A DNA stretch of 64,000 nucleotides from Mucilaginibacter yixingensis. Lineage in GTDB: Bacteria; Bacteroidota; Bacteroidia; Sphingobacteriales; Sphingobacteriaceae. A model generated the notes under the pieces. That model was given only the letters and a program-made list of their open reading frames with translations, was not told where the DNA came from and ran no database searches. The stretch's first letter is position 1, and each line of letters starts with the position of its first letter. Positions 1 to 64,000 of this stretch are shown piece by piece. Location of the stretch: NCBI RefSeq assembly GCF_041080815.1, contig NZ_CP160205.1, positions 248,001 through 312,000 of the forward strand. The letters run 5' to 3'. Made by a program: the position numbers and the translations under genes.

Positions 1-818
1 TCTGCACCAAGCCGTTTATTGATGACCTGGGTAAGGCCGCCGAACTGATGCGCGTGGCCGAAAAATCAGGTAAAAAAATATTTGTAGGCCAGAGCTCACG
101 CTTCTTTGAGCCGGCTAAACGTCAGCGTAAAGATTTTGAAGCCGGTTTACTGGGCGAGCTCATCACCATTGAGGCTTACTACCATGCAGATCACCGTTGG
201 TTCCTGGAAAAACCATGGGCACTGGAACAAGCCTTTAAATGGTTGTACGGCGGTTTGAGCCACCCGATAGATTTCGTTCGCTGGTATTTGCCAGAGGTGG
301 AGGAAGTAATGGGTTACGGCATGATCAGTAGCAACGGCAAAACCGCCGGACTAAAAAATGAAGATACCATGCACTTCATCTTCCGCGCTAAAGATGGCCG
401 CATTGCCCGTGTGAGCGGCTGCTATACCGGTCCTACGCAACCTCCACTGCGCGATAGCGGTATGAGCACCGTATTGCGTTGTACCGAAGGCGCCTCACAA
501 GCTGATTACCATGAACTGCGTTACTCGGTAACCGATAAAACCGGCGAAGAAAAAATTATTACCTGGGGCGATAAAGCCCTGAAACATTACTTCAGGTTTG
601 AAGGCCAGAGCCACCACGCCGGTGAGTATCAGAATTATATGGAATACTTTGCCGATAGCATTGAACAAGGTTTTACCGCTTACCCCGATCTGAAAGAAGG
701 CATTGGCACCGTGGCCCTTTTACAGGCTATGGACCGCACCCTGAAAACAGGCCAGCCCGTTAAAGTAGCCGATATACTGAAAGAATTTAACCTAACTCGC
801 GAGGAATTAACCGCATGA
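1..818 (+). CDS. Gfo/Idh/MocA family oxidoreductase, 5' end missing
   Basis: The gene is open from the window edge (first full codon at base 3), so the N-terminal NAD(P)-binding Rossmann part is off-window. The remaining 271 residues form the C-terminal alpha/beta substrate domain of this family. The segment GGLSHPIDFVRW matches the GG...H...D catalytic helix in which His and Asp/Lys act on sugar substrates. Members oxidise or epimerise sugars, inositols or their acids; the substrate cannot be told here. The stop overlaps the next start by 4 bp (ATGA), so it is translationally coupled to the symporter. It is the first visible gene of the glycan locus, so a role in sugar or sugar-acid catabolism is inferred from context. 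Confidence 0.85.
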   Translation, partial: CTKPFIDDLGKAAELMRVAEKSGKKIFVGQSSRFFEPAKRQRKDFEAGLLGELITIEAYYHADHRWFLEKPWALEQAFKWLYGGLSHPIDFVRWYLPEVEEVMGYGMISSNGKTAGLKNEDTMHFIFRAKDGRIARVSGCYTGPTQPPLRDSGMSTVLRCTEGASQADYHELRYSVTDKTGEEKIITWGDKALKHYFRFEGQSHHAGEYQNYMEYFADSIEQGFTAYPDLKEGIGTVALLQAMDRTLKTGQPVKVADILKEFNLTREELTA

Positions 819-2419
819 TATTAGCTGTAAGCAACATCGTATCCAAACTCACCACGCTCGATTATGTGATCGTTGTGGCCTACCTGGTGGTACTGATGAT
901 TATTGGATACCAGGCCAGTTTTAAAAAGAAAAAGTCTGAAGAAGATGAAACGCTGTTCCTGGCCAATAAATCATTGGGGTGGAGCAGTATTGGCTTTAAC
1001 ATGTGGGGCACCAATGTGGGCCCGAGCATGTTGCTGGCCTGTGCCAGTATCGGTTTTAAAACCGGTATTGTCGCTATCAACTTTGAGTGGTACGCCTTCA
1101 TCTTTTTGATGTTGCTGGCGCTGGTTTTTGCGCCGCGATACATTGCATCCAAAGTATCTACCATGCCCGAGTTTATGGGGCAGCGCTATGGCGATAGCAC
1201 CCGTAACATTTTGGCCTGGTACGCTTTGATCAAAATTCAGATCTCGTGGCTGTCACTCGGCTTGTATGCCGGTGGTGTGCTGGTGAGGCAAATTCTGGGC
1301 ATCCCAATGTGGGAGTCGGTGGTGGTATTGGTAGCCTTTGCCGGTCTGTTTGCTTTTGCGGGTGGCCTTAAAGCCATTGCCAAAGTAAATGTTTTCCAGA
1401 TGTTGCTCCTTATTGGTGTCTCGCTGATGCTGATGTTTATCGGTCTGCATAAGGCCGGTGGTTTAAGTACCGTTTGGCATAGTGTTCCGCATAATTACTG
1501 GAACCTGCTGCGCCCGGCTACCGATGCTGATTACCCTTGGTATGCCATTCTGCTGGGTTATCCGGTAGCGGCTGTGGCGTTTTTCTGTACAGACCAGGCC
1601 ATGGTACAATCGGTATTAGGTGCTAAAAACCTGGAGCAAGGTCAGCTGGGAGTTAACTTCATCGGCTGGCTGAAAATCCTGTCGCTGCCGTTGTTCATCG
1701 GTACTGGTATTTTGTGTTACCTGTTGTTCCCTAAGCTTGATGACCCGAATATGGCTTACATGACCATGGTGACAAACTTGTTCCCTCCGGGCCTGAACGG
1801 TTTGGTAATTGTGGTAATGATTGCCGTTTTGGTAGGCACGGTAGGCTCATCGCTCAACTCGTTGAGTACCGTATTTACGATGGATATTTATGCAGAGAAG
1901 ATCAACAAAGGCGCTACCAATAAAGACCTCATCCGCGTGGGCCGTATGGCTATCATCGTAGGTTGTATTTTGGCGGTAGGTGTAGTACTGGCAATAGATC
2001 AAATTAAAGGACTGAAATTCTTTGACGTGTTCCAGTCAATCCTGGGCTTTATTGCGCCGCCGTTGTCGGTAGTATTCCTGCTCACCGTGTTCTGGAAACG
2101 TACCACCAAACTGGCGGTTAATTTCACGCTGTCTATAGGCTCGGCAATTAGTTTGGGTATAGGGATACTGTATTTGTGGGTATTTCCGGCAGCAACCTAT
2201 CATTTCTGGCCGCACTACCTGATGGTGTCGTTCTATACTTTCGCCATACTGTTTGTGCTTGCGGTGCTGATCTCGCTGGTAGATCCAAACCCGGTACGTT
2301 ATGTGGCTACAGACGAAGATACCGCCAGCATTGCCAAACCAACCAAACGCGTAAAACTAGCATGGACGCTGCTGGTCATTGTGATGGTGTGCCTGTACCT
2401 TTTCTTTAACGGACATTGA
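815..2419 (+). CDS. Sodium:solute symporter family (SSS) transporter
   Basis: A 534-residue polytopic inner-membrane protein with about 13 hydrophobic segments spread over its whole length, typical of the SSS family (SGLT/PutP-like), which imports sugars, organic acids or amino acids with Na+. Landmarks include GTNVGPSMLLACASIGFKTG near residues 65-85 and the repeated glycine-rich helices. Its start overlaps the upstream oxidoreductase by 4 bp, and the following rhamnosidase begins 1 bp after its stop, so the three are one transcription unit. It probably brings in the mono- or oligosaccharide, or acid sugar, released by the neighbouring hydrolases. The substrate is an inference from context only. 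Confidence 0.88.
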   Translation: MILAVSNIVSKLTTLDYVIVVAYLVVLMIIGYQASFKKKKSEEDETLFLANKSLGWSSIGFNMWGTNVGPSMLLACASIGFKTGIVAINFEWYAFIFLMLLALVFAPRYIASKVSTMPEFMGQRYGDSTRNILAWYALIKIQISWLSLGLYAGGVLVRQILGIPMWESVVVLVAFAGLFAFAGGLKAIAKVNVFQMLLLIGVSLMLMFIGLHKAGGLSTVWHSVPHNYWNLLRPATDADYPWYAILLGYPVAAVAFFCTDQAMVQSVLGAKNLEQGQLGVNFIGWLKILSLPLFIGTGILCYLLFPKLDDPNMAYMTMVTNLFPPGLNGLVIVVMIAVLVGTVGSSLNSLSTVFTMDIYAEKINKGATNKDLIRVGRMAIIVGCILAVGVVLAIDQIKGLKFFDVFQSILGFIAPPLSVVFLLTVFWKRTTKLAVNFTLSIGSAISLGIGILYLWVFPAATYHFWPHYLMVSFYTFAILFVLAVLISLVDPNPVRYVATDEDTASIAKPTKRVKLAWTLLVIVMVCLYLFFNGH

Positions 2420-2420
2420 T

Positions 2421-4616
2421 ATGAGAAGAAACCAACATAAAAACCTAATGAACGGGCTGAGCGCATTTTTGTGCTTCGGCCTTTTGTTTTTGGCTGATAT
2501 TGCATCGGCACAGAAAGCTACGTGGATCTGGTATCCCGGCGATTACGAAGTTTGGTTGAGCAATAAAATGCAGGCCCGCCGTACCGAGCGTGGCTCGTTT
2601 TTGCCGCCGTTCTGGAAGCTGGACAGCCACTACGCGCTGATCGAGTTTCATAAAGATTTTGAACTGGCATCACCCGAGAAAGTAGAAATTTATGCTGATG
2701 GCCAGTACAACGTAAAGCTGGACGGTAAAGCGATCTCCGGATATCCGCACTCGCTGGATATCCCTGCCGGTAAGCACCGCATCAGCCTGAAAGTGTTTAA
2801 CCAGGGCAACGTGCCGGCCATCTACGTAAAAGGCCCGCACCTGGTGAGCGATAACACCTGGGAAACCACCTTTGAAGATAAAGAGTGGATTGACCAAAGC
2901 GGTAAAACTTCAGACATCTCCGCCACCAAATATTTCCCTGCCGGTAGCTGGAACCTGAATGATCCTAAAACACCGCCGTCGGCTTTCAGCCTGCCAACCA
3001 AAGAGCAATCTGCTGTAAGCAAAGACAAAAAAGAGCATTCCATTTTTGTTGATTTTGGTAAAGAAACCTTCGGCTTTGTAAAACTCATCGGCCTGAAAGG
3101 TAAAGGTAAACTGAGCCTGCACTACGGCGAATCAAAAGAAGAAGCCATGTCGTTAGAGCATGGCGAACTGATGGACCCGATGGATGTGAATCAGGATAGC
3201 AAAACCGATTATATCATGCCGGGATCGCGCGCGTTCCGCTATGTAAACATTGTTTATGATGACAATGTGAGTCTGGATGATGTATCGATGCTATACGAGT
3301 ACTCACCGGTTGAGCAGCGCGGCAGCTTTAAATGTAATGACGAAGAGATTAACAAGATCTGGGATGTAGCGGCTTATACCATGCACCTCAACACCCGCGA
3401 GTTTTTTATTGACGGTATTAAACGCGATCGTTGGGTGTGGAGTGGCGATGCTTACCAAAGCTACCTGATGAACTACTACTTGTACTTTGACTCGCCAACC
3501 GTAACCCGCACTATTTATGCGCTGCGTGGTAAAGATCCGGTAACCAGCCACATCAACACCATTATGGACTATACGTTCTACTGGTTCCTGAGTGTGTATG
3601 ATTACTATCAGTACACCGGCGATAAAGCGTTCATTAAACAAGCTTACCCGCGCATGCAAAGCATGATGGATTTCTGTCTGGCCCGTCGTGATAAAGACGG
3701 ACTGATGGAAGGCCTGCCGGGCGACTGGGTGTTTATTGACTGGGCCGATGGCCTGAGCAAAAAAGGTGAAGTAAGCTTCGAGCAGATGTTACTGTGCCGC
3801 AGCTTAGAAACCATGGGCCTTTGCGCAAACATTATGAATGATAAAGCTGCTGCTGTTAAATACAATGCTGCCGGTGCTGCTTTGAAGAAAAAGATTTTTG
3901 CTTACTACTGGAATCCACAGAAACAGGCTTTAGTACATAGCCGCGTTAATGGTAAGCAAACCGACAATGTAACCCGCTACAGCAACATGTTCGGTATCTT
4001 CTTTAACTACTTTAGCGATACCCAGAAACAAGAGGTTAAAAAATCGGTATTGCTGAACGATAAGATTCAGAAGATCACCACCCCATACATGCACTTCTAC
4101 GAGTTGGAAGCACTGTGTGCCATGGGCGAGCAGGACTACGTGCGCAAACAGATCAAAGATTACTGGGGCGGTATGCTCAAATTGGGCGCTACCACTTTCT
4201 GGGAAGAATATGATCCGTTTAAAAAAGGTGCTGAACATTACGCCATGTACGGTCGTGAGTTTGGCAAGAGTCTTTGTCACGCCTGGGGTGCAAGTCCGAT
4301 TTACCTGCTGGGTAAATACTACCTGGGTGTAAAACCAACCGCGCCGGGCTACAAACAATACAGCATTACCCCAAATCTGGGTGGTTTGCAGTGGATGGAA
4401 GGCAGCATACCAACACCTGATGGCGACATTAAGGTATACGCCAGCACCAAACAGCTGAAAATTGAAGGTGCTGCCGGTACCGGTTTGTTACGTTTCCGTA
4501 GCCAAACCAACCCAATGTGCAGCCAGGCCAAACCGGTATCAAAAGGTAACGGTTGGTACGAGCTGAGCATTGAGAAAGGTAAGAAGTATACGATTGATTA
4601 TCAGGAGCTGAAATAA
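2421..4616 (+). CDS. Alpha-L-rhamnosidase-like glycoside hydrolase (GH78-type)
   Basis: A 731-residue secreted enzyme. An N-terminal signal peptide (hydrophobic to about residue 30, ending ASAQ) is followed by a beta-sandwich domain, a second beta domain (about 170-300) and an (alpha/alpha)6 barrel. The barrel carries DGIKRDRWVWSGD (about residues 330-342), the hallmark acidic motif of the rhamnosidase barrel, and a downstream tryptophan- and glutamate-rich segment FWEEYDPF (about 593-600). The family removes terminal alpha-L-rhamnose from plant polysaccharides and glycosides by inversion. It follows the symporter by 1 bp. Related unclassified rhamnosidase-like families exist, so the exact linkage is uncertain. 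Confidence 0.85.
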   Translation: MRRNQHKNLMNGLSAFLCFGLLFLADIASAQKATWIWYPGDYEVWLSNKMQARRTERGSFLPPFWKLDSHYALIEFHKDFELASPEKVEIYADGQYNVKLDGKAISGYPHSLDIPAGKHRISLKVFNQGNVPAIYVKGPHLVSDNTWETTFEDKEWIDQSGKTSDISATKYFPAGSWNLNDPKTPPSAFSLPTKEQSAVSKDKKEHSIFVDFGKETFGFVKLIGLKGKGKLSLHYGESKEEAMSLEHGELMDPMDVNQDSKTDYIMPGSRAFRYVNIVYDDNVSLDDVSMLYEYSPVEQRGSFKCNDEEINKIWDVAAYTMHLNTREFFIDGIKRDRWVWSGDAYQSYLMNYYLYFDSPTVTRTIYALRGKDPVTSHINTIMDYTFYWFLSVYDYYQYTGDKAFIKQAYPRMQSMMDFCLARRDKDGLMEGLPGDWVFIDWADGLSKKGEVSFEQMLLCRSLETMGLCANIMNDKAAAVKYNAAGAALKKKIFAYYWNPQKQALVHSRVNGKQTDNVTRYSNMFGIFFNYFSDTQKQEVKKSVLLNDKIQKITTPYMHFYELEALCAMGEQDYVRKQIKDYWGGMLKLGATTFWEEYDPFKKGAEHYAMYGREFGKSLCHAWGASPIYLLGKYYLGVKPTAPGYKQYSITPNLGGLQWMEGSIPTPDGDIKVYASTKQLKIEGAAGTGLLRFRSQTNPMCSQAKPVSKGNGWYELSIEKGKKYTIDYQELK

Positions 4617-4624
4617 AAATAAAG

Positions 4625-4715
4625 GTCATCCCGAACTTGTTTCGGGAACCCACAGGACATTCCACATGCAACGCCCGGCTTTGCATGTGGGGTGCCGAAA
4701 CAAGTTCGGCATGAC
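4625..4715. repeat. Palindromic intergenic repeat, family A, copy 1
   Basis: A 91-bp imperfect inverted repeat. The left arm begins GTCATCCCGAACTTGTTTCG and the right arm ends with its complement (CGAAACAAGTTCGG then CATGAC). A second nested stem surrounds a CATGC core. It sits in the gap between the rhamnosidase and the enolase-superfamily gene. Copies 2 and 3 lie at 5914-6005 and 6068-6159. Confidence 0.9.
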
Positions 4716-4770
4716 GTGGGAGGGCAGAATTAAGCCCTGCTCGCAATGACAAATAGGTGAATAAGATACA

Positions 4771-5844
4771 ATGCAAAAAATAAAAAGCTACTCGGTTTAC
4801 ACGGCTAAGGCTAAACTGGAAAAACCCATTGCCGATGCCACGCACGTGCTGACCGAAATATCCTTCATTGTGCTACGCATCCAGACCGATGGCGGCGTAG
4901 TGGGCGAGGGCTACATGCTCAGCTTTCAATACAGTCCGCAGGCTATTGCCGGGGCCATGAAGGATGTTGGCGAGATGCTGATTGGTGAAGATGTTTGCGA
5001 TACGGTAAAAGTTTTTGAAAAACTGAACCATGCGAACGAGTACTTCGGCCAGGAAGGTATTAACCGCTGGGCGCAGGCCGCCTACAATATTGCTATGTGG
5101 GATGCCTGGTGTAAAATCCTCGGTCGGCCGATATGGAAAGTGCTGGGTACATCACGCACTTCGGTGCCGCTGTACGGTAGTGGCGGCTGGATCTCGTACT
5201 CGGTAGAAGAACTGATTGGCGAAGTAACCGACTACAAACAGCGCGGCTTTCAATCGGTAAAAATAAAAGTAGGCAAGCCCGATTGGAAAGAGGATCTGGA
5301 GCGCCTGCGCTTAGTACGCGAGGCCGTAGGTAATGAAATTGGTATTATGATGGACGCCAACCAGGGAATGACTGTTCCTTCGGCGCTGGCGTTGGCCCGT
5401 GCTGCCCGCGAACTGAACATCTACTGGTTTGAAGAACCCATTAACCATGCAGATTTTGAGGGCTACCGTTTGCTGCGTAACCAGGCCGGCATCTCGTTGG
5501 CTATGGGCGAGCGCGAATATTCATCATTACCACTGAGGGAGCTATTGACCCGCAATGCCATCGATATCTGGCAACCCGATATTTTAAGAATAGGTGGCGT
5601 AGAAGCCTGGCGTGATAGTGCTGCTTTGGCCGGAGCGTTTAACATCCCGGTGTTGCCGCATTATTACAAAGACTATGATATTCCATTGCTTTGCACCATC
5701 CCGAACGGGGCGGGCGCAGAATCATTTGATTGGATTGACCCGCTGATTGATCATCCGATTGCGATGACCAACGGCATGGCCGTACCGCACAATCGACCAG
5801 GCTGGGGTTTCAGCTTTAAAGATGCGGTGCTGAATGAGATATAG
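4771..5844 (+). CDS. Mandelate racemase/muconate lactonizing enzyme family protein
   Basis: A 357-residue cytoplasmic enzyme of the enolase superfamily: an N-terminal capping domain (1-125) and a modified TIM barrel. All key residues are present at the same numbers as in mandelate racemase: Lys164-x-Lys166, metal ligands Asp195, Glu221 and Glu247, the His297/Asp270 dyad, and Glu317. This places it in the mandelate-racemase subgroup. The chemistry is abstraction of a proton alpha to a carboxylate, and most members are acid-sugar dehydratases or epimerases. In this locus it could process an acid sugar such as a rhamnonate, galactonate or uronate derivative; the substrate is not determinable. 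It is flanked on both sides by palindromic repeats, so it may be separately transcribed. Confidence 0.9.
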   Translation: MQKIKSYSVYTAKAKLEKPIADATHVLTEISFIVLRIQTDGGVVGEGYMLSFQYSPQAIAGAMKDVGEMLIGEDVCDTVKVFEKLNHANEYFGQEGINRWAQAAYNIAMWDAWCKILGRPIWKVLGTSRTSVPLYGSGGWISYSVEELIGEVTDYKQRGFQSVKIKVGKPDWKEDLERLRLVREAVGNEIGIMMDANQGMTVPSALALARAARELNIYWFEEPINHADFEGYRLLRNQAGISLAMGEREYSSLPLRELLTRNAIDIWQPDILRIGGVEAWRDSAALAGAFNIPVLPHYYKDYDIPLLCTIPNGAGAESFDWIDPLIDHPIAMTNGMAVPHNRPGWGFSFKDAVLNEI

Positions 5845-5846
5845 AC

Positions 5847-5888
5847 CTCACCCCGGCCCTCTCCGAAGGAGAGGGAGATGAAGGGTAA
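5847..5888. repeat. Short CCTCTCC/GGAGAGG hairpin repeat
   Basis: Immediately after the enolase-superfamily gene lies CCCTCTCCGAAGGAGAGGG, an 8-bp stem with a GAA loop. The same stem type recurs at 46683-46710, 46900-46920 and 46955-46990. It is an intergenic palindromic repeat that may also stabilise the 3' end of the mRNA; no U-tract follows. Confidence 0.7.
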
Positions 5889-5913
5889 GGGGAATGAAAC
5901 AAATAATAAACAG

Positions 5914-6005
5914 GTCATCCCGAACTTGTTTCGGGATCCCATAGGACAGTCCACCATGCAAAGCAGAACCTTGCATGTGGGGTGCCGAAACAAGTTCGGC
6001 ATGAC
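5914..6005. repeat. Palindromic intergenic repeat, family A, copy 2
   Basis: A 92-bp inverted repeat almost identical to the copy at 4625-4715 (same arms and CATGC core). It forms a near-tandem pair with copy 3, separated by 62 bp that include a further 9-bp-arm palindrome at 6021-6044. Confidence 0.92.
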
Positions 6006-6020
6006 AAAAGAAGAATTGCC

Positions 6021-6044
6021 CGTTCAAGCATATACGCTTGAACG
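6021..6044. repeat. Small palindrome between family A copies
   Basis: CGTTCAAGC, a 6-base loop, then GCTTGAACG: perfect 9-bp arms. It lies between two family A repeats. No U-tract follows, so it is not an obvious terminator. Confidence 0.7.
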
Positions 6045-6063
6045 AAATAATGATAGATAATAA

Positions 6064-9470
<3,407 letters not shown>

Positions 9471-9471
<1 letters not shown>

Positions 9472-12400
9472 TGATGCAAAAGAAAATCGTCCTTATAGCT
9501 TATGTATGCCTTTGCTGCCTAACGCTGCGGGGGAGCGCTCAGGTGCGGAGTGGTTCCCCTGCAAAGGATGACCTTAAACGTGTTTTTGAACATCCGCCCG
9601 AAAGCGCTAAGCCATGGGTGTTCTGGTACTGGATGTATGGCGCCGTAACCCGCGAAGGCATCACCGCCGATTTGCAGGCGCTAAAACAAAACGGTATTGA
9701 AGGCGCCTTTCTGATGCCTATCAAAGCGCCGGGTGCGCAACCGATGATACCCAACCCCATAGTGCAGCTGAGCCCGCAGTGGTGGGACATTATTAAATAC
9801 ACTATGCAGGAGGCCGACCGCATTGGCGTTAAACTGGCTATGCACGATGCCGATGGTTTCGCCCTGGCAGGTGGTCCGTGGATTACGCCGGAGATCTCGA
9901 TGCAGAAGGTAGTGTGGAGCAAAAAGATTATCGCCGGAGGCAAAGCGTTTAACGATACGCTGCCAACCCCTGCGCATTATAAAAACTATTATAAAGATAT
10001 TGAAGTGCTGGCCTACCCGTCGTTAACAGGCGAGGGGGTGAGCAGCTACGATTTTCATCCGAAGGTAACCACTAGCCTGGCTGGTACCGAAGTGCAGTCT
10101 TTAGGTGAGCGCGGTAACAGAAAGAGCGTGTCTACCTCTGATGCCTGCTGGTTCCAGTTAGAATTTGAGAAACCTTTTACCAGTCGTTCTTTGATCATCC
10201 ATACTTCGGCCAGTAACTACCAATCAGAGCGATTGGAAGTGCAGGTGAGCGATGACGGTCAGACGTTCAGAAGCCTTGGTCACCTGGATCCGCCGCGTGC
10301 GGGCTGGCAGGATGGCGATTCGGAGATTACCAATGATATCCCGGAAACCACCGCCAAGTACTACCGCTTTGTATATGATAAAGCAGGCTCTGAGCCCGGT
10401 GCTGAAGATCTGGATTTTGCCAAATGGAAACCTATGTTGAAGTTTTGCGGCATTGAGTTGATGGCTCAGCCGCACATACATCAGTATGAAAGCAAAACCG
10501 GCGAAGCCTGGCGCGTAAGTAAGCATACCACTGCCCAGCAATTGCCGGACGCGTTGTGTATCCCGAAAGATAAGATCATCAATATAACCGATAAACTGGG
10601 AGCCGATGGTCGCCTGAACTGGACTGCACCTGCCGGTAACTGGACCATCATCCGCATCGGGCACACCTCAACCGGGCACATGAATGCCACAGGTGGTGGC
10701 GGTATTGGTTTGGAGTGCGATAAATTTAGTCCGGAAGTGGCTACCCTGCAATTCAACAGCTGGTTTGGCGAGGCCATTAAACAAGCCGGACCGGACCTGG
10801 CTAAACGTGTTTTAAAAACCCTGCATATTGATAGCTGGGAGTGTGGCAGCCAGAACTGGTCGCCAATTTTTGCAGAGGAGTTTAAAAAACGCCGTGGCTA
10901 TGACCTGATGCCTTACATGCCGCTATTTGCCGGTGTGCCGGTACAGAGCGCCAGCGAATCTGAAAAAGTACTGGCCGATGTGCGCGAAACCATTGCCGAA
11001 CTGCTGGTAGACAAGTTCTACGCCACCATGGCCAAACTGGCACATGAAAAAGGTTGTGATTTTACGGCCGAAAGCGTTGCCCCAACCATGGTTGGCGACG
11101 GTATGATGCACTACAAAATGGCCGATATACCGATGGGCGAGTTCTGGTACCGGAGCCCTACGCATGATAAACCAAATGATATGGCCGACGCCATTTCTGG
11201 CGGACACATCTACGGTAAGAATATCATCCAGGCAGAAGCATTTACAGAACTGCGCCTGATGTGGGACGAGCACCCCGGCACACTTAAAGCCATGGCCGAT
11301 TATAATTTTACCCTCGGTATCAACCGTTATGTGTTTCACGTAAGTGTGCATAACCCCTGGCTGGACAGAAAGCCGGGTATGACGCTGGACGGTATCGGTA
11401 ACTTCTTCCAGCGCGACCAAACCTGGTGGAAACCCGGCAAAGCCTGGTTTGAATACATTACCCGTTGCGAGGCACTGTTGCAAATGGGCCACCCTGTTAC
11501 AGATATAGCTGTGTTTAGCGGCGAAGAAATACCGCGCCGTGCCGTATTGCCAAACAGGTTAACCACGGTGTTACCTGGCCTGGTAGGCGAAGAAGCCGTG
11601 AAAAAAGAAGCCGCCCGCCTGGCTAACAAAGGCGAGCCGCAGATCAGCATGGTAGAAGATGCCACCCACTCGGCCAATATGGAAATTGCCGGACAGATGA
11701 TTGATCCACTTCGCGGCTATGCTTATGATTCGTTTAATAAAGACGCATTGTTGAACCTGATGAAGGCGCAAAACGGCCGCGTGGTATTGCCCGGTGGCGC
11801 CAGTTATGGTGTACTGGTTATTCCCGGACCTACGGCGCTTGACCCGAATGGCAAACTATCAGTAGCAAGCCAGAATAAAATCAATGAGCTGGAAAAGGGA
11901 GGCGTTAAGGTAATCTATGGTCAGCACCCCTACCAAAAAGCTACGTTTGATGACTGGAAGATCAGTCGCGATTTCATTGCCACAGAGAACAGCCAGCCTG
12001 CTAAAGGCGTTGCCTGGATACACCGTGCTGGCGCCGATTTCGATCTGTACTTCATCTCTAATCAACAGGCTGAAAAGAGGACTTTAAACCTTTCGCTGCG
12101 CGCGACAGGTAGAGCAGTGGAGTTGTGGGATGCGGTGACCGGTGAGATTGCTACTGCCAATGGCTGGAAAGTGAATGCTAGTCGCACGGAGTTGCCACTC
12201 GCGCTGGACGCCAATGGATCTATCTTTATCATCTTGCGTAAAAACGCGCCTGCAACCATCGCGAAAGCAAAAACAGGGGAAGCGAAAACCGTGCAAACAC
12301 TTGGCGATAAATGGCAGGTGAAATTTAACCCAGCCTTCGGCGGACCGAAAGAGGAGGTGACTTTGAATACTACAGATGATTGGTCTAAACAAGCTGATGC

Positions 12401-12764
12401 GGGTATCAAAAATTATTCAGGCACCGCCATATACTCGCAAAGCTTCAACTGGAAACCATCGGCCTCAAAAGAGATCTGGATTGATTTTGGCAAAGTGAAT
12501 AACCTGGCCGAGGTATATGTAAATGGTGTAAACTGCGGCGTAGCGTGGACCTACCCGTACCGCGTTAACATTACCAAAGCGCTGAAAGCCGGTAAAAACG
12601 ATCTGAAAGTTGAAGTGACCAACACCTGGGCCAACCGTGTCAAAGCAGATCATGATTTGCCGCAGGCCCAGCAGGTAACCTGGACTAATGCGCGCTATTA
12701 TTTAGAGAACCGCAAGCCGTTGCCTGCAGGTTTAACGCAGGTGGTGAAGCTGGTGGGACGGTAG
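9471..12764 (+). CDS. GH106-type alpha-L-rhamnosidase
   Basis: A 1097-residue secreted protein. A signal peptide (about 1-24) is followed by the conserved opening PWVFWYWMYGAVTREGI, in which a TIM barrel begins, as in the GH106 rhamnosidases of Bacteroides. An inserted galactose-binding-like domain covers about 220-330, and a C-terminal galactose-binding beta sandwich (about 970-1080) contains EIWIDFGKVNNLAEVYVNG. GH106 enzymes invert configuration and remove L-rhamnose from pectic side chains (rhamnogalacturonan). The start shares one base with the upstream stop. Having two unrelated rhamnosidase families in one locus suggests a substrate with more than one rhamnose linkage. Confidence 0.87.
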
Positions 12765-12783
12765 CCTGCTTTTAAACCACTTT

Positions 12784-12903
12784 GTCATTTCGACGAACCG
12801 AAAGGGCCTTGTACGTTTGGGTGAGGAGAAATCTTAGACCTGCGGCATCCCACGGTGGGGGGCTTGGAAGGCGTCTAAGATTTCTCCCGTTGGTCGAAAT
12901 GAC
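12784..12903. repeat. Palindromic intergenic repeat, family D
   Basis: A 120-bp inverted repeat with outer arms GTCATTTCGAC and GTCGAAATGAC and inner arms GAGAAATCTTAGAC and GTCTAAGATTTCTC. It lies in the 442-bp gap between the GH106 and GH127 genes. A half copy is at 15313-15376. Confidence 0.88.
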
Positions 12904-12930
12904 AAAAGGGTTGAGGAATGTTCCATGCAG

Positions 12931-13140
12931 TCGCTCGCGTCTACGCGAGTGACGACTATCCGGCGGCCTCTGGCCGCCGTGATCTGATAGGCGATGCAGT
13001 TGGTCGATCCCGTCAAAGAGCGTCGGCATTGAGCGATTCCCCTCTTGAGAGGGGGCAGGGGTGTGTCCTTTAAACATGCGTAATGACACACCCCTACAGC
13101 AGCACTATCGACGCGCCCCCTCTCAAGAGGGGATTTAATC
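12931..13140. repeat. Composite palindromic element, family C, copy 1
   Basis: Two modules. The first (12931-12979) has the hairpins CGCGTCTACGCG and CGGCGGCC...GGCCGCCG. The second (about 13033-13134) is a long inverted repeat bounded by CCCCTCTTGAGAGGGG and CCCCTCTCAAGAGGGG, with inner ACACCCCT arms. The same two modules in the same order recur at 44484-44705, and the second module alone at 19164-19267. No gene is visible in the remainder of this gap. Confidence 0.88.
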
Positions 13141-13206
13141 GCATGGTCTTGTGTTTGTGAAATTAAAATAACTATAAATTAAAATATATACCTATATTGT
13201 TTGGTT

Positions 13207-15243
13207 ATGAGAAATGTGCTGAAGCTAATTGCCCTGGGGGCAGCAGGTGTTTTAGGGTTTAACCAGGCCAGTGCCCAGAGCAAGGCGCTCACCAATACCA
13301 CGGGCAGCCCTTACGCGGTGCTGAACAGTGTTGATATGGGCAATGTTACCTGGACCAAAGGTTTCTGGGCCGACCGCTTTAAAGTGTGTCGCGATACGAT
13401 GATCCCTAACCTGTGGCGTATTTATAATGACCCGAAGATCAGTCACGCATTTCAGAATTTTGAGGTTGCCGCCGGACTGGAGGATGGCGACCACGAGGGC
13501 CCTCCGTTCCATGATGGCGATTTCTATAAGCTGATGGAAGCCGAGATCAGCATGTATGCTACTACGCATGACCCGAAGATTGATGCGCAGTTAGACAACG
13601 CTATTGCCGTTATTGCTAAAGCGCAACGTGCCGATGGGTACATCCATACCCCGGTTATCATCTCGGCCCGGAAAAGCGGTAACGAGAAAGCCTTTAACGA
13701 CCCCAATAACTTTGAGGCCTACAACCTGGGCCACCTGATGACGGCGGCTTGTATCCACTACCGTATCACCGGTAAAAAGAACTTTTTGGCTGTAGCTATT
13801 AAGGCGACAGATTACCTGGATAATTTTTATAAAAACCTATCGCCCGAGAATGCTCGTAGCGCCGTTTGTCCGTCGCACTATATGGGCGTGGTAGAAATGT
13901 ATCGTACCACTAAAAATCCTAAGTATCTGGCGTTGGCCAAGCACCTGCTTGATATACGCGGAGAAAATAAAAACGGTACGGATGATAATCAGGACCGCAT
14001 CCCGTTCCGCCAGCAAACACAGGCCAATGGGCACGCGGTACGCGCCAATTACCTGTTTGCAGGTGCCGCAGACGTGTATGCCGAAACCGGCGACACCACC
14101 CTGATGCACACGCTGAACCTGATGTGGAACGACGTGGTCACCCGCAAAATGTACGTAACCGGTGGTTGCGGCTCGTTGTATGACGGCGTATCACCTGACG
14201 GTACATCATACAAACCTGATGATGTGCAAAAGATCCACCAGGCTTACGGTCGTGATTACCAATTGCCAAATTTTACCGCCCACAATGAAACCTGCGCCAA
14301 TATTGGCAACGTGTTGTGGAACTGGCGCATGCTGCAGGTAACCGGAAAAGCGCAATATGCCGATGTAATGGAGCTGGCACTGTACAACAGCGTACTTTCG
14401 GGCATCAGCCTGAGCGGTCGCGATTTTTTGTATACCAACCCATTGAGCTATTCTGATAACCTGCCGTTTAAACAACGCTGGTCTAAAGACAGGATAGGCT
14501 ATATCAAGTTATCAAATTGTTGCCCACCGAACGTGGTGCGCACGATAGCTGAAGTGGCTGACTATGCTTATAGTACATCAGACAAAGGTCTATGGTTTAA
14601 CCTATACGGCGGCAACACGCTGAACTCGAAACTGAAAGATGGATCAGCTATTAAAGTAACCCAGGAGACTGATTATCCATGGAACGGCAAGATCAACGTA
14701 ACGTTGAATCAATCGCCGACTAAAGCTTACTCTATGTTTTTCCGTATACCGGGCTGGTGCAAAGGTGCAAGTCTGACGGTTAACGGTCAGCCGGTAAATG
14801 TGGTTTTGACCAGTGGCCAATATGCCGAAGTAAATCGCCAATGGAAAACCGGCGACAAGATTGAGCTGAACCTGCCGATGCCGGTACAAATGCTGGAATC
14901 GAACCCGCTGGTGGAAGAAACCCGCAACCAGGTAGCCGTAAAACGTGGCCCGGTGGTGTACTGCCTGGAATCAGCAGATTTGCCAAAAGGCGATAAAGTG
15001 TTTGATGTGGCTTTATCGGCCAAAGCCGAACTACAGCCGCAGATGATCAGCATAGACAACAGCCCGATCATGAGCCTGACCGGCAAAGCCGATCTGCGTA
15101 ACCAGGCCAACTGGAATGGTCAGTTATATAAAGAGATAACACCTGTAAAAGAAAACGCGGTAAACGTTCGCCTGATACCATACTACGCCTGGGGTAACCG
15201 CGGGCATGTGGAGATGGAAACGTGGATGCCGTTTGATAGGTAA
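13207..15243 (+). CDS. GH127 beta-L-arabinofuranosidase (DUF1680 family)
   Basis: A 678-residue secreted (alpha/alpha)6-barrel enzyme. The zinc and catalytic cysteine set is intact: Glu361, Cys363, Cys438 and Cys439 (in NETCAN and NCCPPN), with the same spacing as Glu338, Cys340, Cys417 and Cys418 of the Bifidobacterium enzyme HypBA1. The family uses a cysteine nucleophile to release beta-L-arabinofuranose from plant glycoproteins or pectin side chains. I chose ATG 13207, which starts a signal peptide (MRNVLKLIALGAAGVLGF, ending ASAQ), over the in-frame TTG two codons upstream. An AT-rich stretch before it probably holds its promoter, and a strong terminator follows. Confidence 0.93.
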   Translation: MRNVLKLIALGAAGVLGFNQASAQSKALTNTTGSPYAVLNSVDMGNVTWTKGFWADRFKVCRDTMIPNLWRIYNDPKISHAFQNFEVAAGLEDGDHEGPPFHDGDFYKLMEAEISMYATTHDPKIDAQLDNAIAVIAKAQRADGYIHTPVIISARKSGNEKAFNDPNNFEAYNLGHLMTAACIHYRITGKKNFLAVAIKATDYLDNFYKNLSPENARSAVCPSHYMGVVEMYRTTKNPKYLALAKHLLDIRGENKNGTDDNQDRIPFRQQTQANGHAVRANYLFAGAADVYAETGDTTLMHTLNLMWNDVVTRKMYVTGGCGSLYDGVSPDGTSYKPDDVQKIHQAYGRDYQLPNFTAHNETCANIGNVLWNWRMLQVTGKAQYADVMELALYNSVLSGISLSGRDFLYTNPLSYSDNLPFKQRWSKDRIGYIKLSNCCPPNVVRTIAEVADYAYSTSDKGLWFNLYGGNTLNSKLKDGSAIKVTQETDYPWNGKINVTLNQSPTKAYSMFFRIPGWCKGASLTVNGQPVNVVLTSGQYAEVNRQWKTGDKIELNLPMPVQMLESNPLVEETRNQVAVKRGPVVYCLESADLPKGDKVFDVALSAKAELQPQMISIDNSPIMSLTGKADLRNQANWNGQLYKEITPVKENAVNVRLIPYYAWGNRGHVEMETWMPFDR

Positions 15244-15250
15244 AAGTTTT

Positions 15251-15286
15251 ACGAGGCGCGCCAGAAGGTGCGCCTCGTTTGTTTTA
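15251..15286 (+). terminator. Rho-independent terminator after the GH127 gene
   Basis: Perfect 9-bp arms ACGAGGCGC and GCGCCTCGT with a short loop, followed by TTTGTTTT, 8 bp after the GH127 stop. Confidence 0.85.
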
Positions 15287-15312
15287 AGTTCGCCCCTTAT
15301 GTCAACCCATTT

Positions 15313-15376
15313 GTCATTCCGAACGAACAAGCATGGGGCTGTGCGTGAGTGTGAGGAGGAATCTTATACGTGCGAA
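15313..15376. repeat. Partial family D palindromic repeat
   Basis: Starts GTCATTCCGAACGAACAAG and contains GAGGAGGAATCTTATACG, matching the left half of the family D element at 12784-12903. The right half is missing or diverged. Confidence 0.6.
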
Positions 15377-15401
15377 ATACCGCCATGCTAACTCGATGCC
15401 A

Positions 15402-15509
15402 GGTCAAGCGTCTGCGCTTGACCGAGATAAAAGGATTTTAACGTCCGCGCTGAAATTTGCAAGCGTGGACGCTTGTTGTTGTTGTGCGGTCAAGCGCAGA
15501 CGCTTGACC
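15402..15509. repeat. Nested inverted repeat with two self-complementary ends
   Basis: GGTCAAGCG-TCTG-CGCTTGACC at 15402-15423 and GGTCAAGCG-CAGA-CGCTTGACC at 15488-15509. Each is a hairpin with 9-bp arms, and the second is the exact reverse complement of the first. Between them lies a third imperfect stem (ACGTCCGCGCT and AGCGTGGACGC). No convincing gene is present in the 450 bp between the GH127 gene and trxA. Confidence 0.85.
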
Positions 15510-15642
15510 GGGCGGTTGTTTTGACTGGTGTAAATACTACACAAAGACTGGCAAAAGGGCAGGAAATTCCCGGCCTTATCGTCATAAAAAAGTGGATTGT
15601 TGATATGTGGGTAATTATTTTGTCACTTTGTCAGCGTGGTAC

Positions 15643-15673
15643 TTGTGGCAAGAGATTTGATTATACATCTTTG
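15643..15673 (+). promoter_or_regulatory. Likely trxA promoter
   Basis: TTG at 15643-15645, a 20-bp spacer, then CATCTTTG at 15666-15673, one base off the Bacteroidota -7 consensus TAnnTTTG. It lies 21 bp upstream of the trxA start. Confidence 0.65.
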
Positions 15674-15694
15674 TCAAACTAAAAAATAGATATC

Positions 15695-16012
15695 ATGGCT
15701 TTAGAAATTACAGACGCAAACTTTGATGAGCTTGTGCTTAAATCAGATAAACCCGTATTAGTAGACTTTTGGGCAGAATGGTGCGGTCCTTGTCGCATGG
15801 TAGGCCCTGTGGTTGAAGAAATTGCCAAAGAGTATGAAGGCAAAGCTGTTGTAGGTAAAGTAAATGTGGATAACAACCCCGGCATTTCAATGAAATTCGG
15901 TATCCGCAATATCCCAGCATTGCTGTTCTTCAAAAATGGCGAAATTGTAGACAAACAGATTGGCGCTGTGCCAAAATCTATATTGGCCGATAAACTGGTA
16001 AAACAGCTGTAA
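15695..16012 (+). CDS. trxA: Thioredoxin
   Basis: A 105-residue cytoplasmic thioredoxin of standard length. The redox site WCGPC has Cys30 and Cys33, preceded by the conserved DFWAEW strand, and the cis-proline loop NIPALLFF follows at about residue 72. It keeps cytoplasmic proteins reduced and supplies electrons to reductases, possibly including the class II ribonucleotide reductase encoded at 39.1 kb. It has its own promoter and ends at a bidirectional terminator facing lepB, so it is monocistronic. Confidence 0.97.
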   Translation: MALEITDANFDELVLKSDKPVLVDFWAEWCGPCRMVGPVVEEIAKEYEGKAVVGKVNVDNNPGISMKFGIRNIPALLFFKNGEIVDKQIGAVPKSILADKLVKQL

Positions 16013-16018
16013 GTAGTC

Positions 16019-16268
16019 TTGAACCAGGATTCTTTGGATTTTTAGGATTTACAGGATACTGGTTCTAATCGATAAATAAAAAGAGAGAGCCCTTTTGAAT
16101 GTTTCAAAGGGCTCTCTCTTTTTATTTTAGGTTATGCCGAATTTGTTTCTGCACCCCATGTGCTAAGTGTGCATGATGGTTTGTCCTGAGGGTATCGGAA
16201 TAAGTTCGGATGAAAGTAGGAATTTAAAATCCTGTAAATCTTAAAAATTCGTTAAATCCAGGTTCAGA
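16019..16268. repeat. Inverted repeat flanking a degenerate family A element
   Basis: GAACCAGGATTCTTTGGATT... at about 16020-16057 and its imperfect complement ending AAATCCAGGTTC at about 16231-16266 enclose the trxA/lepB terminator and a degenerate, inverted family A palindrome (16131-16214). Confidence 0.7.
16078..16124. terminator. Bidirectional terminator between trxA and lepB
   Basis: An A-tract, AGAGAGAGCCCTTT, a short loop, AAAGGGCTCTCTCT, then a T-tract. It works symmetrically for the convergent genes trxA (+) and lepB (-). Confidence 0.9.
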
Positions 16269-17354
16269 CTATTTTATCCCCCTTAACACCCTATCCCATC
16301 TAATCTTACTCACAAATGTTTTGGTCGAATCCAGGCTCAACCAGGTGATCATGGCTTTGCCGATGATGTGATCTTCCGGTACATAACCCCAAAACCGTGA
16401 GTCGAGCGAGTTGTGGCGGTTATCGCCCATCATCCAGTAATAGTTCATTTTAAAGGTATAGGTATCGGCCTTTTTGCCGTTTACTAAGATGTTGTTGTCT
16501 CCGGTAGTTACCTTGTTGCCTTCATAATTCTCGATAGCGGTGCGATAAAGCGTAAGTGTCGAGTCATTCAGTGGAATAGTCATACCTCGTTTAGGCATCA
16601 CCAGCGGACCAAAATTGTCTACGTTCCACTTGAACTTGCTGTTGTGCGGGAACACCGTATTATCATACTGGCCCGGCGCTGCCACGTTAGGCACTACACT
16701 TTTAATATTTGAGAAAGCTTTAAACTCGGCCAGATGCTCGTTAGGGATCATCAGTTGGTATTGATTTTCGCTTTGGCCAAGGATATCGATATGCAGATCT
16801 TCCAGCATTTTGTTGTTCAGCTCGGTACCGTCGGTAGTAATAATATAGTCTAACTGTTGGCGTGGTGCCTCTGGTGCAGGTTGACCGTTAATATATACAT
16901 GCGAGGCAATGATCTGCAGCTTATCACCCGGCGCCGCCTGGCAACGCTTAATGAGCGTGGTTCGGGCGTCAATGGGGCGGTCAATTTCTTCGGGTTTGTT
17001 AAATACCACTACGTCGCCTTTTTTAGGAGATGATAACCCCGGCAGGCGCATGTACGGTAGTTTAAGGCCGCTCCAATAAGTCTTCATGCCCCAAACCTCA
17101 GGCTCAGTAAACGGTACAGAGATAGGGGTAAACGGCATACGTGCGCCATAGCTAAACTTGCTCACAAAGAGGTAATCGCCGGTTAACAGGGAGCCTTCCA
17201 TAGAGCCCGATGGAATAGCATAGGCCGAAAATAACAGGCCGCGGATAATGGTAGCGGCTACAACAGCAAAAACAATGGCATCAACCCACTCGCGTGTTTT
17301 TGATTTGGGCTTGCCACTTTTGTCTTTTTTAGAAAAAATATGTTTCAGATTCAT
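16269..17354 (-). CDS. lepB: Signal peptidase I
   Basis: A 361-residue inner-membrane serine protease that removes signal peptides from exported proteins. A cytoplasmic, lysine-rich N-terminus is followed by one transmembrane segment (about 25-46). The catalytic Ser51 is in PSGSM and the general base Lys136 in LIKRCQAAPGD; the conserved MGDNRHNSLDSRFWG box lies near residue 310. The insertion between the serine and lysine boxes and the overall length are usual for Bacteroidota signal peptidases. A promoter is visible upstream. It is needed for the many secreted hydrolases nearby but is not co-transcribed with them. Confidence 0.96.
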   Translation of the reverse strand: MNLKHIFSKKDKSGKPKSKTREWVDAIVFAVVAATIIRGLLFSAYAIPSGSMEGSLLTGDYLFVSKFSYGARMPFTPISVPFTEPEVWGMKTYWSGLKLPYMRLPGLSSPKKGDVVVFNKPEEIDRPIDARTTLIKRCQAAPGDKLQIIASHVYINGQPAPEAPRQQLDYIITTDGTELNNKMLEDLHIDILGQSENQYQLMIPNEHLAEFKAFSNIKSVVPNVAAPGQYDNTVFPHNSKFKWNVDNFGPLVMPKRGMTIPLNDSTLTLYRTAIENYEGNKVTTGDNNILVNGKKADTYTFKMNYYWMMGDNRHNSLDSRFWGYVPEDHIIGKAMITWLSLDSTKTFVSKIRWDRVLRGIK

Positions 17355-17416
17355 TTTCCGAAGTATGTATGGTGTTAGATGTCAGGGGTATTGATTTGTT
17401 ACTGGGGCTAAGTTAG

Positions 17417-17446
17417 TAAAAGTATTTATCGTATAACTTTTTGCAA
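17417..17446 (-). promoter_or_regulatory. Likely lepB promoter
   Basis: On the - strand: TTG (17446-17444), a 19-bp spacer, then TACTTTTA (17424-17417), one base off TAnnTTTG. It leaves a 5' leader of roughly 55 bp. Confidence 0.6.
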
Positions 17447-17458
17447 AGGTTATGCTAC

Positions 17459-17788
17459 TATTTAGGTGTAATCTATTGGGTTCTGCGGTCCCGCTCAGTT
17501 GCCGCGGGGGGCTGTTACTGAGCCGTCGCCCTGCAAATCACCCAGAAGCTGTCCGCTGTCGGCCACCACACTTCTGTTGAAAGCAGAGCGTAGGCCTGTC
17601 AGAACGCCGAGCCAGCGTTGGCGGGAATGCTGATTTTTTGTAGAGCTGTGCGAAGACAAAAAATTGCAGGGCGGGCGGAAGGATCGTTCTGACTTGACTT
17701 TTTGGTTACTTTTGTGTCAAGACAAAAGTAACAGCCACCCGCGGCAACTGAGCGGGACGAACGATAACTTTTGTAGAACACCTAAATA
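17459..17788. repeat. 330-bp element with inverted ends (family F, MITE-like)
   Basis: Terminal 11-bp perfect inverted repeats (TATTTAGGTGT and ACACCTAAATA). Second arms of about 30 bp at 17488-17517 and 17728-17758 differ by about one position (GTCCCGCTCAGTTGCCGCGG). An inner hairpin with GTTACTTTTG and CAAAAGTAAC arms lies at 17705-17732. It fills the gap between lepB and the T9SS plug gene. No coding capacity and no clear target duplication are seen. Confidence 0.82.
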
Positions 17789-17810
17789 CGAAGAAGAAAT
17801 AGCCAGATAA

Positions 17811-19073
17811 ATGAGACTTCGCATCAGTATCCTCCTCCTCTTCATCACTTGCCGTACATTGGCGCAAAACCAGCCGATGGTTTATGAAGATAAAACCTAT
17901 CTGCCCGAAATTAAGACCGTGCAGTTTTACAACACCAAGAAAGAAGGCTCGTTTCCGCTGATCCCGCTAAACTCTGGTGAGCAGGTCATGTTGAGCTTTG
18001 ACGATTTGAGCGGACAATCAAAAATATTAAACTACACACTGGAGCATTGCGATGCGCAGTGGAACTCGTCGCGCTTGTCGCCCATTGAATACTTGCAGGG
18101 TTTTACTGAGGACAGGCTGATGGAGTACCGTTACTCTGCAGGCACGCGCCAAAAATATATCCATTATGAACTGACGTTGCCCAACCAGAACCTATCGCCC
18201 AGGCTGGCGGGTAACTACCTGTTAAAAGTTTATCAGAACGGCGATCAAAGCAAGCCGGTACTTACTCGCAGATTGTATGTGGTGGGCAGTAAGGTGAGCA
18301 TCACGGCGCAAATGGTACCGTCCGGCAATGTATCGCAGCGGGCGACAAATCAGAAGATCAATTTCTCGTTAGAATATGCCGGTTTAAATGTGCAAAACCC
18401 TTATACCGATATCCGCACGTTGATTATGCAGAACGCCCGGCCGGAGACCGGTATCTGGAACACGCGCCCGGCTAACATCCGTAGTACACAGTTGATTTAT
18501 AATGATATCCTGACTAATGATTTTCCCGGTCGCAATGAGTTTAGGCATTTTGATACGCGGTCGTTAAAGTTGAATTCAGAGCGGATAGGGCATATTTATC
18601 GTGATACCGCCAATACCGTTATCCTGTTGCCTGATCCAAAGCGCGATCAGCCAGATTATGTATTTCAGTATGATAACGACGGTAAGTTTTTCATCATCAA
18701 CCAGGACGGTCGCGACGGCCGTACCGATGGCGATTACGCCCACATGTATTTTACGCTGCTGGCCAATAAAACAGCCTTTGATGGATCGGCTTACATCGTT
18801 GGTCAGTTTAACAATTACCGCCTGGATGAACAAAGCAAGCTAAAGTATGATGGTTCGCTAATGCGTTTCTATACTGATTTGTACCTGAAACAAGGTGTGT
18901 ACGATTATGGATATGTTTGGGTTGATGCCAAAACAAAAACACCAGACGATACTGTGCTGGAAGGCAATCACTTTGAGACGGAGAATGATTACCAGATACT
19001 GGTTTACTTCCGCGCGCCCGGTGCCCGTTGGGAAGAGTTGGTGGGATACAGGGTGTTGAATACGGCGAGGTAA
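17811..19073 (+). CDS. Type IX secretion system plug protein (DUF5103)
   Basis: A 420-residue periplasmic or outer-membrane-associated protein with a short signal peptide (ending TLAQ). It is recognisable by its opening, YEDKTYLPEIKTVQFY, and by DFDDLS-type and EHCDAQWNSS segments in the N-terminal beta domain; a second beta domain carries LDEQSKLKYDGSLMRFYTDLYLKQGVYDYGY. This family plugs the SprA/Sov channel of the type IX secretion system when no substrate is engaged, and is found only in Bacteroidota. It is preceded by an inverted-repeat element and stands alone; no other T9SS gene is in the window. Confidence 0.82.
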   Translation: MRLRISILLLFITCRTLAQNQPMVYEDKTYLPEIKTVQFYNTKKEGSFPLIPLNSGEQVMLSFDDLSGQSKILNYTLEHCDAQWNSSRLSPIEYLQGFTEDRLMEYRYSAGTRQKYIHYELTLPNQNLSPRLAGNYLLKVYQNGDQSKPVLTRRLYVVGSKVSITAQMVPSGNVSQRATNQKINFSLEYAGLNVQNPYTDIRTLIMQNARPETGIWNTRPANIRSTQLIYNDILTNDFPGRNEFRHFDTRSLKLNSERIGHIYRDTANTVILLPDPKRDQPDYVFQYDNDGKFFIINQDGRDGRTDGDYAHMYFTLLANKTAFDGSAYIVGQFNNYRLDEQSKLKYDGSLMRFYTDLYLKQGVYDYGYVWVDAKTKTPDDTVLEGNHFETENDYQILVYFRAPGARWEELVGYRVLNTAR

Positions 19074-19163
19074 TCTCGGATTTCGAATGTTCGATTTCGG
19101 ATTTTATTTTTATTCAAGATGCCATCGCTCGCGTCATCGACACAAGTGCTGGTAAGAGCTAAA

Positions 19164-19267
19164 ATCCCCTCTTGAGAGGGGGCGCGTTGGAAAGTGCGGC
19201 TGTAGGGGTGTGTCATTTCGCAGGCATAAAGGACACACCCCTACACCCCTCTCAAGAGGGGAATCGC
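19164..19267. repeat. Palindromic element, family C, second module only
   Basis: Bounded by CCCCTCTTGAGAGGGG and CCCCTCTCAAGAGGGG with inner ACACCCCT arms. The orientation is opposite to 13033-13134 and 44567-44670. The rest of the 360-bp gap holds no gene, apart from the pheT promoter region. Confidence 0.9.
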
Positions 19268-19404
19268 ACAGTTCCTACGCTTCTTTCCATCTTTTCAATA
19301 CTTGAGGGCTGGAGCCAGGCGACTGCAATATGAATGTTGTCGGTCTTTTAAAATCCGAAATCAAACATCCCAATTCCCAAATCCCGCCAATTCCTAAATC
19401 TTAT

Positions 19405-19412
19405 TATCTTTG
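19405..19412 (+). promoter_or_regulatory. Probable pheT -7 element
   Basis: TATCTTTG is a perfect match to the Bacteroidota -7 motif TAnnTTTG, 21 bp before the pheT ATG. No TTG is found at the expected -33 distance. Confidence 0.55.
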
Positions 19413-19433
19413 CCCATTATCATCAGCAACTGA

Positions 19434-21833
19434 ATGAAAATATCATATAACTGGCTTAAGGAATTTATAGACACGGATAAAACGCCGTCAGAAATATCGC
19501 AGATACTTACCGGTACCGGACTGGAGGTAGAAAGCATGGAAAAAGTGCAGGCTGTTCCGGGGGGACTGGAAGGTCTGGTTATTGGTTACGTAAAAGAATG
19601 TATCGATCACCCCAACTCAGATCACCTGCATATTACTAAGGTTGATGTGGGCGGCGAGGCTGATTTGCCGGTAGTTTGTGGCGCGGCCAACGTAGCTGCC
19701 GGTCAGAAAGTTGTGGTTGCAGTGGTGGACACAACTGTGTACCCAACATCTGGCGAACCATTCAAAATCAAGAAATCAAAAATCCGCGGCGAGGTATCTG
19801 AAGGGATGATCTGCGCCGAGGATGAGATAGGTTTGGGCAGCAGTCACGAAGGCATTATGGTACTGCCGGAAGATGCACCTGTGGGCACGCCAGCTAAAGA
19901 TTATTTTAAGCTGAACGATGACTATATGTACGAGATTGGCCTGACGCCTAACCGCGCCGATGCCACCTCGCACCTGGGCACCGCTCGTGATATTGCCGCT
20001 TTCCTGAAACTGGCCATCAAAAAGCCTGATGTATCGGCCTTCGCGGTAGATAATCATGATCTGGATATTAAAGTACAGGTAGAAAATCCTGCCGGTGCGC
20101 CCCGTTACTCTGGTTTAACCATGACCGGCATCACCGTAAAAGAATCGCCGCAATGGCTGAAAGAGCGCCTGGCTGTAATTGGCGTGCGCCCAATCAATAA
20201 TATTGTTGACGTTACCAACTATGTGCTGCATGATCTTGGTCAGCCTATGCACGCCTTTGATGCCGCAGCTGTTACCGGTAATACGGTAGTGGTAAAAAAC
20301 TGTGCTGAGGGTACGCCTTTTGTAACGCTGGACGGTGTGGAGCGCAAGCTGCATGCTGACGACGTGATGATTTGCAACGCCCAGGAGCCGATGTGTATTG
20401 CCGGTGTGTTTGGTGGCCAGAAGTCTGGTGTGACAGATGGCACAACCAGCATATTTTTGGAGAGCGCTTATTTCAACCCCGTATCGGTACGCAAAACATC
20501 AAAACGTTTTGGCCTGAAAACCGATTCGTCATTCCGTTTTGAGCGTGGTACAGATCCAAACATGACGGTGTTTGCTTTGAAACGTGCGGCTTTATTAATC
20601 AAAGAAGTTGCCGGTGGACAAGTATCGTCAGAGATCATCGACGTTTACCCATCACCTGTAGCACCTTTTGATGTAGAGGTGACTTACAACAACATCCACC
20701 GACTGATTGGTAAAAACATTCCGCAGGATGAGATCAAAGGCATTATTAAAGCACTGGATATTGAAGTGGTGAACGAGACTGCAGAAGGCCTCTCGCTGAA
20801 AGTGCCGCCATACCGTGTGGATGTAACCCGCGATGTAGACGTGGTTGAAGAGATTCTGCGTATATACGGTTATAACAACATCGAGATTCCTACCCAGGTG
20901 CGCGCGTCGCTTAACAATGCGTCGCGACCGGAGAAAGATACGGTGCAGAACGCCATCTCTGAGTGGTTAACTGCCAATGGCTTTAACGAGATGATGGCCA
21001 ACTCGCTTACCAAATCTGCCTATTACGAGAATTTGGATGCGGTAGTAAAGATTCTCAACCCGCTGAGCAGCGATCTGGACGTAATGCGCGCCACCATGGT
21101 TTACTCTGGCTTGGAAGCCATTGCCTACAACGTTAACCGCAAAAGCAGCGATCTGAAACTGTACGAGTTTGGCAAAACCTACCACGTAAGTGAAGATAAA
21201 TATCGCGAAGATCAGCACCTGGCTGTTTACCTGACCGGTAACACCGCCGGCGAGCAATGGAATCAGCAGGTGAAGCCGGTATCGTTCTACAACCTGAAAT
21301 CGGTAGTGGATAATTTGCTGGAACGTTTGAATATTAAAGATTTTACCATCGAAGATTCATCGTGCTCAAAAACCACTTATGGTTTGCAGTATATGCGCGG
21401 TAACAAACGCATTGTAAAATTTGGCGCTGTTGGTCCGCAGGCATTGAAAAAGGCTCATGTTGATCAGCCGGTGTTCCACGCCGATTTTAACTTTGATCTG
21501 ATTTTGAACCTGGTACGTAAAAACGTGATTACTAACCAGGAGATCTCAAAGTTCCCGGCCGTGCGTCGTGATTTGTCGTTGCTGGTTGACAAAGAGATCA
21601 CTTTTGCTCAGCTGAAACAAGTTGCTCAAAAAACCGAGAAGAAGTTGCTGAAAGAAGTAAACGTATTTGACGTGTATGAGGGCGACAAACTTCCGGCTGG
21701 TAAAAAATCATACGCCTTAAGTTTTGTTTTACTTGACGAGGAAAAAACATTGACCGATAAGGCGATAGATTCGATAATGCAGAAATTAATTTTTACTTTG
21801 GGCAAAGAAACAGGGGCAGAGGTGAGGAAATAA
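19434..21833 (+). CDS. pheT: Phenylalanine-tRNA ligase beta subunit
   Basis: A 799-residue subunit of the alpha2beta2 phenylalanyl-tRNA synthetase, which charges tRNA-Phe. Domain order is typical: the B1/B2 region with an EMAP-like tRNA-binding domain (about 40-150), the B3/B4 editing domain (about 210-390, which hydrolyses mis-acylated Tyr), B5 (about 400-475), a catalytic-like core (about 490-690), and the C-terminal anticodon-binding ferredoxin-like domain (about 705-798) with SKFPAVRRDLSLLVD. Length is normal. pheS is not adjacent. It probably heads a short operon with the coiled-coil gene, zapA and perhaps the 6S-like RNA. Confidence 0.97.
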   Translation: MKISYNWLKEFIDTDKTPSEISQILTGTGLEVESMEKVQAVPGGLEGLVIGYVKECIDHPNSDHLHITKVDVGGEADLPVVCGAANVAAGQKVVVAVVDTTVYPTSGEPFKIKKSKIRGEVSEGMICAEDEIGLGSSHEGIMVLPEDAPVGTPAKDYFKLNDDYMYEIGLTPNRADATSHLGTARDIAAFLKLAIKKPDVSAFAVDNHDLDIKVQVENPAGAPRYSGLTMTGITVKESPQWLKERLAVIGVRPINNIVDVTNYVLHDLGQPMHAFDAAAVTGNTVVVKNCAEGTPFVTLDGVERKLHADDVMICNAQEPMCIAGVFGGQKSGVTDGTTSIFLESAYFNPVSVRKTSKRFGLKTDSSFRFERGTDPNMTVFALKRAALLIKEVAGGQVSSEIIDVYPSPVAPFDVEVTYNNIHRLIGKNIPQDEIKGIIKALDIEVVNETAEGLSLKVPPYRVDVTRDVDVVEEILRIYGYNNIEIPTQVRASLNNASRPEKDTVQNAISEWLTANGFNEMMANSLTKSAYYENLDAVVKILNPLSSDLDVMRATMVYSGLEAIAYNVNRKSSDLKLYEFGKTYHVSEDKYREDQHLAVYLTGNTAGEQWNQQVKPVSFYNLKSVVDNLLERLNIKDFTIEDSSCSKTTYGLQYMRGNKRIVKFGAVGPQALKKAHVDQPVFHADFNFDLILNLVRKNVITNQEISKFPAVRRDLSLLVDKEITFAQLKQVAQKTEKKLLKEVNVFDVYEGDKLPAGKKSYALSFVLLDEEKTLTDKAIDSIMQKLIFTLGKETGAEVRK

Positions 21834-21917
21834 GTTGGATGGAAAGAGTTGAGTAGCATGAGTTATTATCATGCAACTTAACAATATCATCAACTTAATC
21901 AGCCAATTAACTAACAA

Positions 21918-22205
21918 ATGACTACGGCCGAACAACTGAACAGCATAATGGAGCGTACCGAACGCCTCATTACCCTATGCAACTCATTGCAGGAGGATAA
22001 TGACATGCTGAGACTGGAAAACCAGTCGTTGGCAGTGGCGTTGGATACCAGCAGGGAGAAGACCAAAGATGTGGAAGAAAAGCTTCGTGTATTGAAGCTG
22101 GCTAAGTCGTTTTCAGAAACGAATGAAAAAAGCCTTGACATCAAGCAAAAAATTAACGAATTTGTGCGGGAAATAGATAAGTGTATTGTATTGCTGAAAA
22201 AGTAA
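21918..22205 (+). CDS. Small coiled-coil protein between pheT and zapA
   Basis: A 95-residue cytoplasmic protein of almost pure heptad character (LNSIMERTERLITLCNSLQ, later ending INEFVREIDKCIVLLKK). It has no signal peptide, membrane segment or enzymatic motif. It lies 84 bp after pheT and 21 bp before zapA. The size and coiled coil resemble ZapB-like division proteins that work with ZapA; this is an inference from position and shape, not from recognised homology. Confidence 0.8.
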   Translation: MTTAEQLNSIMERTERLITLCNSLQEDNDMLRLENQSLAVALDTSREKTKDVEEKLRVLKLAKSFSETNEKSLDIKQKINEFVREIDKCIVLLKK

Positions 22206-22226
22206 TACGAAAGTGAACAAGCTCAG

Positions 22227-22520
22227 ATGGGAGAAATCTCAATAAAAATAAATATTGCTGACCGCGTTTACCCCTTAAAGGTGAACATGGAAGAGGAAGA
22301 AATTATACGTAGGGCAGCCAAACTCATAAACGACCGGATAAAAGAATATCAGGAAAATTATGCGGTAAGGGATAAGCAGGATCTGCTGTCAATGTGCGTG
22401 TTACATTACGCCACATCGTCTATAAAAGCAGAGCAGCGCATAACGGTAGAAGATACTGCCGTAACCGATAAAGTTTATCAGTTGGATAATTTGCTGGCCG
22501 ATTTTTTCTCTAAGAGGTAA
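22227..22520 (+). CDS. zapA: Cell division protein ZapA
   Basis: A 97-residue protein. The N-terminal beta-hairpin (ISIKINIADRVYPLKV) is followed by EEEEIIRRAAKLINDRI, the typical ZapA head, then a C-terminal helix that forms the tetramer coiled coil. ZapA cross-links FtsZ filaments at the division ring. The preceding coiled-coil gene ends 21 bp upstream, so they are probably co-transcribed. The 6S-like RNA follows, as zapA and the 6S gene are linked in many bacteria. Confidence 0.92.
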   Translation: MGEISIKINIADRVYPLKVNMEEEEIIRRAAKLINDRIKEYQENYAVRDKQDLLSMCVLHYATSSIKAEQRITVEDTAVTDKVYQLDNLLADFFSKR

Positions 22521-22632
22521 TAAAACGTTCTTTAAAAGGCTAAAGGAGAAAGGTGAAGGGTGAAAGGTTACTTGTTAAGGTAGCTTTGTGCTTTTTGCTT
22601 TAGGCTTTTAGCTCATATACGAGCAAAGATTT

Positions 22633-22796
22633 AACCGCAGTTAAATTCTTAGGTTTCACTATTAAAAACTTAACGCTTCAATATCAGGCGGACAAGCAGA
22701 GGGTGCACGTTACTTCGTGTATTTAACGATGACCCCAGTCCAATTTATCTGACAAAGAGGTTTTTAAATATTGATACTTAAGGTTTAGCTGCGGTT
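22633..22796 (+). ncRNA. ssrS: 6S-like regulatory RNA
   Basis: A 164-nt stretch between zapA and rny without an ORF. The ends form a 13-bp closing stem (AACCGCAGTTAAA with TTTAGCTGCGGTT), followed by T8, which can terminate transcription. An inner stem pairs ATTAAAAACT (about 22661-22670) with AGGTTTTTAAAT (about 22759-22770), and an apical stem pairs GGAC with GTCC and GCACG with CGTGT. A long rod with an internal bubble is the 6S shape, which mimics an open promoter and sequesters RNA polymerase. Synteny with zapA supports the call. It was not tested against a covariance model. Confidence 0.7.
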
Positions 22797-22828
22797 TTTT
22801 TTATTTATATATATACCAATTACCAATC

Positions 22829-24391
22829 ATGAACATTCTATACGTTATAATCGGGCTTTTAGGAGGCGTCATTGTCGGCATCGGCATTGGTCGTTTCATG
22901 CTAAGAAAGCTATTTAAAGATCAGGAGGCTGCGGCTCAGAATAAAGTGAAAAAGATTCTGAAGGATGCCGAGAACAACGCCGAAATATTGAAAAAGAACA
23001 AGTTGCTGGAAGCTAAAGAGAAGTTTCTGCAGATGAAAGCCGAGCACGAGCAGGAGGTGAACAACCGTAACAACTCCATTAACCAGCGCGAGAACGGCAT
23101 CAAGCAGAAAGAGCAATCGTTAAATCAGAAACTGGAGAACGCTAACCGCAAAGAGAGCGAGCTGGATAACACCCGTAAGAAGCTTGAGGCCCAGACAGAA
23201 ATTACTGTTAAGAAACAGGAGGAGGTGGAATTGCTGAAAAGCCAGCACATCCAGCAACTGGAAACTATTGCCGGCCTGAGCGCTGAAGAAGCTAAAAATC
23301 AGCTGGTAGACAGCCTGCGCGAAGAAGCCCGCACCAAAGCCATGATGCAGATCAAGGATATTGTAGATGAGGCTAAACTGACCGCTACTAAAGAGGCTAA
23401 AAAAGTAGTAATCCAGACCATTCAGCGTACCGCTACGGAGAGCGCTATTGAGAACACGGTATCTATCTTCAATATTGAGAATGATGAGATCAAGGGCCGC
23501 ATTATCGGTCGTGAGGGTCGTAACATCCGCGCGCTGGAAGCTGCTACCGGTATTGAGATTATTGTAGACGATACGCCTGAGGCCATCATCCTTTCAGGTT
23601 TTGACCCGGTTCGTCGTGAGATTGCCCGTTTGGCTATGCACCGCCTGGTGACCGACGGTCGTATCCACCCGGCACGTATCGAGGAGATTGTAGCCAAAAC
23701 CAAAAAGCAGATTGAAGAAGAGATTGTAGAGATTGGCGAGCGTACCGTGATCGACTTAGGCATTCATGGCCTGCACCCGGAGCTAATCCGTATGGTGGGC
23801 AGAATGCGTTACCGTTCATCTTACGGTCAGAATTTGCTGCAACACTCGCGTGAGGTGGCTAATTTCTGTGCTACCATGGCTGCTGAGCTAGGTTTGAACG
23901 TAAAGCTGGCTAAACGTGCAGGCTTGCTGCACGATATTGGTAAAGTACCTGATGATAACCCAGAGCTGCCACACGCTATTTTAGGTATGCAACTGGCCGA
24001 GAAATATAAAGAGCATCCGGATGTATGCAACGCCATCGGTGCTCACCACGACGAGATTGAGATGACCTCGATGATCTCGCCAATTGTACAGGCTTGTGAC
24101 GCTATTTCTGGCGCTCGTCCTGGTGCACGTCGTGAGGTAGTAGAAAGCTACATCAAACGTTTGAAAGAACTGGAAGAACTGGCGTTGAGCTACCCTGGCG
24201 TAGAGAAAACCTTTGCTATCCAGGCTGGTCGTGAGCTGCGTGTAATTGTAGAGAGCGAGAAGATCAGCGACGCACAGTCTGAAATACTGGCTGCTGATAT
24301 CTCTAACCGTATTCAAACCGAAATGACCTACCCGGGCCAGATCAAAGTAACGGTAATCAGGGAAACGCGTTCAGTAGCGTTCGCGAAGTAA
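22829..24391 (+). CDS. rny: Ribonuclease Y
   Basis: A 520-residue membrane-anchored endoribonuclease that initiates mRNA decay. It has an N-terminal transmembrane helix (about 3-24), a long charged coiled coil (about 30-195), a KH RNA-binding domain (about 205-270, with [15 protein letters not shown]) and an HD metal-dependent domain (about 335-430, with HSREVANF and LLHDIGK carrying the HD pair). Length matches the family. Its start lies 32 bp after the 6S-like RNA, and an intrinsic terminator follows its stop by about 60 bp. Confidence 0.97.
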
Positions 24392-24448
24392 ACCCCGACC
24401 CCTCCTAAATCCTCCCCGATGGGGAGGACTTAAAAATATCAAATAATA

Positions 24449-24480
24449 AAAAGAGGCGCAGTTTTTGTGCCTCTTTTACT
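24449..24480 (+). terminator. Terminator after rny
   Basis: AAAAGAGGC and GCCTCTTTT are perfect 9-bp arms around an 11-base loop. It ends 9 bp before the start of the next gene, whose promoter must therefore overlap or follow it. Confidence 0.75.
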
Positions 24481-24488
24481 TTCAGATC

Positions 24489-25028
24489 ATGGCAAAGCAG
24501 CAATCAAAACCACAGCCTAAAGCGGCACCAAAACCTAAAGCAGACGAGCGTTTGGTAGATAAATACTTTCGTGAACTGCCGCAGGCTTACCCAACAGCGG
24601 TAGACAGGGGCGTATTATTAATTAGCGCGCTCTTGATTCTGCTAGGTTTTACCGGACTGTTTTGGGCATTGCCATTTCCCTATTTAAGTTTTTTGGGTAA
24701 AAACAATGGGTTTATCAACTGGGCCTCGTTCCTGATGGCGCTGGCCGGGTACTTTTATTATCGCCTCTCGCCGGTGCTGTGTTACCTGGTTATTTTCATC
24801 TTGTTTGTTTTTGCCTATTTAATAACACGTTTGCTGGTTTGGCAAAATGCTGGCGGTCCATCATTGATGGTGATTAGCGATCTGGAGATTGTGTTGGGTG
24901 CTATTGGTTTTTATGGCGTTAGCTTGCGCAACAGACGCACCACACAATGGGAGGCGCTTAACCTGCTATTTATCAGCGTGGCGTGGTATCTGGGTAAATT
25001 GCTGAAAAAAATCGGCGCGCGTTATTAA
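24489..25028 (+). CDS. Small membrane protein of unknown function
   Basis: A 179-residue protein. The basic, proline-rich N-terminus (KQQSKPQPKAAPKPKADE) is followed by about four transmembrane segments (roughly 40-62, 70-90, 95-118 and 125-145) and a short tail. I place the start at ATG 24489, since an in-frame start at 24465 lies inside the rny terminator hairpin. No family is recognised. It is followed by a long AT-rich intergenic stretch that belongs to the next gene. Confidence 0.7.
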   Translation: MAKQQSKPQPKAAPKPKADERLVDKYFRELPQAYPTAVDRGVLLISALLILLGFTGLFWALPFPYLSFLGKNNGFINWASFLMALAGYFYYRLSPVLCYLVIFILFVFAYLITRLLVWQNAGGPSLMVISDLEIVLGAIGFYGVSLRNRRTTQWEALNLLFISVAWYLGKLLKKIGARY

Positions 25029-25321
25029 AAATTCCTCACTTTTATTAGCTTTCTGTTAAGTAATGGCTGTTTTTCGCAGGAATGGCAATGTTTAAGTTGT
25101 GTTAAGTTAATTAAAGATTGGCTTAAATATCGATGTGTTAACATTGGTCAAAAAATGCGAAATTATTGCCTATGTTATCTTTTTCTTGCCATTTTAGTGT
25201 GTTATAGAGCCTATCGTTCAGTAATCTTTTAATAATTGTTAAGTAAATGTTCTATAATATAATCCTGAGTTAACATAGGATTAACATTGTAGCTGAACCT
25301 TTGTGAGCAAATTAAACACAA
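25029..25321 (+). promoter_or_regulatory. AT-rich leader of the TonB-dependent receptor gene
   Basis: 293 bp without an ORF, rich in A and T and in GTTAAG/GTTAAC repeats (for example GTTAACATAGGATTAACA at 25270-25287). A possible -7 element AACCTTTG (25295-25302), one base off the consensus, lies about 20 bp before the start. No riboswitch was recognised. Only the position of the promoter region is inferred. Confidence 0.4.
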
Positions 25322-28300
25322 ATGAAGAAGCTCTACTTTATCCTTATGTTGTTCTTTGTTGCAGGTGCTGTAAATCAGTCGCTTGCGCAGATAACAACCA
25401 CAACAATCTCAGGTAAAGTGACCGACCAAAAAGGCGGCACATTGCCAGGTGTAACCATCTCGGTTGTAAACACCAGCACCGGTACTCGCTACGGTAACCA
25501 AACCAATGCAGAAGGCCGTTATGTAATTAACAACGTTAACCCAGGTGGTCCTTACGTAATCACCGCTAGCTTTGTTGGTTACAAAAAACAAGAAAATGCA
25601 GGCATTACCCTTAGCCTGGGTAACGCATCTTACAACTTCAAACTGGTTGACGAAACCACTGCATTGAAAGAAGTTGTTGTAAAATCAACCGGCGGTGCTA
25701 CTAAAACTGGTGCAAGCACTCGTATTAACCAAGGTCAGCTGCGCGCTTTACCATCACTTAGCCGTAGCCTGCAGGATTTAACCCGTTTAACTCCTCAAAG
25801 CAACAATAACTCGTTCCAGGGTACTAACTACCGTTACAATAACGTAACCTTAGACGGTGCTATCAATAACGATGCGATTGGCTTTAGCCCTTCACTGGGT
25901 GGTCAGAACAACGTATCTGGTCAGGTAGGTAGCAGTACACGTACCAGCCCTGTATCACTTGACGCGATTCAGGATATCCAGGTTTACGTTGCTCCTTATG
26001 ATATCAAAATTGGTAACGTACTGGGTGGTTCAATCAACGCTGTAACCCGTAGCGGTACAAACGAAGTTACCGGTTCAGTTTACGGTTTCGGTCGTGGCGC
26101 TTTCATGGTTGGTCCAAACAACCTGCCTGCTGCTGCTGGTGGCGACGGTGCTAAAGAGCCAAGCGCTTTCCATGATTTTCAATTTGGTGGCCGTTTAGGT
26201 TTACCTATCGTTAAAGACAAATTGTTCTTCTTTACCAACGAGGAGTTTGCCCGTCGTCAAGATCCGGTTATCTTCCCTGCTGGTAGCGCTGGTGCTAACC
26301 CAATTTTGTCTGCAACTGACGCGGTTAACTTAGCTAACGCTTTCAAATCATTTACAGGTGGTATTGATCCGGGTACTGCTGGCAACGCCAACATCTACTC
26401 TAACTCTAACAAGTTCTTTAACCGTTTAGACTGGAACATCGATTCTAAAAACCAGTTAACTATCCGTAACAACACTATCAGCTCTACTGCTACTAACTTA
26501 GAGCGCGATCAGCAGAACTTCCGTTTCAGCGGTATTGACTATACTTCACACAACAACTCAACTTCAACTGTTGCTGAGTTAAAATCACACTTCACCGGTT
26601 CAACAAGTAACGATTTCTTAGTAGGTTACTCAAACGTACATGACTGGCGCGATCCAAACTCGAACCCTGCTCTACCTCAGATCGAGATCACTGGCCGTAC
26701 TCCTGGTACCACCATCTTTATGGGTACAGACCGCGAGGCTGCTATCTTTGATATGCACCAGAAAACTACTGAGATCACTGATAACTTTACCTGGAACCTG
26801 GGTCGTCATACCTTAACTGTAGGTACACACAACGAGTTGTATAACATTACTTACAACTTCGTAAACTCTTGGAACGGTCGTGACTCTTATAACAGCATTG
26901 AAGATTTCATTGCTAACCAGCCAAACCGTGTTAGAAATAACTACAACTATACTAACAACACCCGTGCTTACATCTTGGCTAACCCATCAGCTCAATTTAA
27001 AGTTAACCTGCTGAGCTTCTATGCACAAGATGAGTTCCAGGCTACAGATAACTTTAAATTAACCGGTGGTTTACGTGTAGACTACGCTGGTGTACCTAAC
27101 AAACAACCGCTGAGCCCTAAAACTACCGGCGCTGCTGTAGACCCTGCTTACGGTACTACTTATACTTATACCAAACCAAAAGATATCCAGAACAAATTCC
27201 TGGATAACGCTGAGTTCAATGGCCGTTTATCATTCAACTGGGATGTTAACGGTGACCAGAGCGTAGTAGTACGCGGTGGTACCGGTACCTTTACCGGTCG
27301 TGTACCATTTGCCTGGTTCGGTTATGCATTCTATAACAACGGTGTAACTTACGGTGCTTACGATAGCAACAACATCCGTACTACAGGTACGCCTATTACT
27401 CCTGGTACTAACCCAACTCAGGCTGGTTCAGAAGGTGGTTTAACTTATGTTAAACAACAGGTTCCTGCTGTAAACACCAGCTCTACCGGTGCAACCCAGG
27501 TGGATATGATTGATAACAACTTCAAAATGCCGCAGGTATGGAGAAGCAGCTTAGCATTCGATTTCAAAACCCAAGATCAATGGCGTTTCACAGTGGAAGG
27601 TATCTATACAGATGTTATCCACGATTTGAAATTCCAGCAAACCAACACTGCCGATGTGGTAACTTACTATCCGTATGATACTCAACACCAGCAGCCAATC
27701 TTTAACAACACTAAGATCTCTCCTAACTTTACCAACGCTTACCTGTTGTCAAACACCAGCGAAGGTCACCGTTATAGCATCACCGGTCAGGTTGTTAAAA
27801 CTTTTGATAATGGTTTGAGCGCTGATGTTGCTTATACCTACGGTCAGGCAAAAGATATCACCAACGGTATCCGTAACTCAATGGAGTCTAACTGGCAGTT
27901 GAACCAGGCACTTAATCCTAACAGCCCTACTTTAGCTTTCTCTAACTTTGACATCCGTCACCGTATCGTAGCTAACGTTGGTTACAAACTGTTCTGGGGG
28001 GCTGGTAAAAAGAATGCATCTAACTTCCAGATCTTCTTCAACGCTGCATCAGGTACACCATATACCTTCGGTTTCTACCCATCAGCTATCGATGGTACTG
28101 GTCAGCAAGTTAGCTTAGCTTACATCCCTAAAGTAGGCGAAACTATCAAATTGTTCAGCACTACTCCTAACACACCAACAGCTACAGAGCAGGCATATGC
28201 TAACGCTTTTGATCAGTTCATCAACAGCGATCAGTACCTGACTACCCGTCGCGGTCAGTTCACCGAGCGTAACGGCGCACGTACTCCTTGGAATACCAGT

Positions 28301-28606
28301 GCAGATTTCCGTTTCACTCAAGACTTTAAAGTGGGTGGCGAAGGCAGCAAACAAATGTTGACTTTAACTTTCGATATCATCAACTTGACTAACCTGTTGA
28401 ACAAAGATTGGGGTCACTACTACTATTCTCCAAACACGTTCAACTCAACCTCAAGCATTGGCTTAACCAAAGCGGTTACTCCATCATTTGCTAACGCAGC
28501 TACAACTTATCCAACCTATAAGTTTACTAATCCAGGTCTGCCTTACGCAGTGGATCAGTTCCAGTCTCGTTACCAAATGCAATTGGGTGTACGTTACAGC
28601 TTCTAA
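25322..28606 (+). CDS. TonB-dependent receptor, Oar-like, with N-terminal carboxypeptidase-regulatory-like domain
   Basis: A 1094-residue outer-membrane protein. It has a signal peptide (ending SLAQ), a carboxypeptidase-regulatory-like beta-sandwich (about 28-115, SGKVTDQKGGTLPGVTI), a TonB plug (about 120-250) and a large 22-strand-type barrel ending in aromatic Phe (GVRYSF). It resembles the Oar group rather than SusC: no SusD partner follows and the SusC-specific motif is not seen. Codon use (Ggt, Cgt, Gct, Aac, Ctg/Tta) is much more uniform than in the neighbouring glycan genes, which suggests very high expression. A perfect terminator follows. Confidence 0.9.
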   Translation: MKKLYFILMLFFVAGAVNQSLAQITTTTISGKVTDQKGGTLPGVTISVVNTSTGTRYGNQTNAEGRYVINNVNPGGPYVITASFVGYKKQENAGITLSLGNASYNFKLVDETTALKEVVVKSTGGATKTGASTRINQGQLRALPSLSRSLQDLTRLTPQSNNNSFQGTNYRYNNVTLDGAINNDAIGFSPSLGGQNNVSGQVGSSTRTSPVSLDAIQDIQVYVAPYDIKIGNVLGGSINAVTRSGTNEVTGSVYGFGRGAFMVGPNNLPAAAGGDGAKEPSAFHDFQFGGRLGLPIVKDKLFFFTNEEFARRQDPVIFPAGSAGANPILSATDAVNLANAFKSFTGGIDPGTAGNANIYSNSNKFFNRLDWNIDSKNQLTIRNNTISSTATNLERDQQNFRFSGIDYTSHNNSTSTVAELKSHFTGSTSNDFLVGYSNVHDWRDPNSNPALPQIEITGRTPGTTIFMGTDREAAIFDMHQKTTEITDNFTWNLGRHTLTVGTHNELYNITYNFVNSWNGRDSYNSIEDFIANQPNRVRNNYNYTNNTRAYILANPSAQFKVNLLSFYAQDEFQATDNFKLTGGLRVDYAGVPNKQPLSPKTTGAAVDPAYGTTYTYTKPKDIQNKFLDNAEFNGRLSFNWDVNGDQSVVVRGGTGTFTGRVPFAWFGYAFYNNGVTYGAYDSNNIRTTGTPITPGTNPTQAGSEGGLTYVKQQVPAVNTSSTGATQVDMIDNNFKMPQVWRSSLAFDFKTQDQWRFTVEGIYTDVIHDLKFQQTNTADVVTYYPYDTQHQQPIFNNTKISPNFTNAYLLSNTSEGHRYSITGQVVKTFDNGLSADVAYTYGQAKDITNGIRNSMESNWQLNQALNPNSPTLAFSNFDIRHRIVANVGYKLFWGAGKKNASNFQIFFNAASGTPYTFGFYPSAIDGTGQQVSLAYIPKVGETIKLFSTTPNTPTATEQAYANAFDQFINSDQYLTTRRGQFTERNGARTPWNTSADFRFTQDFKVGGEGSKQMLTLTFDIINLTNLLNKDWGHYYYSPNTFNSTSSIGLTKAVTPSFANAATTYPTYKFTNPGLPYAVDQFQSRYQMQLGVRYSF

Positions 28607-28632
28607 TACAGATAGAATACACATAGTTTTTA

Positions 28633-28663
28633 AATGCCCGGCCTTAGTGCCGGGCATTTTTTG
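28633..28663 (+). terminator. Terminator after the TonB-dependent receptor
   Basis: AATGCCCGGC, a 6-base loop, GCCGGGCATT, then TTTT: perfect 10-bp arms. Confidence 0.93.
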
Positions 28664-28785
28664 TTGGAAGCGTTTGTGGCAACGTTGGTACATTAAAGCT
28701 TTAAGTTGTTGTTAAAGATTTAATTATGATTTTATAAGACGAAATAAAATGAGGAACTTTGGGCGTTTTTCAACCTAACCGTATT

Positions 28786-29475
28786 ATGTTCAATCTTATC
28801 ATTGCAGAGCAACATCGTGCTGCAAAAAATCTGAAGGCGCTGATTAAAATAGCCCTTATTTTACTGTTCACATTAAATTTTTCAAGCGCACACGCGCAAG
28901 ATTTCTTCCCGGAACAAACTGACTATGGTTTTCGTTTTGGTGCCGATTTTGATCTGCCCGGAAAGAATTTATCGGCCGACTATCGCCCAGGTGTTAATTA
29001 TAACCTAAGCCTGATGCGATATTTTGAGAAGTTTACGGTAGATGTAACCGCCGGCTACAGGCAGTTTCAGGCTAAATATCCTACGTTGAGCCAAGCCACA
29101 AATACAGGAACTACCGGAGTGTTTACTACATCGCCATTTGAGAGCTTTGCGCTGTCTGTAGGCGCCGTATATAACTTACCCTTAGGCGATAATACCAAGC
29201 TTTACGGTGGATTGAATAGCGGTTTCTATTTTACCAGTTACTCTGTAAGTTACCAGGATGAAAACACTAGTTTTTATGAGGGGTCGAGCTCAAAGCAAGC
29301 CTATGTTGCCCCTAAAATTGGAGCCGCATTTGCCATAAACAATAACCTTGATTTTGACGTGCACGCCGCCTACAACGTTTTTACAGAGCACTATGAGGTT
29401 AATAGTCGCACAGGAGAATCTGGCACGTTGTTTACCTCTTTCTCGGCGGGAGTGGGGTTAGTGTTCAAATTTTAA
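28786..29475 (+). CDS. Outer-membrane beta-barrel protein (porin-family fold)
   Basis: A 229-residue protein. An extended signal sequence (basic to residue 22, hydrophobic 23-35, ending AHAQ) is followed by a repeated pattern of alternating hydrophobic residues and a C-terminal aromatic (VGLVFKF), typical of an eight- to ten-strand outer-membrane barrel. I chose ATG 28786 rather than the in-frame TTG at 28759. The function is not known; related proteins are surface or assembly accessory barrels. It follows a terminator and is followed by a palindromic element, so it is likely monocistronic. Confidence 0.78.
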   Translation: MFNLIIAEQHRAAKNLKALIKIALILLFTLNFSSAHAQDFFPEQTDYGFRFGADFDLPGKNLSADYRPGVNYNLSLMRYFEKFTVDVTAGYRQFQAKYPTLSQATNTGTTGVFTTSPFESFALSVGAVYNLPLGDNTKLYGGLNSGFYFTSYSVSYQDENTSFYEGSSSKQAYVAPKIGAAFAINNNLDFDVHAAYNVFTEHYEVNSRTGESGTLFTSFSAGVGLVFKF

Positions 29476-29480
29476 TCTTA

Positions 29481-29555
29481 GTCGGGAAAACCGAAAGTCC
29501 GAAAGACGATAGTCATCATTACGATACTTACTTACGGACTTTCGGTCTTCCCGAC
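29481..29555. repeat. Palindromic intergenic element
   Basis: GTCGGGAAAACCGAAAGTCCG and its near complement CGGACTTTCGGTCTTCCCGAC form 21-bp arms around a 33-bp loop, between the barrel gene and the convergent acyltransferase gene. It may act as a transcript end for both. Confidence 0.8.
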
Positions 29556-29566
29556 TTACGGACTTT

Positions 29567-31324
29567 CTAAAGATTCTTCCCCAGTTTCTCCAGCATTTCA
29601 TGAGGCACCTGCTGCAGGTCTAACACCAGGAAGCCATCCAAACAATCGGCAAATTTAGGGTCGATATTGAAACAGATGATCTTGGCATTGAGTGCTATGT
29701 ATTGGCGTAACAACACCGGGATCTTCATGTTGCGGGTTTCAACCTCAGAGATAATGCTGTCGAGGCCTTTTAACGAATCGTCTGTGGCTGAGAGCAGCAG
29801 ATCGGTATCGATTTTAGAAAAATCAACTTTGAATTTCTTGCGTGGCTTAACGTACTGCGCCATTTCATGATCAAAGTGATTGCGGGTGATGTAATCAACA
29901 ATCAATGATTTAGAGAACTTGGAGAACGAGTTGCTGATACTTACCGGACCGATCAGGTACCGATAGCGCGGGTTATCCAGCAAGTATTTCAAAATGCCTT
30001 TCCACAGCAGAAACAGTGGTAGCGGCTTAGTCTGGTATTCTCGCCTGATCCAAGAGCGGCCCAGCTCCAAACTCAACTTTAATACATCAGTAAACGGTCC
30101 TTTGATCTTGAATACCTCGGCAGTATAAAACCCTTTTTTTCCGCGACTGTAATAGATTTCGTCGCCCAGGCCAATACGGTAGGCGCCCACAATCATTTTG
30201 GCATCGGTATCCCAGATAAACAGGTGGTGATAGTAGATGTCGTACTCATCCAGGTCGGTGCTTTTGTTGGTGCCTTCGCCCACCTCGCGGAAGGTGATCT
30301 CACGCAGCCGGCCAATCTCACGTATAATATTGGGTATAGCCGAGGTGGGCACGATGAATACTTCGTAGTTTTTCTCTACCCAAACGGTATAATCTTCACG
30401 CAGGGTTTCTACTTCTTTCTCCAGTACGGCGCGATCTGTTTCAAGGTCAATATCTTCTGGCTCCTGTTTTATTTTGAACAGGTTGCGCGGATTAAAAAGT
30501 TTCTTTTCTTCTTCCAGACCGGTACCCAGTGCGTATGTTTTAGCACGCAGATAGTTCAGTAACTTAGTGGCATTGTTATAATCAGGGATGTCCTCCACAT
30601 GAATTGGCTTACCAATACGTAGCTTAATGGTATGTCCTTGTTTATTGAACAACTCAGAAGGCAACTTAGCGGTGCGCAGCGTTGGGTGGATGAGGCTGAG
30701 CAGGTTAAACAACAAACCGTTATTACCTTGGAAGTAGATAGGTACTACCGGTACTTTAGCCTTGGCAATAATTTTGCCTACAACCGGGTGCCACTTGCGG
30801 TCTGTTACTTGTTGTTCTTCCAGTTTGTAGGTAGATACCTCGCCTGCCGGAAAGATGCCTATTGGGGTGCCGTTTTTCAACAACTCCAGTGTGCTTTTCA
30901 GTCCGCTGATGCTGGATGAGTGCTCAATGTTTTCGAACGGGTTAACCGCAATAAAATAATCGCTCAGGTTAGGGATCTTCTTTAAAATAAAGTTGGCCAT
31001 TAGCTTGGCGTCTGGCCGTACCATGCAGAGCAGTTTAAGCAACACCATGCCTTCAATGCCGCCGTAAGGGTGGTTGGCAATGGCTATAAAAGCGCCGTCG
31101 GCCGGAATGTTTTTTAGTTCGCGCTCGTCAAAATCAATCTCAACACCTACGCCCTGTAAAATAGCGTCAACAAACTCCGGACCTTGCTTGGGCTGGGCCT
31201 GGGCAAACAAATCGTTTACCTGGTTTATCTTCATGATCTCCATCAGCAGGGTTGCCAGTCCGGGCATTTTCAACTTATCCAGTTTAATGGCTTTGGCAAA
31301 CTCTTCTTTGGTGATGATCTTCAT
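29567..31324 (-). CDS. Two-domain acyltransferase, OlsF-like aminolipid synthase candidate
   Basis: A 585-residue protein with two acyltransferase domains. The N-terminal part (about 1-280) is a PlsC/hemolysin-like O-acyltransferase with His85 in AIANHPYGGIEG and the later IGIFPAGEVS motif. The C-terminal part (about 310-570) is a GNAT-type N-acyltransferase of the OlsB/ornithine-acyl-ACP kind (VGAYRIGLGDEIY; SLELGRSWIRREYQ). This O-plus-N fusion matches OlsF, which builds ornithine-type lipids in Flavobacterium and Serratia. Products in this organism could be ornithine, glycine or serine lipids of the membrane. It is divergent from the HhH gene, 80 bp away. Confidence 0.8.
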   Translation of the reverse strand: MKIITKEEFAKAIKLDKLKMPGLATLLMEIMKINQVNDLFAQAQPKQGPEFVDAILQGVGVEIDFDERELKNIPADGAFIAIANHPYGGIEGMVLLKLLCMVRPDAKLMANFILKKIPNLSDYFIAVNPFENIEHSSSISGLKSTLELLKNGTPIGIFPAGEVSTYKLEEQQVTDRKWHPVVGKIIAKAKVPVVPIYFQGNNGLLFNLLSLIHPTLRTAKLPSELFNKQGHTIKLRIGKPIHVEDIPDYNNATKLLNYLRAKTYALGTGLEEEKKLFNPRNLFKIKQEPEDIDLETDRAVLEKEVETLREDYTVWVEKNYEVFIVPTSAIPNIIREIGRLREITFREVGEGTNKSTDLDEYDIYYHHLFIWDTDAKMIVGAYRIGLGDEIYYSRGKKGFYTAEVFKIKGPFTDVLKLSLELGRSWIRREYQTKPLPLFLLWKGILKYLLDNPRYRYLIGPVSISNSFSKFSKSLIVDYITRNHFDHEMAQYVKPRKKFKVDFSKIDTDLLLSATDDSLKGLDSIISEVETRNMKIPVLLRQYIALNAKIICFNIDPKFADCLDGFLVLDLQQVPHEMLEKLGKNL

Positions 31325-31404
31325 AGTGCTTTTCCTGTATGTAGTTTTGCAGGTTTAAATATCCTAAAATTTATGCTAACTTAACCCTTGATCTGAATCT
31401 TATC

Positions 31405-32238
31405 ATGAAATCGTTAATTAAAGACTACCTCACGGTTACTAAGAAAGAATGGAACGGGCTGGTGGTTTTAATATTGTTGATCATAGCTGTTTGGATGGCT
31501 CCAGTCGTGTACCAAAGGGTGCACAAAGATAAGCTAATTAATTTAAATGGCTTTGACGCTACGGCTGCCCGATTGCACATGCAACCCACGGATACCGCCG
31601 CAACCATTGCGGTCAAAATGTTCAGATTTAACCCTAATCATCTGCCGGCGACCGATTGGCAAAAGCTGGGACTAAATGATCATCAAATCACTACCATTCA
31701 GCATTACGAAGCTAAAGGCGGCCGCTTTTACACCAAGGCCGATCTAAAAAAGATTTATGCTATTACCGCCATAGATTATAAACGTCTGGAGCCCTATATC
31801 AATCTGCCTGAAAAGGACGATTATACAGAAAAATCCTTCACCATAGTAGAATTGAACAGCGCTGACTCGACCCGGATGACCACTATTCGTGGCATTGGCC
31901 CGGGTTATGCCGTGCGCATTATCCGTTACCGCGATAGGTTGGGTGGCTTCTATAAGAAAGAGCAGTTGAAGGAGATTTTCGGGATAGATTCGTTAATGTA
32001 CCATGATCTGGCGCCGCAGGTTAGTGTAGATGCTGCACGCATCAGCAAGATCAATCTCAATATCGTTACCCTGAACAACCTGCTGGTGTTTCCGTACCTG
32101 AGCTACAAGCAGAAGAATGCTATTGTAGAATACCGCAACCAGCATGGAAACTACGCGGCGCTGGACGATCTGAAAAATATTCCCATTATTGATGACGGAA
32201 TTTTAAGTAAAATTGCACCCTACATTACGTTTAAATAA
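31405..32238 (+). CDS. Helix-hairpin-helix protein (ComEA-like)
   Basis: A 277-residue protein. A cytoplasmic N-terminus and one transmembrane segment (about 18-35) are followed by at least two pairs of helix-hairpin-helix units. The clearest (about 148-200) reads VELNSADSTRMTTIRGIGPGYAVRIIRYRD, the ComEA/ComE1 pattern that binds duplex DNA without sequence specificity; a degenerate unit follows (NLNIVTLNNLLVFPYL). Membrane-anchored relatives take part in DNA uptake. The role in this organism is open. The stop is 3 bp before apt, so they are co-transcribed. Confidence 0.82.
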   Translation: MKSLIKDYLTVTKKEWNGLVVLILLIIAVWMAPVVYQRVHKDKLINLNGFDATAARLHMQPTDTAATIAVKMFRFNPNHLPATDWQKLGLNDHQITTIQHYEAKGGRFYTKADLKKIYAITAIDYKRLEPYINLPEKDDYTEKSFTIVELNSADSTRMTTIRGIGPGYAVRIIRYRDRLGGFYKKEQLKEIFGIDSLMYHDLAPQVSVDAARISKINLNIVTLNNLLVFPYLSYKQKNAIVEYRNQHGNYAALDDLKNIPIIDDGILSKIAPYITFK

Positions 32239-32241
32239 GCC

Positions 32242-32769
32242 ATGATAGAGCAACGCATCAAAGCCTCCATTAGAGATATTCATGATTTTCCGAAACCGGG
32301 TATCATCTTTAAAGATATCACCCCGATATTGAAAGACGCGCAACTATGTGAGGGGATTCTGGACGCCTTTGTAGAACAGCTGAAAGGGACAGAGATTGAT
32401 GTGGTAGCAGGGGTGGAAAGCCGCGGTTTTTTGTTCGGACTATCATTGGCCTGCCGCCTGGGTGTGCCCTTTGTGCCGGTACGTAAAGCGGGCAAATTGC
32501 CTTATGCCATCAAACAAAAAGTGTATGAACTGGAATATGGTCAGGCCACCATTGAGTTGCACACCGATGCCTTTGAACCCGGTGCCCGCGTACTGATCCA
32601 TGACGACCTGCTGGCTACAGGGGGCACCGTGACTGCTGCCAGCGAGTTGATAGCCGAAATGGGTGGAACGGTAGTTGGTTTTAGCTTTGTAGTTGGTTTG
32701 GGCTTTTTAAATGGTAAAGAGAAGATAGAGCCGATATCAGAAAATATTGTGGTGTTGGCAGGGTATTAA
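32242..32769 (+). CDS. apt: Adenine phosphoribosyltransferase
   Basis: A 175-residue type I phosphoribosyltransferase converting adenine and PRPP to AMP in purine salvage. The PRPP-binding loop is VLIHDDLLATGGT (about 118-130), and the N-terminal hood reads DFPKPGIIFKDITPIL. Length is typical. It follows the helix-hairpin-helix gene by 3 bp and is followed by a large inverted repeat. Confidence 0.96.
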   Translation: MIEQRIKASIRDIHDFPKPGIIFKDITPILKDAQLCEGILDAFVEQLKGTEIDVVAGVESRGFLFGLSLACRLGVPFVPVRKAGKLPYAIKQKVYELEYGQATIELHTDAFEPGARVLIHDDLLATGGTVTAASELIAEMGGTVVGFSFVVGLGFLNGKEKIEPISENIVVLAGY

Positions 32770-32778
32770 GCCCCGGGG

Positions 32779-32990
32779 CCTTTGAAGAGTAATAGCCCAT
32801 CAATTGGCAGGAGTATAACAAATCCCTCCTTGGGGAGGGGCGCGGTGGTTTTGTGAAGTGGCGGGGAGGGGTTTATATCGTATGCAATCGCATAAACCCC
32901 TCCCTACACCCTCCCAAGGGAGGGAATAGCACTGGCCTTCGCGTCTTTAGATGCTTACTGCCTCTTTATGGGCTATTACCCTTTGAAGGG
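32779..32990. repeat. 212-bp nested inverted repeat
   Basis: Outer arms CCTTTGAAGAGTAATAGCCC (32779 on) and GGGCTATTACCCTTTGAAGG (to about 32990). Inner arms are CCCTCCTTGGGGAGGG and CCTCCCAAGGGAGGG, with a central stem GGAGGGGTTTAT/ATAAACCCCTCC. It occupies the space between apt and the small membrane-protein gene. No coding sequence is seen. Confidence 0.82.
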
Positions 32991-33056
32991 GGGAGTAATG
33001 GTATTTTTAATATTGAATCTTCGATAAATAATTCTCCCTTTTAGGGGGTGAGGGGT

Positions 33057-33317
33057 ATGTTGAATAAAGATAGCCTGGTAACCGGTACATTAATTGGTTT
33101 GGTATTTCCGACGACATCGGTATTGGCACTGGATGTGGTATGGTACGATCCATACCTGAACGGTAAACCCGGTGTGCCTTACCTGATAGCCATTGCACTT
33201 AACTTGCTGCTCTTGAAATATTTTGCAAAAAAGGAGACTATTAAAACGGTGCAAGGCATTATGGCCATTACCTTTGTGTTTATGCTGTTGGTGTTTTTAT
33301 TTAGAATTAGAGCATGA
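33057..33317 (+). CDS. Small membrane protein upstream of lpxB
   Basis: An 86-residue protein with three hydrophobic stretches (about 8-28, 37-55 and 63-82), probably an inner-membrane protein. ATG 33057 is preferred over an in-frame GTG at 33048. The stop overlaps the lpxB start by 4 bp (ATGA), so the two are coupled; small unassigned membrane proteins of this kind are common before lpxB in Bacteroidota. The function is unknown. Confidence 0.78.
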   Translation: MLNKDSLVTGTLIGLVFPTTSVLALDVVWYDPYLNGKPGVPYLIAIALNLLLLKYFAKKETIKTVQGIMAITFVFMLLVFLFRIRA

Positions 33318-34432
33318 AATATTACCTGGTAGCAGGCGAGGCCTCGGGCGATTTGCACGGCGCCAACTTAATGAAAGCACTGAAGGCATTGGACGTCTCT
33401 GCAGAGTTTCGCTACTATGGCGGCGATTTGATGCAGGCCCAAGGCGGTACGCTGGTGAAGCATTATGCCGATATGGCCTTTATGGGTTTTGTGGAAGTGG
33501 TAGCCAACCTGCGCACTATTCTAAGAAACCTGAAGGCTTGCAAAGCTGACGTTGCCGCCTGGCAACCGGATGTGCTGATATTGATTGATTTTCCTGGCTT
33601 TAACCTCAAACTGGCTGATTTTGCCAAGCAGCAGGGTTTGCTGGTTTGCTACTATATATCGCCCAAAGTATGGGCCTGGAACCAAAAACGGGTGCTGAAG
33701 ATTAAACGTATTGTAGATCACCTGTTCTGTATCCTGCCGTTTGAGGTTGATTTTTACAAGAGTTGGGATTATAAGGTTGATTACGTTGGCAACCCACTGC
33801 TGGATGCCAAAGCTGCTTTTAAGCCCGATGCCGGTTTCAGAAGCAAACACGGGCTGGAAGGTAAAAAGCTGGTAGCCTTACTGCCTGGCAGCCGCCGGCA
33901 GGAGATTAGCCGGTTGTTGCCTGATATGTTGCAGATCGCGTCGCGTTTCCCAGATCATCAGTTTGTGGTGGCCGGTGCCCCCTCGTTTCAGTTAGATTAT
34001 TACAAAGAGTTTCTGGGCGATAGCCATATCCCTGTGGTGTTTAATGCTACGTATGATTTGTTGCACCAGGCGGATGCAGCCGTGGTGGCTTCCGGTACCG
34101 CTACGTTAGAAACCGCATTGTTCCACGTGCCACAATTGGTGGTATATAAAGGTAGCCCGGTGAGTATTGGGATTGCCCGTATGGTGATTAAGATCAAATT
34201 TATATCGCTGGTTAACCTGATTATGGACAAACTGGTGGTAAAAGAATTGATTCAGCAGGACTGCAACCCGCAACAAATTGGGGACGAGATGGAGCTGTTG
34301 TTAAACAATGCTGATTATCGTAATGCCATGCTGGCCAATTATGACGAGCTGGATGTGCGCATGGGCGAGCCCGGCGCGTCGGAACGGACGGCTGGATTGA
34401 TTGTGAAGTATTTGGGGGAGAGAGGGAAGTAA
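33314..34432 (+). CDS. lpxB: Lipid-A-disaccharide synthase
   Basis: A 372-residue peripheral membrane glycosyltransferase (GT19) that joins UDP-diacylglucosamine and lipid X to make the lipid A disaccharide. The start AGEASGDLHGANLM is the family signature. KVWAWNQKRV (about 119-128), LPGSRRQEI (about 192-200) and VASGTATLE (about 258-266) mark the nucleotide-binding and active-site loops. It overlaps the upstream small membrane protein gene by 4 bp. The lipid A pathway is also represented by the lpxK fragment at the window end. Confidence 0.95.
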   Translation: MKYYLVAGEASGDLHGANLMKALKALDVSAEFRYYGGDLMQAQGGTLVKHYADMAFMGFVEVVANLRTILRNLKACKADVAAWQPDVLILIDFPGFNLKLADFAKQQGLLVCYYISPKVWAWNQKRVLKIKRIVDHLFCILPFEVDFYKSWDYKVDYVGNPLLDAKAAFKPDAGFRSKHGLEGKKLVALLPGSRRQEISRLLPDMLQIASRFPDHQFVVAGAPSFQLDYYKEFLGDSHIPVVFNATYDLLHQADAAVVASGTATLETALFHVPQLVVYKGSPVSIGIARMVIKIKFISLVNLIMDKLVVKELIQQDCNPQQIGDEMELLLNNADYRNAMLANYDELDVRMGEPGASERTAGLIVKYLGERGK

Positions 34433-34443
34433 TAATACATATT

Positions 34444-34492
34444 GTCATTGCTGGAGCGCCCAACATAGCCATACCAATTCCTCAGCAATGAC
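34444..34492. repeat. Short GTCATTGCTG palindrome
   Basis: GTCATTGCTG and CAGCAATGAC are perfect 10-bp arms 29 bp apart, just after lpxB. It resembles the outer arms of the family B elements. Confidence 0.75.
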
Positions 34493-34515
34493 AAAGGGAA
34501 CATTTCGATATCTTA

Positions 34516-34704
34516 TTACTTCGCCGTATCAGCGGTGTTTTTGATCAGTATTACCCCCTGAAAAAAGAATAACAATGATATAACGCCCACTACTATCAGT
34601 GTAGTGAATTGTCTACTATGTTGTATAATGTTTGCACCGGTATAAATTAAGCCAACAATACCTAGTATAGTTAAAATGGCTCCAAATAAGCGTTTTAAGT
34701 TCAT
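34516..34704 (-). CDS. Small two-helix membrane protein
   Basis: A 62-residue protein with two transmembrane segments (about 8-27 and 35-54) linked by a basic loop and a short charged tail, which favours a real gene over chance. No family is recognised. It diverges from the SPFH gene across 81 bp. Confidence 0.6.
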   Translation of the reverse strand: MNLKRLFGAILTILGIVGLIYTGANIIQHSRQFTTLIVVGVISLLFFFQGVILIKNTADTAK

Positions 34705-34785
34705 GACATTCGTTTTGACATTTTACTACTTCAAATTACAAACCAATAATTAAACCTATATTTAAACCATAAACCATTTATCGCC

Positions 34786-35715
34786 ATGTTAGTAACAGCC
34801 GTTATCATTCTTTTTATCATAATTATTGTACTGGGCACCTCATTTGTCACCATCAGGCAAGGCACTGTTGGGGTAATTACCGTGTTTGGTAAGTACCGCC
34901 GTGTGTTAACTCCCGGTCTTAATTTTAAGATTCCCTTTATTGAGAACCTGTATGCCCGTATTTCCGTGCAGAACCGTTCGGTTGAATTGGAGTTTCAGGC
35001 CGTAACCATTGACCAGGCCAACGTTTACTTCAAAGCCATGCTGCTGTACTCTGTACTGGACCAACAAGAGGAAACCATTAAAAACGTAGCCTTTAAATTT
35101 ATTGACGAGCGCAACCTGATGCAGGCGCTGGTGCGTACCATTGAGGGTTCTATCCGAGCCTTTGTGGCCACCAAACGCCAGGCAGATGTACTGATACTGC
35201 GTCGTGAGATTGTAGAACACGTAAAAGACCAAATTGACAACGTGCTGGAAACCTGGGGTTATCATCTACAGGATTTACAGCTGAACGATATTACTTTTGA
35301 CGAAGTAGTGATGAAATCAATGAGCCAGGTGGTATCATCAAATAACCTGAAAGCTGCTGCAGAGAATGAGGGGCAGGCACTGCTCATCACCAAAACCAAA
35401 GCCGCAGAGGCCGAGGGTAACGCCATCAAAATTGCTGCAGAGGCCGAGCGCCAGGCAGCACAGCTGCGCGGTCAGGGTATTGCCCTCTTCCGCGAAGAGG
35501 TGGCCAAGGGTATGACGGTTGCCGCTAAAGAGATGCAACAGGCCAATATGGATACTTCGGTAATTATGTTCACCATGTGGACGGAAGCCATCAAGCACTT
35601 CGCTGAGAACTCTGAAGGCAACGTAATCTTCCTGGATGGATCAAGCGAGAACATGCAGAAAACCATGCGAGAGATGATGAGCCTGGAGATGCTGGACAGG
35701 AACAATAAGAAATAA
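34786..35715 (+). CDS. SPFH/Band 7 (stomatin-prohibitin) family protein
   Basis: A 309-residue protein. An N-terminal membrane anchor (about 2-20) is followed by an SPFH domain (about 22-200, GVITVFGKYRRVLTPGLNFKIPFIE) and an alanine- and glutamate-rich helical tail (about 200-270, ALLITKTKAAEAEGNAIKIA) that oligomerises. The family organises membrane microdomains and chaperones membrane proteases such as FtsH. No NfeD gene, the usual partner of slipins, is adjacent. It ends at a strong terminator. Confidence 0.9.
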   Translation: MLVTAVIILFIIIIVLGTSFVTIRQGTVGVITVFGKYRRVLTPGLNFKIPFIENLYARISVQNRSVELEFQAVTIDQANVYFKAMLLYSVLDQQEETIKNVAFKFIDERNLMQALVRTIEGSIRAFVATKRQADVLILRREIVEHVKDQIDNVLETWGYHLQDLQLNDITFDEVVMKSMSQVVSSNNLKAAAENEGQALLITKTKAAEAEGNAIKIAAEAERQAAQLRGQGIALFREEVAKGMTVAAKEMQQANMDTSVIMFTMWTEAIKHFAENSEGNVIFLDGSSENMQKTMREMMSLEMLDRNNKK

Positions 35716-35757
35716 AACAAAACAGCCCGGTTGATGAGACCGGGCTGTTTTGTTTTA
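35716..35757 (+). terminator. Terminator after the SPFH gene
   Basis: AAACAGCCCGGT and ACCGGGCTGTTT are perfect 12-bp arms around 7 bases, followed by TGTTTTA. Confidence 0.93.
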
Positions 35758-35768
35758 GTGGCCACGAT

Positions 35769-35850
35769 GTCATGCTGAGGAACGAAGCATCTCTGTGGGT
35801 ATAAATAGCGACTGGGCTATCTTCAGAGATGCTTCGTTCCTCAGCATGAC
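35769..35850. repeat. Palindromic intergenic repeat, family B, copy 1
   Basis: The outer arm GTCATGCTGAGGAACGAAGC, continuing ATCTCTG, is complemented perfectly at the other end: about 27-bp arms in an 82-bp element between the SPFH and ku genes. Copies are at 53482-53562 and 60856-60950. Confidence 0.93.
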
Positions 35851-35869
35851 ATGCGGGATAGAGGAGCAG

Positions 35870-36640
35870 TCATGCACCCTTCTTATGGCTCAAGCTCTGC
35901 ATCAATTGATCATACAAATCATCACTCTTGGTGGTCTTCGGTTTGAGTTTCTTGATGGTTGGGCGTTTGCCTTTAGCTTTGGCCTTGATGATCTCCAGTA
36001 GCTCGTTATGATAATTGTCTTTGTATTTCGACACATCGAACTTTTCCGAATATTGATCAATCAGCGCGAGGCCGACTTTCAGCTCTTTATCGGTTACCTT
36101 TACCTCCTGCGATACATTCAAATCATCCATCCCACGAATTTCCTGCGCGAAGCGGATTTTGGTCACTACCAGCACATTGCTGACCGGGTGCACAATACAC
36201 AAATTCTCGTTATTGCGGAGTACGAAACGGGCCAATCCGGCCTTTTTGGATTTGAGCATGGCCTGTACCAGCAAACCATAGGCTTTGTTGTTTTTGGAAT
36301 CCGGCTCGGCATAGTAAGACGTTTCGTAAAACATCGGGTCAACCTCGGCAATGTTTACAAAGCTTTCTATTTCTATCTCTTTACTTTTCTCGGACGCAGC
36401 ATCTTCAAAATCGGTATCCTCCAAAATCACGTATTCATCGTCAAGCTTGTACCCTTTTACAATCTTGTCATACGGCACTTCTTTGCGGGTATCCTCGTTG
36501 ATGCGCTGGTAGCGGATGCGGGCATGATCGCGCGAGTCGAGCATATCCAAACTCAGCGAACTGCTTTGCACCGCCGAGTACAGCTTAACAGGAATATTAA
36601 CCAGCCCGAAACCAATCGAGCCCTTCCATATCGATCTCAT
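35870..36640 (-). CDS. ku: Ku DNA end-binding protein
   Basis: A 256-residue bacterial Ku homodimer subunit, which binds double-strand ends for non-homologous end joining. The start was set at 36640 because the product then begins MRSIWKGSIGFGLVNIPVKLY, the universal N-terminus of bacterial Ku; the frame runs 42 codons further upstream without conservation. The core beta-barrel (about 1-190) is followed by a lysine-rich C-terminal tail (KAKAKGKRPTIKKLKPKTTK) that contacts DNA and LigD. No ligD is in the window. A second palindrome lies upstream at 36856-36870. Confidence 0.95.
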   Translation of the reverse strand: MRSIWKGSIGFGLVNIPVKLYSAVQSSSLSLDMLDSRDHARIRYQRINEDTRKEVPYDKIVKGYKLDDEYVILEDTDFEDAASEKSKEIEIESFVNIAEVDPMFYETSYYAEPDSKNNKAYGLLVQAMLKSKKAGLARFVLRNNENLCIVHPVSNVLVVTKIRFAQEIRGMDDLNVSQEVKVTDKELKVGLALIDQYSEKFDVSKYKDNYHNELLEIIKAKAKGKRPTIKKLKPKTTKSDDLYDQLMQSLSHKKGA

Positions 36641-36855
36641 AATAAAAGCATTGAGACTGATATAACCGATGAGCGGGCAAAGGGTTTTTGATGAAAACCA
36701 AGCCCCTGGGAAAACACAAATTTGGGATCCAATGAATACACCTCGTAATTGCGAGGTATGAAGCAATCTTCTATGTTGAAAAGCAACCTTTAGTTTTTAC
36801 TTTTTGTTAACTTTAAGTTACTGTGAAACGTTTTCCGAAGCTTACTTTTCAAACA

Positions 36856-36870
36856 TACTAACTCTTAGTA
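36856..36870. promoter_or_regulatory. Perfect dyad TACTAA-CTC-TTAGTA
   Basis: Perfect 6-bp arms around 3 bp, about 216 bp upstream of the ku start codon. The half sites resemble those of the AACTAA/TTAGTT operators at 38.8 and 57.4 kb, but the spacing is one base shorter. A regulatory role is possible but unproven. Confidence 0.35.
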
Positions 36871-36895
36871 AGACAGCCCATAAATGCATACTCGA

Positions 36896-36940
36896 TTTGC
36901 ATCCGCAGAGATTGCTTCGTTTCTTGCAGAGATGAAGTGG
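36896..36940. repeat. Fragment of a family B repeat
   Basis: Contains ATCCGCAGAGATTGCTTCGT, matching the right arm of the family B element at 60856-60950; the left arm is absent. The surrounding bases (36641-37096) contain no other gene. Confidence 0.55.
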
Positions 36941-36963
36941 TATAGAGTTGCGGTTAATGTATC

Positions 36964-36991
36964 TAAAAAAGCCGGCGCATAAAGCGCCGGC
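36964..36991 (-). terminator. Terminator for the small secreted-peptide gene
   Basis: Read on the - strand: GCCGGCGC, TTTAT loop, GCGCCGGC, then TTTTTT. It lies 106 bp downstream of the 48-codon gene at 37097-37243 and points the same way. Confidence 0.82.
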
Positions 36992-37096
36992 CCCCTATAT
37001 ATTCAATTTTAAATTACTTACGTTTTTGAGTTTTGGCCCCTATTAAGGTTAAAATTGACGGGCAAGGTGCGCTGGCGAACAGTTTTCTACAGTGCT

Positions 37097-37243
37097 TCAC
37101 TCTCGGGTGGATGCATTGCTGATTTTTGTTGGATTTTGTGAACGCACTTTATTTTGCTGCTGTGCAAAAGCTTTAACAGCAATGGTAATAGTGATCAGAA
37201 TAAAAAATAACAGGCATGCCCGTTTCAGGTTATTAAATTGCAT
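37097..37243 (-). CDS. Putative 48-residue secreted peptide
   Basis: A short ORF with a complete signal peptide: basic N-terminus (MQFNNLKRAC), hydrophobic core (LLFFILITITIAV), and a cleavage site after AFA, leaving a mature peptide of about 21 residues rich in Gln, Asn, Ser and Lys (QQQNKVRSQNPTKISNASTR). A strong intrinsic terminator lies 106 bp downstream on the same strand. A partial -7 element (TATCTTCG) lies about 35 bp upstream. It has no recognised family. The signal peptide plus terminator make it more than a chance ORF, but conservation has not been checked. Confidence 0.55.
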   Translation of the reverse strand: MQFNNLKRACLLFFILITITIAVKAFAQQQNKVRSQNPTKISNASTRE

Positions 37244-37416
37244 TGGGTTTAGAATGTTTATTAATTGGTAAAAGCGAAGATATTACTTTGTATCATATTT
37301 GCTACTTAATGAGGAAAAATTCAGGCTAAATTTTTGTTAAGTTTTTAATCCGTTATGGCCGAACAACGGCTCCAGAGGTTTGTTTTATAGGTAACAAGCC
37401 AATTAAACATTAGGTC

Positions 37417-37875
37417 ATGAACGCAGAAAAATCAAAATCTGCCGAGGCGCAGATGCTTATCCGCCGGCCGGTTGCCGAGGTTTTTAACGCCTTTGTTGAT
37501 CCGGAAGAAACCACCAAGTTTTGGTTTACCAAAAGCAGCGGCCGGCTGGAGCTTAATAAAACGGTTAATTGGGAGTGGGAGATGTACGGCGTATCCAGTC
37601 CGGTAAAAACCACCATGCTGATTGAAAATGTACAGATCAGCATAGAGTGGGGGGAGCCGCCAACATTCGTCGATTTTAATTTTAAACCGATGGGAGATGA
37701 GGCTACCTATCTCACCATACAACATTACGGCTTCAACAAAACGGGCGACGAACTGATTCAGGCTATCAAAGATTCAACAGGCGGTTTCACAACGGTAATT
37801 GATGGACTGAAGGCCTGGCTGGAACACGGTATACAGCTAAATCTGGTGGCTGATAAGTTTCCGCATGGGAAGTAG
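37417..37875 (+). CDS. SRPBCC/AHSA1-like domain protein
   Basis: A 152-residue cytoplasmic protein of the Bet v 1-like (START/SRPBCC) fold. It has the N-terminal pattern IRRPVAEVFNAFVDPEETTKFWF, typical of the AHSA1 (activator of Hsp90 ATPase-like) subgroup, and a C-terminal helix GGFTTVIDGLKAWLEHGIQLN. Such proteins bind hydrophobic ligands in a cavity; the ligand is unknown. It converges with the TonB_C gene that follows, with only 1 bp between the stops. Confidence 0.85.
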   Translation: MNAEKSKSAEAQMLIRRPVAEVFNAFVDPEETTKFWFTKSSGRLELNKTVNWEWEMYGVSSPVKTTMLIENVQISIEWGEPPTFVDFNFKPMGDEATYLTIQHYGFNKTGDELIQAIKDSTGGFTTVIDGLKAWLEHGIQLNLVADKFPHGK

Positions 37876-37876
37876 T

Positions 37877-38269
37877 TTAGTCTAATTGCGGGTCAATATA
37901 CACCGGTATGGTATATCGCATTCGTACCGGTCTGCCTTTAACTTTGGCTGGTATCCACCGTGGCGAAAGTTTTAATACACGTATCAATTCGTTATCTATT
38001 TGCGATGCAGGTTTGCGCACTGCTTTAAAGCCTGATAGTGTACCGTCTTTTTCTATTATAAAACTCACTACGGCCTTACCTGTTACTGCTTCACCTTGCT
38101 TAATATCAGGGTAACGTATATGCTTGTTAATAAAGGTATAAAACTTATCTATCCCGCCGGGAAACTCCGCCGATTGCTCAACAGCGTTATAGATTTTTTC
38201 TTTATGCTGCGATTGGCAGGTGATGGAAAAACTACAAATCAGTATGACGAAAAGCGTACGTAAAAACAT
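37877..38269 (-). CDS. Secreted single TonB C-terminal-domain protein (type 1)
   Basis: A 130-residue protein. A signal sequence (about 1-20, with a possible lipobox FSITC) is directly followed by one TonB C-terminal domain (EQSAEFPGGIDKFYTF ... YTIPVYID). It lacks the cytoplasmic anchor and the proline-rich periplasm-spanning region of true TonB energy transducers, so it cannot draw on ExbBD. The domain resembles the first TonB_C domain of the BlaR1-like protein at 57865-59577 (VSFIIEKDG; DNE..RV.KLSP). It lies 98 bp after the paralogue at 38368, past a hairpin. Confidence 0.85.
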   Translation of the reverse strand: MFLRTLFVILICSFSITCQSQHKEKIYNAVEQSAEFPGGIDKFYTFINKHIRYPDIKQGEAVTGKAVVSFIIEKDGTLSGFKAVRKPASQIDNELIRVLKLSPRWIPAKVKGRPVRMRYTIPVYIDPQLD

Positions 38270-38284
38270 TGCTCTAAAATTAAC

Positions 38285-38318
38285 AAAGTCCGGCCATCAT
38301 CGCGATAGCCGGACTTTT
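38285..38318. terminator. Hairpin between the two TonB_C genes
   Basis: AAAGTCCGGC and GCCGGACTTT are perfect 10-bp arms around 13 bases. On the - strand it follows the 38368-38763 gene and may attenuate readthrough into the second gene. Confidence 0.72.
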
Positions 38319-38367
38319 AGGATTAAACAAAAAACGTCTCTATAGAAGAGAACTTAAACTCTTGGGC

Positions 38368-38763
38368 CTACCGTTGAAACAAGATAGGAATGGTATATTG
38401 TTGCCTTACCGGTTTATTGTCATGCATAGCAGCATTCCACTTCGGAGATAATTTCATTACGCGTATCGCTTCTTCATCGCATCCGTAGCCAATGCCCCTA
38501 ACTACTTTGATGTCTGTAAGCGAACCATCCTTCTCTACCACGAAGGTTAAAAATACCTTGCCCTGTACATTGTTCTTTTTAGCATCCGGCGGATATTTGA
38601 GGTTCTTACTCATAAATTTAAAAAACGAATCTATGCCTCCCGGAAACTCTGCCGATTGCTCTATTTTGCTATAGATTTCTTCTTGTTCTTGTGCGTGCAA
38701 CTTGCCAATAGAGAACAGCAGTGCGGCTATCAGTAGTAATGTTTTTAGACCCTTAATTTTCAT
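38368..38763 (-). CDS. Secreted single TonB C-terminal-domain protein (type 2)
   Basis: A 131-residue protein. A Sec signal peptide (ending KLHAQ) is followed by one TonB C-terminal domain (EQSAEFPGGIDSFFKFM ... QQYTIPILF), without a transmembrane or proline-rich spacer. It is very similar to the second TonB_C domain of the BlaR1-like protein (shared NVQGKVFLTF, RGIG.GCDEEAIRV and PKWN). Its promoter contains two copies of the dyad found in the blaI promoter. The two facts together suggest common control and perhaps interaction with the same ligand or receptor. The function is unknown. Confidence 0.87.
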   Translation of the reverse strand: MKIKGLKTLLLIAALLFSIGKLHAQEQEEIYSKIEQSAEFPGGIDSFFKFMSKNLKYPPDAKKNNVQGKVFLTFVVEKDGSLTDIKVVRGIGYGCDEEAIRVMKLSPKWNAAMHDNKPVRQQYTIPILFQR

Positions 38764-38779
38764 TCGATAAAATTTAAAT

Positions 38780-38795
38780 AACTAATTGATTAGTT
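38780..38795. promoter_or_regulatory. Putative BlaI-type operator, site 1
   Basis: AACTAA-TTGA-TTAGTT, perfect 6-bp half sites (7 bp with flanking bases), between the promoter -7 element and the start codon at 38763. It matches 38802-38817 and 57400-57415. Confidence 0.68.
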
Positions 38796-38798
38796 GTT

Positions 38799-38829
38799 TA
38801 AAACTAATGCATTAGTTTGTCGAATGCAA
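38799..38829 (-). promoter_or_regulatory. Promoter of the secreted TonB_C gene
   Basis: On the - strand: TTG (38829-38827), a 20-bp spacer, then TAGTTTTA (38806-38799), one base off TAnnTTTG. The spacer and the -7 element contain operator site 2. The geometry is the same as in the blaI promoter. Confidence 0.65.
38801..38818. promoter_or_regulatory. Putative BlaI-type operator, site 2
   Basis: An 18-bp perfect palindrome with core AACTAA-TGCA-TTAGTT overlapping the -7 region of the TonB_C gene promoter. Its centre is 22 bp, about two helical turns, from that of site 1, so two dimers could bind the same face. Confidence 0.72.
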
Positions 38830-39104
38830 GGGAAATCTCAAAAAAGTTTTTAGGTTGATTGTTTTAAAAATTCATCGCTTTGTTTTAGAATCTTTAAAAC
38901 CCATCGGAGTAAGCTTGTTTTTTAATTACCAACAGTTCAAACCATTGAAAACAAGCTTTTTATTGCGTATTCTATAACGCCAGGGGCATCCCCTGTTTAT
39001 ATGTGGAAAACTCTGCATTGAAAACGGTTAACGCTAAAATTAAATTTGATTTAAAACCCCTAATCATATTTTAATGGCCGCTTAACTTTAAATCAACGTA
39101 TCGT

Positions 39105-42100
39105 ATGAGCAAAAACATTACCCGTAAAAAATCTGCTGCAGACAGCAAAGGTTTAAAGCTCGACAGGTATTTTACCAAAGAGGGCACCCCGGTGTATGAC
39201 CTGTTTAAATACGAGAAACGATCATCGGTTATCCGTAACCCCTCAGGTGATGCCGTTTTTGAGATGAACGACGTTGAGGTGCCCACCAGTTGGTCGCAAG
39301 TGGCTACAGATATCCTGGCTCAAAAATATTTCCGCAGAACCGGCGTGCCACAGTCAGACGGTACCATCGGTGCCGAAAAAAGTATTAAACAAGTGGCCCA
39401 CCGTATGGCCGCCTGTTGGAAAGACTGGGGCATGCGCCATGGCTATTTCGCTTCGGCTGCAGATGCACAGGTTTTTTATGACGAGATTGTTTACACCATA
39501 GTTGGCCAGCTGGCTGCGCCAAACTCGCCGCAATGGTTCAATACCGGCTTGCACAATACTTACGGTATTACCGGCAAGCCACAGGGGCATTACTTTGTAG
39601 ATCCTGAAAGCGGTAAGCTCAGTAAATCCACATCAGCTTATGAACGCCCGCAACCGCATGCCTGTTTTATCCTCTCGGTAGATGACGATCTGGTGAACGA
39701 GGGCGGTATTATGGACCTGTGGGTTCGCGAGGCACGTATCTTTAAATATGGCTCAGGTGTAGGCACCAACTTTTCCAAATTGCGCGGCGATAATGAGAAA
39801 CTGGCCGGCGGTGGTTATTCATCGGGCCTGATGTCGTTCCTTAAAATTGGCGATCGTGCTGCCGGTGCTATCAAATCTGGCGGTACTACCCGCAGGGCCG
39901 CCAAAATGGTTTGTCTTGATCTGGACCATCCCGAGATTGAAAGCTTTGTGAACTGGAAGGTAGAGGAAGAAAAGAAAGTAGCTGCGCTGATTGCTGCCGG
40001 TTATTCTTCAGATTACGAGGGTGAGGCTTATCGCACGGTATCGGGCCAAAACTCAAATAATTCGGTGCGCATTTCTAACGCCTTTTTCCGTGCGCTGCAA
40101 GATCAGAAGCCGTGGGACCTGACCAGCAGGGTAAGTGGCAAAGCGGTAAAATCCGTTTCCTCTCAAAAACTTTGGGACGATATAGCCTTTGCAGCCTGGG
40201 CCTGTGCAGATCCGGGTGTGCAGTTTGATACCACCATTAACGAGTGGCATACCTGTCCGGAAGGTGGCCGCATCAATGCGTCTAACCCATGCTCTGAATA
40301 TATGTTCCTGGATAATACGGCCTGTAACCTGGCCTCTATCAACCTGGAACATTTCTTTGATAAAGAAACCCGCCAGTTTGATGTAGCCGGCTTTGAACAC
40401 GCCTGCCGCGTGTGGACCATCGTGCTGGAAATTTCAGTCCTGATGGCGCAGTTTCCATCAAAAGAAGTAGCACAGCTATCTTATGATTACCGCACGCTCG
40501 GGCTCGGCTATGCCAATTTAGGTTCCGCGCTGATGGTGGGCGGTATTCCGTATGATAGTGATAAAGCCCGCGCCATAGGTGGTGCCATTACCGCAATTAT
40601 GACGGGCACGGCTTACGCTACCTCGGCAGAGATGGCGCGCGAGCTTGGTCCGTTTGCCCGATATAACGACAACAAAAAACATATGATGCGCGTAATGCGC
40701 AACCACCGCTACGCGGCCTATAACTCAGTAGAGAACTACGAAGGACTGGAAATTGCGCCTCCGGGCATAGACCAGCGCTCTTGTCCGGATTACCTGCTCT
40801 CTGCCGCCTGTAATGCCTGGGACAGGGCAGTGGAGATGGGCGAGAAATATGGCTATCGCAACGCACAAACAACCGTTATTGCTCCAACCGGCACTATCGG
40901 TTTGGTGATGGACTGCGATACTACCGGTATCGAGCCGGATTTTGCATTGGTGAAATTTAAGAAATTATCAGGCGGTGGCTATTTCAAGATCATCAACCAG
41001 GCGGTGCCAGAAGCGTTGAGAAATCTGGGTTATCGCGAGCATGAGGTAACCGCTATTGTTAATTATGCAAAGGGTGCGGCAACACTATACAATGCGCCCC
41101 ATATCAATCTGCAAAGCCTCAAAGCAAAAGGACTTACCGATGATGAACTGGAAAGGCTGGATAAAGCGGTGGTATCGGCTTTTGAAATAAGCTTTGCCTT
41201 CAACGTATGGACGTTGGGCGAAGACTGCCTGAAACGCCTGGGCTTTGTACCAGAACAATACAACGCACAAGATTTTAATCTGTTGCGGGCACTAGGCTTC
41301 AGTAAGAAACAAATTGCCGAGGCTAACGAGTATGTGTGTGGTACGATGACCATTGAAGGCGCGCCTTTTCTGAAACAGGAGCATTACCCAATATTTGATT
41401 GCGCCAACAAATGTGGCGCCAAAGGCGAACGCTACATCCACGCGCACGGACATATTAAGATGATGGCCGCTGCCCAGCCGTTCCTGAGCGGGGCCATCTC
41501 CAAAACCATCAACCTGCCCAATGAGGCTAAGGTAGAGGAGATTAAAGACTGTTACCAGCTATCCTGGGAGTTGGGTTTGAAAGCAAATGCGCTTTATCGT
41601 GATGGGTGTAAGCTGTCGCAGCCGTTGTCAACAAAATCTGACGTAAAAGAAGAGGAAGAAGATATAAAAGGAGCGGTAGACGAAATGCTGGGTGAGGCAG
41701 CCAACGCCAAACTGAGCGACCTGACCGCTGAAGAAGTGCTGGAAGCTGCCATGGCTATCATGGAGAAATCAAAGGATACCGATTTTATGCGCAAGCTCTC
41801 ACGAGTGGTGCAGAAAAAGAGCATGCCCTACAAACGCCGCGGTTTTACCCAAAAAGCCAGCATAGACGGGCAAACCCTGTTTGTGCGCACCGGCGAGTAT
41901 GAAGATGGAACGCTGGGCGAGATATTTGTGGATGTGCACAAAGAAGGCGCCACATTCCGCTCGCTGATGAACTGCTTTGCCATTGCGGTATCTATCGGTC
42001 TGCAATATGGTGTGCCGCTGGAAGAATATGTAGAAAAATTCACCTTCACCCGCTTTGAACCTGCCGGGATGGTGATGGGACATGCCAATATTCGCAGTGC

Positions 42101-42422
42101 TACTTCTATTATTGATTATATTTTCCGTATGTTAGGCTACGAGTATCTTAACCGTACGGATCTGGTGCACGTGCTCACCGAGCAAAATGCTATCACCGGT
42201 AATCCGCAAATGATTGATAGTGATTTTAATACGGATGAGAGTAACGTTTATGAACCTGTTCCCGTAAAAAGTGAAGGGCCCGGCCAAAAGCAGTGGACTG
42301 TAGACGTAAGCATGGGCGTTCAAAGCGATGCGCCAAGTTGTAACGTTTGCGGGCATACCACCGTGCGCTCAGGCACTTGTTACAAGTGTTTGAACTGTGG
42401 CAACTCTATGGGTTGCTCATAA
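39105..42422 (+). CDS. nrdJ: Adenosylcobalamin-dependent (class II) ribonucleotide reductase
   Basis: A 1105-residue enzyme that makes deoxyribonucleotides without oxygen using a B12 radical. The finger-loop NPCSE gives the thiyl radical Cys396 with Asn394 and Glu398; the substrate-reducing pair is Cys187 (HACFIL) and Cys407 (NTACNLASINL). The APTGTIGLVMDCDTTGIEPDF segment is characteristic. A long C-terminal extension ends in a Cys-rich tail (CNVCGH ... CYKCLNCGNSMGCS) that delivers electrons from thioredoxin. No cobalamin riboswitch box was found in the 340-bp upstream gap. A terminator lies about 80 bp downstream. Confidence 0.96.
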   Translation: MSKNITRKKSAADSKGLKLDRYFTKEGTPVYDLFKYEKRSSVIRNPSGDAVFEMNDVEVPTSWSQVATDILAQKYFRRTGVPQSDGTIGAEKSIKQVAHRMAACWKDWGMRHGYFASAADAQVFYDEIVYTIVGQLAAPNSPQWFNTGLHNTYGITGKPQGHYFVDPESGKLSKSTSAYERPQPHACFILSVDDDLVNEGGIMDLWVREARIFKYGSGVGTNFSKLRGDNEKLAGGGYSSGLMSFLKIGDRAAGAIKSGGTTRRAAKMVCLDLDHPEIESFVNWKVEEEKKVAALIAAGYSSDYEGEAYRTVSGQNSNNSVRISNAFFRALQDQKPWDLTSRVSGKAVKSVSSQKLWDDIAFAAWACADPGVQFDTTINEWHTCPEGGRINASNPCSEYMFLDNTACNLASINLEHFFDKETRQFDVAGFEHACRVWTIVLEISVLMAQFPSKEVAQLSYDYRTLGLGYANLGSALMVGGIPYDSDKARAIGGAITAIMTGTAYATSAEMARELGPFARYNDNKKHMMRVMRNHRYAAYNSVENYEGLEIAPPGIDQRSCPDYLLSAACNAWDRAVEMGEKYGYRNAQTTVIAPTGTIGLVMDCDTTGIEPDFALVKFKKLSGGGYFKIINQAVPEALRNLGYREHEVTAIVNYAKGAATLYNAPHINLQSLKAKGLTDDELERLDKAVVSAFEISFAFNVWTLGEDCLKRLGFVPEQYNAQDFNLLRALGFSKKQIAEANEYVCGTMTIEGAPFLKQEHYPIFDCANKCGAKGERYIHAHGHIKMMAAAQPFLSGAISKTINLPNEAKVEEIKDCYQLSWELGLKANALYRDGCKLSQPLSTKSDVKEEEEDIKGAVDEMLGEAANAKLSDLTAEEVLEAAMAIMEKSKDTDFMRKLSRVVQKKSMPYKRRGFTQKASIDGQTLFVRTGEYEDGTLGEIFVDVHKEGATFRSLMNCFAIAVSIGLQYGVPLEEYVEKFTFTRFEPAGMVMGHANIRSATSIIDYIFRMLGYEYLNRTDLVHVLTEQNAITGNPQMIDSDFNTDESNVYEPVPVKSEGPGQKQWTVDVSMGVQSDAPSCNVCGHTTVRSGTCYKCLNCGNSMGCS

Positions 42423-42498
42423 AATCAGAGTAAGAAATAAGACAAACGGCTGGCTCCCGTTTGATACTTATGCTTTATAGTTTAGTTTAATGTGAGGG

Positions 42499-42530
42499 GC
42501 TGCGGTATACATACTGCGGCTTCTTTTTTT
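42499..42530 (+). terminator. Terminator after nrdJ
   Basis: GCTGCGGTAT and ATACTGCGGC pair over 10 bp with two G-U pairs, followed by TTCTTTTTTT. Confidence 0.85.
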
Positions 42531-42551
42531 GTTTCTGGGCAACACCATTTG

Positions 42552-42990
42552 TCATGCTGAGTAATAGAATCCCGGCAGCGGGACTATGAAGGTGAAATGA
42601 CACGATTAGCCGCTAACCAACAGCGTCGGGCTTCGGGTGAAAGCGGGCAGCACAGGAAGGGTTTGTGTGGTGGAAGAGGGCATTCAATTGCCGCCAGAAG
42701 CGTAGGGTTTGTGTGATGCGATAGCGGGGGCGGTAATTGCGGCCCTGTGGTGCTGACTGATTTGCAGGGAAAGGCCTTGTGCGGCAAAGAAGCCATTACG
42801 CTGTTAAAGCCTTTTGGATACTTTTGGGCTCAAAAGTATCGAGCCCTCCGGCGGCGACTGAGCCGGACTGACGCTCAATATCAGCACTTACTTTACCGAC
42901 AAAGTACAACATGTCATGGGCAGTCTGTCGAAACATTGCAAGCTGTTTTGGCCTTCGCGCGCCCTTCGACGAGGCTCAGGATGACACCCT
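42552..42990. repeat. Repeat-rich gap with a partial family F element
   Basis: The 656-bp gap before the NUDIX gene has no convincing gene. It starts (after the terminator) with GTCATGCTGAG, as in family B. At 42817-42868 it carries the module GATACTTTTG-GGCT-CAAAAGTATC followed by GGCGGCGACTGAGCCGGAC, which matches the inner hairpin and right arm of the element at 17459-17788. Near 42958-42985 there is CTTCGACGAGGCTCAGGATG, again a repeat-like arm. Confidence 0.6.
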
Positions 42991-43078
42991 CGCGCCTATT
43001 GAAGCCAATGACCAATGGCAGCGCAACGAATTGCCCATTAACCACATTTATTTAACATCCATTCATTAATTTGCCCCC

Positions 43079-43639
43079 ATGCAAAACCCTGAAGAAAATC
43101 CGTGGGCGATCACGTCCCAGCAAAATATTTATGATAATCCGTGGATCAATGTAACCGAATACCAGGTAATCAATCCATCAGGAAATCCGGGTATCTATGG
43201 CAAGGTGCATTTTAAAAATCGGGCCATCGGCGTGGTTACGCTAGACGCTGATATGAACACTTATCTGGTTGGTCAATACCGTTTCCCGATTGATGAGTAC
43301 AGCTGGGAATTGCCCGAGGGCGGCGGCCCGCTTGGAATTGAACCAATAGAAGGGGCCAAGCGTGAGTTACTGGAAGAAACCGGGCTAATTGCTCATGAAT
43401 GGACCGAAATACAACGGATGCATCTTTCTAACTCCGTAAGCGATGAGTTGTGCTTCCTCTTCCTGGCCCGCAACCTGGAACAGCATGAAGCTGAGCCTGA
43501 GGAGACAGAGCAATTGCAGGTTCGCAAGTTGCCGTTTAAAGATGTTTACGAAATGGTATGCAATGGCCAGATTACCGATTCAATGACCGTGGCTGCAGTG
43601 TTGCGGGTACAATTGATGATTTTGGAGGGGAAGATTTAA
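43079..43639 (+). CDS. NUDIX hydrolase (ADP-sugar pyrophosphatase-like)
   Basis: A 186-residue cytoplasmic hydrolase. The Nudix box GGPLGIEPIEGAKRELLEETG (about 82-102) keeps the metal-binding REL.EE core but is shifted by a residue at its first glutamate compared with the strict consensus. The N-terminal NPWINVTEYQV strand and following segments resemble ADP-ribose/ADP-sugar pyrophosphatases, which hydrolyse nucleotide-sugar pyrophosphates. It is followed within 105 bp by the acyltransferase gene, with hairpin repeats between. Confidence 0.87.
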   Translation: MQNPEENPWAITSQQNIYDNPWINVTEYQVINPSGNPGIYGKVHFKNRAIGVVTLDADMNTYLVGQYRFPIDEYSWELPEGGGPLGIEPIEGAKRELLEETGLIAHEWTEIQRMHLSNSVSDELCFLFLARNLEQHEAEPEETEQLQVRKLPFKDVYEMVCNGQITDSMTVAAVLRVQLMILEGKI

Positions 43640-43741
43640 CCCACTGCCCCTCTGAAGGGGGAACTAATGGTCTGCATTTCAGGAAAACTATTATTTTTAC
43701 ACTTTAAATAAAAACGCCCCCTTTAGGGGGCTGGGGGGCAA

Positions 43742-44476
43742 ATGAGAAAAATATTCGGCATCATTCTTACACCTATTCACTATATCTTTTTCGGTTTATC
43801 GTTGCTGGTTTTTCATCCTTTACAGTGGATGGCTTATAACTGGTTTGGCTATACCGCTCATAAGCGGGTGGTTGATGCGTTGAACTGGTGCTTAACAGCC
43901 TCTTATTATTGTTTAGGTAACACGGTTACGTTTATAAACAACCAGAACCTGCCGCTGGATCGTTCCATTATATTTATTGCTAATCACCAGAGCACTTATG
44001 ATATCCCGCCGATGATTTATTTCCTGCGGAAATACCATGCTAAGTTTGTTTCTAAGATAGAATTGACCAAAGGGATCCCATCGGTATCTTATAACCTGAA
44101 ATACGGTGGTGCGGCTAATATTGACCGTAAAGATCAGCGCCAATCTATCACCGAGCTGATGAAGCTTGGCGAACGCATGAAGGCCAATACCTGGGGCTGT
44201 GTGATCTTCCCCGAAGGAACCCGCTCTAAAGACGGACAAGTAAAAACATTCCAATCTGCCGGTGTGGCTGCCATTATGAAACGTTGTCCTGATGCTTTAA
44301 TCGTACCCATTGCCATCAAAAATTCATGGAAAATGGTACAATGGGGCGCTTTCCCGCTCGGTCCGTTTAACACTATGCGTTGGGAAGTGCTGGATCCGAT
44401 TGATCCTAAAAGCGGGACGGTGGCCGAGGTGGTGTTGAAAGCTGAGGAAGCGGTGAAGAAGTGTTTGGGGCAGTAA
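43742..44476 (+). CDS. plsC: 1-acyl-sn-glycerol-3-phosphate acyltransferase (PlsC-like)
   Basis: A 244-residue membrane-associated acyltransferase with an N-terminal hydrophobic segment (about 5-30). Catalytic His82 and Asp87 sit in ANHQSTYD (HX4D), and the acceptor-binding motif VIFPEGTRSKDG lies at about 157-168. PlsC makes phosphatidic acid from lysophosphatidic acid. The domain is related to, but separate from, the N-terminal half of the OlsF-like protein at 29.6-31.3 kb. Followed by a composite palindromic element. Confidence 0.9.
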   Translation: MRKIFGIILTPIHYIFFGLSLLVFHPLQWMAYNWFGYTAHKRVVDALNWCLTASYYCLGNTVTFINNQNLPLDRSIIFIANHQSTYDIPPMIYFLRKYHAKFVSKIELTKGIPSVSYNLKYGGAANIDRKDQRQSITELMKLGERMKANTWGCVIFPEGTRSKDGQVKTFQSAGVAAIMKRCPDALIVPIAIKNSWKMVQWGAFPLGPFNTMRWEVLDPIDPKSGTVAEVVLKAEEAVKKCLGQ

Positions 44477-44483
44477 ACGTTTT

Positions 44484-44705
44484 ACGGCGGCCAGAGGCCG
44501 CGGGATAGTCGTCACTCGCGTAGACTTTATAGGTGTTGGGAAGATTAAAAGAAGCGGTGGAATAGAGCGATTCCCCTCTTGAGAGGGGTGGAGGGGGGTG
44601 TCCTTTATACATGCGAAATGACACACCCCTGCAGCCGCACCATCAACGCGCCCTCTCTCAAGAGGGGGGGAGCTCTTCCCAACACTTATAGCGTAAACAC
44701 GAGTG
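44484..44705. repeat. Composite palindromic element, family C, copy 2
   Basis: The module CGGCGGCCAGAGGCCG...GTCACTCGCGTAGAC (44484-44526) is followed by the CCCCTCTTGAGAGGGG ... CTCTCAAGAGGGG module (to about 44670), then by a complement of the first flank (CTTCCCAACACTTATA). The whole forms nested inverted repeats of about 220 bp. It is the same arrangement as at 12931-13140. The gap has no gene. Confidence 0.88.
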
Positions 44706-44720
44706 ACTGCAAATACATAT

Positions 44721-44757
44721 AAAATAGGAAAGGCGCATAATGCGCCTTTCCTATTTT
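44721..44757. terminator. Terminator after pyrH
   Basis: Perfect 17-bp arms beginning AAAATAGGAAAGGCGCA with a TAA loop and A/T tracts on both sides. It terminates the pyrH transcript on the - strand and could also act on the + strand. Confidence 0.95.
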
Positions 44758-44800
44758 ATAAATCAGTAAAAACTAATCTTTGATCTTCTGTCTCTAATCT

Positions 44801-45505
44801 TTATTTAACCAAAGTACCAATTGGCTCGCCCTGGGCAATCTTTATAAAGTTGCCTTCTTTGTTCATATCGAAAACGATGATTGGGAGTTTGTTTTCCTGG
44901 CACAGGGTAATAGCGGTCATGTCCATTACGTTCAGGCCTTTGTCGTACACTTCCTGGAAGCTGATCTCGTCATAACGGGTAGCAGATGGGTCTTTCTCCG
45001 GATCGGCAGTGTAGATGCCGTCTACACGGGTGCCTTTCAAAACCACATCAGCTTTGATCTCGATAGCACGCAGGGAAGCCGCGGTATCTGTAGTGAAATA
45101 CGGGTTACCGGTACCGGCGCCGAAGATCACAATTTTGCCCAATTCCAGGTGACGCATAGCGCGGCGACGGATGTATGGCTCGCAAATCTGCTCCATTTTA
45201 ATAGCCGACTGCAAACGGGTATCTACCCCTAGCGATTCCAGCGCGTTCTGGATAGCCATACAGTTAATTACTGTGGCCAGCATGCCCATGTAATCTGCCT
45301 GTGCGCGTTCCATGCCAGATTTCTCGGCGCTCAGGCCTCTGAAAATGTTACCGCCACCAACAACAATCGCCATTTCAATGCCTGCTTCATGCGCTTGTTT
45401 AATGTCATGGGCATATTGCATTACACGGGCGTTGTCGATGCCGTACTGTTTATCGCCCATTAGCGATTCGCCGCTCAGTTTCAGTAATATTCTTTTGTAT
45501 TTCAT
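44801..45505 (-). CDS. pyrH: UMP kinase
   Basis: A 234-residue amino-acid-kinase-family enzyme phosphorylating UMP to UDP, the hexameric bacterial type. Signatures: [14 protein letters not shown] at the start, [10 protein letters not shown] (about 47-56), and [31 protein letters not shown] (about 138-168). It lies 36 bp downstream of nagA in the same direction and ends before a perfect terminator. Confidence 0.97.
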
Positions 45506-45541
45506 CCGGAGAGAAGTTTTGACAAATAGTTTTAAGTTATC

Positions 45542-46672
45542 TTATTGTTTGATAGTCTGAGTTAGATCACCTTGTAACACCGTGCCCACCACCTCGAAAC
45601 CGGGGCCAAAGATAATAAAATCTGCGTTGAAGCCGGGGGCGATGCTGCCTTTTTTGTTTAGCCCTGCCAATTGGGCTGGGTAGAGCGATGCCATGTTAAT
45701 AGCCTCGGGTAAATCAATGCCGGCACGCTCAACCCCATTTTGTACAGCTTTGAGCATGGTTAGACATGAGCCGGAGAGTGTGCCATCAGGCATGGTGTAG
45801 CGGTCGCCTTTAAACTGGTGCTGGTAGGTGCCTTCAGCGGCTTCGGCCACGGCATCGGTGATGAAGAACAATTTGTCGCCCAGTTCGCGCTTGGCCATAC
45901 GGATCATCGCAAAATCTACATGGATGCCGTCGGCCACGATGCTGGTATAGGGGCGCTCTTCAAATATTGCCGGAATAATACCCGGCTCGCGGTGATGCAT
46001 TTGCGGCATGGCATTGTACAAATGCGTAATAGCCTGCACCGGTTTATTAATAAAGCTCTTGGCCTCGGCATAAGTGGCATTGCTGTGGCCCGACGACAGG
46101 ATGACGCCTTGCTGATGCAGGTAATTGATCACCTCAGCGTCTTGTTGTTCTGGCGCTATGGTCATCATCCTGATCTCGCCATCGGCTATTTCGAGCCATT
46201 GCTGTACTTGAGCAAGGGTGCCTTTTTTGATGAACTTTTCAGGATGTGCGCCGCGGCGTTTGGGGTTGAGGTAGGGGCCCTCCAGGTGTAAGCCCAGGAA
46301 AGCGCCTTTTGCCTGTTTACGAAATGCTTTTGCTGCCGCGATGCCTTGATCAACTACATCATCGCTATTGGTAGCTATGGTGGCCAGAAAGCCTGTGCAG
46401 CCTTGTTTAATCAGTTCCTGCTCCATGCCGGCCAGCATGGCTACCGTGGGTGTGCCGCCAAAAAAGTAGGGGGTGCCCGGTGCGCCATAGATTTGCAGAT
46501 CAATCAGGCCGGGAGCAAGATAGTTGCCCTTTAGATCGATCTTGTGCGCTGTTGCCGGAATTTCGTTTTCAGGGATGATGGCTTGGACGGTATCGCCTTC
46601 AACCAATACCGCTTTGCCGGTCAGTTGTTGACCGTTGGTGATGATGGTGGTGTTATGGTAGGCAGATAGCAT
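45542..46672 (-). CDS. nagA: N-acetylglucosamine-6-phosphate deacetylase
   Basis: A 376-residue amidohydrolase of the TIM-barrel type that releases acetate from GlcNAc-6-P in amino-sugar recycling. It has LAPGLIDLQIYGAPG near residues 51-65, HLEGPYLNPKRRGAHPE (the metal-binding Glu loop, about 129-145), SSGHSNATYAEA (about 193-204), THLYNAMPQMHHREPG (about 215-230) and ITDAVAEA with the catalytic Asp (about 274-281). It precedes pyrH by 36 bp. Confidence 0.95.
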   Translation of the reverse strand: MLSAYHNTTIITNGQQLTGKAVLVEGDTVQAIIPENEIPATAHKIDLKGNYLAPGLIDLQIYGAPGTPYFFGGTPTVAMLAGMEQELIKQGCTGFLATIATNSDDVVDQGIAAAKAFRKQAKGAFLGLHLEGPYLNPKRRGAHPEKFIKKGTLAQVQQWLEIADGEIRMMTIAPEQQDAEVINYLHQQGVILSSGHSNATYAEAKSFINKPVQAITHLYNAMPQMHHREPGIIPAIFEERPYTSIVADGIHVDFAMIRMAKRELGDKLFFITDAVAEAAEGTYQHQFKGDRYTMPDGTLSGSCLTMLKAVQNGVERAGIDLPEAINMASLYPAQLAGLNKKGSIAPGFNADFIIFGPGFEVVGTVLQGDLTQTIKQ

Positions 46673-46680
46673 AATTTACC

Positions 46681-46720
46681 TCTCCTAAATCCTCTCCAAA
46701 GGAGAGGACTTCGATTTGCA
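46681..46720. repeat. CCTCTCC...GGAGAGG hairpin repeat
   Basis: CCTCTCCAAAGGAGAGG (7-bp arms) just upstream of nagA. The same hairpin is found at about 46901-46917, and variants at 46962-46990 and 5857-5876. Confidence 0.75.
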
Positions 46721-46741
46721 TGTGTAAATGAGTTCTGATAG

Positions 46742-46773
46742 AGACTTAAGAAGTTTTAAAACTTCTTAAGTCT
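46742..46773. repeat. 32-bp perfect palindrome AGACTTAAGAAGTTTT
   Basis: AGACTTAAGAAGTTTT is followed immediately by its exact complement. A closely related palindrome is found at 60094-60126, so it belongs to a dispersed family. Confidence 0.85.
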
Positions 46774-46784
46774 TATATGGTCAA

Positions 46785-46900
46785 ACTTCATCCCGCGTTA
46801 GGGATGGTAGCGGATACCGGCCGTGCCCAGGGGACTCCTTCGGGGTGGCTAATGCCTGTGCAGTATGAGCGTACGGCCCGGGCCGCAGGCAACGCCCTAA
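46785..46900. repeat. GC-rich conserved intergenic repeat (family H), copy 1
   Basis: Contains AGCGGATACCGGCC, CTCCTTCGGGG, CTAATGCCTGTGCAGTATGAG and related blocks. The same blocks occur in order, reverse-complemented, at 50541-50612. No ORF is convincing. Confidence 0.65.
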
Positions 46901-46995
46901 CCTCTCCAAAGGAGAGGACTTTTAATATCGCTCTAACCAGGCTATTCCGTTTCGTTCCCTCTCCTTCGGAGAGGGTTAGGGAGAGGTGGGAGGTT
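46901..46995. repeat. Further CCTCTCC/GGAGAGG hairpins
   Basis: Two hairpin repeats (46901-46917 and about 46958-46980, CCCTCTCCTTCGGAGAGGG) in the gap downstream of tsf. Nothing else is seen between the family H element and the tsf terminator. Confidence 0.7.
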
Positions 46996-47000
46996 ATTGC

Positions 47001-47036
47001 AAAAAAAATCCCCCTCGTTTTAGCGAGGGGGATTTT
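47001..47036 (-). terminator. Terminator after tsf
   Basis: AAAATCCCCCTCG and CGAGGGGGATTTT are perfect 13-bp arms around 6 bases; on the - strand the T-tract follows. It lies just past the tsf stop. Confidence 0.95.
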
Positions 47037-47040
47037 AATA

Positions 47041-47892
47041 TTAAGCTCCTAAAGTTACGCGCTTAAAGGCGGTAACGGTGAGGCCTTTGTCGATACCTTG
47101 AAGGAATTGTGCAACGCTCTTAGATGAGTCTTTCACAAACTCCTGGTTTAACAGGGTAGAGTCTTTGTAGAATTTGTTCAGCTTACCTGCGGCGATTTTT
47201 TCAACCATTTCTTCAGGTTTGCCTTCAGCACGGATCTGCTCTTTAGCAATTTCCAGTTCGCGCTCGATGGTGGTTGAATCAACGCCGTCTTTATCAACAG
47301 CAATTGGGTTCATGGCAGCAATTTGCATTGCTACGTCTTTACCAGCGTCTTCAGCACCTTCTGGGTTAGCGCTCAAAGCAACCAGTACACCTAAACGGAA
47401 GTTACCGTGGATGTAAGCTACTACTTTCTCGCCTTCAACAATCTCGTATTTAGATACGCCAATTTTCTCGCCAATTTTACCGGTTTTGTCTAAAGCAGAC
47501 TCAGCGATAGTTGCGCGACCAGTTTCGGTATCAATACCCAGTTGGTTCAGCTCATCTAAAGTAGCTGGTTTGTTTTCAACAGCAACGTTAGCAATAGCGT
47601 TACCGAAAGCAATAAACTCAGCGTTTTTAGCTACGAAGTCGGTTTCGCAGTTCAGCTCGATGATCACACCGAATTTGCCATCTGCGCTGGCACGTGCAAC
47701 AACCACACCCTCATTGCTCTCGCGATCCTGACGGCTGGCGGCTACTTTAGCGCCTTTTTTTCTTAAATAATCTACTGCTGCTTCAAAGTCACCGTTAGTT
47801 TCGGTTAAAGCTTTTTTGCAATCCATCATACCGGCACCAGTTTGCTGGCGCAGTTTGTTTACATCCGATGCAGAAATTTGTACTGTGGACAT
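47041..47892 (-). CDS. tsf: Elongation factor Ts
   Basis: A 283-residue guanine-nucleotide exchange factor for EF-Tu. The N-terminal UBA-like region SASDVNKLRQQTGAGMMDCKKALTE and the core signature NCETDFVAKNAEF (about 79-91) are intact. The length is normal for a bacterial EF-Ts. It is the last gene of the ribosomal cluster rplM-rpsI-rpsB-tsf. The rpsB-tsf gap is 178 bp, larger than the others, with possible stem-loops. Confidence 0.97.
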   Translation of the reverse strand: MSTVQISASDVNKLRQQTGAGMMDCKKALTETNGDFEAAVDYLRKKGAKVAASRQDRESNEGVVVARASADGKFGVIIELNCETDFVAKNAEFIAFGNAIANVAVENKPATLDELNQLGIDTETGRATIAESALDKTGKIGEKIGVSKYEIVEGEKVVAYIHGNFRLGVLVALSANPEGAEDAGKDVAMQIAAMNPIAVDKDGVDSTTIERELEIAKEQIRAEGKPEEMVEKIAAGKLNKFYKDSTLLNQEFVKDSSKSVAQFLQGIDKGLTVTAFKRVTLGA

Positions 47893-48070
47893 GAGTATCT
47901 GTTTTTTGGGTGTTTTATAAAATGCTGTAAAGTTACAATGTGGCAGCGTTGTTACGGCTGCATCCGGTGTAACCGCCGGATTACCTTTTGGTTATTTTTT
48001 AAATGAACAAGGTTGTAAAGCGGCCATGTTTATGCAAACATACCTGCCCTACAACCTTATCACTTATAGA

Positions 48071-48928
48071 TTACTCTTCTGAGCCTTCTGCTTCAGTTTC
48101 GGCAGCAGGAGCTACGGCTTCAGCTTCTACGTCGGCAGTTACGCGTTTGCGTTTACCACCTTCTGCAGGAGCGGCCTCGTTGCTGTCAACTTTAGTTTTT
48201 GCAGCAACTGCTTCTTTTTCTGCTTCTTCTTCTTTATCGCGTTTGCGCTCTTCTAAACCTTCCTGGATAGCCTGGATGATAACACCAGTTACCAAAGAGA
48301 TTGATTTAGTAGCGTCATCGTTAGCCGGGATAGGGAAGTCGATGTTTGAAGGATCTGAGTTAGTATCAACCATTGCAAAAGTTGGGATGTTCAGTTTCAA
48401 CGCCTCAGAAACAGCGATGTGCTCTTTCTTAACGTCGATCAGGAACAATGCAGCCGGCAGACGGTTCAGGTCAGAGATACCACCAAGCAGGCTTTCCAGC
48501 TTGATACGCTCACGCTGAATCATCAGACGCTCTTTTTTAGAAAGGTTGCTGTAAGTACCGTCTTTAGTCAGTTTATCGATGTTAGACATTTTTTTGATTG
48601 ACTTGCGTACGGTAGCAAAGTTGGTTAACATACCACCTAACCAACGCTCGGTTACGAAAGGCATGTTTACGCTTTTTGCGTAATCAGCTACAATGTCTTT
48701 AGCTTGTTTCTTGGTAGCAACAAACAGTACTTTGCGGCCTGATTTTACAATTTGTTTGATAGCTGTAGCAGCTTCATCAAGCTTAACTACAGTTTTGTTA
48801 AGATCGATGATGTGGATACCGTTGCGCTCCATGAAAATGTACTGAGCCATTTTCGGATCCCATTTGCGGGTAAGGTGACCAAAGTGTACACCTGCATCCA
48901 GTAAATCCTGATATGTTGTTCTTGCCAT
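48071..48928 (-). CDS. rpsB: 30S ribosomal protein S2
   Basis: A 285-residue small-subunit protein that binds the neck of 16S rRNA. Typical boxes: LLDAGVHFGHLTRKWDPKM (about 9-27), IDLNKTVVKL, WLGGMLTNF (about 93-101), and IPTFAMVDTNSDPSNIDFPIPANDD near 180-205. The C-terminal 50 residues are an added acidic and alanine-rich tail (ends AETEAEGSEE), as often in Bacteroidota. It starts 21 bp after rpsI. Confidence 0.98.
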   Translation of the reverse strand: MARTTYQDLLDAGVHFGHLTRKWDPKMAQYIFMERNGIHIIDLNKTVVKLDEAATAIKQIVKSGRKVLFVATKKQAKDIVADYAKSVNMPFVTERWLGGMLTNFATVRKSIKKMSNIDKLTKDGTYSNLSKKERLMIQRERIKLESLLGGISDLNRLPAALFLIDVKKEHIAVSEALKLNIPTFAMVDTNSDPSNIDFPIPANDDATKSISLVTGVIIQAIQEGLEERKRDKEEEAEKEAVAAKTKVDSNEAAPAEGGKRKRVTADVEAEAVAPAAETEAEGSEE

Positions 48929-48949
48929 TGTTGTGTCCTCCTTAAAAAA

Positions 48950-49336
48950 TTAACGTTTACTGAACTGGAATCTCTTACGTGCTTTTTTGCGGCCTGGTTT
49001 CTTACGCTCAACCATACGGTCATCACGTGTCATGATACCTTTAGCACGCAACGCTGGTTTTTTCTCAGCGTCAAGTTCAACAATAGCTTTGGCAATAGCT
49101 AAACGAACGGCCTCAGCCTGTCCTTTTACGCCACCACCGGCAACGTTTACCTTAACATCGTACTGACCGGTAACGCCAGCAACTAAAGCTGCCTGGTTAA
49201 CGATGTACTGTAAAGGTAGGGTTGGAAAATATACAGTGTAATCTTTACCGTTTACGGTAATTGCACCGTTGCCTGCGCTTAAATAAATGCGGGCAACTGC
49301 TGTTTTTCTTCTGCCTGAAGTGTTAGTAGCTGGCAT
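48950..49336 (-). CDS. rpsI: 30S ribosomal protein S9
   Basis: A 128-residue protein with the signature GGGVKGQAEAVRLAIAKAIVELD (about 69-91) and a basic C-terminal tail ending KKARKRFQFSKR that reaches the P-site tRNA. It lies 27 bp after rplM. Confidence 0.98.
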   Translation of the reverse strand: MPATNTSGRRKTAVARIYLSAGNGAITVNGKDYTVYFPTLPLQYIVNQAALVAGVTGQYDVKVNVAGGGVKGQAEAVRLAIAKAIVELDAEKKPALRAKGIMTRDDRMVERKKPGRKKARKRFQFSKR

Positions 49337-49363
49337 TTCTTTTCTCCTTTTAAATTAATTGAG

Positions 49364-49801
49364 TTAAATGGTTTTAGGGTTTTGAGCGGCGTGTGGATGC
49401 TCTGAACCAGCATACACATACAGGTTGCCAAATAAGGCACGGCCCAAACGATTTTTAGGTAACATACCACGAACGGCTTTTTCAATTACACGCTCTGGGT
49501 GTTTTGCCATTAACTCCTTAGGAGAAATGAAACGCTGACCACCTGGGTAACCAGTGTAAGAAACATAAGTTTTGTCGTTAAACTTGTTTCCGGTCAGTTT
49601 TACCTTGTCTGCATTGATAACGATCACGTTATCACCGCAGTCTACGTTTGGGGTAAAGCTTGGCTTGTTTTTACCTCTAATGATCATAGCGATCTTAGTA
49701 GACAAGCGCCCCAAAATCTCGCCTTGTGCGTCAACAACAACCCATTCTTTGTTAACGGTCTTTTTGTTGGCTGAGACAGTTTTGTAACTTAACGTATTCA
49801 C
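49364..49801 (-). CDS. rplM: 50S ribosomal protein L13
   Basis: A 145-residue large-subunit protein. It has VVDAQGEILGRLSTKIA (about 23-39) and the C-terminal KAVRGMLPKNRLGRALFGNLYVYAGSEHPHAAQNP. It is the first gene of the rplM-rpsI-rpsB-tsf cluster and has a consensus promoter with a roughly 45-nt leader that could hold an autoregulatory structure. Confidence 0.98.
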   Translation of the reverse strand: MNTLSYKTVSANKKTVNKEWVVVDAQGEILGRLSTKIAMIIRGKNKPSFTPNVDCGDNVIVINADKVKLTGNKFNDKTYVSYTGYPGGQRFISPKELMAKHPERVIEKAVRGMLPKNRLGRALFGNLYVYAGSEHPHAAQNPKTI

Positions 49802-49855
49802 TTGCTTAAAATTAAATTAATTAAACGTTTTTTCTACCCCGTAAAATCGGGACTG

Positions 49856-49885
49856 CAAAGATACGCTTATTTACTTAATTGTCAA
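49856..49885 (-). promoter_or_regulatory. Promoter of the rplM ribosomal operon
   Basis: On the - strand: TTG(AC) at 49885-49883, a 19-bp spacer, then TATCTTTG at 49863-49856. This is a full match to the Bacteroidota housekeeping promoter and the best promoter in the window. Confidence 0.85.
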
Positions 49886-49948
49886 ATGGTTTTTGTGGTT
49901 TTGTTGGGTAGTAGGGTTGGAGCGTCAAGTAATTGGTTGACAAGTTGT

Positions 49949-50452
49949 TCAATCAATCCATAATCCTACCCGGCCGTAACGGTAAGGGTAACGTTTTACA
50001 CTGTCTCTGAAATTCTTCGGAACAACGATTCTACAGTGGGGTAGTACTGGGGTTTTATCTATGGTTATATAGAAATTTTCGGGGTTGTCAGGCAGTGCGG
50101 GTTGCAAATCTGTATCCAGCACCAACACCGTATCTGCTTGGGTTCGGGTGCTATCACGATAAACAGCGCATAAATAAGCGTCGGCCCATAAGGTGTCATT
50201 AAATCTACTTTGGCTGCGTCGGCATAAAAAAGGTTTAATCAAAAAAGCGCCCATTTTGGGAATAGTGTCGTTTTCTGATTGATATATGGCACGCATCCGG
50301 CTGGTATTCAGAGAAACTACAGTTGGTGCCATCTGTTTTATATGTTCAGCCCGGTCATGACGGATGGACAGGCAACCTTTTAGCAGAATAAACCCCACCC
50401 CGCCAAAAACTATGATGCACGCAATAATGAGGGGTTTGGTGTATTTATCCAT
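49949..50452 (-). CDS. Single-pass membrane protein of unknown function
   Basis: A 167-residue protein. An N-terminal transmembrane helix (about 8-26) is followed by a periplasmic or cytoplasmic domain of about 140 residues with several charged, Tyr- and Asp-rich stretches (ALPDNPENFYITIDKTPVLPHC). It has no recognised family. It stands apart from the ribosomal operon, in the same direction as that operon but upstream of its promoter. Confidence 0.65.
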   Translation of the reverse strand: MDKYTKPLIIACIIVFGGVGFILLKGCLSIRHDRAEHIKQMAPTVVSLNTSRMRAIYQSENDTIPKMGAFLIKPFLCRRSQSRFNDTLWADAYLCAVYRDSTRTQADTVLVLDTDLQPALPDNPENFYITIDKTPVLPHCRIVVPKNFRDSVKRYPYRYGRVGLWID

Positions 50453-50540
50453 TACAGATTAATACCACGGTCAATAAAAAGTAACCTGCTGTTTTGATAT
50501 TAATTAGGTCTTTAAAAACGAACGTTCAGTATTACTTCGG

Positions 50541-50612
50541 TGCCTGTAGTCCCGCTATCCGCTCATACGCCTGCAGGCATTAGGCGCGAAGGCCGGTATC
50601 CGCTTCTATCGG
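50541..50612. repeat. GC-rich conserved intergenic repeat (family H), copy 2
   Basis: CCGCTCATAC, GCAGGCATTAG, CGAAGG and GGCCGGTATCCGCT occur in the same order as in the reverse complement of 46785-46900, with shorter spacers. It lies between two unrecognised divergent genes. Confidence 0.6.
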
Positions 50613-50678
50613 GTTTAAGTTGAGCGGTTGCCAATGTTTACTCCTGATTTTTATCTTTAACATAGTAAACCCTATTGC

Positions 50679-51068
50679 ATGGACTATCAGATCTTTATTT
50701 ATTCGGTACGAGTTTGGCTTTCGGCGGTTTTTCTTTCGCCCGTTTTGGTGCTGATTCCTGATGGACAGCTATTTAAAATGACCCTGAGTGATTGGTCAAT
50801 TTATTTGTCAGTTGTATTGCTCAGTATATTCTTTTCTATTCCTTGTTTTCTTTCTTTATGGTTAGCAGTCAACCTGGTGCAATTCTCAAGTTGGCATATA
50901 ATGCTGAAAAAGCTCTCGCTTTGCATTATTGGAGTGGCTTTCACGATACTTCCTTTTTTTGTACTGCTTGGATCCGAAGCAACCTTTAACGATTCGTCAA
51001 GTCCCGTTTTAGCTTATGTGTTAGTTATTTGTGCAGGTATCTGGTTTTACCGGTTAACGCCTAGATAA
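50679..51068 (+). CDS. Four-helix membrane protein of unknown function
   Basis: A 129-residue protein with four hydrophobic stretches (about 10-28, 37-63, 70-95 and 105-125). No family is recognised. It lies alone on the + strand between - strand genes and converges with the 184-residue gene. Confidence 0.6.
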   Translation: MDYQIFIYSVRVWLSAVFLSPVLVLIPDGQLFKMTLSDWSIYLSVVLLSIFFSIPCFLSLWLAVNLVQFSSWHIMLKKLSLCIIGVAFTILPFFVLLGSEATFNDSSSPVLAYVLVICAGIWFYRLTPR

Positions 51069-51093
51069 ACGGATGTGGTTAAATGGAAGAATA

Positions 51094-51648
51094 TCAAAAT
51101 CTTCTAACCATTTTCAAAAGAGACTTAAGGTCAGGATAGCGAATGCCTAAAGGAATATCCTCATACATAATAGGTACGTCTTTGTTATTAATTACCATCT
51201 GATAAAGCCCCTCTTGCTCTTCGGTTCCATAAATTAACTCCCCTCCATTTGCCTGGCGGATGATATAGATGCGGAATTTGAACGTTGTTTTTATGTGCAA
51301 TTTCTCCGTTTTTCCTGTTGATTTGCCGTTAATGTAAACAGGGTTGCCATCTTCAAAAGTGTCTACCGGCAGGTTGATGGCGGCCTGGTAAATGGTTAAG
51401 CCGCCTTTATTGGCTTCTGCCCATTTGTCAATGACGTAACCACCGGTCTGCCTTCTTGAATAGTGAAACCGGGATAGATCAAGTTTGGTAAAGGGTTTGA
51501 ACAGATCGAACCGAACGTCTTTTAATTGCGGTTCTCCCCAGGGTTCGGATACTAAACGTTCCTGGTCTTTGTGTATGTCACCGGCTAGTTTTAAACTTGG
51601 CGAGCCAAGTATAAGCGCTGTGAGGGCGATTAAAAACAGTCGTGTCAT
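51094..51648 (-). CDS. Secreted protein of unknown function
   Basis: A 184-residue protein with a short signal peptide (MTRLFLIALTALILGSPSL) and a mature part of mixed beta character (DRFDLFKPFTKLDLSRFHYS; HIKTTFKFRIYIIRQANGGELIYG; PIMYEDIPLGIRYPDLKSLLKMV). No family is recognised. It follows the 225-residue membrane-protein gene by 17 bp, so the pair is likely co-transcribed. Confidence 0.68.
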   Translation of the reverse strand: MTRLFLIALTALILGSPSLKLAGDIHKDQERLVSEPWGEPQLKDVRFDLFKPFTKLDLSRFHYSRRQTGGYVIDKWAEANKGGLTIYQAAINLPVDTFEDGNPVYINGKSTGKTEKLHIKTTFKFRIYIIRQANGGELIYGTEEQEGLYQMVINNKDVPIMYEDIPLGIRYPDLKSLLKMVRRF

Positions 51649-51665
51649 TCATTATAAATATATAG

Positions 51666-52343
51666 TTATAGCTGGTGCGGCAAAAAACTCAATGCCAAAA
51701 ATATTACCGCGCCTACAAGTAATATAAAATAAAGTGTGGAGCGCATGTCTTTAATATAAAAGCCGGGTTTAACAGCACGTTGCTGCACAGCAGGAACAAA
51801 TAGTACTAAGATGGTCAGTAATGCCAGAATACCAATATCTACCCGGGCAGCCAGTATAAGTTTGGTGAAATTATGAGTGGTAAAGACATCAACTATTCCG
51901 GCTAATGGTAATGAATTCCAGATGGCTATAAAACACACCACAAACCATATTCTCAATCCAAAGCTACCACTGGCCTGTGCCTGTGCAATTTCGGCCTCTA
52001 TATCAGCCGGCAATAAGGGATCCATATTATTTAGAAAGCCGGATTGTTCTATACGGGCAATCAGATCAGCCTCACGGCCGCTACAAGTAAAAACTACATT
52101 TTCTTTATAATTACCAACGCGGTGCTTAATGCGTATGCCTGTTTTAATCATCGAGGCGGGCTCGATGCTTATCACTTCAGACGGACGAAATAGTACCTTG
52201 CCCATAATGCCCATATTTAACGTGAGACAGTAGCGGGTAACGGTAAGTTTGGCAAATGGGTAGGAGGCGCTGATTCTTCCAATTTGTCCACCGCCGGTTT
52301 CTTCAACTTGGGTTGTGTTAAGGTTTAGTGTGTTGATAGACAT
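51666..52343 (-). CDS. Membrane protein with an N-terminal beta domain
   Basis: A 225-residue protein. The N-terminal ~110 residues form a soluble beta-rich region (KLTVTRYCLTLNMGIMGKVLFRPSEVISIEPASMIKTG), resembling PH-like domains found in bacterial membrane proteins. Three transmembrane segments follow (about 132-152, 165-185 and 200-222). No firm family assignment. Likely co-transcribed with the secreted-protein gene downstream. Confidence 0.65.
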   Translation of the reverse strand: MSINTLNLNTTQVEETGGGQIGRISASYPFAKLTVTRYCLTLNMGIMGKVLFRPSEVISIEPASMIKTGIRIKHRVGNYKENVVFTCSGREADLIARIEQSGFLNNMDPLLPADIEAEIAQAQASGSFGLRIWFVVCFIAIWNSLPLAGIVDVFTTHNFTKLILAARVDIGILALLTILVLFVPAVQQRAVKPGFYIKDMRSTLYFILLVGAVIFLALSFLPHQL

Positions 52344-52412
52344 AAGGTAAATTTAAATGATTTATCAATACACCGCCACAAAAACCTGACAAATCATCAA
52401 CACACCCTTATC

Positions 52413-52420
52413 TAACTTTG
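52413..52420 (+). promoter_or_regulatory. Probable -7 element of the monooxygenase gene
   Basis: TAACTTTG matches TAnnTTTG exactly, 18 bp before the ATG. No TTG is seen at the expected distance. Confidence 0.5.
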
Positions 52421-52438
52421 TACGCATCTAAATATCCT

Positions 52439-53461
52439 ATGAGTACAAAACATATCCGCTTGAGCGTGCTTGATCAATCGCCCATTCGTAAGAGGGCAAC
52501 CGCCGTGCAGGCCGTGCGCGAAACCATCGAACTGGCTAAATTAACCGAACAACTGGGCTACACCCGCTATTGGGTGGCCGAACATCATAACACCGGCATA
52601 TTGGCTGGCTCAACCCCCGAAGTATTGCTGGGGCACCTGGCTGCACATACCAAAACCATCCGCATTGGTTCGGGCGGTATTATGCTGCCCAATCATAGTG
52701 CGTTGCAGGTGGCCGAGCGTTTCAGGATGCTGGAAGCACTGGCGCCGGGTAGGGTAGACCTGGGTATGGGTCGTGCCCCGGGGACTGATCGCATAACGGC
52801 GTCGGTACTTAATCCGTCAAACCAGTTTCGCGAGCAGGATTTTATTGAGCAGTTGTATGAGCTGAACCATTACCTGCACGATACTTATGAACCCGGTACC
52901 ATTCAGCAAAAAATCCGCGCCATCCCGCAGGTTGAAACCGTGCCATCGTTATGGCTATTGAGCAGCAGCGGACAAAGTGGTTTGTTTGCCGCGCACTTTG
53001 GTATGGCCTTTTCATTCGCACATTTCATCAACCCCTTCGGCGGACCGGAAGCCGTTAAAACTTACCGCGAGCGCTTCCAGCCCTCGGCAGATCTGGCTGT
53101 GCCGCAGGCTAACATGGCCATCTTTGTGTTCTGTTCTGAAGATGCCGAAAAGGTAGAGCGTCACAAAGCAGTAATGGGCCACCGTTTCCTGCAGTTTGAA
53201 AAAGGCGGACCAATTGTACCGCTTACCTATGACGACGTAAAAGACGTTGTTTACACCGATGCCGAGCAGGACAGGTTACGCTATAATCGGCAGCGCGTGG
53301 TAGCGGGCAGCCCGCAGTTTGTAAAAGAACGTCTGAGCGCCCTGGCCGAAAGCTATGGTGTAGACGAGATAATGATGGTCACCATCACCGAAGATTTTAA
53401 TGACCGCCTGCTGTCTTATGAATTGGTAGCACGCCAGTTTGGTTTACAGCCATTGGTATAA
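52439..53461 (+). CDS. LLM-class flavin-dependent oxidoreductase
   Basis: A 340-residue luciferase-like TIM-barrel monooxygenase that uses reduced FMN. Its start LSVLDQSPIRKRATAVQAVRETIELAKLTEQLGYTRYWVAEHHNT is characteristic of the MsnO8-like group; GGIMLPNHSALQVAERFRMLEALAPGRVDLGMGRAPGTD follows at about 79-117. The ATG at 52439 is preferred over an in-frame TTG at 52418, which lies in the promoter. The substrate is unknown. An FMN reductase lies 7 kb away. Confidence 0.93.
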   Translation: MSTKHIRLSVLDQSPIRKRATAVQAVRETIELAKLTEQLGYTRYWVAEHHNTGILAGSTPEVLLGHLAAHTKTIRIGSGGIMLPNHSALQVAERFRMLEALAPGRVDLGMGRAPGTDRITASVLNPSNQFREQDFIEQLYELNHYLHDTYEPGTIQQKIRAIPQVETVPSLWLLSSSGQSGLFAAHFGMAFSFAHFINPFGGPEAVKTYRERFQPSADLAVPQANMAIFVFCSEDAEKVERHKAVMGHRFLQFEKGGPIVPLTYDDVKDVVYTDAEQDRLRYNRQRVVAGSPQFVKERLSALAESYGVDEIMMVTITEDFNDRLLSYELVARQFGLQPLV

Positions 53462-53481
53462 CCCAATAAGTTAGCCCAGAT

Positions 53482-53562
53482 GTCATGCTGAGTGATAGCG
53501 AAGCATCTCTGATGTAATTCTATCAGGAATATCCGCAGAGATGCTTCGTTCCTCAGCATGAC
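53482..53562. repeat. Palindromic intergenic repeat, family B, copy 2
   Basis: Outer arms GTCATGCTGAG...AGCGAAGCATCTCTG and CAGAGATGCTTCGTTCCTCAG..., 81 bp, between the monooxygenase and the peptidase genes. Confidence 0.9.
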
Positions 53563-53694
53563 ATTCGTTTTGACGATCGCTGTTAAAACGCCCCACGCCC
53601 TCCGCTCATCCCTCCGCAAAGATCAAGTTTGTTAAAAATTTAACAGTAACCTGCATCTTTCTTTATATTAGCCTCCTCGCTAAACAAACCTGCC

Positions 53695-55566
53695 ATGCGC
53701 AAAATATTGTTATTGACTGCATTGTGCGGCGCATTTACTGTTGCCCATGCACAAACACTTACTATACCACCGGGCATAGCCAAAACTTATGAAAACGGAA
53801 CCCGCCTGGCCAATGGCAAGCCGGGTAAAACTTATTGGCAAAACCATGGCCGCTATGATATTTCGGTAAACGTTGCTCCTCCCAATAAAATGGTGAAAGG
53901 TGTAGAGCAGATTACCTATTTCAATAATAGTCCGGATACACTGAAGGAGCTTAACATGAAGCTGATTGTTAATATCCATACCAGGCCCCAGCGCCGAGGG
54001 GCCGACGCCAAGCCCGAATTTGGTATAACTGTAGATGATTTTAAAGTTAATGGCGCGGCGGCAACCTGGCAAAATGCCCAGGCCGCCGGCACCAACTATA
54101 TGGTCCCTCTCGGTAAACCGCTGCTGCCAAAAGATTCGGTAAAGCTGGATATTAAGTGGCATTATCAGTTGGCTCAAAGTAAATCGATAGACCGCGAGGG
54201 GACTTTAGATTCAACCTCGTTTTTTATCGCCTATTTCTATCCGCGTGTGGCAGTTTATGATGATTATAAAGGCTGGGACATCCAACCCCATACCGGCGAT
54301 TTTGAGTTTTATAACGATTTTAATGATTACGCGCTGCACGTTACGGTTCCCAAAAACTTCATAGTGTGGGCCACGGGCACATTTAAAAATCCGGATGAGG
54401 TGCTGCAGCCCGAGTTTGCCCAGCGTCTGAAACGCTCTATGGCCGACGACTCAACCGTGCATATTGTAACCACGCAGGATCTGGCCGGGAAACACGTAAC
54501 CGCACAAAATGCTACCAACACGTGGACGTTTACCGCCAAAAATATTCCAGACATGACTGTTGCCCTGAGCGACCATTACGTATGGGATGGTGCCAGCATA
54601 GCCGTGCACGATGTAACCAAACGCCGTGCAAGCGTGCAGGCCGCTTATATTGATTCTGCAAAAGATCTCCATCACTCGGTGCAATTCAGTCGTTATGCGC
54701 TGGACTGGTTTTCGCACAATTGGCCGGGCATTCCGTATCCGTATGAGAAAAGCATCGCTATACAAGGTCTTGCCGATATGGAATACCCGATGATGGTGAA
54801 TGATAGTCCGCAGGATGATCTAAAGGAAGCCCAGTCATTGCAAGATCATGAGCAGTCGCACACCTATATGCCTTTTTACATGGGTATCAACGAGAGCTAT
54901 TATGCCTTTATGGACGAAGGTTGGGCAACCACTTTTGAATATCTGATAGGCATCAGCGAGCGCGGACAAGAGGATGCCGATAAGGTTTTCAAGAAAGAGA
55001 GGGTAGAGCGCTGGATCAAGTCTAAACATAACCGGGAGGATCCTATTATTACGCCATCGCCCGATGTGAAATTTCCCATTGGCGATAATCCTTACGGCAA
55101 ACCAGCGTTGTCTTACCTGGCGCTAAAAGACATGCTGGGCGATAACCTGTTTAAAAAGGCGCTGCATTATTATATGGTTAACTGGCATGGCAAGCACCCC
55201 ATTCCGTGGGATTTCTTTAACGGAGTGAAGGCCGCGACCGGCAAAAACCTCGATTGGTTTTTCTATAACTGGTTTTACACAAAATCATATAATGACTTGA
55301 ACCTGGCCGGTGCCCAAAAAGAGGGTAATGATTACATTTTGGACATCAAAAACGTTGGCGGCTTTGTTATTCCGTTCGATGTAGTTGTTTCTTATACCGA
55401 TGGCAGTAAAGATAGCTTCCATCAAACGCCGCTGGTGTGGGAAAAAGATCAGAAGGAGATCAACCTGAAGGTTAAAGCTCAAAAAGCGGTAAAAGAGATC
55501 AGGCTGGATAACGGTATTTTTATGGATGCCAATGAAGCTGATAATAGCTGGATAGCGGGGAGCTAA
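53695..55566 (+). CDS. Secreted M1-family metallopeptidase
   Basis: A 623-residue zinc peptidase with a signal peptide ending HAQ. The site is intact: HEQSH with His385, Glu386 and His389 and the third ligand Glu408 in DEGWA, an exact HExxH-x18-E gluzincin pattern. The usual GxMEN exopeptidase motif is replaced by LADMEYPMM about 40 residues upstream, so substrate specificity may differ from classic aminopeptidases. An N-terminal beta domain (about 30-260) precedes the catalytic part, and the C-terminal region is a beta-sandwich. It probably trims peptides in the periplasm or outside. Confidence 0.92.
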   Translation: MRKILLLTALCGAFTVAHAQTLTIPPGIAKTYENGTRLANGKPGKTYWQNHGRYDISVNVAPPNKMVKGVEQITYFNNSPDTLKELNMKLIVNIHTRPQRRGADAKPEFGITVDDFKVNGAAATWQNAQAAGTNYMVPLGKPLLPKDSVKLDIKWHYQLAQSKSIDREGTLDSTSFFIAYFYPRVAVYDDYKGWDIQPHTGDFEFYNDFNDYALHVTVPKNFIVWATGTFKNPDEVLQPEFAQRLKRSMADDSTVHIVTTQDLAGKHVTAQNATNTWTFTAKNIPDMTVALSDHYVWDGASIAVHDVTKRRASVQAAYIDSAKDLHHSVQFSRYALDWFSHNWPGIPYPYEKSIAIQGLADMEYPMMVNDSPQDDLKEAQSLQDHEQSHTYMPFYMGINESYYAFMDEGWATTFEYLIGISERGQEDADKVFKKERVERWIKSKHNREDPIITPSPDVKFPIGDNPYGKPALSYLALKDMLGDNLFKKALHYYMVNWHGKHPIPWDFFNGVKAATGKNLDWFFYNWFYTKSYNDLNLAGAQKEGNDYILDIKNVGGFVIPFDVVVSYTDGSKDSFHQTPLVWEKDQKEINLKVKAQKAVKEIRLDNGIFMDANEADNSWIAGS

Positions 55567-55589
55567 ACGTTTATTTGAAAGAGTTCCCG

Positions 55590-55901
55590 TCTCGTCACCA
55601 CTGTTGTCCGGTAAAAGAGATTTCAGGTATAAAAAGGCACCAGGTAGAAGCACTTTATGTGATGCCAACCAAAAACGACCTTGCGAGGTTTTTCAACAAT
55701 TATATGAGCAACTTTACCAGAGATATAAACAGTTTTTACCGGACAGCCGAACGACCTTCGGCACTAAACTCTTTATAGCAGCATATCAACTTAAACTCGG
55801 GGGCTTAGAGTTTGATTTTAAACCGTAAACGCATGAAACGTACTCATAATAGCATTTTTTTTGATTAGTCGGCTTTTTACCGGACAACAGTGTCTCGTCA
55901 C
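55590..55901. mobile_element. Non-autonomous insertion element (294 bp) with 9-bp target duplication
   Basis: The element at 55599-55892 has perfect 18-bp terminal inverted repeats (CACTGTTGTCCGGTAAAA and TTTTACCGGACAACAGTG). It is flanked by a perfect 9-bp direct repeat TCTCGTCAC at 55590-55598 and 55893-55901, the expected target-site duplication. The interior has no transposase-like ORF; short ORFs inside are unconvincing. It must have been mobilised in trans by an IS sharing these ends. The remainder of this gap contains nothing else. Confidence 0.9.
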
Positions 55902-55933
55902 AGCAATGACATTAGGGATTAAGTTAATGAGCT

Positions 55934-57340
55934 TTATCCCCCCAACTCAAACTTTTCATGCTGATACGGGATGTGGATATGCTTAAACCCGGCATCCTTC
56001 AGTTTGCCTGCAAAGTTTTGCTGCACTTCATACTCGCCGTGCACCAGAAAGATCTGTTTCACTTTTTCGGGGTCCTGCTTTTGCAAAAAATGGATCAAAT
56101 CCTCGTAGTCGCCATGGGCACTCATTGATTTGATGCTTTGCACCTCGGCCACCACATTATATTCTTCACCAAAAATGTGTACATGCTTTTCGCCACGCAG
56201 CAGGCGCCCGCCCAGCGAGTTGGGTTCGCAATACCCCACCATCAGGATGGTGTTTTTCTTACTGGCAATGTTATTTTTTATGTGATGCTTTACCCTACCA
56301 GCCTCGGCCATACCCGATGAGGAGATGATGACACACGGGCGAGGGTCATTATTAAGTGCGATAGATTCCTGGGTAGATTGTACAAACCGCAGCCCTTTAA
56401 ACGCAAACGGATCGGCATCAACCTTCATCACCTGGTTCACATTATGGTTATAAACTTCGGGGTGATCTTTCAAGATCTGGGTAGCTTTTTCAGACAGCGG
56501 ACTATCTACAAAATATGGCAGATCCGGCAAACGGCCTTGGTTTTCCAGCGCGTTGAGGGCATACAGAATCTCCTGCGTACGGCCAACGCTAAAGGCAGGG
56601 ATGATCACCTTACCTTTCTTCACCATACAGGTATGTTTAATCACCTCGTACAGCGCATCCTCAATCGGACCGATATCTGCATGCAAGCTGTCGCCATAGG
56701 TTGATTCCAGCAGGATGTAATCGGCTTGGTTAAATCCTTGCGGACTTTTCAGTATCATATCGCCATAACGCCCAACATCTCCACTGAAGGTGATCTGCGT
56801 CTTTTGCCCATCCTCATGAACCGTTAAATGCACCGCTGCACTACCCACCACGTGGCCTGCATCTGTAAAATAAAGGGTCACCCCGGGGGCTATCTCCGTT
56901 TCCTGATGATATTCCACCAGTTTAAACTGACGCATGGCGTTCATGGCGTCTTCTTCGGTATAAAGTGTTTTGAGTAGCGGCAAACTTTTACGGGCACGAT
57001 GCTTGTTGCTATACTCGGTATCCTGCTCCTGGATACGGGCCGAGTCGGCCATCAGGATGCGGGCCAGATCCATCGTGGGTGGCGTGCAGTAAATAGGGCC
57101 CTCGAAGCCTTCGGCTACCAGGCGGGGGATCAACCCGCAATGATCAATGTGCGCGTGCGAGAGCACCAGCATATCAACCTTTTTGGGGTTGAAGCCAAAG
57201 TGCTCGTTCAGATCCTCGGTATGGTCGCCCAAGCCTTGAAACATGCCGCAATCCAGCAAAATATTGGTACCGTTGGTTAATGTTAGCAGGTGCTTACTGC
57301 CGGTAACCTGCCGCGCAGCTCCATGAAACGTTATGTGCAT
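55934..57340 (-). CDS. Beta-CASP metallo-beta-lactamase-fold ribonuclease/hydrolase
   Basis: A 468-residue protein. The MBL domain has SHAHIDH (His62, His64, Asp66, His67) and a later GDVGRYGD; an inserted beta-CASP domain (about 200-400) contains VGRTQEILYAL and the SSSGMAEAGRVKHH segment, and the last metal-binding motif is in SAHGDYEDL and VHGEYE near the end. This is the CPSF73/archaeal-RNase-like subgroup (YSH1/RNA exosome-like MBL), which cuts RNA. Residues for two zinc ions appear intact. It is divergent from blaI. Confidence 0.92.
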   Translation of the reverse strand: MHITFHGAARQVTGSKHLLTLTNGTNILLDCGMFQGLGDHTEDLNEHFGFNPKKVDMLVLSHAHIDHCGLIPRLVAEGFEGPIYCTPPTMDLARILMADSARIQEQDTEYSNKHRARKSLPLLKTLYTEEDAMNAMRQFKLVEYHQETEIAPGVTLYFTDAGHVVGSAAVHLTVHEDGQKTQITFSGDVGRYGDMILKSPQGFNQADYILLESTYGDSLHADIGPIEDALYEVIKHTCMVKKGKVIIPAFSVGRTQEILYALNALENQGRLPDLPYFVDSPLSEKATQILKDHPEVYNHNVNQVMKVDADPFAFKGLRFVQSTQESIALNNDPRPCVIISSSGMAEAGRVKHHIKNNIASKKNTILMVGYCEPNSLGGRLLRGEKHVHIFGEEYNVVAEVQSIKSMSAHGDYEDLIHFLQKQDPEKVKQIFLVHGEYEVQQNFAGKLKDAGFKHIHIPYQHEKFELGG

Positions 57341-57393
57341 AATAGGTTTAAAAAGCGCAGGCTAAATAAAAAGTTTGTGATGTGCAAATAAAT

Positions 57394-57424
57394 TTGCGAA
57401 ACTAACGTATTAGTTATAAGTTTA
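57394..57424 (+). promoter_or_regulatory. Promoter of the blaI-blaR1-like operon
   Basis: TTG (57394-57396), a 20-bp spacer, then TAAGTTTA (57417-57424), one base off TAnnTTTG. The spacer is almost entirely filled by the operator dyad at 57400-57415. Confidence 0.68.
57400..57415. promoter_or_regulatory. Putative BlaI operator, site 3
   Basis: AACTAA-CGTA-TTAGTT lies between the -33 and -7 elements of the blaI promoter. The same half sites with the same 4-bp spacing lie in the promoter of the secreted TonB_C gene at 38.8 kb. Binding here would block polymerase, giving autorepression. Confidence 0.72.
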
Positions 57425-57472
57425 TATATTGTTTTATTGCACATAGTGTGTGCTGCCCTAAGTAAAATTAAA

Positions 57473-57844
57473 ATGGAAATCAAAGAGTTAACGCGTGCCG
57501 AAGAGCAGATTATGCAGGTATTGTGGCAATTGGGGAAGGGTTTTGTAAAGGAGGTGATAGATCAGCTGCCGGAGCCTAAACCTGCTTATAATACTGTGTC
57601 TACCATTATCAGGATATTGGAGACTAAGGGCTTTATTGGCCATAACGCATTTGGCAAAAGCCATGAGTATTACCCGCTGATTACCCGCGAGCAATACCAA
57701 AACTTTGCGACTGATAAATTACTGAACGGCTATTTTGATAACTCAGTGAAACGCATGTTCTCTTTCTTTGTTCAGAAAGAAAAGATTGACCTGAAAGAGG
57801 CCGACGAGATTATGCAGTTAATTGAAAAACTGAAAGATAAGTAA
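57473..57844 (+). CDS. BlaI/MecI/CopY-family transcriptional repressor
   Basis: A 123-residue protein of the penicillinase-repressor family. The winged-helix DNA-binding domain (about 1-80) begins MEIKELTRAEEQIMQVLWQLGKGFVKEVIDQLPEPKPAYNTVSTIIRILETKGFI, and a C-terminal dimerisation region follows (FVQKEKIDLKEADEIMQLIEKLKDK). In this family a cleavable linker is cut when the BlaR1-type sensor is activated. The start at 57473 is preferred over an in-frame TTG at 57437, which lies in the leader. It is 20 bp from the sensor gene. Confidence 0.93.
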   Translation: MEIKELTRAEEQIMQVLWQLGKGFVKEVIDQLPEPKPAYNTVSTIIRILETKGFIGHNAFGKSHEYYPLITREQYQNFATDKLLNGYFDNSVKRMFSFFVQKEKIDLKEADEIMQLIEKLKDK

Positions 57845-57864
57845 TTAGCTAAAACGCTGAACCT

Positions 57865-59577
57865 ATGAACTGGTGGCATTATCTTTTGCTGGCCAACATT
57901 TACCTTACGCTATTCTTCAGCTTTTACATGCTGTTTTTACGTAAGGAGACCTTTTTTAACCTGAACAGGGTTTACCTGGTAGGCGGAGCGGTATTGTCAT
58001 TCGCGCTGCCGCTGGTGCAATCGGCATGGGTAAAACAACTGTTCATCACACAAAAGGTACAGCAAACTATTTTGCGGGTTGATCCCAATGCTATCTACCA
58101 GTTCAACGTAGCCGCCATGGCACATACACAACGCCAGGTAACCCTGGGCGAGGTGCTCGCAGCTGTTTACGGCGCGGGGATATTGTTCTTTTTCTGCCGA
58201 TTCTTTTATCAGCTGATTCAGCTGCAGGTAGATATCCTTCAACCCAAAGCACCAAGCACCTTCTCATTCTTTAACAAGATCAGGATTGAGGAGAGCGATG
58301 CTGATAACATGTACATCACCGCGCATGAGGAAGCGCACGCCCGCCAGTGGCACTCGGCCGATATTATTTTGATTGAAGCCATAACCATCCTCAACTGGTT
58401 TAACCCGGTGGTGTACCTATATCGCAATGCCATCCGTCACATCCACGAGTTTATTGCCGACCGCGATGCCCTGCATGGCGGTGCCGACAAAGCCGAATAT
58501 GCCATGCTGCTGGTAGCGCAAACCTTTCACGCACCGCCGCACCGTATGGTTAATCCGTTCTTTAACAACAGCATGCTCAAAGAGCGGATTAAAATGCTGC
58601 AAAAGAACCGCTCGGCACGTATTATGCTGTTTAAATACTGGTTATCGGCACCGCTGTTTATGCTGATGCTGATCTTGTCGTCAGCCACGGTAAATAACAG
58701 CAAGGCGGTTAACGCCATTCAAAACCGGGCGCAACAAGTATTTGCTACACCGGCTATCAATGCCATCACGAACGATCACTCGGGCGAGATTCCCGAGGAA
58801 ATGACTGCACCCAACAATAGCGCGCAGCCATTTAATGAGCATAGCATTAAAGATTATACAGCGCTTGAGCAAACTGCCGAGTTCCCTGGCGGCCTTGATG
58901 CGTTTTATGCTTTTTTGGCGATGAATATGCATTACCCGCAGGAGGTTGACGCCCAGGGGAAAGTGCTGGTAAGTTTTATCATCGAGAAAGACGGCGCACT
59001 CAGCAATTTCAAGATTACCCAGAGCCTTGCTCCTGCTTTTGACAACGAGGCGATGCGGGTTGTAAAATTATCGCCCAAATGGCACCCAGCCGTACAGAAC
59101 GGTCAGCCTATTCGCGAGCAGTTTACCGTGCCTATCAGCTTCACTTTATTTGCCAATAACAACAAGAAGCCACCTGTGGTTAAACCAGCTCCGCAGCCAG
59201 AGAATAACAACGAGGTGTTTACTGCGGTAGAACAATCTGCCGGCTTCCCCGGTGGTATAGAAGCCTTCTACCGTTATCTATCTTTAAACATCCGCTACCC
59301 GGAAGAAGCCCGCACGCACAATGTACAAGGCAAGGTGTTTTTAACCTTTATAGTTGAGCGAGACGGCTCCATCAGCAACATTAAACTTTTGCGCGGCATT
59401 GGCAGCGGTTGTGACGAAGAAGCTATCCGCGTATTTAGCAACATGCCTAAATGGAACCCTGGCCTGCAAAATGGTTATGCCATAAGACAGCAATACACGG
59501 TGCCCATCAGTTTCTCGCTGGTGGAGAACCACACGCCGGCTCCAAAAGCCACAACCGACAGTACAGCCCGTAACTAA
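57865..59577 (+). CDS. BlaR1-like M56 metallopeptidase with two TonB C-terminal domains
   Basis: A 570-residue inner-membrane protein. N-terminal transmembrane segments (about 4-22, 33-55 and 90-115) flank an M56 zinc metalloprotease domain with HEEAH (His154, Glu155, His158) and HEFIADRDAL (about 194-203). A further transmembrane segment (about 255-275) leads to a periplasmic region with two TonB_C domains in tandem (about 330-420, EQTAEFPGGLDAFYAF; and about 450-560, EQSAGFPGGIEAFYRY) in place of a penicillin-binding sensor. It presumably senses something through the TonB_C domains and cleaves the BlaI repressor. Part of the regulon described in the findings. Confidence 0.92.
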   Translation: MNWWHYLLLANIYLTLFFSFYMLFLRKETFFNLNRVYLVGGAVLSFALPLVQSAWVKQLFITQKVQQTILRVDPNAIYQFNVAAMAHTQRQVTLGEVLAAVYGAGILFFFCRFFYQLIQLQVDILQPKAPSTFSFFNKIRIEESDADNMYITAHEEAHARQWHSADIILIEAITILNWFNPVVYLYRNAIRHIHEFIADRDALHGGADKAEYAMLLVAQTFHAPPHRMVNPFFNNSMLKERIKMLQKNRSARIMLFKYWLSAPLFMLMLILSSATVNNSKAVNAIQNRAQQVFATPAINAITNDHSGEIPEEMTAPNNSAQPFNEHSIKDYTALEQTAEFPGGLDAFYAFLAMNMHYPQEVDAQGKVLVSFIIEKDGALSNFKITQSLAPAFDNEAMRVVKLSPKWHPAVQNGQPIREQFTVPISFTLFANNNKKPPVVKPAPQPENNNEVFTAVEQSAGFPGGIEAFYRYLSLNIRYPEEARTHNVQGKVFLTFIVERDGSISNIKLLRGIGSGCDEEAIRVFSNMPKWNPGLQNGYAIRQQYTVPISFSLVENHTPAPKATTDSTARN

Positions 59578-59650
59578 TTACAAAACAGACGCGTATAAAA
59601 GGTTTCCAATTAAATAATTATATTTAACAACAACCTTTCAAACCCCTGTT

Positions 59651-60064
59651 ATGATTAATTTACGACTTTGCTTTCTGCTATCGTTATTTGGGCTGGCTAT
59701 GGCCCTGGCTACCATCTCTTTTATTCCCACGCAAACTGAATGGATGTTTTGGCTGCCTATCTTCCTGGTATGCGCGATTATTATTGCCCGCCGTGCGCCG
59801 GGAAAATATTTTTGGCATGGTATGATTACCTGTCTGCTTAACTGCGTATGGATAACGGGCCTGCACCTGTCTTTTTTTGATACCTACACCGCCCATCATC
59901 CAGACATGGCCGCCATGCAACCCAAATCAGGTTATTTTGCCGTCCATCCCCGCCAAATGATGCTGATGGTAGGACCATTTGTGGGCATTGCCAGCGGCAT
60001 TATCCTGGGCCTATTTTCTGTTATAGCCGGAGCAATCTTTAAGTCGAAGAAAGCGGCCGCTTAG
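59651..60064 (+). CDS. Multi-pass membrane protein of unknown function
   Basis: A 137-residue protein with four hydrophobic stretches (about 5-24, 33-47, 54-75 and 105-130). It lies 73 bp after the BlaR1-like gene in the same direction and could be a third operon member, though no regulator motif is seen in between. No family is recognised with confidence. Confidence 0.7.
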   Translation: MINLRLCFLLSLFGLAMALATISFIPTQTEWMFWLPIFLVCAIIIARRAPGKYFWHGMITCLLNCVWITGLHLSFFDTYTAHHPDMAAMQPKSGYFAVHPRQMMLMVGPFVGIASGIILGLFSVIAGAIFKSKKAAA

Positions 60065-60093
60065 GCTAAAAGCGATAACACAAATTTGAATGA

Positions 60094-60126
60094 AGACTTA
60101 CGAAGTTTCTAAAACTTCGTAAGTCT
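60094..60126. repeat. AGACTTACGAAGTTT palindrome
   Basis: AGACTTACGAAGTTT, CTA, AAACTTCGTAAGTCT: perfect 15-bp arms. Same family as 46742-46773. It may end the transcript of the preceding gene, though there is no T-tract. Confidence 0.82.
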
Positions 60127-60241
60127 GGCTAATAGTTACGGATCTTGTCATTGACAATCTGATTTAGATCAGCTACCACAAGCTGTTTGTTTCTAATAAA
60201 ACTTTCTGCTTTTACCTTTCTGCTTTCAGCTCCGAAGGATT

Positions 60242-60249
60242 TACCTTTG
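60242..60249 (+). promoter_or_regulatory. -7 element of the FMN reductase gene
   Basis: TACCTTTG matches the consensus exactly and ends only 7 bp before the ATG, so the transcript would be leaderless or nearly so. Confidence 0.6.
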
Positions 60250-60256
60250 GGACACT

Positions 60257-60817
60257 ATGAAAATTGAAATCATCTCCGGAAGCCCGAGAAAGGTTAGCGT
60301 AACTAACCGCCTGGCGCTATATCTGCACAAATTATTAAGTGAGAAGACAGGGCACGAAGTTGGCCTGATTGACATGCGCGAGCATGATTTGCCGATGATC
60401 CAATCGGTATACTCATCGCCAGAGAAAGCCCCTGCCGAGCACCGCGAACTGGCCGAGCGCATGTTTGCCGCAGATGCTTTTGTGGTAGTAACCCCAGAGT
60501 ATAACAGCAGCTTCTCGCCTGCCATGAAAAACCTGTTTGATCACTTCCCTAAGCAAATGCATAAAACTTTTGGTATTGTAACTGCATCTGTAGGTGCACT
60601 GGGTGGTATGCGTGCGGCACAGCAAATGTTGTTGCTAACCGCAGGCTTGTTTGGCATTGCTTCACCTAACCTACTGGTAACGCCTTTTGTAGATAAGAAA
60701 TTTGACGCAGATGGCAACCTGGTTGACGAATCGTTCCAGGGCAGCATAGACACTTTTATGCACGAGTTTTTGTGGCTGGCAGAGCGCGTGGCCGCTAATG
60801 CCGATGTGCTGAATTAA
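60257..60817 (+). CDS. NADPH-dependent FMN reductase
   Basis: A 186-residue flavodoxin-fold enzyme. The FMN phosphate loop is SGSPRKVSVTNRLAL (about 6-20), and VVVTPEYNSSFSPAMKNLFDHF (about 76-97) is the family hallmark. It reduces FMN, quinones or azo compounds; it could supply FMNH2 to the luciferase-like monooxygenase. It has an unusually close promoter. Family B palindrome follows. Confidence 0.93.
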   Translation: MKIEIISGSPRKVSVTNRLALYLHKLLSEKTGHEVGLIDMREHDLPMIQSVYSSPEKAPAEHRELAERMFAADAFVVVTPEYNSSFSPAMKNLFDHFPKQMHKTFGIVTASVGALGGMRAAQQMLLLTAGLFGIASPNLLVTPFVDKKFDADGNLVDESFQGSIDTFMHEFLWLAERVAANADVLN

Positions 60818-60855
60818 GGTTTTGAGCTGAAAGCAGAAAGACCTTAACTGTTCAC

Positions 60856-60950
60856 GTCATAGCGAGGAACGAAGCAATCTCTGTACTTGCAGAGCGGATA
60901 TGCATGTCCCGATTGTCCTTCGCAGAGATTGCTTCGTTCCTCGCAATGAC
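60856..60950. repeat. Palindromic intergenic repeat, family B, copy 3
   Basis: Outer arms GTCATAGCGAGGAACGAAGC and GCTTCGTTCCTCGCAATGAC with inner AATCTCTG/CAGAGATT, 95 bp, between the FMN reductase and porin genes. Confidence 0.92.
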
Positions 60951-60983
60951 GTATTTATAATATTGCTTTCGGCCTCAATAAAA

Positions 60984-63080
60984 TCAATTGTAAAACGCCC
61001 ACGATACGCCAATCTTCAACAACCTATCCTGCATCGGGTAGCGGTTAACCGTGTAGAAACCGGGACTGAATATGCCCTGGTTAGCGTAATCATACATCAC
61101 AAAAATATTGGTGCTTTTCAGCGTTGCTTTTACGTAGGCTGTTATGTATGGATACGAGGTGAACGTTACATCGGCACCATTATAAAACTGACCGATGGAT
61201 GGCGCGTATGACGGCGCTACGTAAGTACTGTTATACCGCACGTTAGCACCAACGGTTAAGTTAATGGCATCAAACAGATACTTGTTGTAATAAATATTGC
61301 TGTACAGATAAACCTCTGGCGTGCGCAGGGTAGACTGGTAGTCGGTCTTCTGGTAAACCAGGTAGTTATCCATGTGCCAGCGGCGCCAGCTAAAGCTTTT
61401 GCTTAATGATACTTTGAGCAAGTTAATAGGTGCGGTTAACTGCGTTGGCGTAGCGTCTATTCCGCCTGTCTGCGCTTTAAAATACAGGTAGTCTGATATC
61501 AGGTAATATTGCGCCTTCAGATCAAGCGCCAGGGCATCGTTAATATAGTTGAAAGACGCGCTGGTGATCTTCTGGTTATCAAACTTATTCTTGAACACAT
61601 AGTGGTTGGATACCCAATTGGTAAAAACCAGCGACGGTGTGTTGTTTTGCGCATAGCCTTCTAAAATAATGCGCCCGGCCCGGCGGCCGCCAGCAATGTG
61701 CAGCTTGGCATCATACAGGTAGTCGCCGCCATTGTAACCCTGTGCAACCTGCTGAAAATTACCCTCCAGCAACAGCCTGTCGCTAAAGCGATAGCTAAAC
61801 TTAGCTTTCAGCGTGATGTTCTGAAAGGTTCGGCCCGCAATACTGTCATTACGCGAGATCTGCCCTACAGAAGTAGCCAACGAGTCGCTCACCCATTGCG
61901 AGTAGTGATAAAGATCGTGCGCTATACCCAGATCCAGCTTAACCTCATTTTTCACAAAGCCAACCGAGCGCCCACGCAGGTAAAAACTATAAGAGAAATC
62001 GTTATGAATGTCAGTCAGCCCCAGCGAGTCGCGTGAGAGGGTGTTGTTGTAGAAATAATCGGGGAAAACCTTATAAGTATCCGGTCCGCTGGAAGTAAAG
62101 ATGTAGCTCTGCTTATTGTAGTAGAACGTATGCGTTACACGTTGTGTAGGCAAAATCTTGCCACCGGTAGCGGTGCTATCTATGTGCCCTATAAAATAAA
62201 ACTGCTTCAGGTAAAAAGTATTATTCCGAATACGGTCTATAGCGTTAGTAAGGCGCACCGGCTCGGTTATCTTATCAAAAGAACCAGCGGTAAACACCGA
62301 GTCGTTACGGATGGCGCCGCTCTCCGGCGTGCGCAGGTTATTGAACACCATGCTGGTAAGCAGGTTATAACGCTTGCTTTTTGACTCGTACCAGCTAAAC
62401 AACGCAGCATTCAAATCACTCACTCCCTGCCGGTTATAAAAACCCTGCGAACCAATGAGGTTAAAATTAGCCCCAATATTTAATTGCGGATTGATATTTT
62501 GCGTATGGATAACCTTAAACACCTGCTCTTTACGCCCGGCCGTTACCAGGTACATATTGGTGTAAGGCACCCGCGCCTTGTAATACTGAACATCCTGCGG
62601 GGTAAACATATACGCATCCAGGTAGTGCAGGCCCACATCAAACCCAACCGTTTGCCGGGGCTCAAAAAGCAGATCGCGCTCTGGCAAACCCAAGCTACCC
62701 AAACCTATTTTAGGCGATTTAGGCTGATACAGCGGACTATAATTCTCAAAGTTGGTCAACCCGGTATCCAGCGGAAAAACCTGTGTGCTATCTGTCAGCA
62801 ACAGCTCATTGGTAACACGGATAAACTTGGAGTTGAGTATAACCGAGTCTTTTTTCTTCTCTTCGCGGGCACGCAGGGTATCCATTAATTCATCGCCGGT
62901 AAGCTGGCGGGCGGCTTTGCGCCTGGAAGTATCATTAGGGTTTTGCAGCAGCGAGCCCTGTCCGTAAGCGCCTTGCTGGTTAGGATAAGTACCTGTACCA
63001 TTTATAATCTGGCCAAAAGCAGCAGAAGTAGCCAGCAAACAGCTGAACACCAGTAAAAGATATTTCAGTTTATGTAGCAT
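60984..63080 (-). CDS. Putative porin (large outer-membrane barrel)
   Basis: A 698-residue outer-membrane protein with a signal peptide (ending AFGQ), a Gln/Asn/Gly-rich periplasmic N-terminal segment (about 24-60), and a long run of amphipathic beta strands ending in an aromatic C-terminus (WAFYN), of the putative-porin family found in Bacteroidota. Substrate unknown. The start shares one base with the punA stop (TAATG), so it is co-transcribed with punA. Confidence 0.82.
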   Translation of the reverse strand: MLHKLKYLLLVFSCLLATSAAFGQIINGTGTYPNQQGAYGQGSLLQNPNDTSRRKAARQLTGDELMDTLRAREEKKKDSVILNSKFIRVTNELLLTDSTQVFPLDTGLTNFENYSPLYQPKSPKIGLGSLGLPERDLLFEPRQTVGFDVGLHYLDAYMFTPQDVQYYKARVPYTNMYLVTAGRKEQVFKVIHTQNINPQLNIGANFNLIGSQGFYNRQGVSDLNAALFSWYESKSKRYNLLTSMVFNNLRTPESGAIRNDSVFTAGSFDKITEPVRLTNAIDRIRNNTFYLKQFYFIGHIDSTATGGKILPTQRVTHTFYYNKQSYIFTSSGPDTYKVFPDYFYNNTLSRDSLGLTDIHNDFSYSFYLRGRSVGFVKNEVKLDLGIAHDLYHYSQWVSDSLATSVGQISRNDSIAGRTFQNITLKAKFSYRFSDRLLLEGNFQQVAQGYNGGDYLYDAKLHIAGGRRAGRIILEGYAQNNTPSLVFTNWVSNHYVFKNKFDNQKITSASFNYINDALALDLKAQYYLISDYLYFKAQTGGIDATPTQLTAPINLLKVSLSKSFSWRRWHMDNYLVYQKTDYQSTLRTPEVYLYSNIYYNKYLFDAINLTVGANVRYNSTYVAPSYAPSIGQFYNGADVTFTSYPYITAYVKATLKSTNIFVMYDYANQGIFSPGFYTVNRYPMQDRLLKIGVSWAFYN

Positions 63081-63895
63081 TAAAGGCCGGCAATCAGTTC
63101 TTTTAATACCTGGGTCATTTTGGGTTCGGCTTCCTGCGCAATAGCCAGAATATCATCTACCGATACCGGCGACAACGTATCCGGGAAACCCTCATCAGTT
63201 AAAACAGAAATAGCAAAAACCGGCAGGCCCATGTGGTTGGCCACAATTACCTCCGGCACGGTACTCATACCCACGGCGTCGCCGCCAATAATACGCAGGT
63301 ATTTGTATTCGGCACGCGTTTCAAGGTTCGGACCGGTAACGGCTACATATACCCCCTTGTGGCAGGTAATCTGGTGAGCCGATGCTATATCCAGCGCCTT
63401 CTGGATTAGGTCCAGTTTATATGGCTCGCTCATGTCCGGAAAACGCGGACCCAATTCTTCCTCGTTTCTGCCAATAAGCGGGTTATGCGGCTGCAGGTTA
63501 ATATGATCTTCAATCACCATCAAATCGCCTTTCTTAAAGGCCGGGTTAAGCGCACCGCTGGCATTTGATACCAGCAACACTTTAATGCCCAGCATCTTCA
63601 TCACCCTAACCGGGAAAGTGATCTGCTGCATGTTATAGCCCTCGTAATAGTGCAGACGGCCCTGCATAGCCACCACCTTTTTACCACCCAGTGTACCGAA
63701 AATTAGCTTACCGGCATGAAACTCTAAGGTTGAGATAGGAAAATCAGGGATGTTAGAATACATCAGCTGTTTTTCAATCTCAATTTCGTTTACCAGCTTA
63801 CCCAGGCCAGTGCCCAGGATAATGCCTACCTCGGGTTCAAAATCGCCGATGCGACTTTTAATATATGCGGTGGTGTGTTCTATGCTCTCTAACAT
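63080..63895 (-). CDS. punA: Purine-nucleoside phosphorylase
   Basis: A 271-residue trimeric-type PNP that cleaves inosine, guanosine and similar nucleosides with phosphate. [11 protein letters not shown] binds phosphate, [26 protein letters not shown] (about 108-133) and [35 protein letters not shown] (about 185-219) are the signature regions. The gene overlaps the upstream lpxK by 38 bp and the downstream porin gene by 1 bp. It complements apt in purine salvage. Confidence 0.95.
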
Positions 63896-64000
63896 AATTT
63901 TCTGCTAATTTATTGAATTGCTGCCTGCCATCGCCTAAAAAATCAATCCCGATAGGTAGTACATAAAAAGGGAGTTTACTTACCTGCTGCAGTAAACCCT
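63858..64000 (-). CDS. lpxK: Tetraacyldisaccharide 4'-kinase, 3' end only
   Basis: The last 46 codons of a gene cut by the window edge, read on the - strand and ending at 63858. The translation [20 protein letters not shown], followed by [19 protein letters not shown], fits the C-terminal tail of LpxK, which usually ends with a YxLPIE.xFL...F...I..YV pattern. lpxK followed by a purine phosphorylase gene is a common order in Bacteroidota. Identification rests on the short fragment and this order. Confidence 0.72.

Follow-up and report, generated by a model that had tools for sequence, protein, structure and literature searches.

In the window (the whole stretch of 64,000 nt of DNA that was analysed) a 16-base mirror-image (dyad) site, AACTAAnnnnTTAGTT, adjoins the gene of a BlaI-type repressor. 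The question raised by this locus is whether the site is the operator of that repressor and which genes it places under its control. The first-pass annotation had suggested that the BlaI-like repressor controls two loci, its own operon and the gene of a secreted TonB_C protein. Our computation supports the control of both, binding being inferred, and indicates that a scope of two loci was too narrow, the regulon amounting to 10 dyad loci in this genome. We consider it very likely that AACTAAnnnnTTAGTT is the operator of the repressor (BlaI-1) and that it defines a derepressible regulon of several promoters, a reading for which there are no binding or expression data.

Exact copies of AACTAAnnnnTTAGTT were found at three sites only in the 64,000-nt window (57400-57415, 38780-38795 and 38802-38817). 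The copy at the blaI-blaR1 promoter (AACTAACGTATTAGTT, 57400-57415, plus strand) is an exact match that is kept at orthologous promoters. It sits between the TTG (57394-57396) and the TAAGTTTA (57417-57424) of a promoter with a 20-bp spacer (57394-57424, plus strand). The promoter of the gene encoding the secreted TonB_C protein of 131 aa (38799-38829, minus strand) is likewise composed of TTG, a 20-bp spacer and TAGTTTTA. Here dyad 1 (38802-38817, minus strand) overlaps the spacer and the -7 element, and dyad 2 (38780-38795, minus strand) lies just downstream, beginning about 3 bp past the -7 element, around the expected start site. The three positions, the absence of other exact copies in the window and the promoter geometry at both loci (TTG, 20-bp spacer, -7 element of TAnnTTTA type) had all been claimed in the first-pass annotation and held, as did the placement between -33 and -7 claimed for blaI; the TonB_C dyads overlap or follow the -7 element. 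Gene starts were taken throughout from open reading frames (ORFs). When up to two mismatches were allowed the window gained two sites, both with two mismatches, and the resulting count of 5 was not above that of shuffles (mean 4.06); the evidence for the dyad rests on exact matches, placement and conservation and not on mismatch-tolerant counts in the window.

The gene blaI-1 (57473-57844, plus strand, ATG at 57473) encodes a 123-aa repressor of the BlaI/MecI family, with a Penicillinase_R match (PF03965, 1.4e-31; 109.7 bits, cut-off 22.6) over residues 6-118 and a match to the MecI structures 1sd6/1okr at 5e-8. The family trait of a dyad at the repressor's own promoter is met, by sequence only and without binding data. 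The operator is not of the TACA/TGTA type of characterised BlaI/MecI members, being AACTAAnnnnTTAGTT instead; this criterion describes the characterised members and not the whole family. Gene blaR1-1 (57865-59577, plus strand) encodes a 570-aa M56 metalloprotease (PF05569, 4.5e-12; 46.2 bits, cut-off 31) with HEEAH at residue 154 and several hydrophobic segments, the last of which (about 253-276) precedes two C-terminal TonB_C repeats (PF03544, 2.3e-35). It matches the BlaR1 structure 8exp at 8e-5. A Pfam scan of its C-terminal half found TonB_C only and no penicillin-binding (class-D-like) sensor domain. Against the blaR1_generic profile it scores 20.1 bits (cut-off 400), and the scores of the pair fall well short of the curated cut-offs for BlaR1 and BlaI. 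BlaR1-1 may work like BlaR1, but it fails the criterion of a beta-lactam sensor. An M56 domain with HExxH, joined to either one or two TonB_C domains, was present in all 76 complete BlaR1 proteins of the genus and at 19 of 20 class-level loci; for the remaining one (L332) only a 107-aa ORF was recovered. Divergent from blaI lies a beta-CASP gene of the metallo-beta-lactamase fold (55934-57340), which adjoins blaI in 67 of 80 genus-level (Mucilaginibacter) loci, and one intergenic region may conceivably serve both genes.

The second locus of the window encodes the 131-aa protein (38368-38763, minus strand), in which a signal-like N terminus, judged by eye, is followed by TonB_C (PF03544, 2.1e-20; 73.4 bits, cut-off 24.6; residues 54-129). 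The identities first assigned to these genes, BlaI-like, BlaR1-like and TonB_C, were thus upheld by Pfam (Penicillinase_R, Peptidase_M56 with two TonB_C, and TonB_C, respectively). So was the similarity claimed between the sensor domain and the distant gene, the 131-aa protein having 55% identity over 105 aa to the second TonB_C repeat of BlaR1-1. A tandem paralogue of 130 aa (37877-38269, minus strand; PF03544, 2.4e-9) lies 98 bp downstream and is possibly co-transcribed, by inference. No full-length orthologue of the 131-aa gene was evident in the genus, the search ranking TonB and BlaR1 domains first, and for this reason its control is inferred from one genome only. The link with BlaI-1 rests here on motif, placement and enrichment, without binding data.

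The genome comprises 5.36 Mb in one contig and contains 12 exact dyads at 10 loci, against 2 for the reversed control pattern. This genome search, proposed as a check in the first-pass annotation, revealed no scatter of dyads outside promoters, each of the 12 lying at most 111 bp upstream of a gene start as read from ORFs. Besides the blaI-blaR1 operon, with one exact dyad, and the 131-aa TonB_C gene, with two, the loci are those of two more TonB_C proteins (one of 222 aa, and one of 276 aa that includes a CarboxypepD_reg-like stretch), of a TonB of 280 aa with two tandem dyads, of ExbD, which has an exact dyad and a second one with a single mismatch, and of two outer-membrane barrel proteins of the OMP_b-brl_3 type. 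The remaining two are the locus of a secreted protein of 421 aa that gave a weak ChaN-like match and that of a MazG-like gene (L019:5132-6450, one exact dyad), after which comes a DUF4349 gene. TonB_C is encoded by 15 genes of this genome (16 matches, two within blaR1) and is found at 5 of the 10 dyad loci (P about 4e-11), or at 4 of 9 when blaR1 is left out (P about 6e-9), assuming an estimated 4,700 genes or so. No match to serine beta-lactamase or penicillin-binding protein families was obtained among the dyad-linked genes scanned.

The MazG-like gene is unexpected as a target, having no evident connection with the envelope, and together with the ChaN-like protein it stands as a caveat to the regulon, outside a tidy TonB theme.

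A genome search with one mismatch gave 31 hits against 45 for the control, so single-mismatch dyads are unreliable alone and were kept only beside expected genes, namely the clustered tonB and the second site at exbD. In the exbB-exbD-exbD-tonB cluster (L146:3272-6275) the 1-mismatch dyad TACTAAACTTTTAGTT is placed inside the cluster, 63 bp upstream of tonB.

Conservation across species, another check proposed at the outset, bore out the blaI dyad both in the genus and in other families. It was present in 79/79 close blaI-1 orthologues with readable upstream DNA, 66 times exactly and 13 times with one or two mismatches. In the 551 kb around these orthologues 70 of 79 exact dyads fell within 300 bp upstream of blaI, and three control patterns gave 3 hits in the same DNA. 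Over 41 Mucilaginibacter genomes there were 195 dyads against 47 reversed ones; in the three that have no BlaI exceeding about 60% identity the counts were 1, 0 and 0. The class-level comparison drew on 148 genomes, and the 25 loci examined with blaI homologues of other families all carried the dyad (18 exact, 4 with one mismatch, 3 with two). Most of these genomes have few exact copies, the one at blaI being within about 100 bp of the gene. By sequence comparison, the operator at blaI is kept class-wide in Bacteroidota (Bacteroidia).

The consensus following the 70 exact genus-level blaI dyads is G-TAnnTTT, the -7 element beginning one base past the dyad, and the blaI dyad of the window shares this register. 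This position immediately before the -7 element makes the dyad very probably the operator of BlaI, and a bound dimer would overlap the polymerase. At the class-level blaI loci two dyads often occur with a distance of exactly 20 bp, or two helical turns, a spacing which, as inferred from sequence, would put two dimers on one face of the DNA.

The targets themselves change between species. We sorted 60 dyad loci from 16 sister genomes by downstream gene and obtained blaI operons (15), a secreted TPR protein of about 380 aa (12), outer-membrane barrels (10), CarboxypepD_reg (6), FtsX/MacB-type permeases (6), GLPGLI (4) and others (7), six recurring families covering 53 of the 60. Apart from the blaI operons none of these 60 loci had TonB_C, and TonB_C, TonB or ExbD targets with exact dyads were not found in the sister genomes examined. 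Across the genus TonB promoters are mostly without the dyad, so that by the promoter test the TonB link is not ancestral. From the tally and the promoter result together it follows that blaI autoregulation is ancestral and the outer-membrane barrels are recurrent, and the TonB_C/TonB/ExbD branch is likely to be specific to this lineage.

The TPR protein is the commonest non-bla target in the sister species (L194, L200, L203, L210, L214, L216, L223, L233, L238, L242, L245 and L251), and its gene is usually divergent from one of about 95 aa beginning MDKLKKF or similar. At L204 and L225 an exact dyad accompanies a second BlaI paralogue as well, and it is possible that in some relatives repressor and dyad need not pair one to one.

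The rival explanation that survives best, which we hold to be unlikely, is that the dyad acts as the BlaI operator solely at blaI, and that its copies near the TonB_C gene and at other loci arose by chance or belong to another factor. In its favour, AT-rich dyads do arise by chance, as the reversed control indicates (2 in this genome, 47 in the 41 genomes), and conservation of the TonB_C targets does not extend to sister species. Against it are the 12 copies versus 2 in this genome and their promoter placement, the tandem dyads at the TonB_C and TonB genes, the exact plus near copy at exbD, the enrichment of TonB_C, and the six recurring families at 53 of 60 sister loci. Given the doublets, the placement and the enrichment, chance copies at non-bla genes are unlikely. 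There is very little to support the idea that the dyad serves the divergent beta-CASP gene, or an unrelated repressor, with blaI a mere neighbour. This gene does flank blaI at the 67 of 80 genus-level loci and starts 60 bp from the dyad. However, at class level it neighbours blaI at only 3 of 30 loci, all of one family, while the dyad stays with blaI; moreover the dyad is in register with the -7 element pointing to blaI, and genomes without a close BlaI-1 are largely without it (1, 0, 0). It is also very improbable that the system is a conventional resistance switch induced by beta-lactams, as in staphylococci: BlaI is a homologue of MecI and the M56 part one of BlaR1, but the C-terminal half is TonB_C with no penicillin-binding sensor domain found, the dyad-linked genes scanned lack serine beta-lactamase and penicillin-binding families, and the scores are far below the curated cut-offs. 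Wall damage or stress as an indirect cue remains possible and is not excluded.

In the reading that we prefer, that of AACTAAnnnnTTAGTT as the BlaI-1 operator of a regulon, a BlaI dimer between -33 and -7 would block RNA polymerase at the promoter of its own blaI-blaR1 operon and would also repress about nine further promoters of the genome. The predicted targets include the 131-aa TonB_C gene, TonB, ExbD, two further TonB_C genes and two outer-membrane barrels. BlaR1-1 would be an inner-membrane M56 protease in which a periplasmic TonB_C replaces the beta-lactam sensor of Staphylococcus; an envelope cue sensed by TonB_C would lead the protease to inactivate BlaI, and the regulon would be derepressed. 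The architecture of BlaR1 suggests, by inference, transduction of the BlaR1 type with a different sensor. The comparison supports operator identity, autoregulatory position, BlaR1 architecture and regulon membership by site, whereas repression, proteolysis of BlaI and the TonB or outer-membrane nature of the cue are inferred only. A protease-repressor pair known from penicillin resistance would seem to serve envelope watching here. A bolder reading, no more than possible, is that across Bacteroidia the BlaI-M56 systems sense the state of the TonB/outer-membrane machinery. Periplasmic TonB_C domains would compete with TonB for the TonB boxes of receptors, the system would set how much TonB, ExbD, barrel and decoy TonB_C protein is supplied, and sister paralogues may sense other pieces of the machinery, for instance BlaR1-3 with its Plug-like segment.

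In known BlaR1 systems a C-terminal class-D-like domain senses the beta-lactam, and the activated protease inactivates BlaI (PMC7593790). Staphylococcus aureus BlaI/BlaR1 and MecI/MecR1 (PMC7593790) resemble the present pair in having a same-family repressor next to a membrane-bound M56 zinc protease that carries HExxH, an autoregulated operon and a dyad operator within the promoter. They differ in the sensor, a class-D-like beta-lactam-binding domain where BlaR1-1 has TonB_C, in the operator, TACA/TGTA (PMC7253601) as against AACTAAnnnnTTAGTT, and in the targets, blaZ and mecA as against the envelope genes found here. BlaI_0696 and BlaI_1845 of Clostridium thermocellum (PMC8457756) are also autoregulated, with operators of two inverted-repeat pairs, a half-site, GACTAT (GTCTAT inverted repeats 5 nt apart), that resembles AACTAA, and a small regulon, found by DAP-seq (PMC8457756); the spacing and the phylum are other, and that regulon, in which TonB genes are absent, was interpreted there as a response to antibiotics. 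CopY/CopR (PMC7253601) share the repressor superfamily (weak TIGR02698 match) and a 16-base operator, but this operator is RNYKACANNYGTMRNY, they respond to metal via C-terminal CxC motifs (PMC7253601), and BlaI-1 falls far below the cut-off of the CopY profile (45.5 against 121.95 bits). The TonB energy transducers (PF03544) have the TonB_C domain in common with the 131-aa protein and BlaR1. The 131-aa protein differs in passing directly from its signal-like N terminus to TonB_C, with no room for a long periplasmic linker, so that the anchor and linker criterion of a transducer is unmet, and BlaR1 differs in being a protease fusion.

In the open-access literature searched there was no report of a AACTAAnnnnTTAGTT operator or regulon in Bacteroidota; subscription papers were outside the scope. 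The names BlaI and BlaR1 suggest penicillin resistance in Bacteroidota, and the class-wide operator makes of the pair a testable envelope-sensing pathway. Bacteroidota depend heavily on TonB-dependent uptake. A regulon that can be computed gives a handle on how they tune their genes for TonB, ExbD and outer-membrane barrels. It is moreover an example of regulon turnover round a fixed operator, in which the autoregulatory site stays in place and most of the targets differ from species to species.

Three BlaI paralogues are encoded in the genome, and an AACTAA dyad marks the promoter of BlaI-1 alone; the promoters of BlaI-2 and BlaI-3 bear paired TACGA-n6-TCGTA or TACGA-n5-TCGTA dyads. The BlaI-2/M56 pair (L026:5240-7693; G000:C1 about 1620239-1622692) has two TACGA-n6-TCGTA dyads before blaI, and its partner is a 689-aa M56 protein without TonB_C. 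About 5 kb from this pair an AACTAA dyad precedes a TonB_C gene. The BlaI-3/M56 pair (L027:4522-6635; G000:C1 about 2493021-2495134) has two TACGA-n5-TCGTA promoter dyads, and the C-terminal half of its partner, BlaR1-3, has a Plug-domain match.

The TACGA dyad was considered as the mark of a second large regulon and rejected, with 5 hits against 8 for the control, two of them within a repeated ORF; the only such sites of apparent meaning are likely to be the BlaI-3 promoter pair and one OMP gene. This further TACGA dyad lies upstream of the gene for a 940-aa OMP_b-brl_3 protein (L143:2978-5866), and the BlaI-3 system and this barrel could possibly form a parallel pairing of sensor and target.
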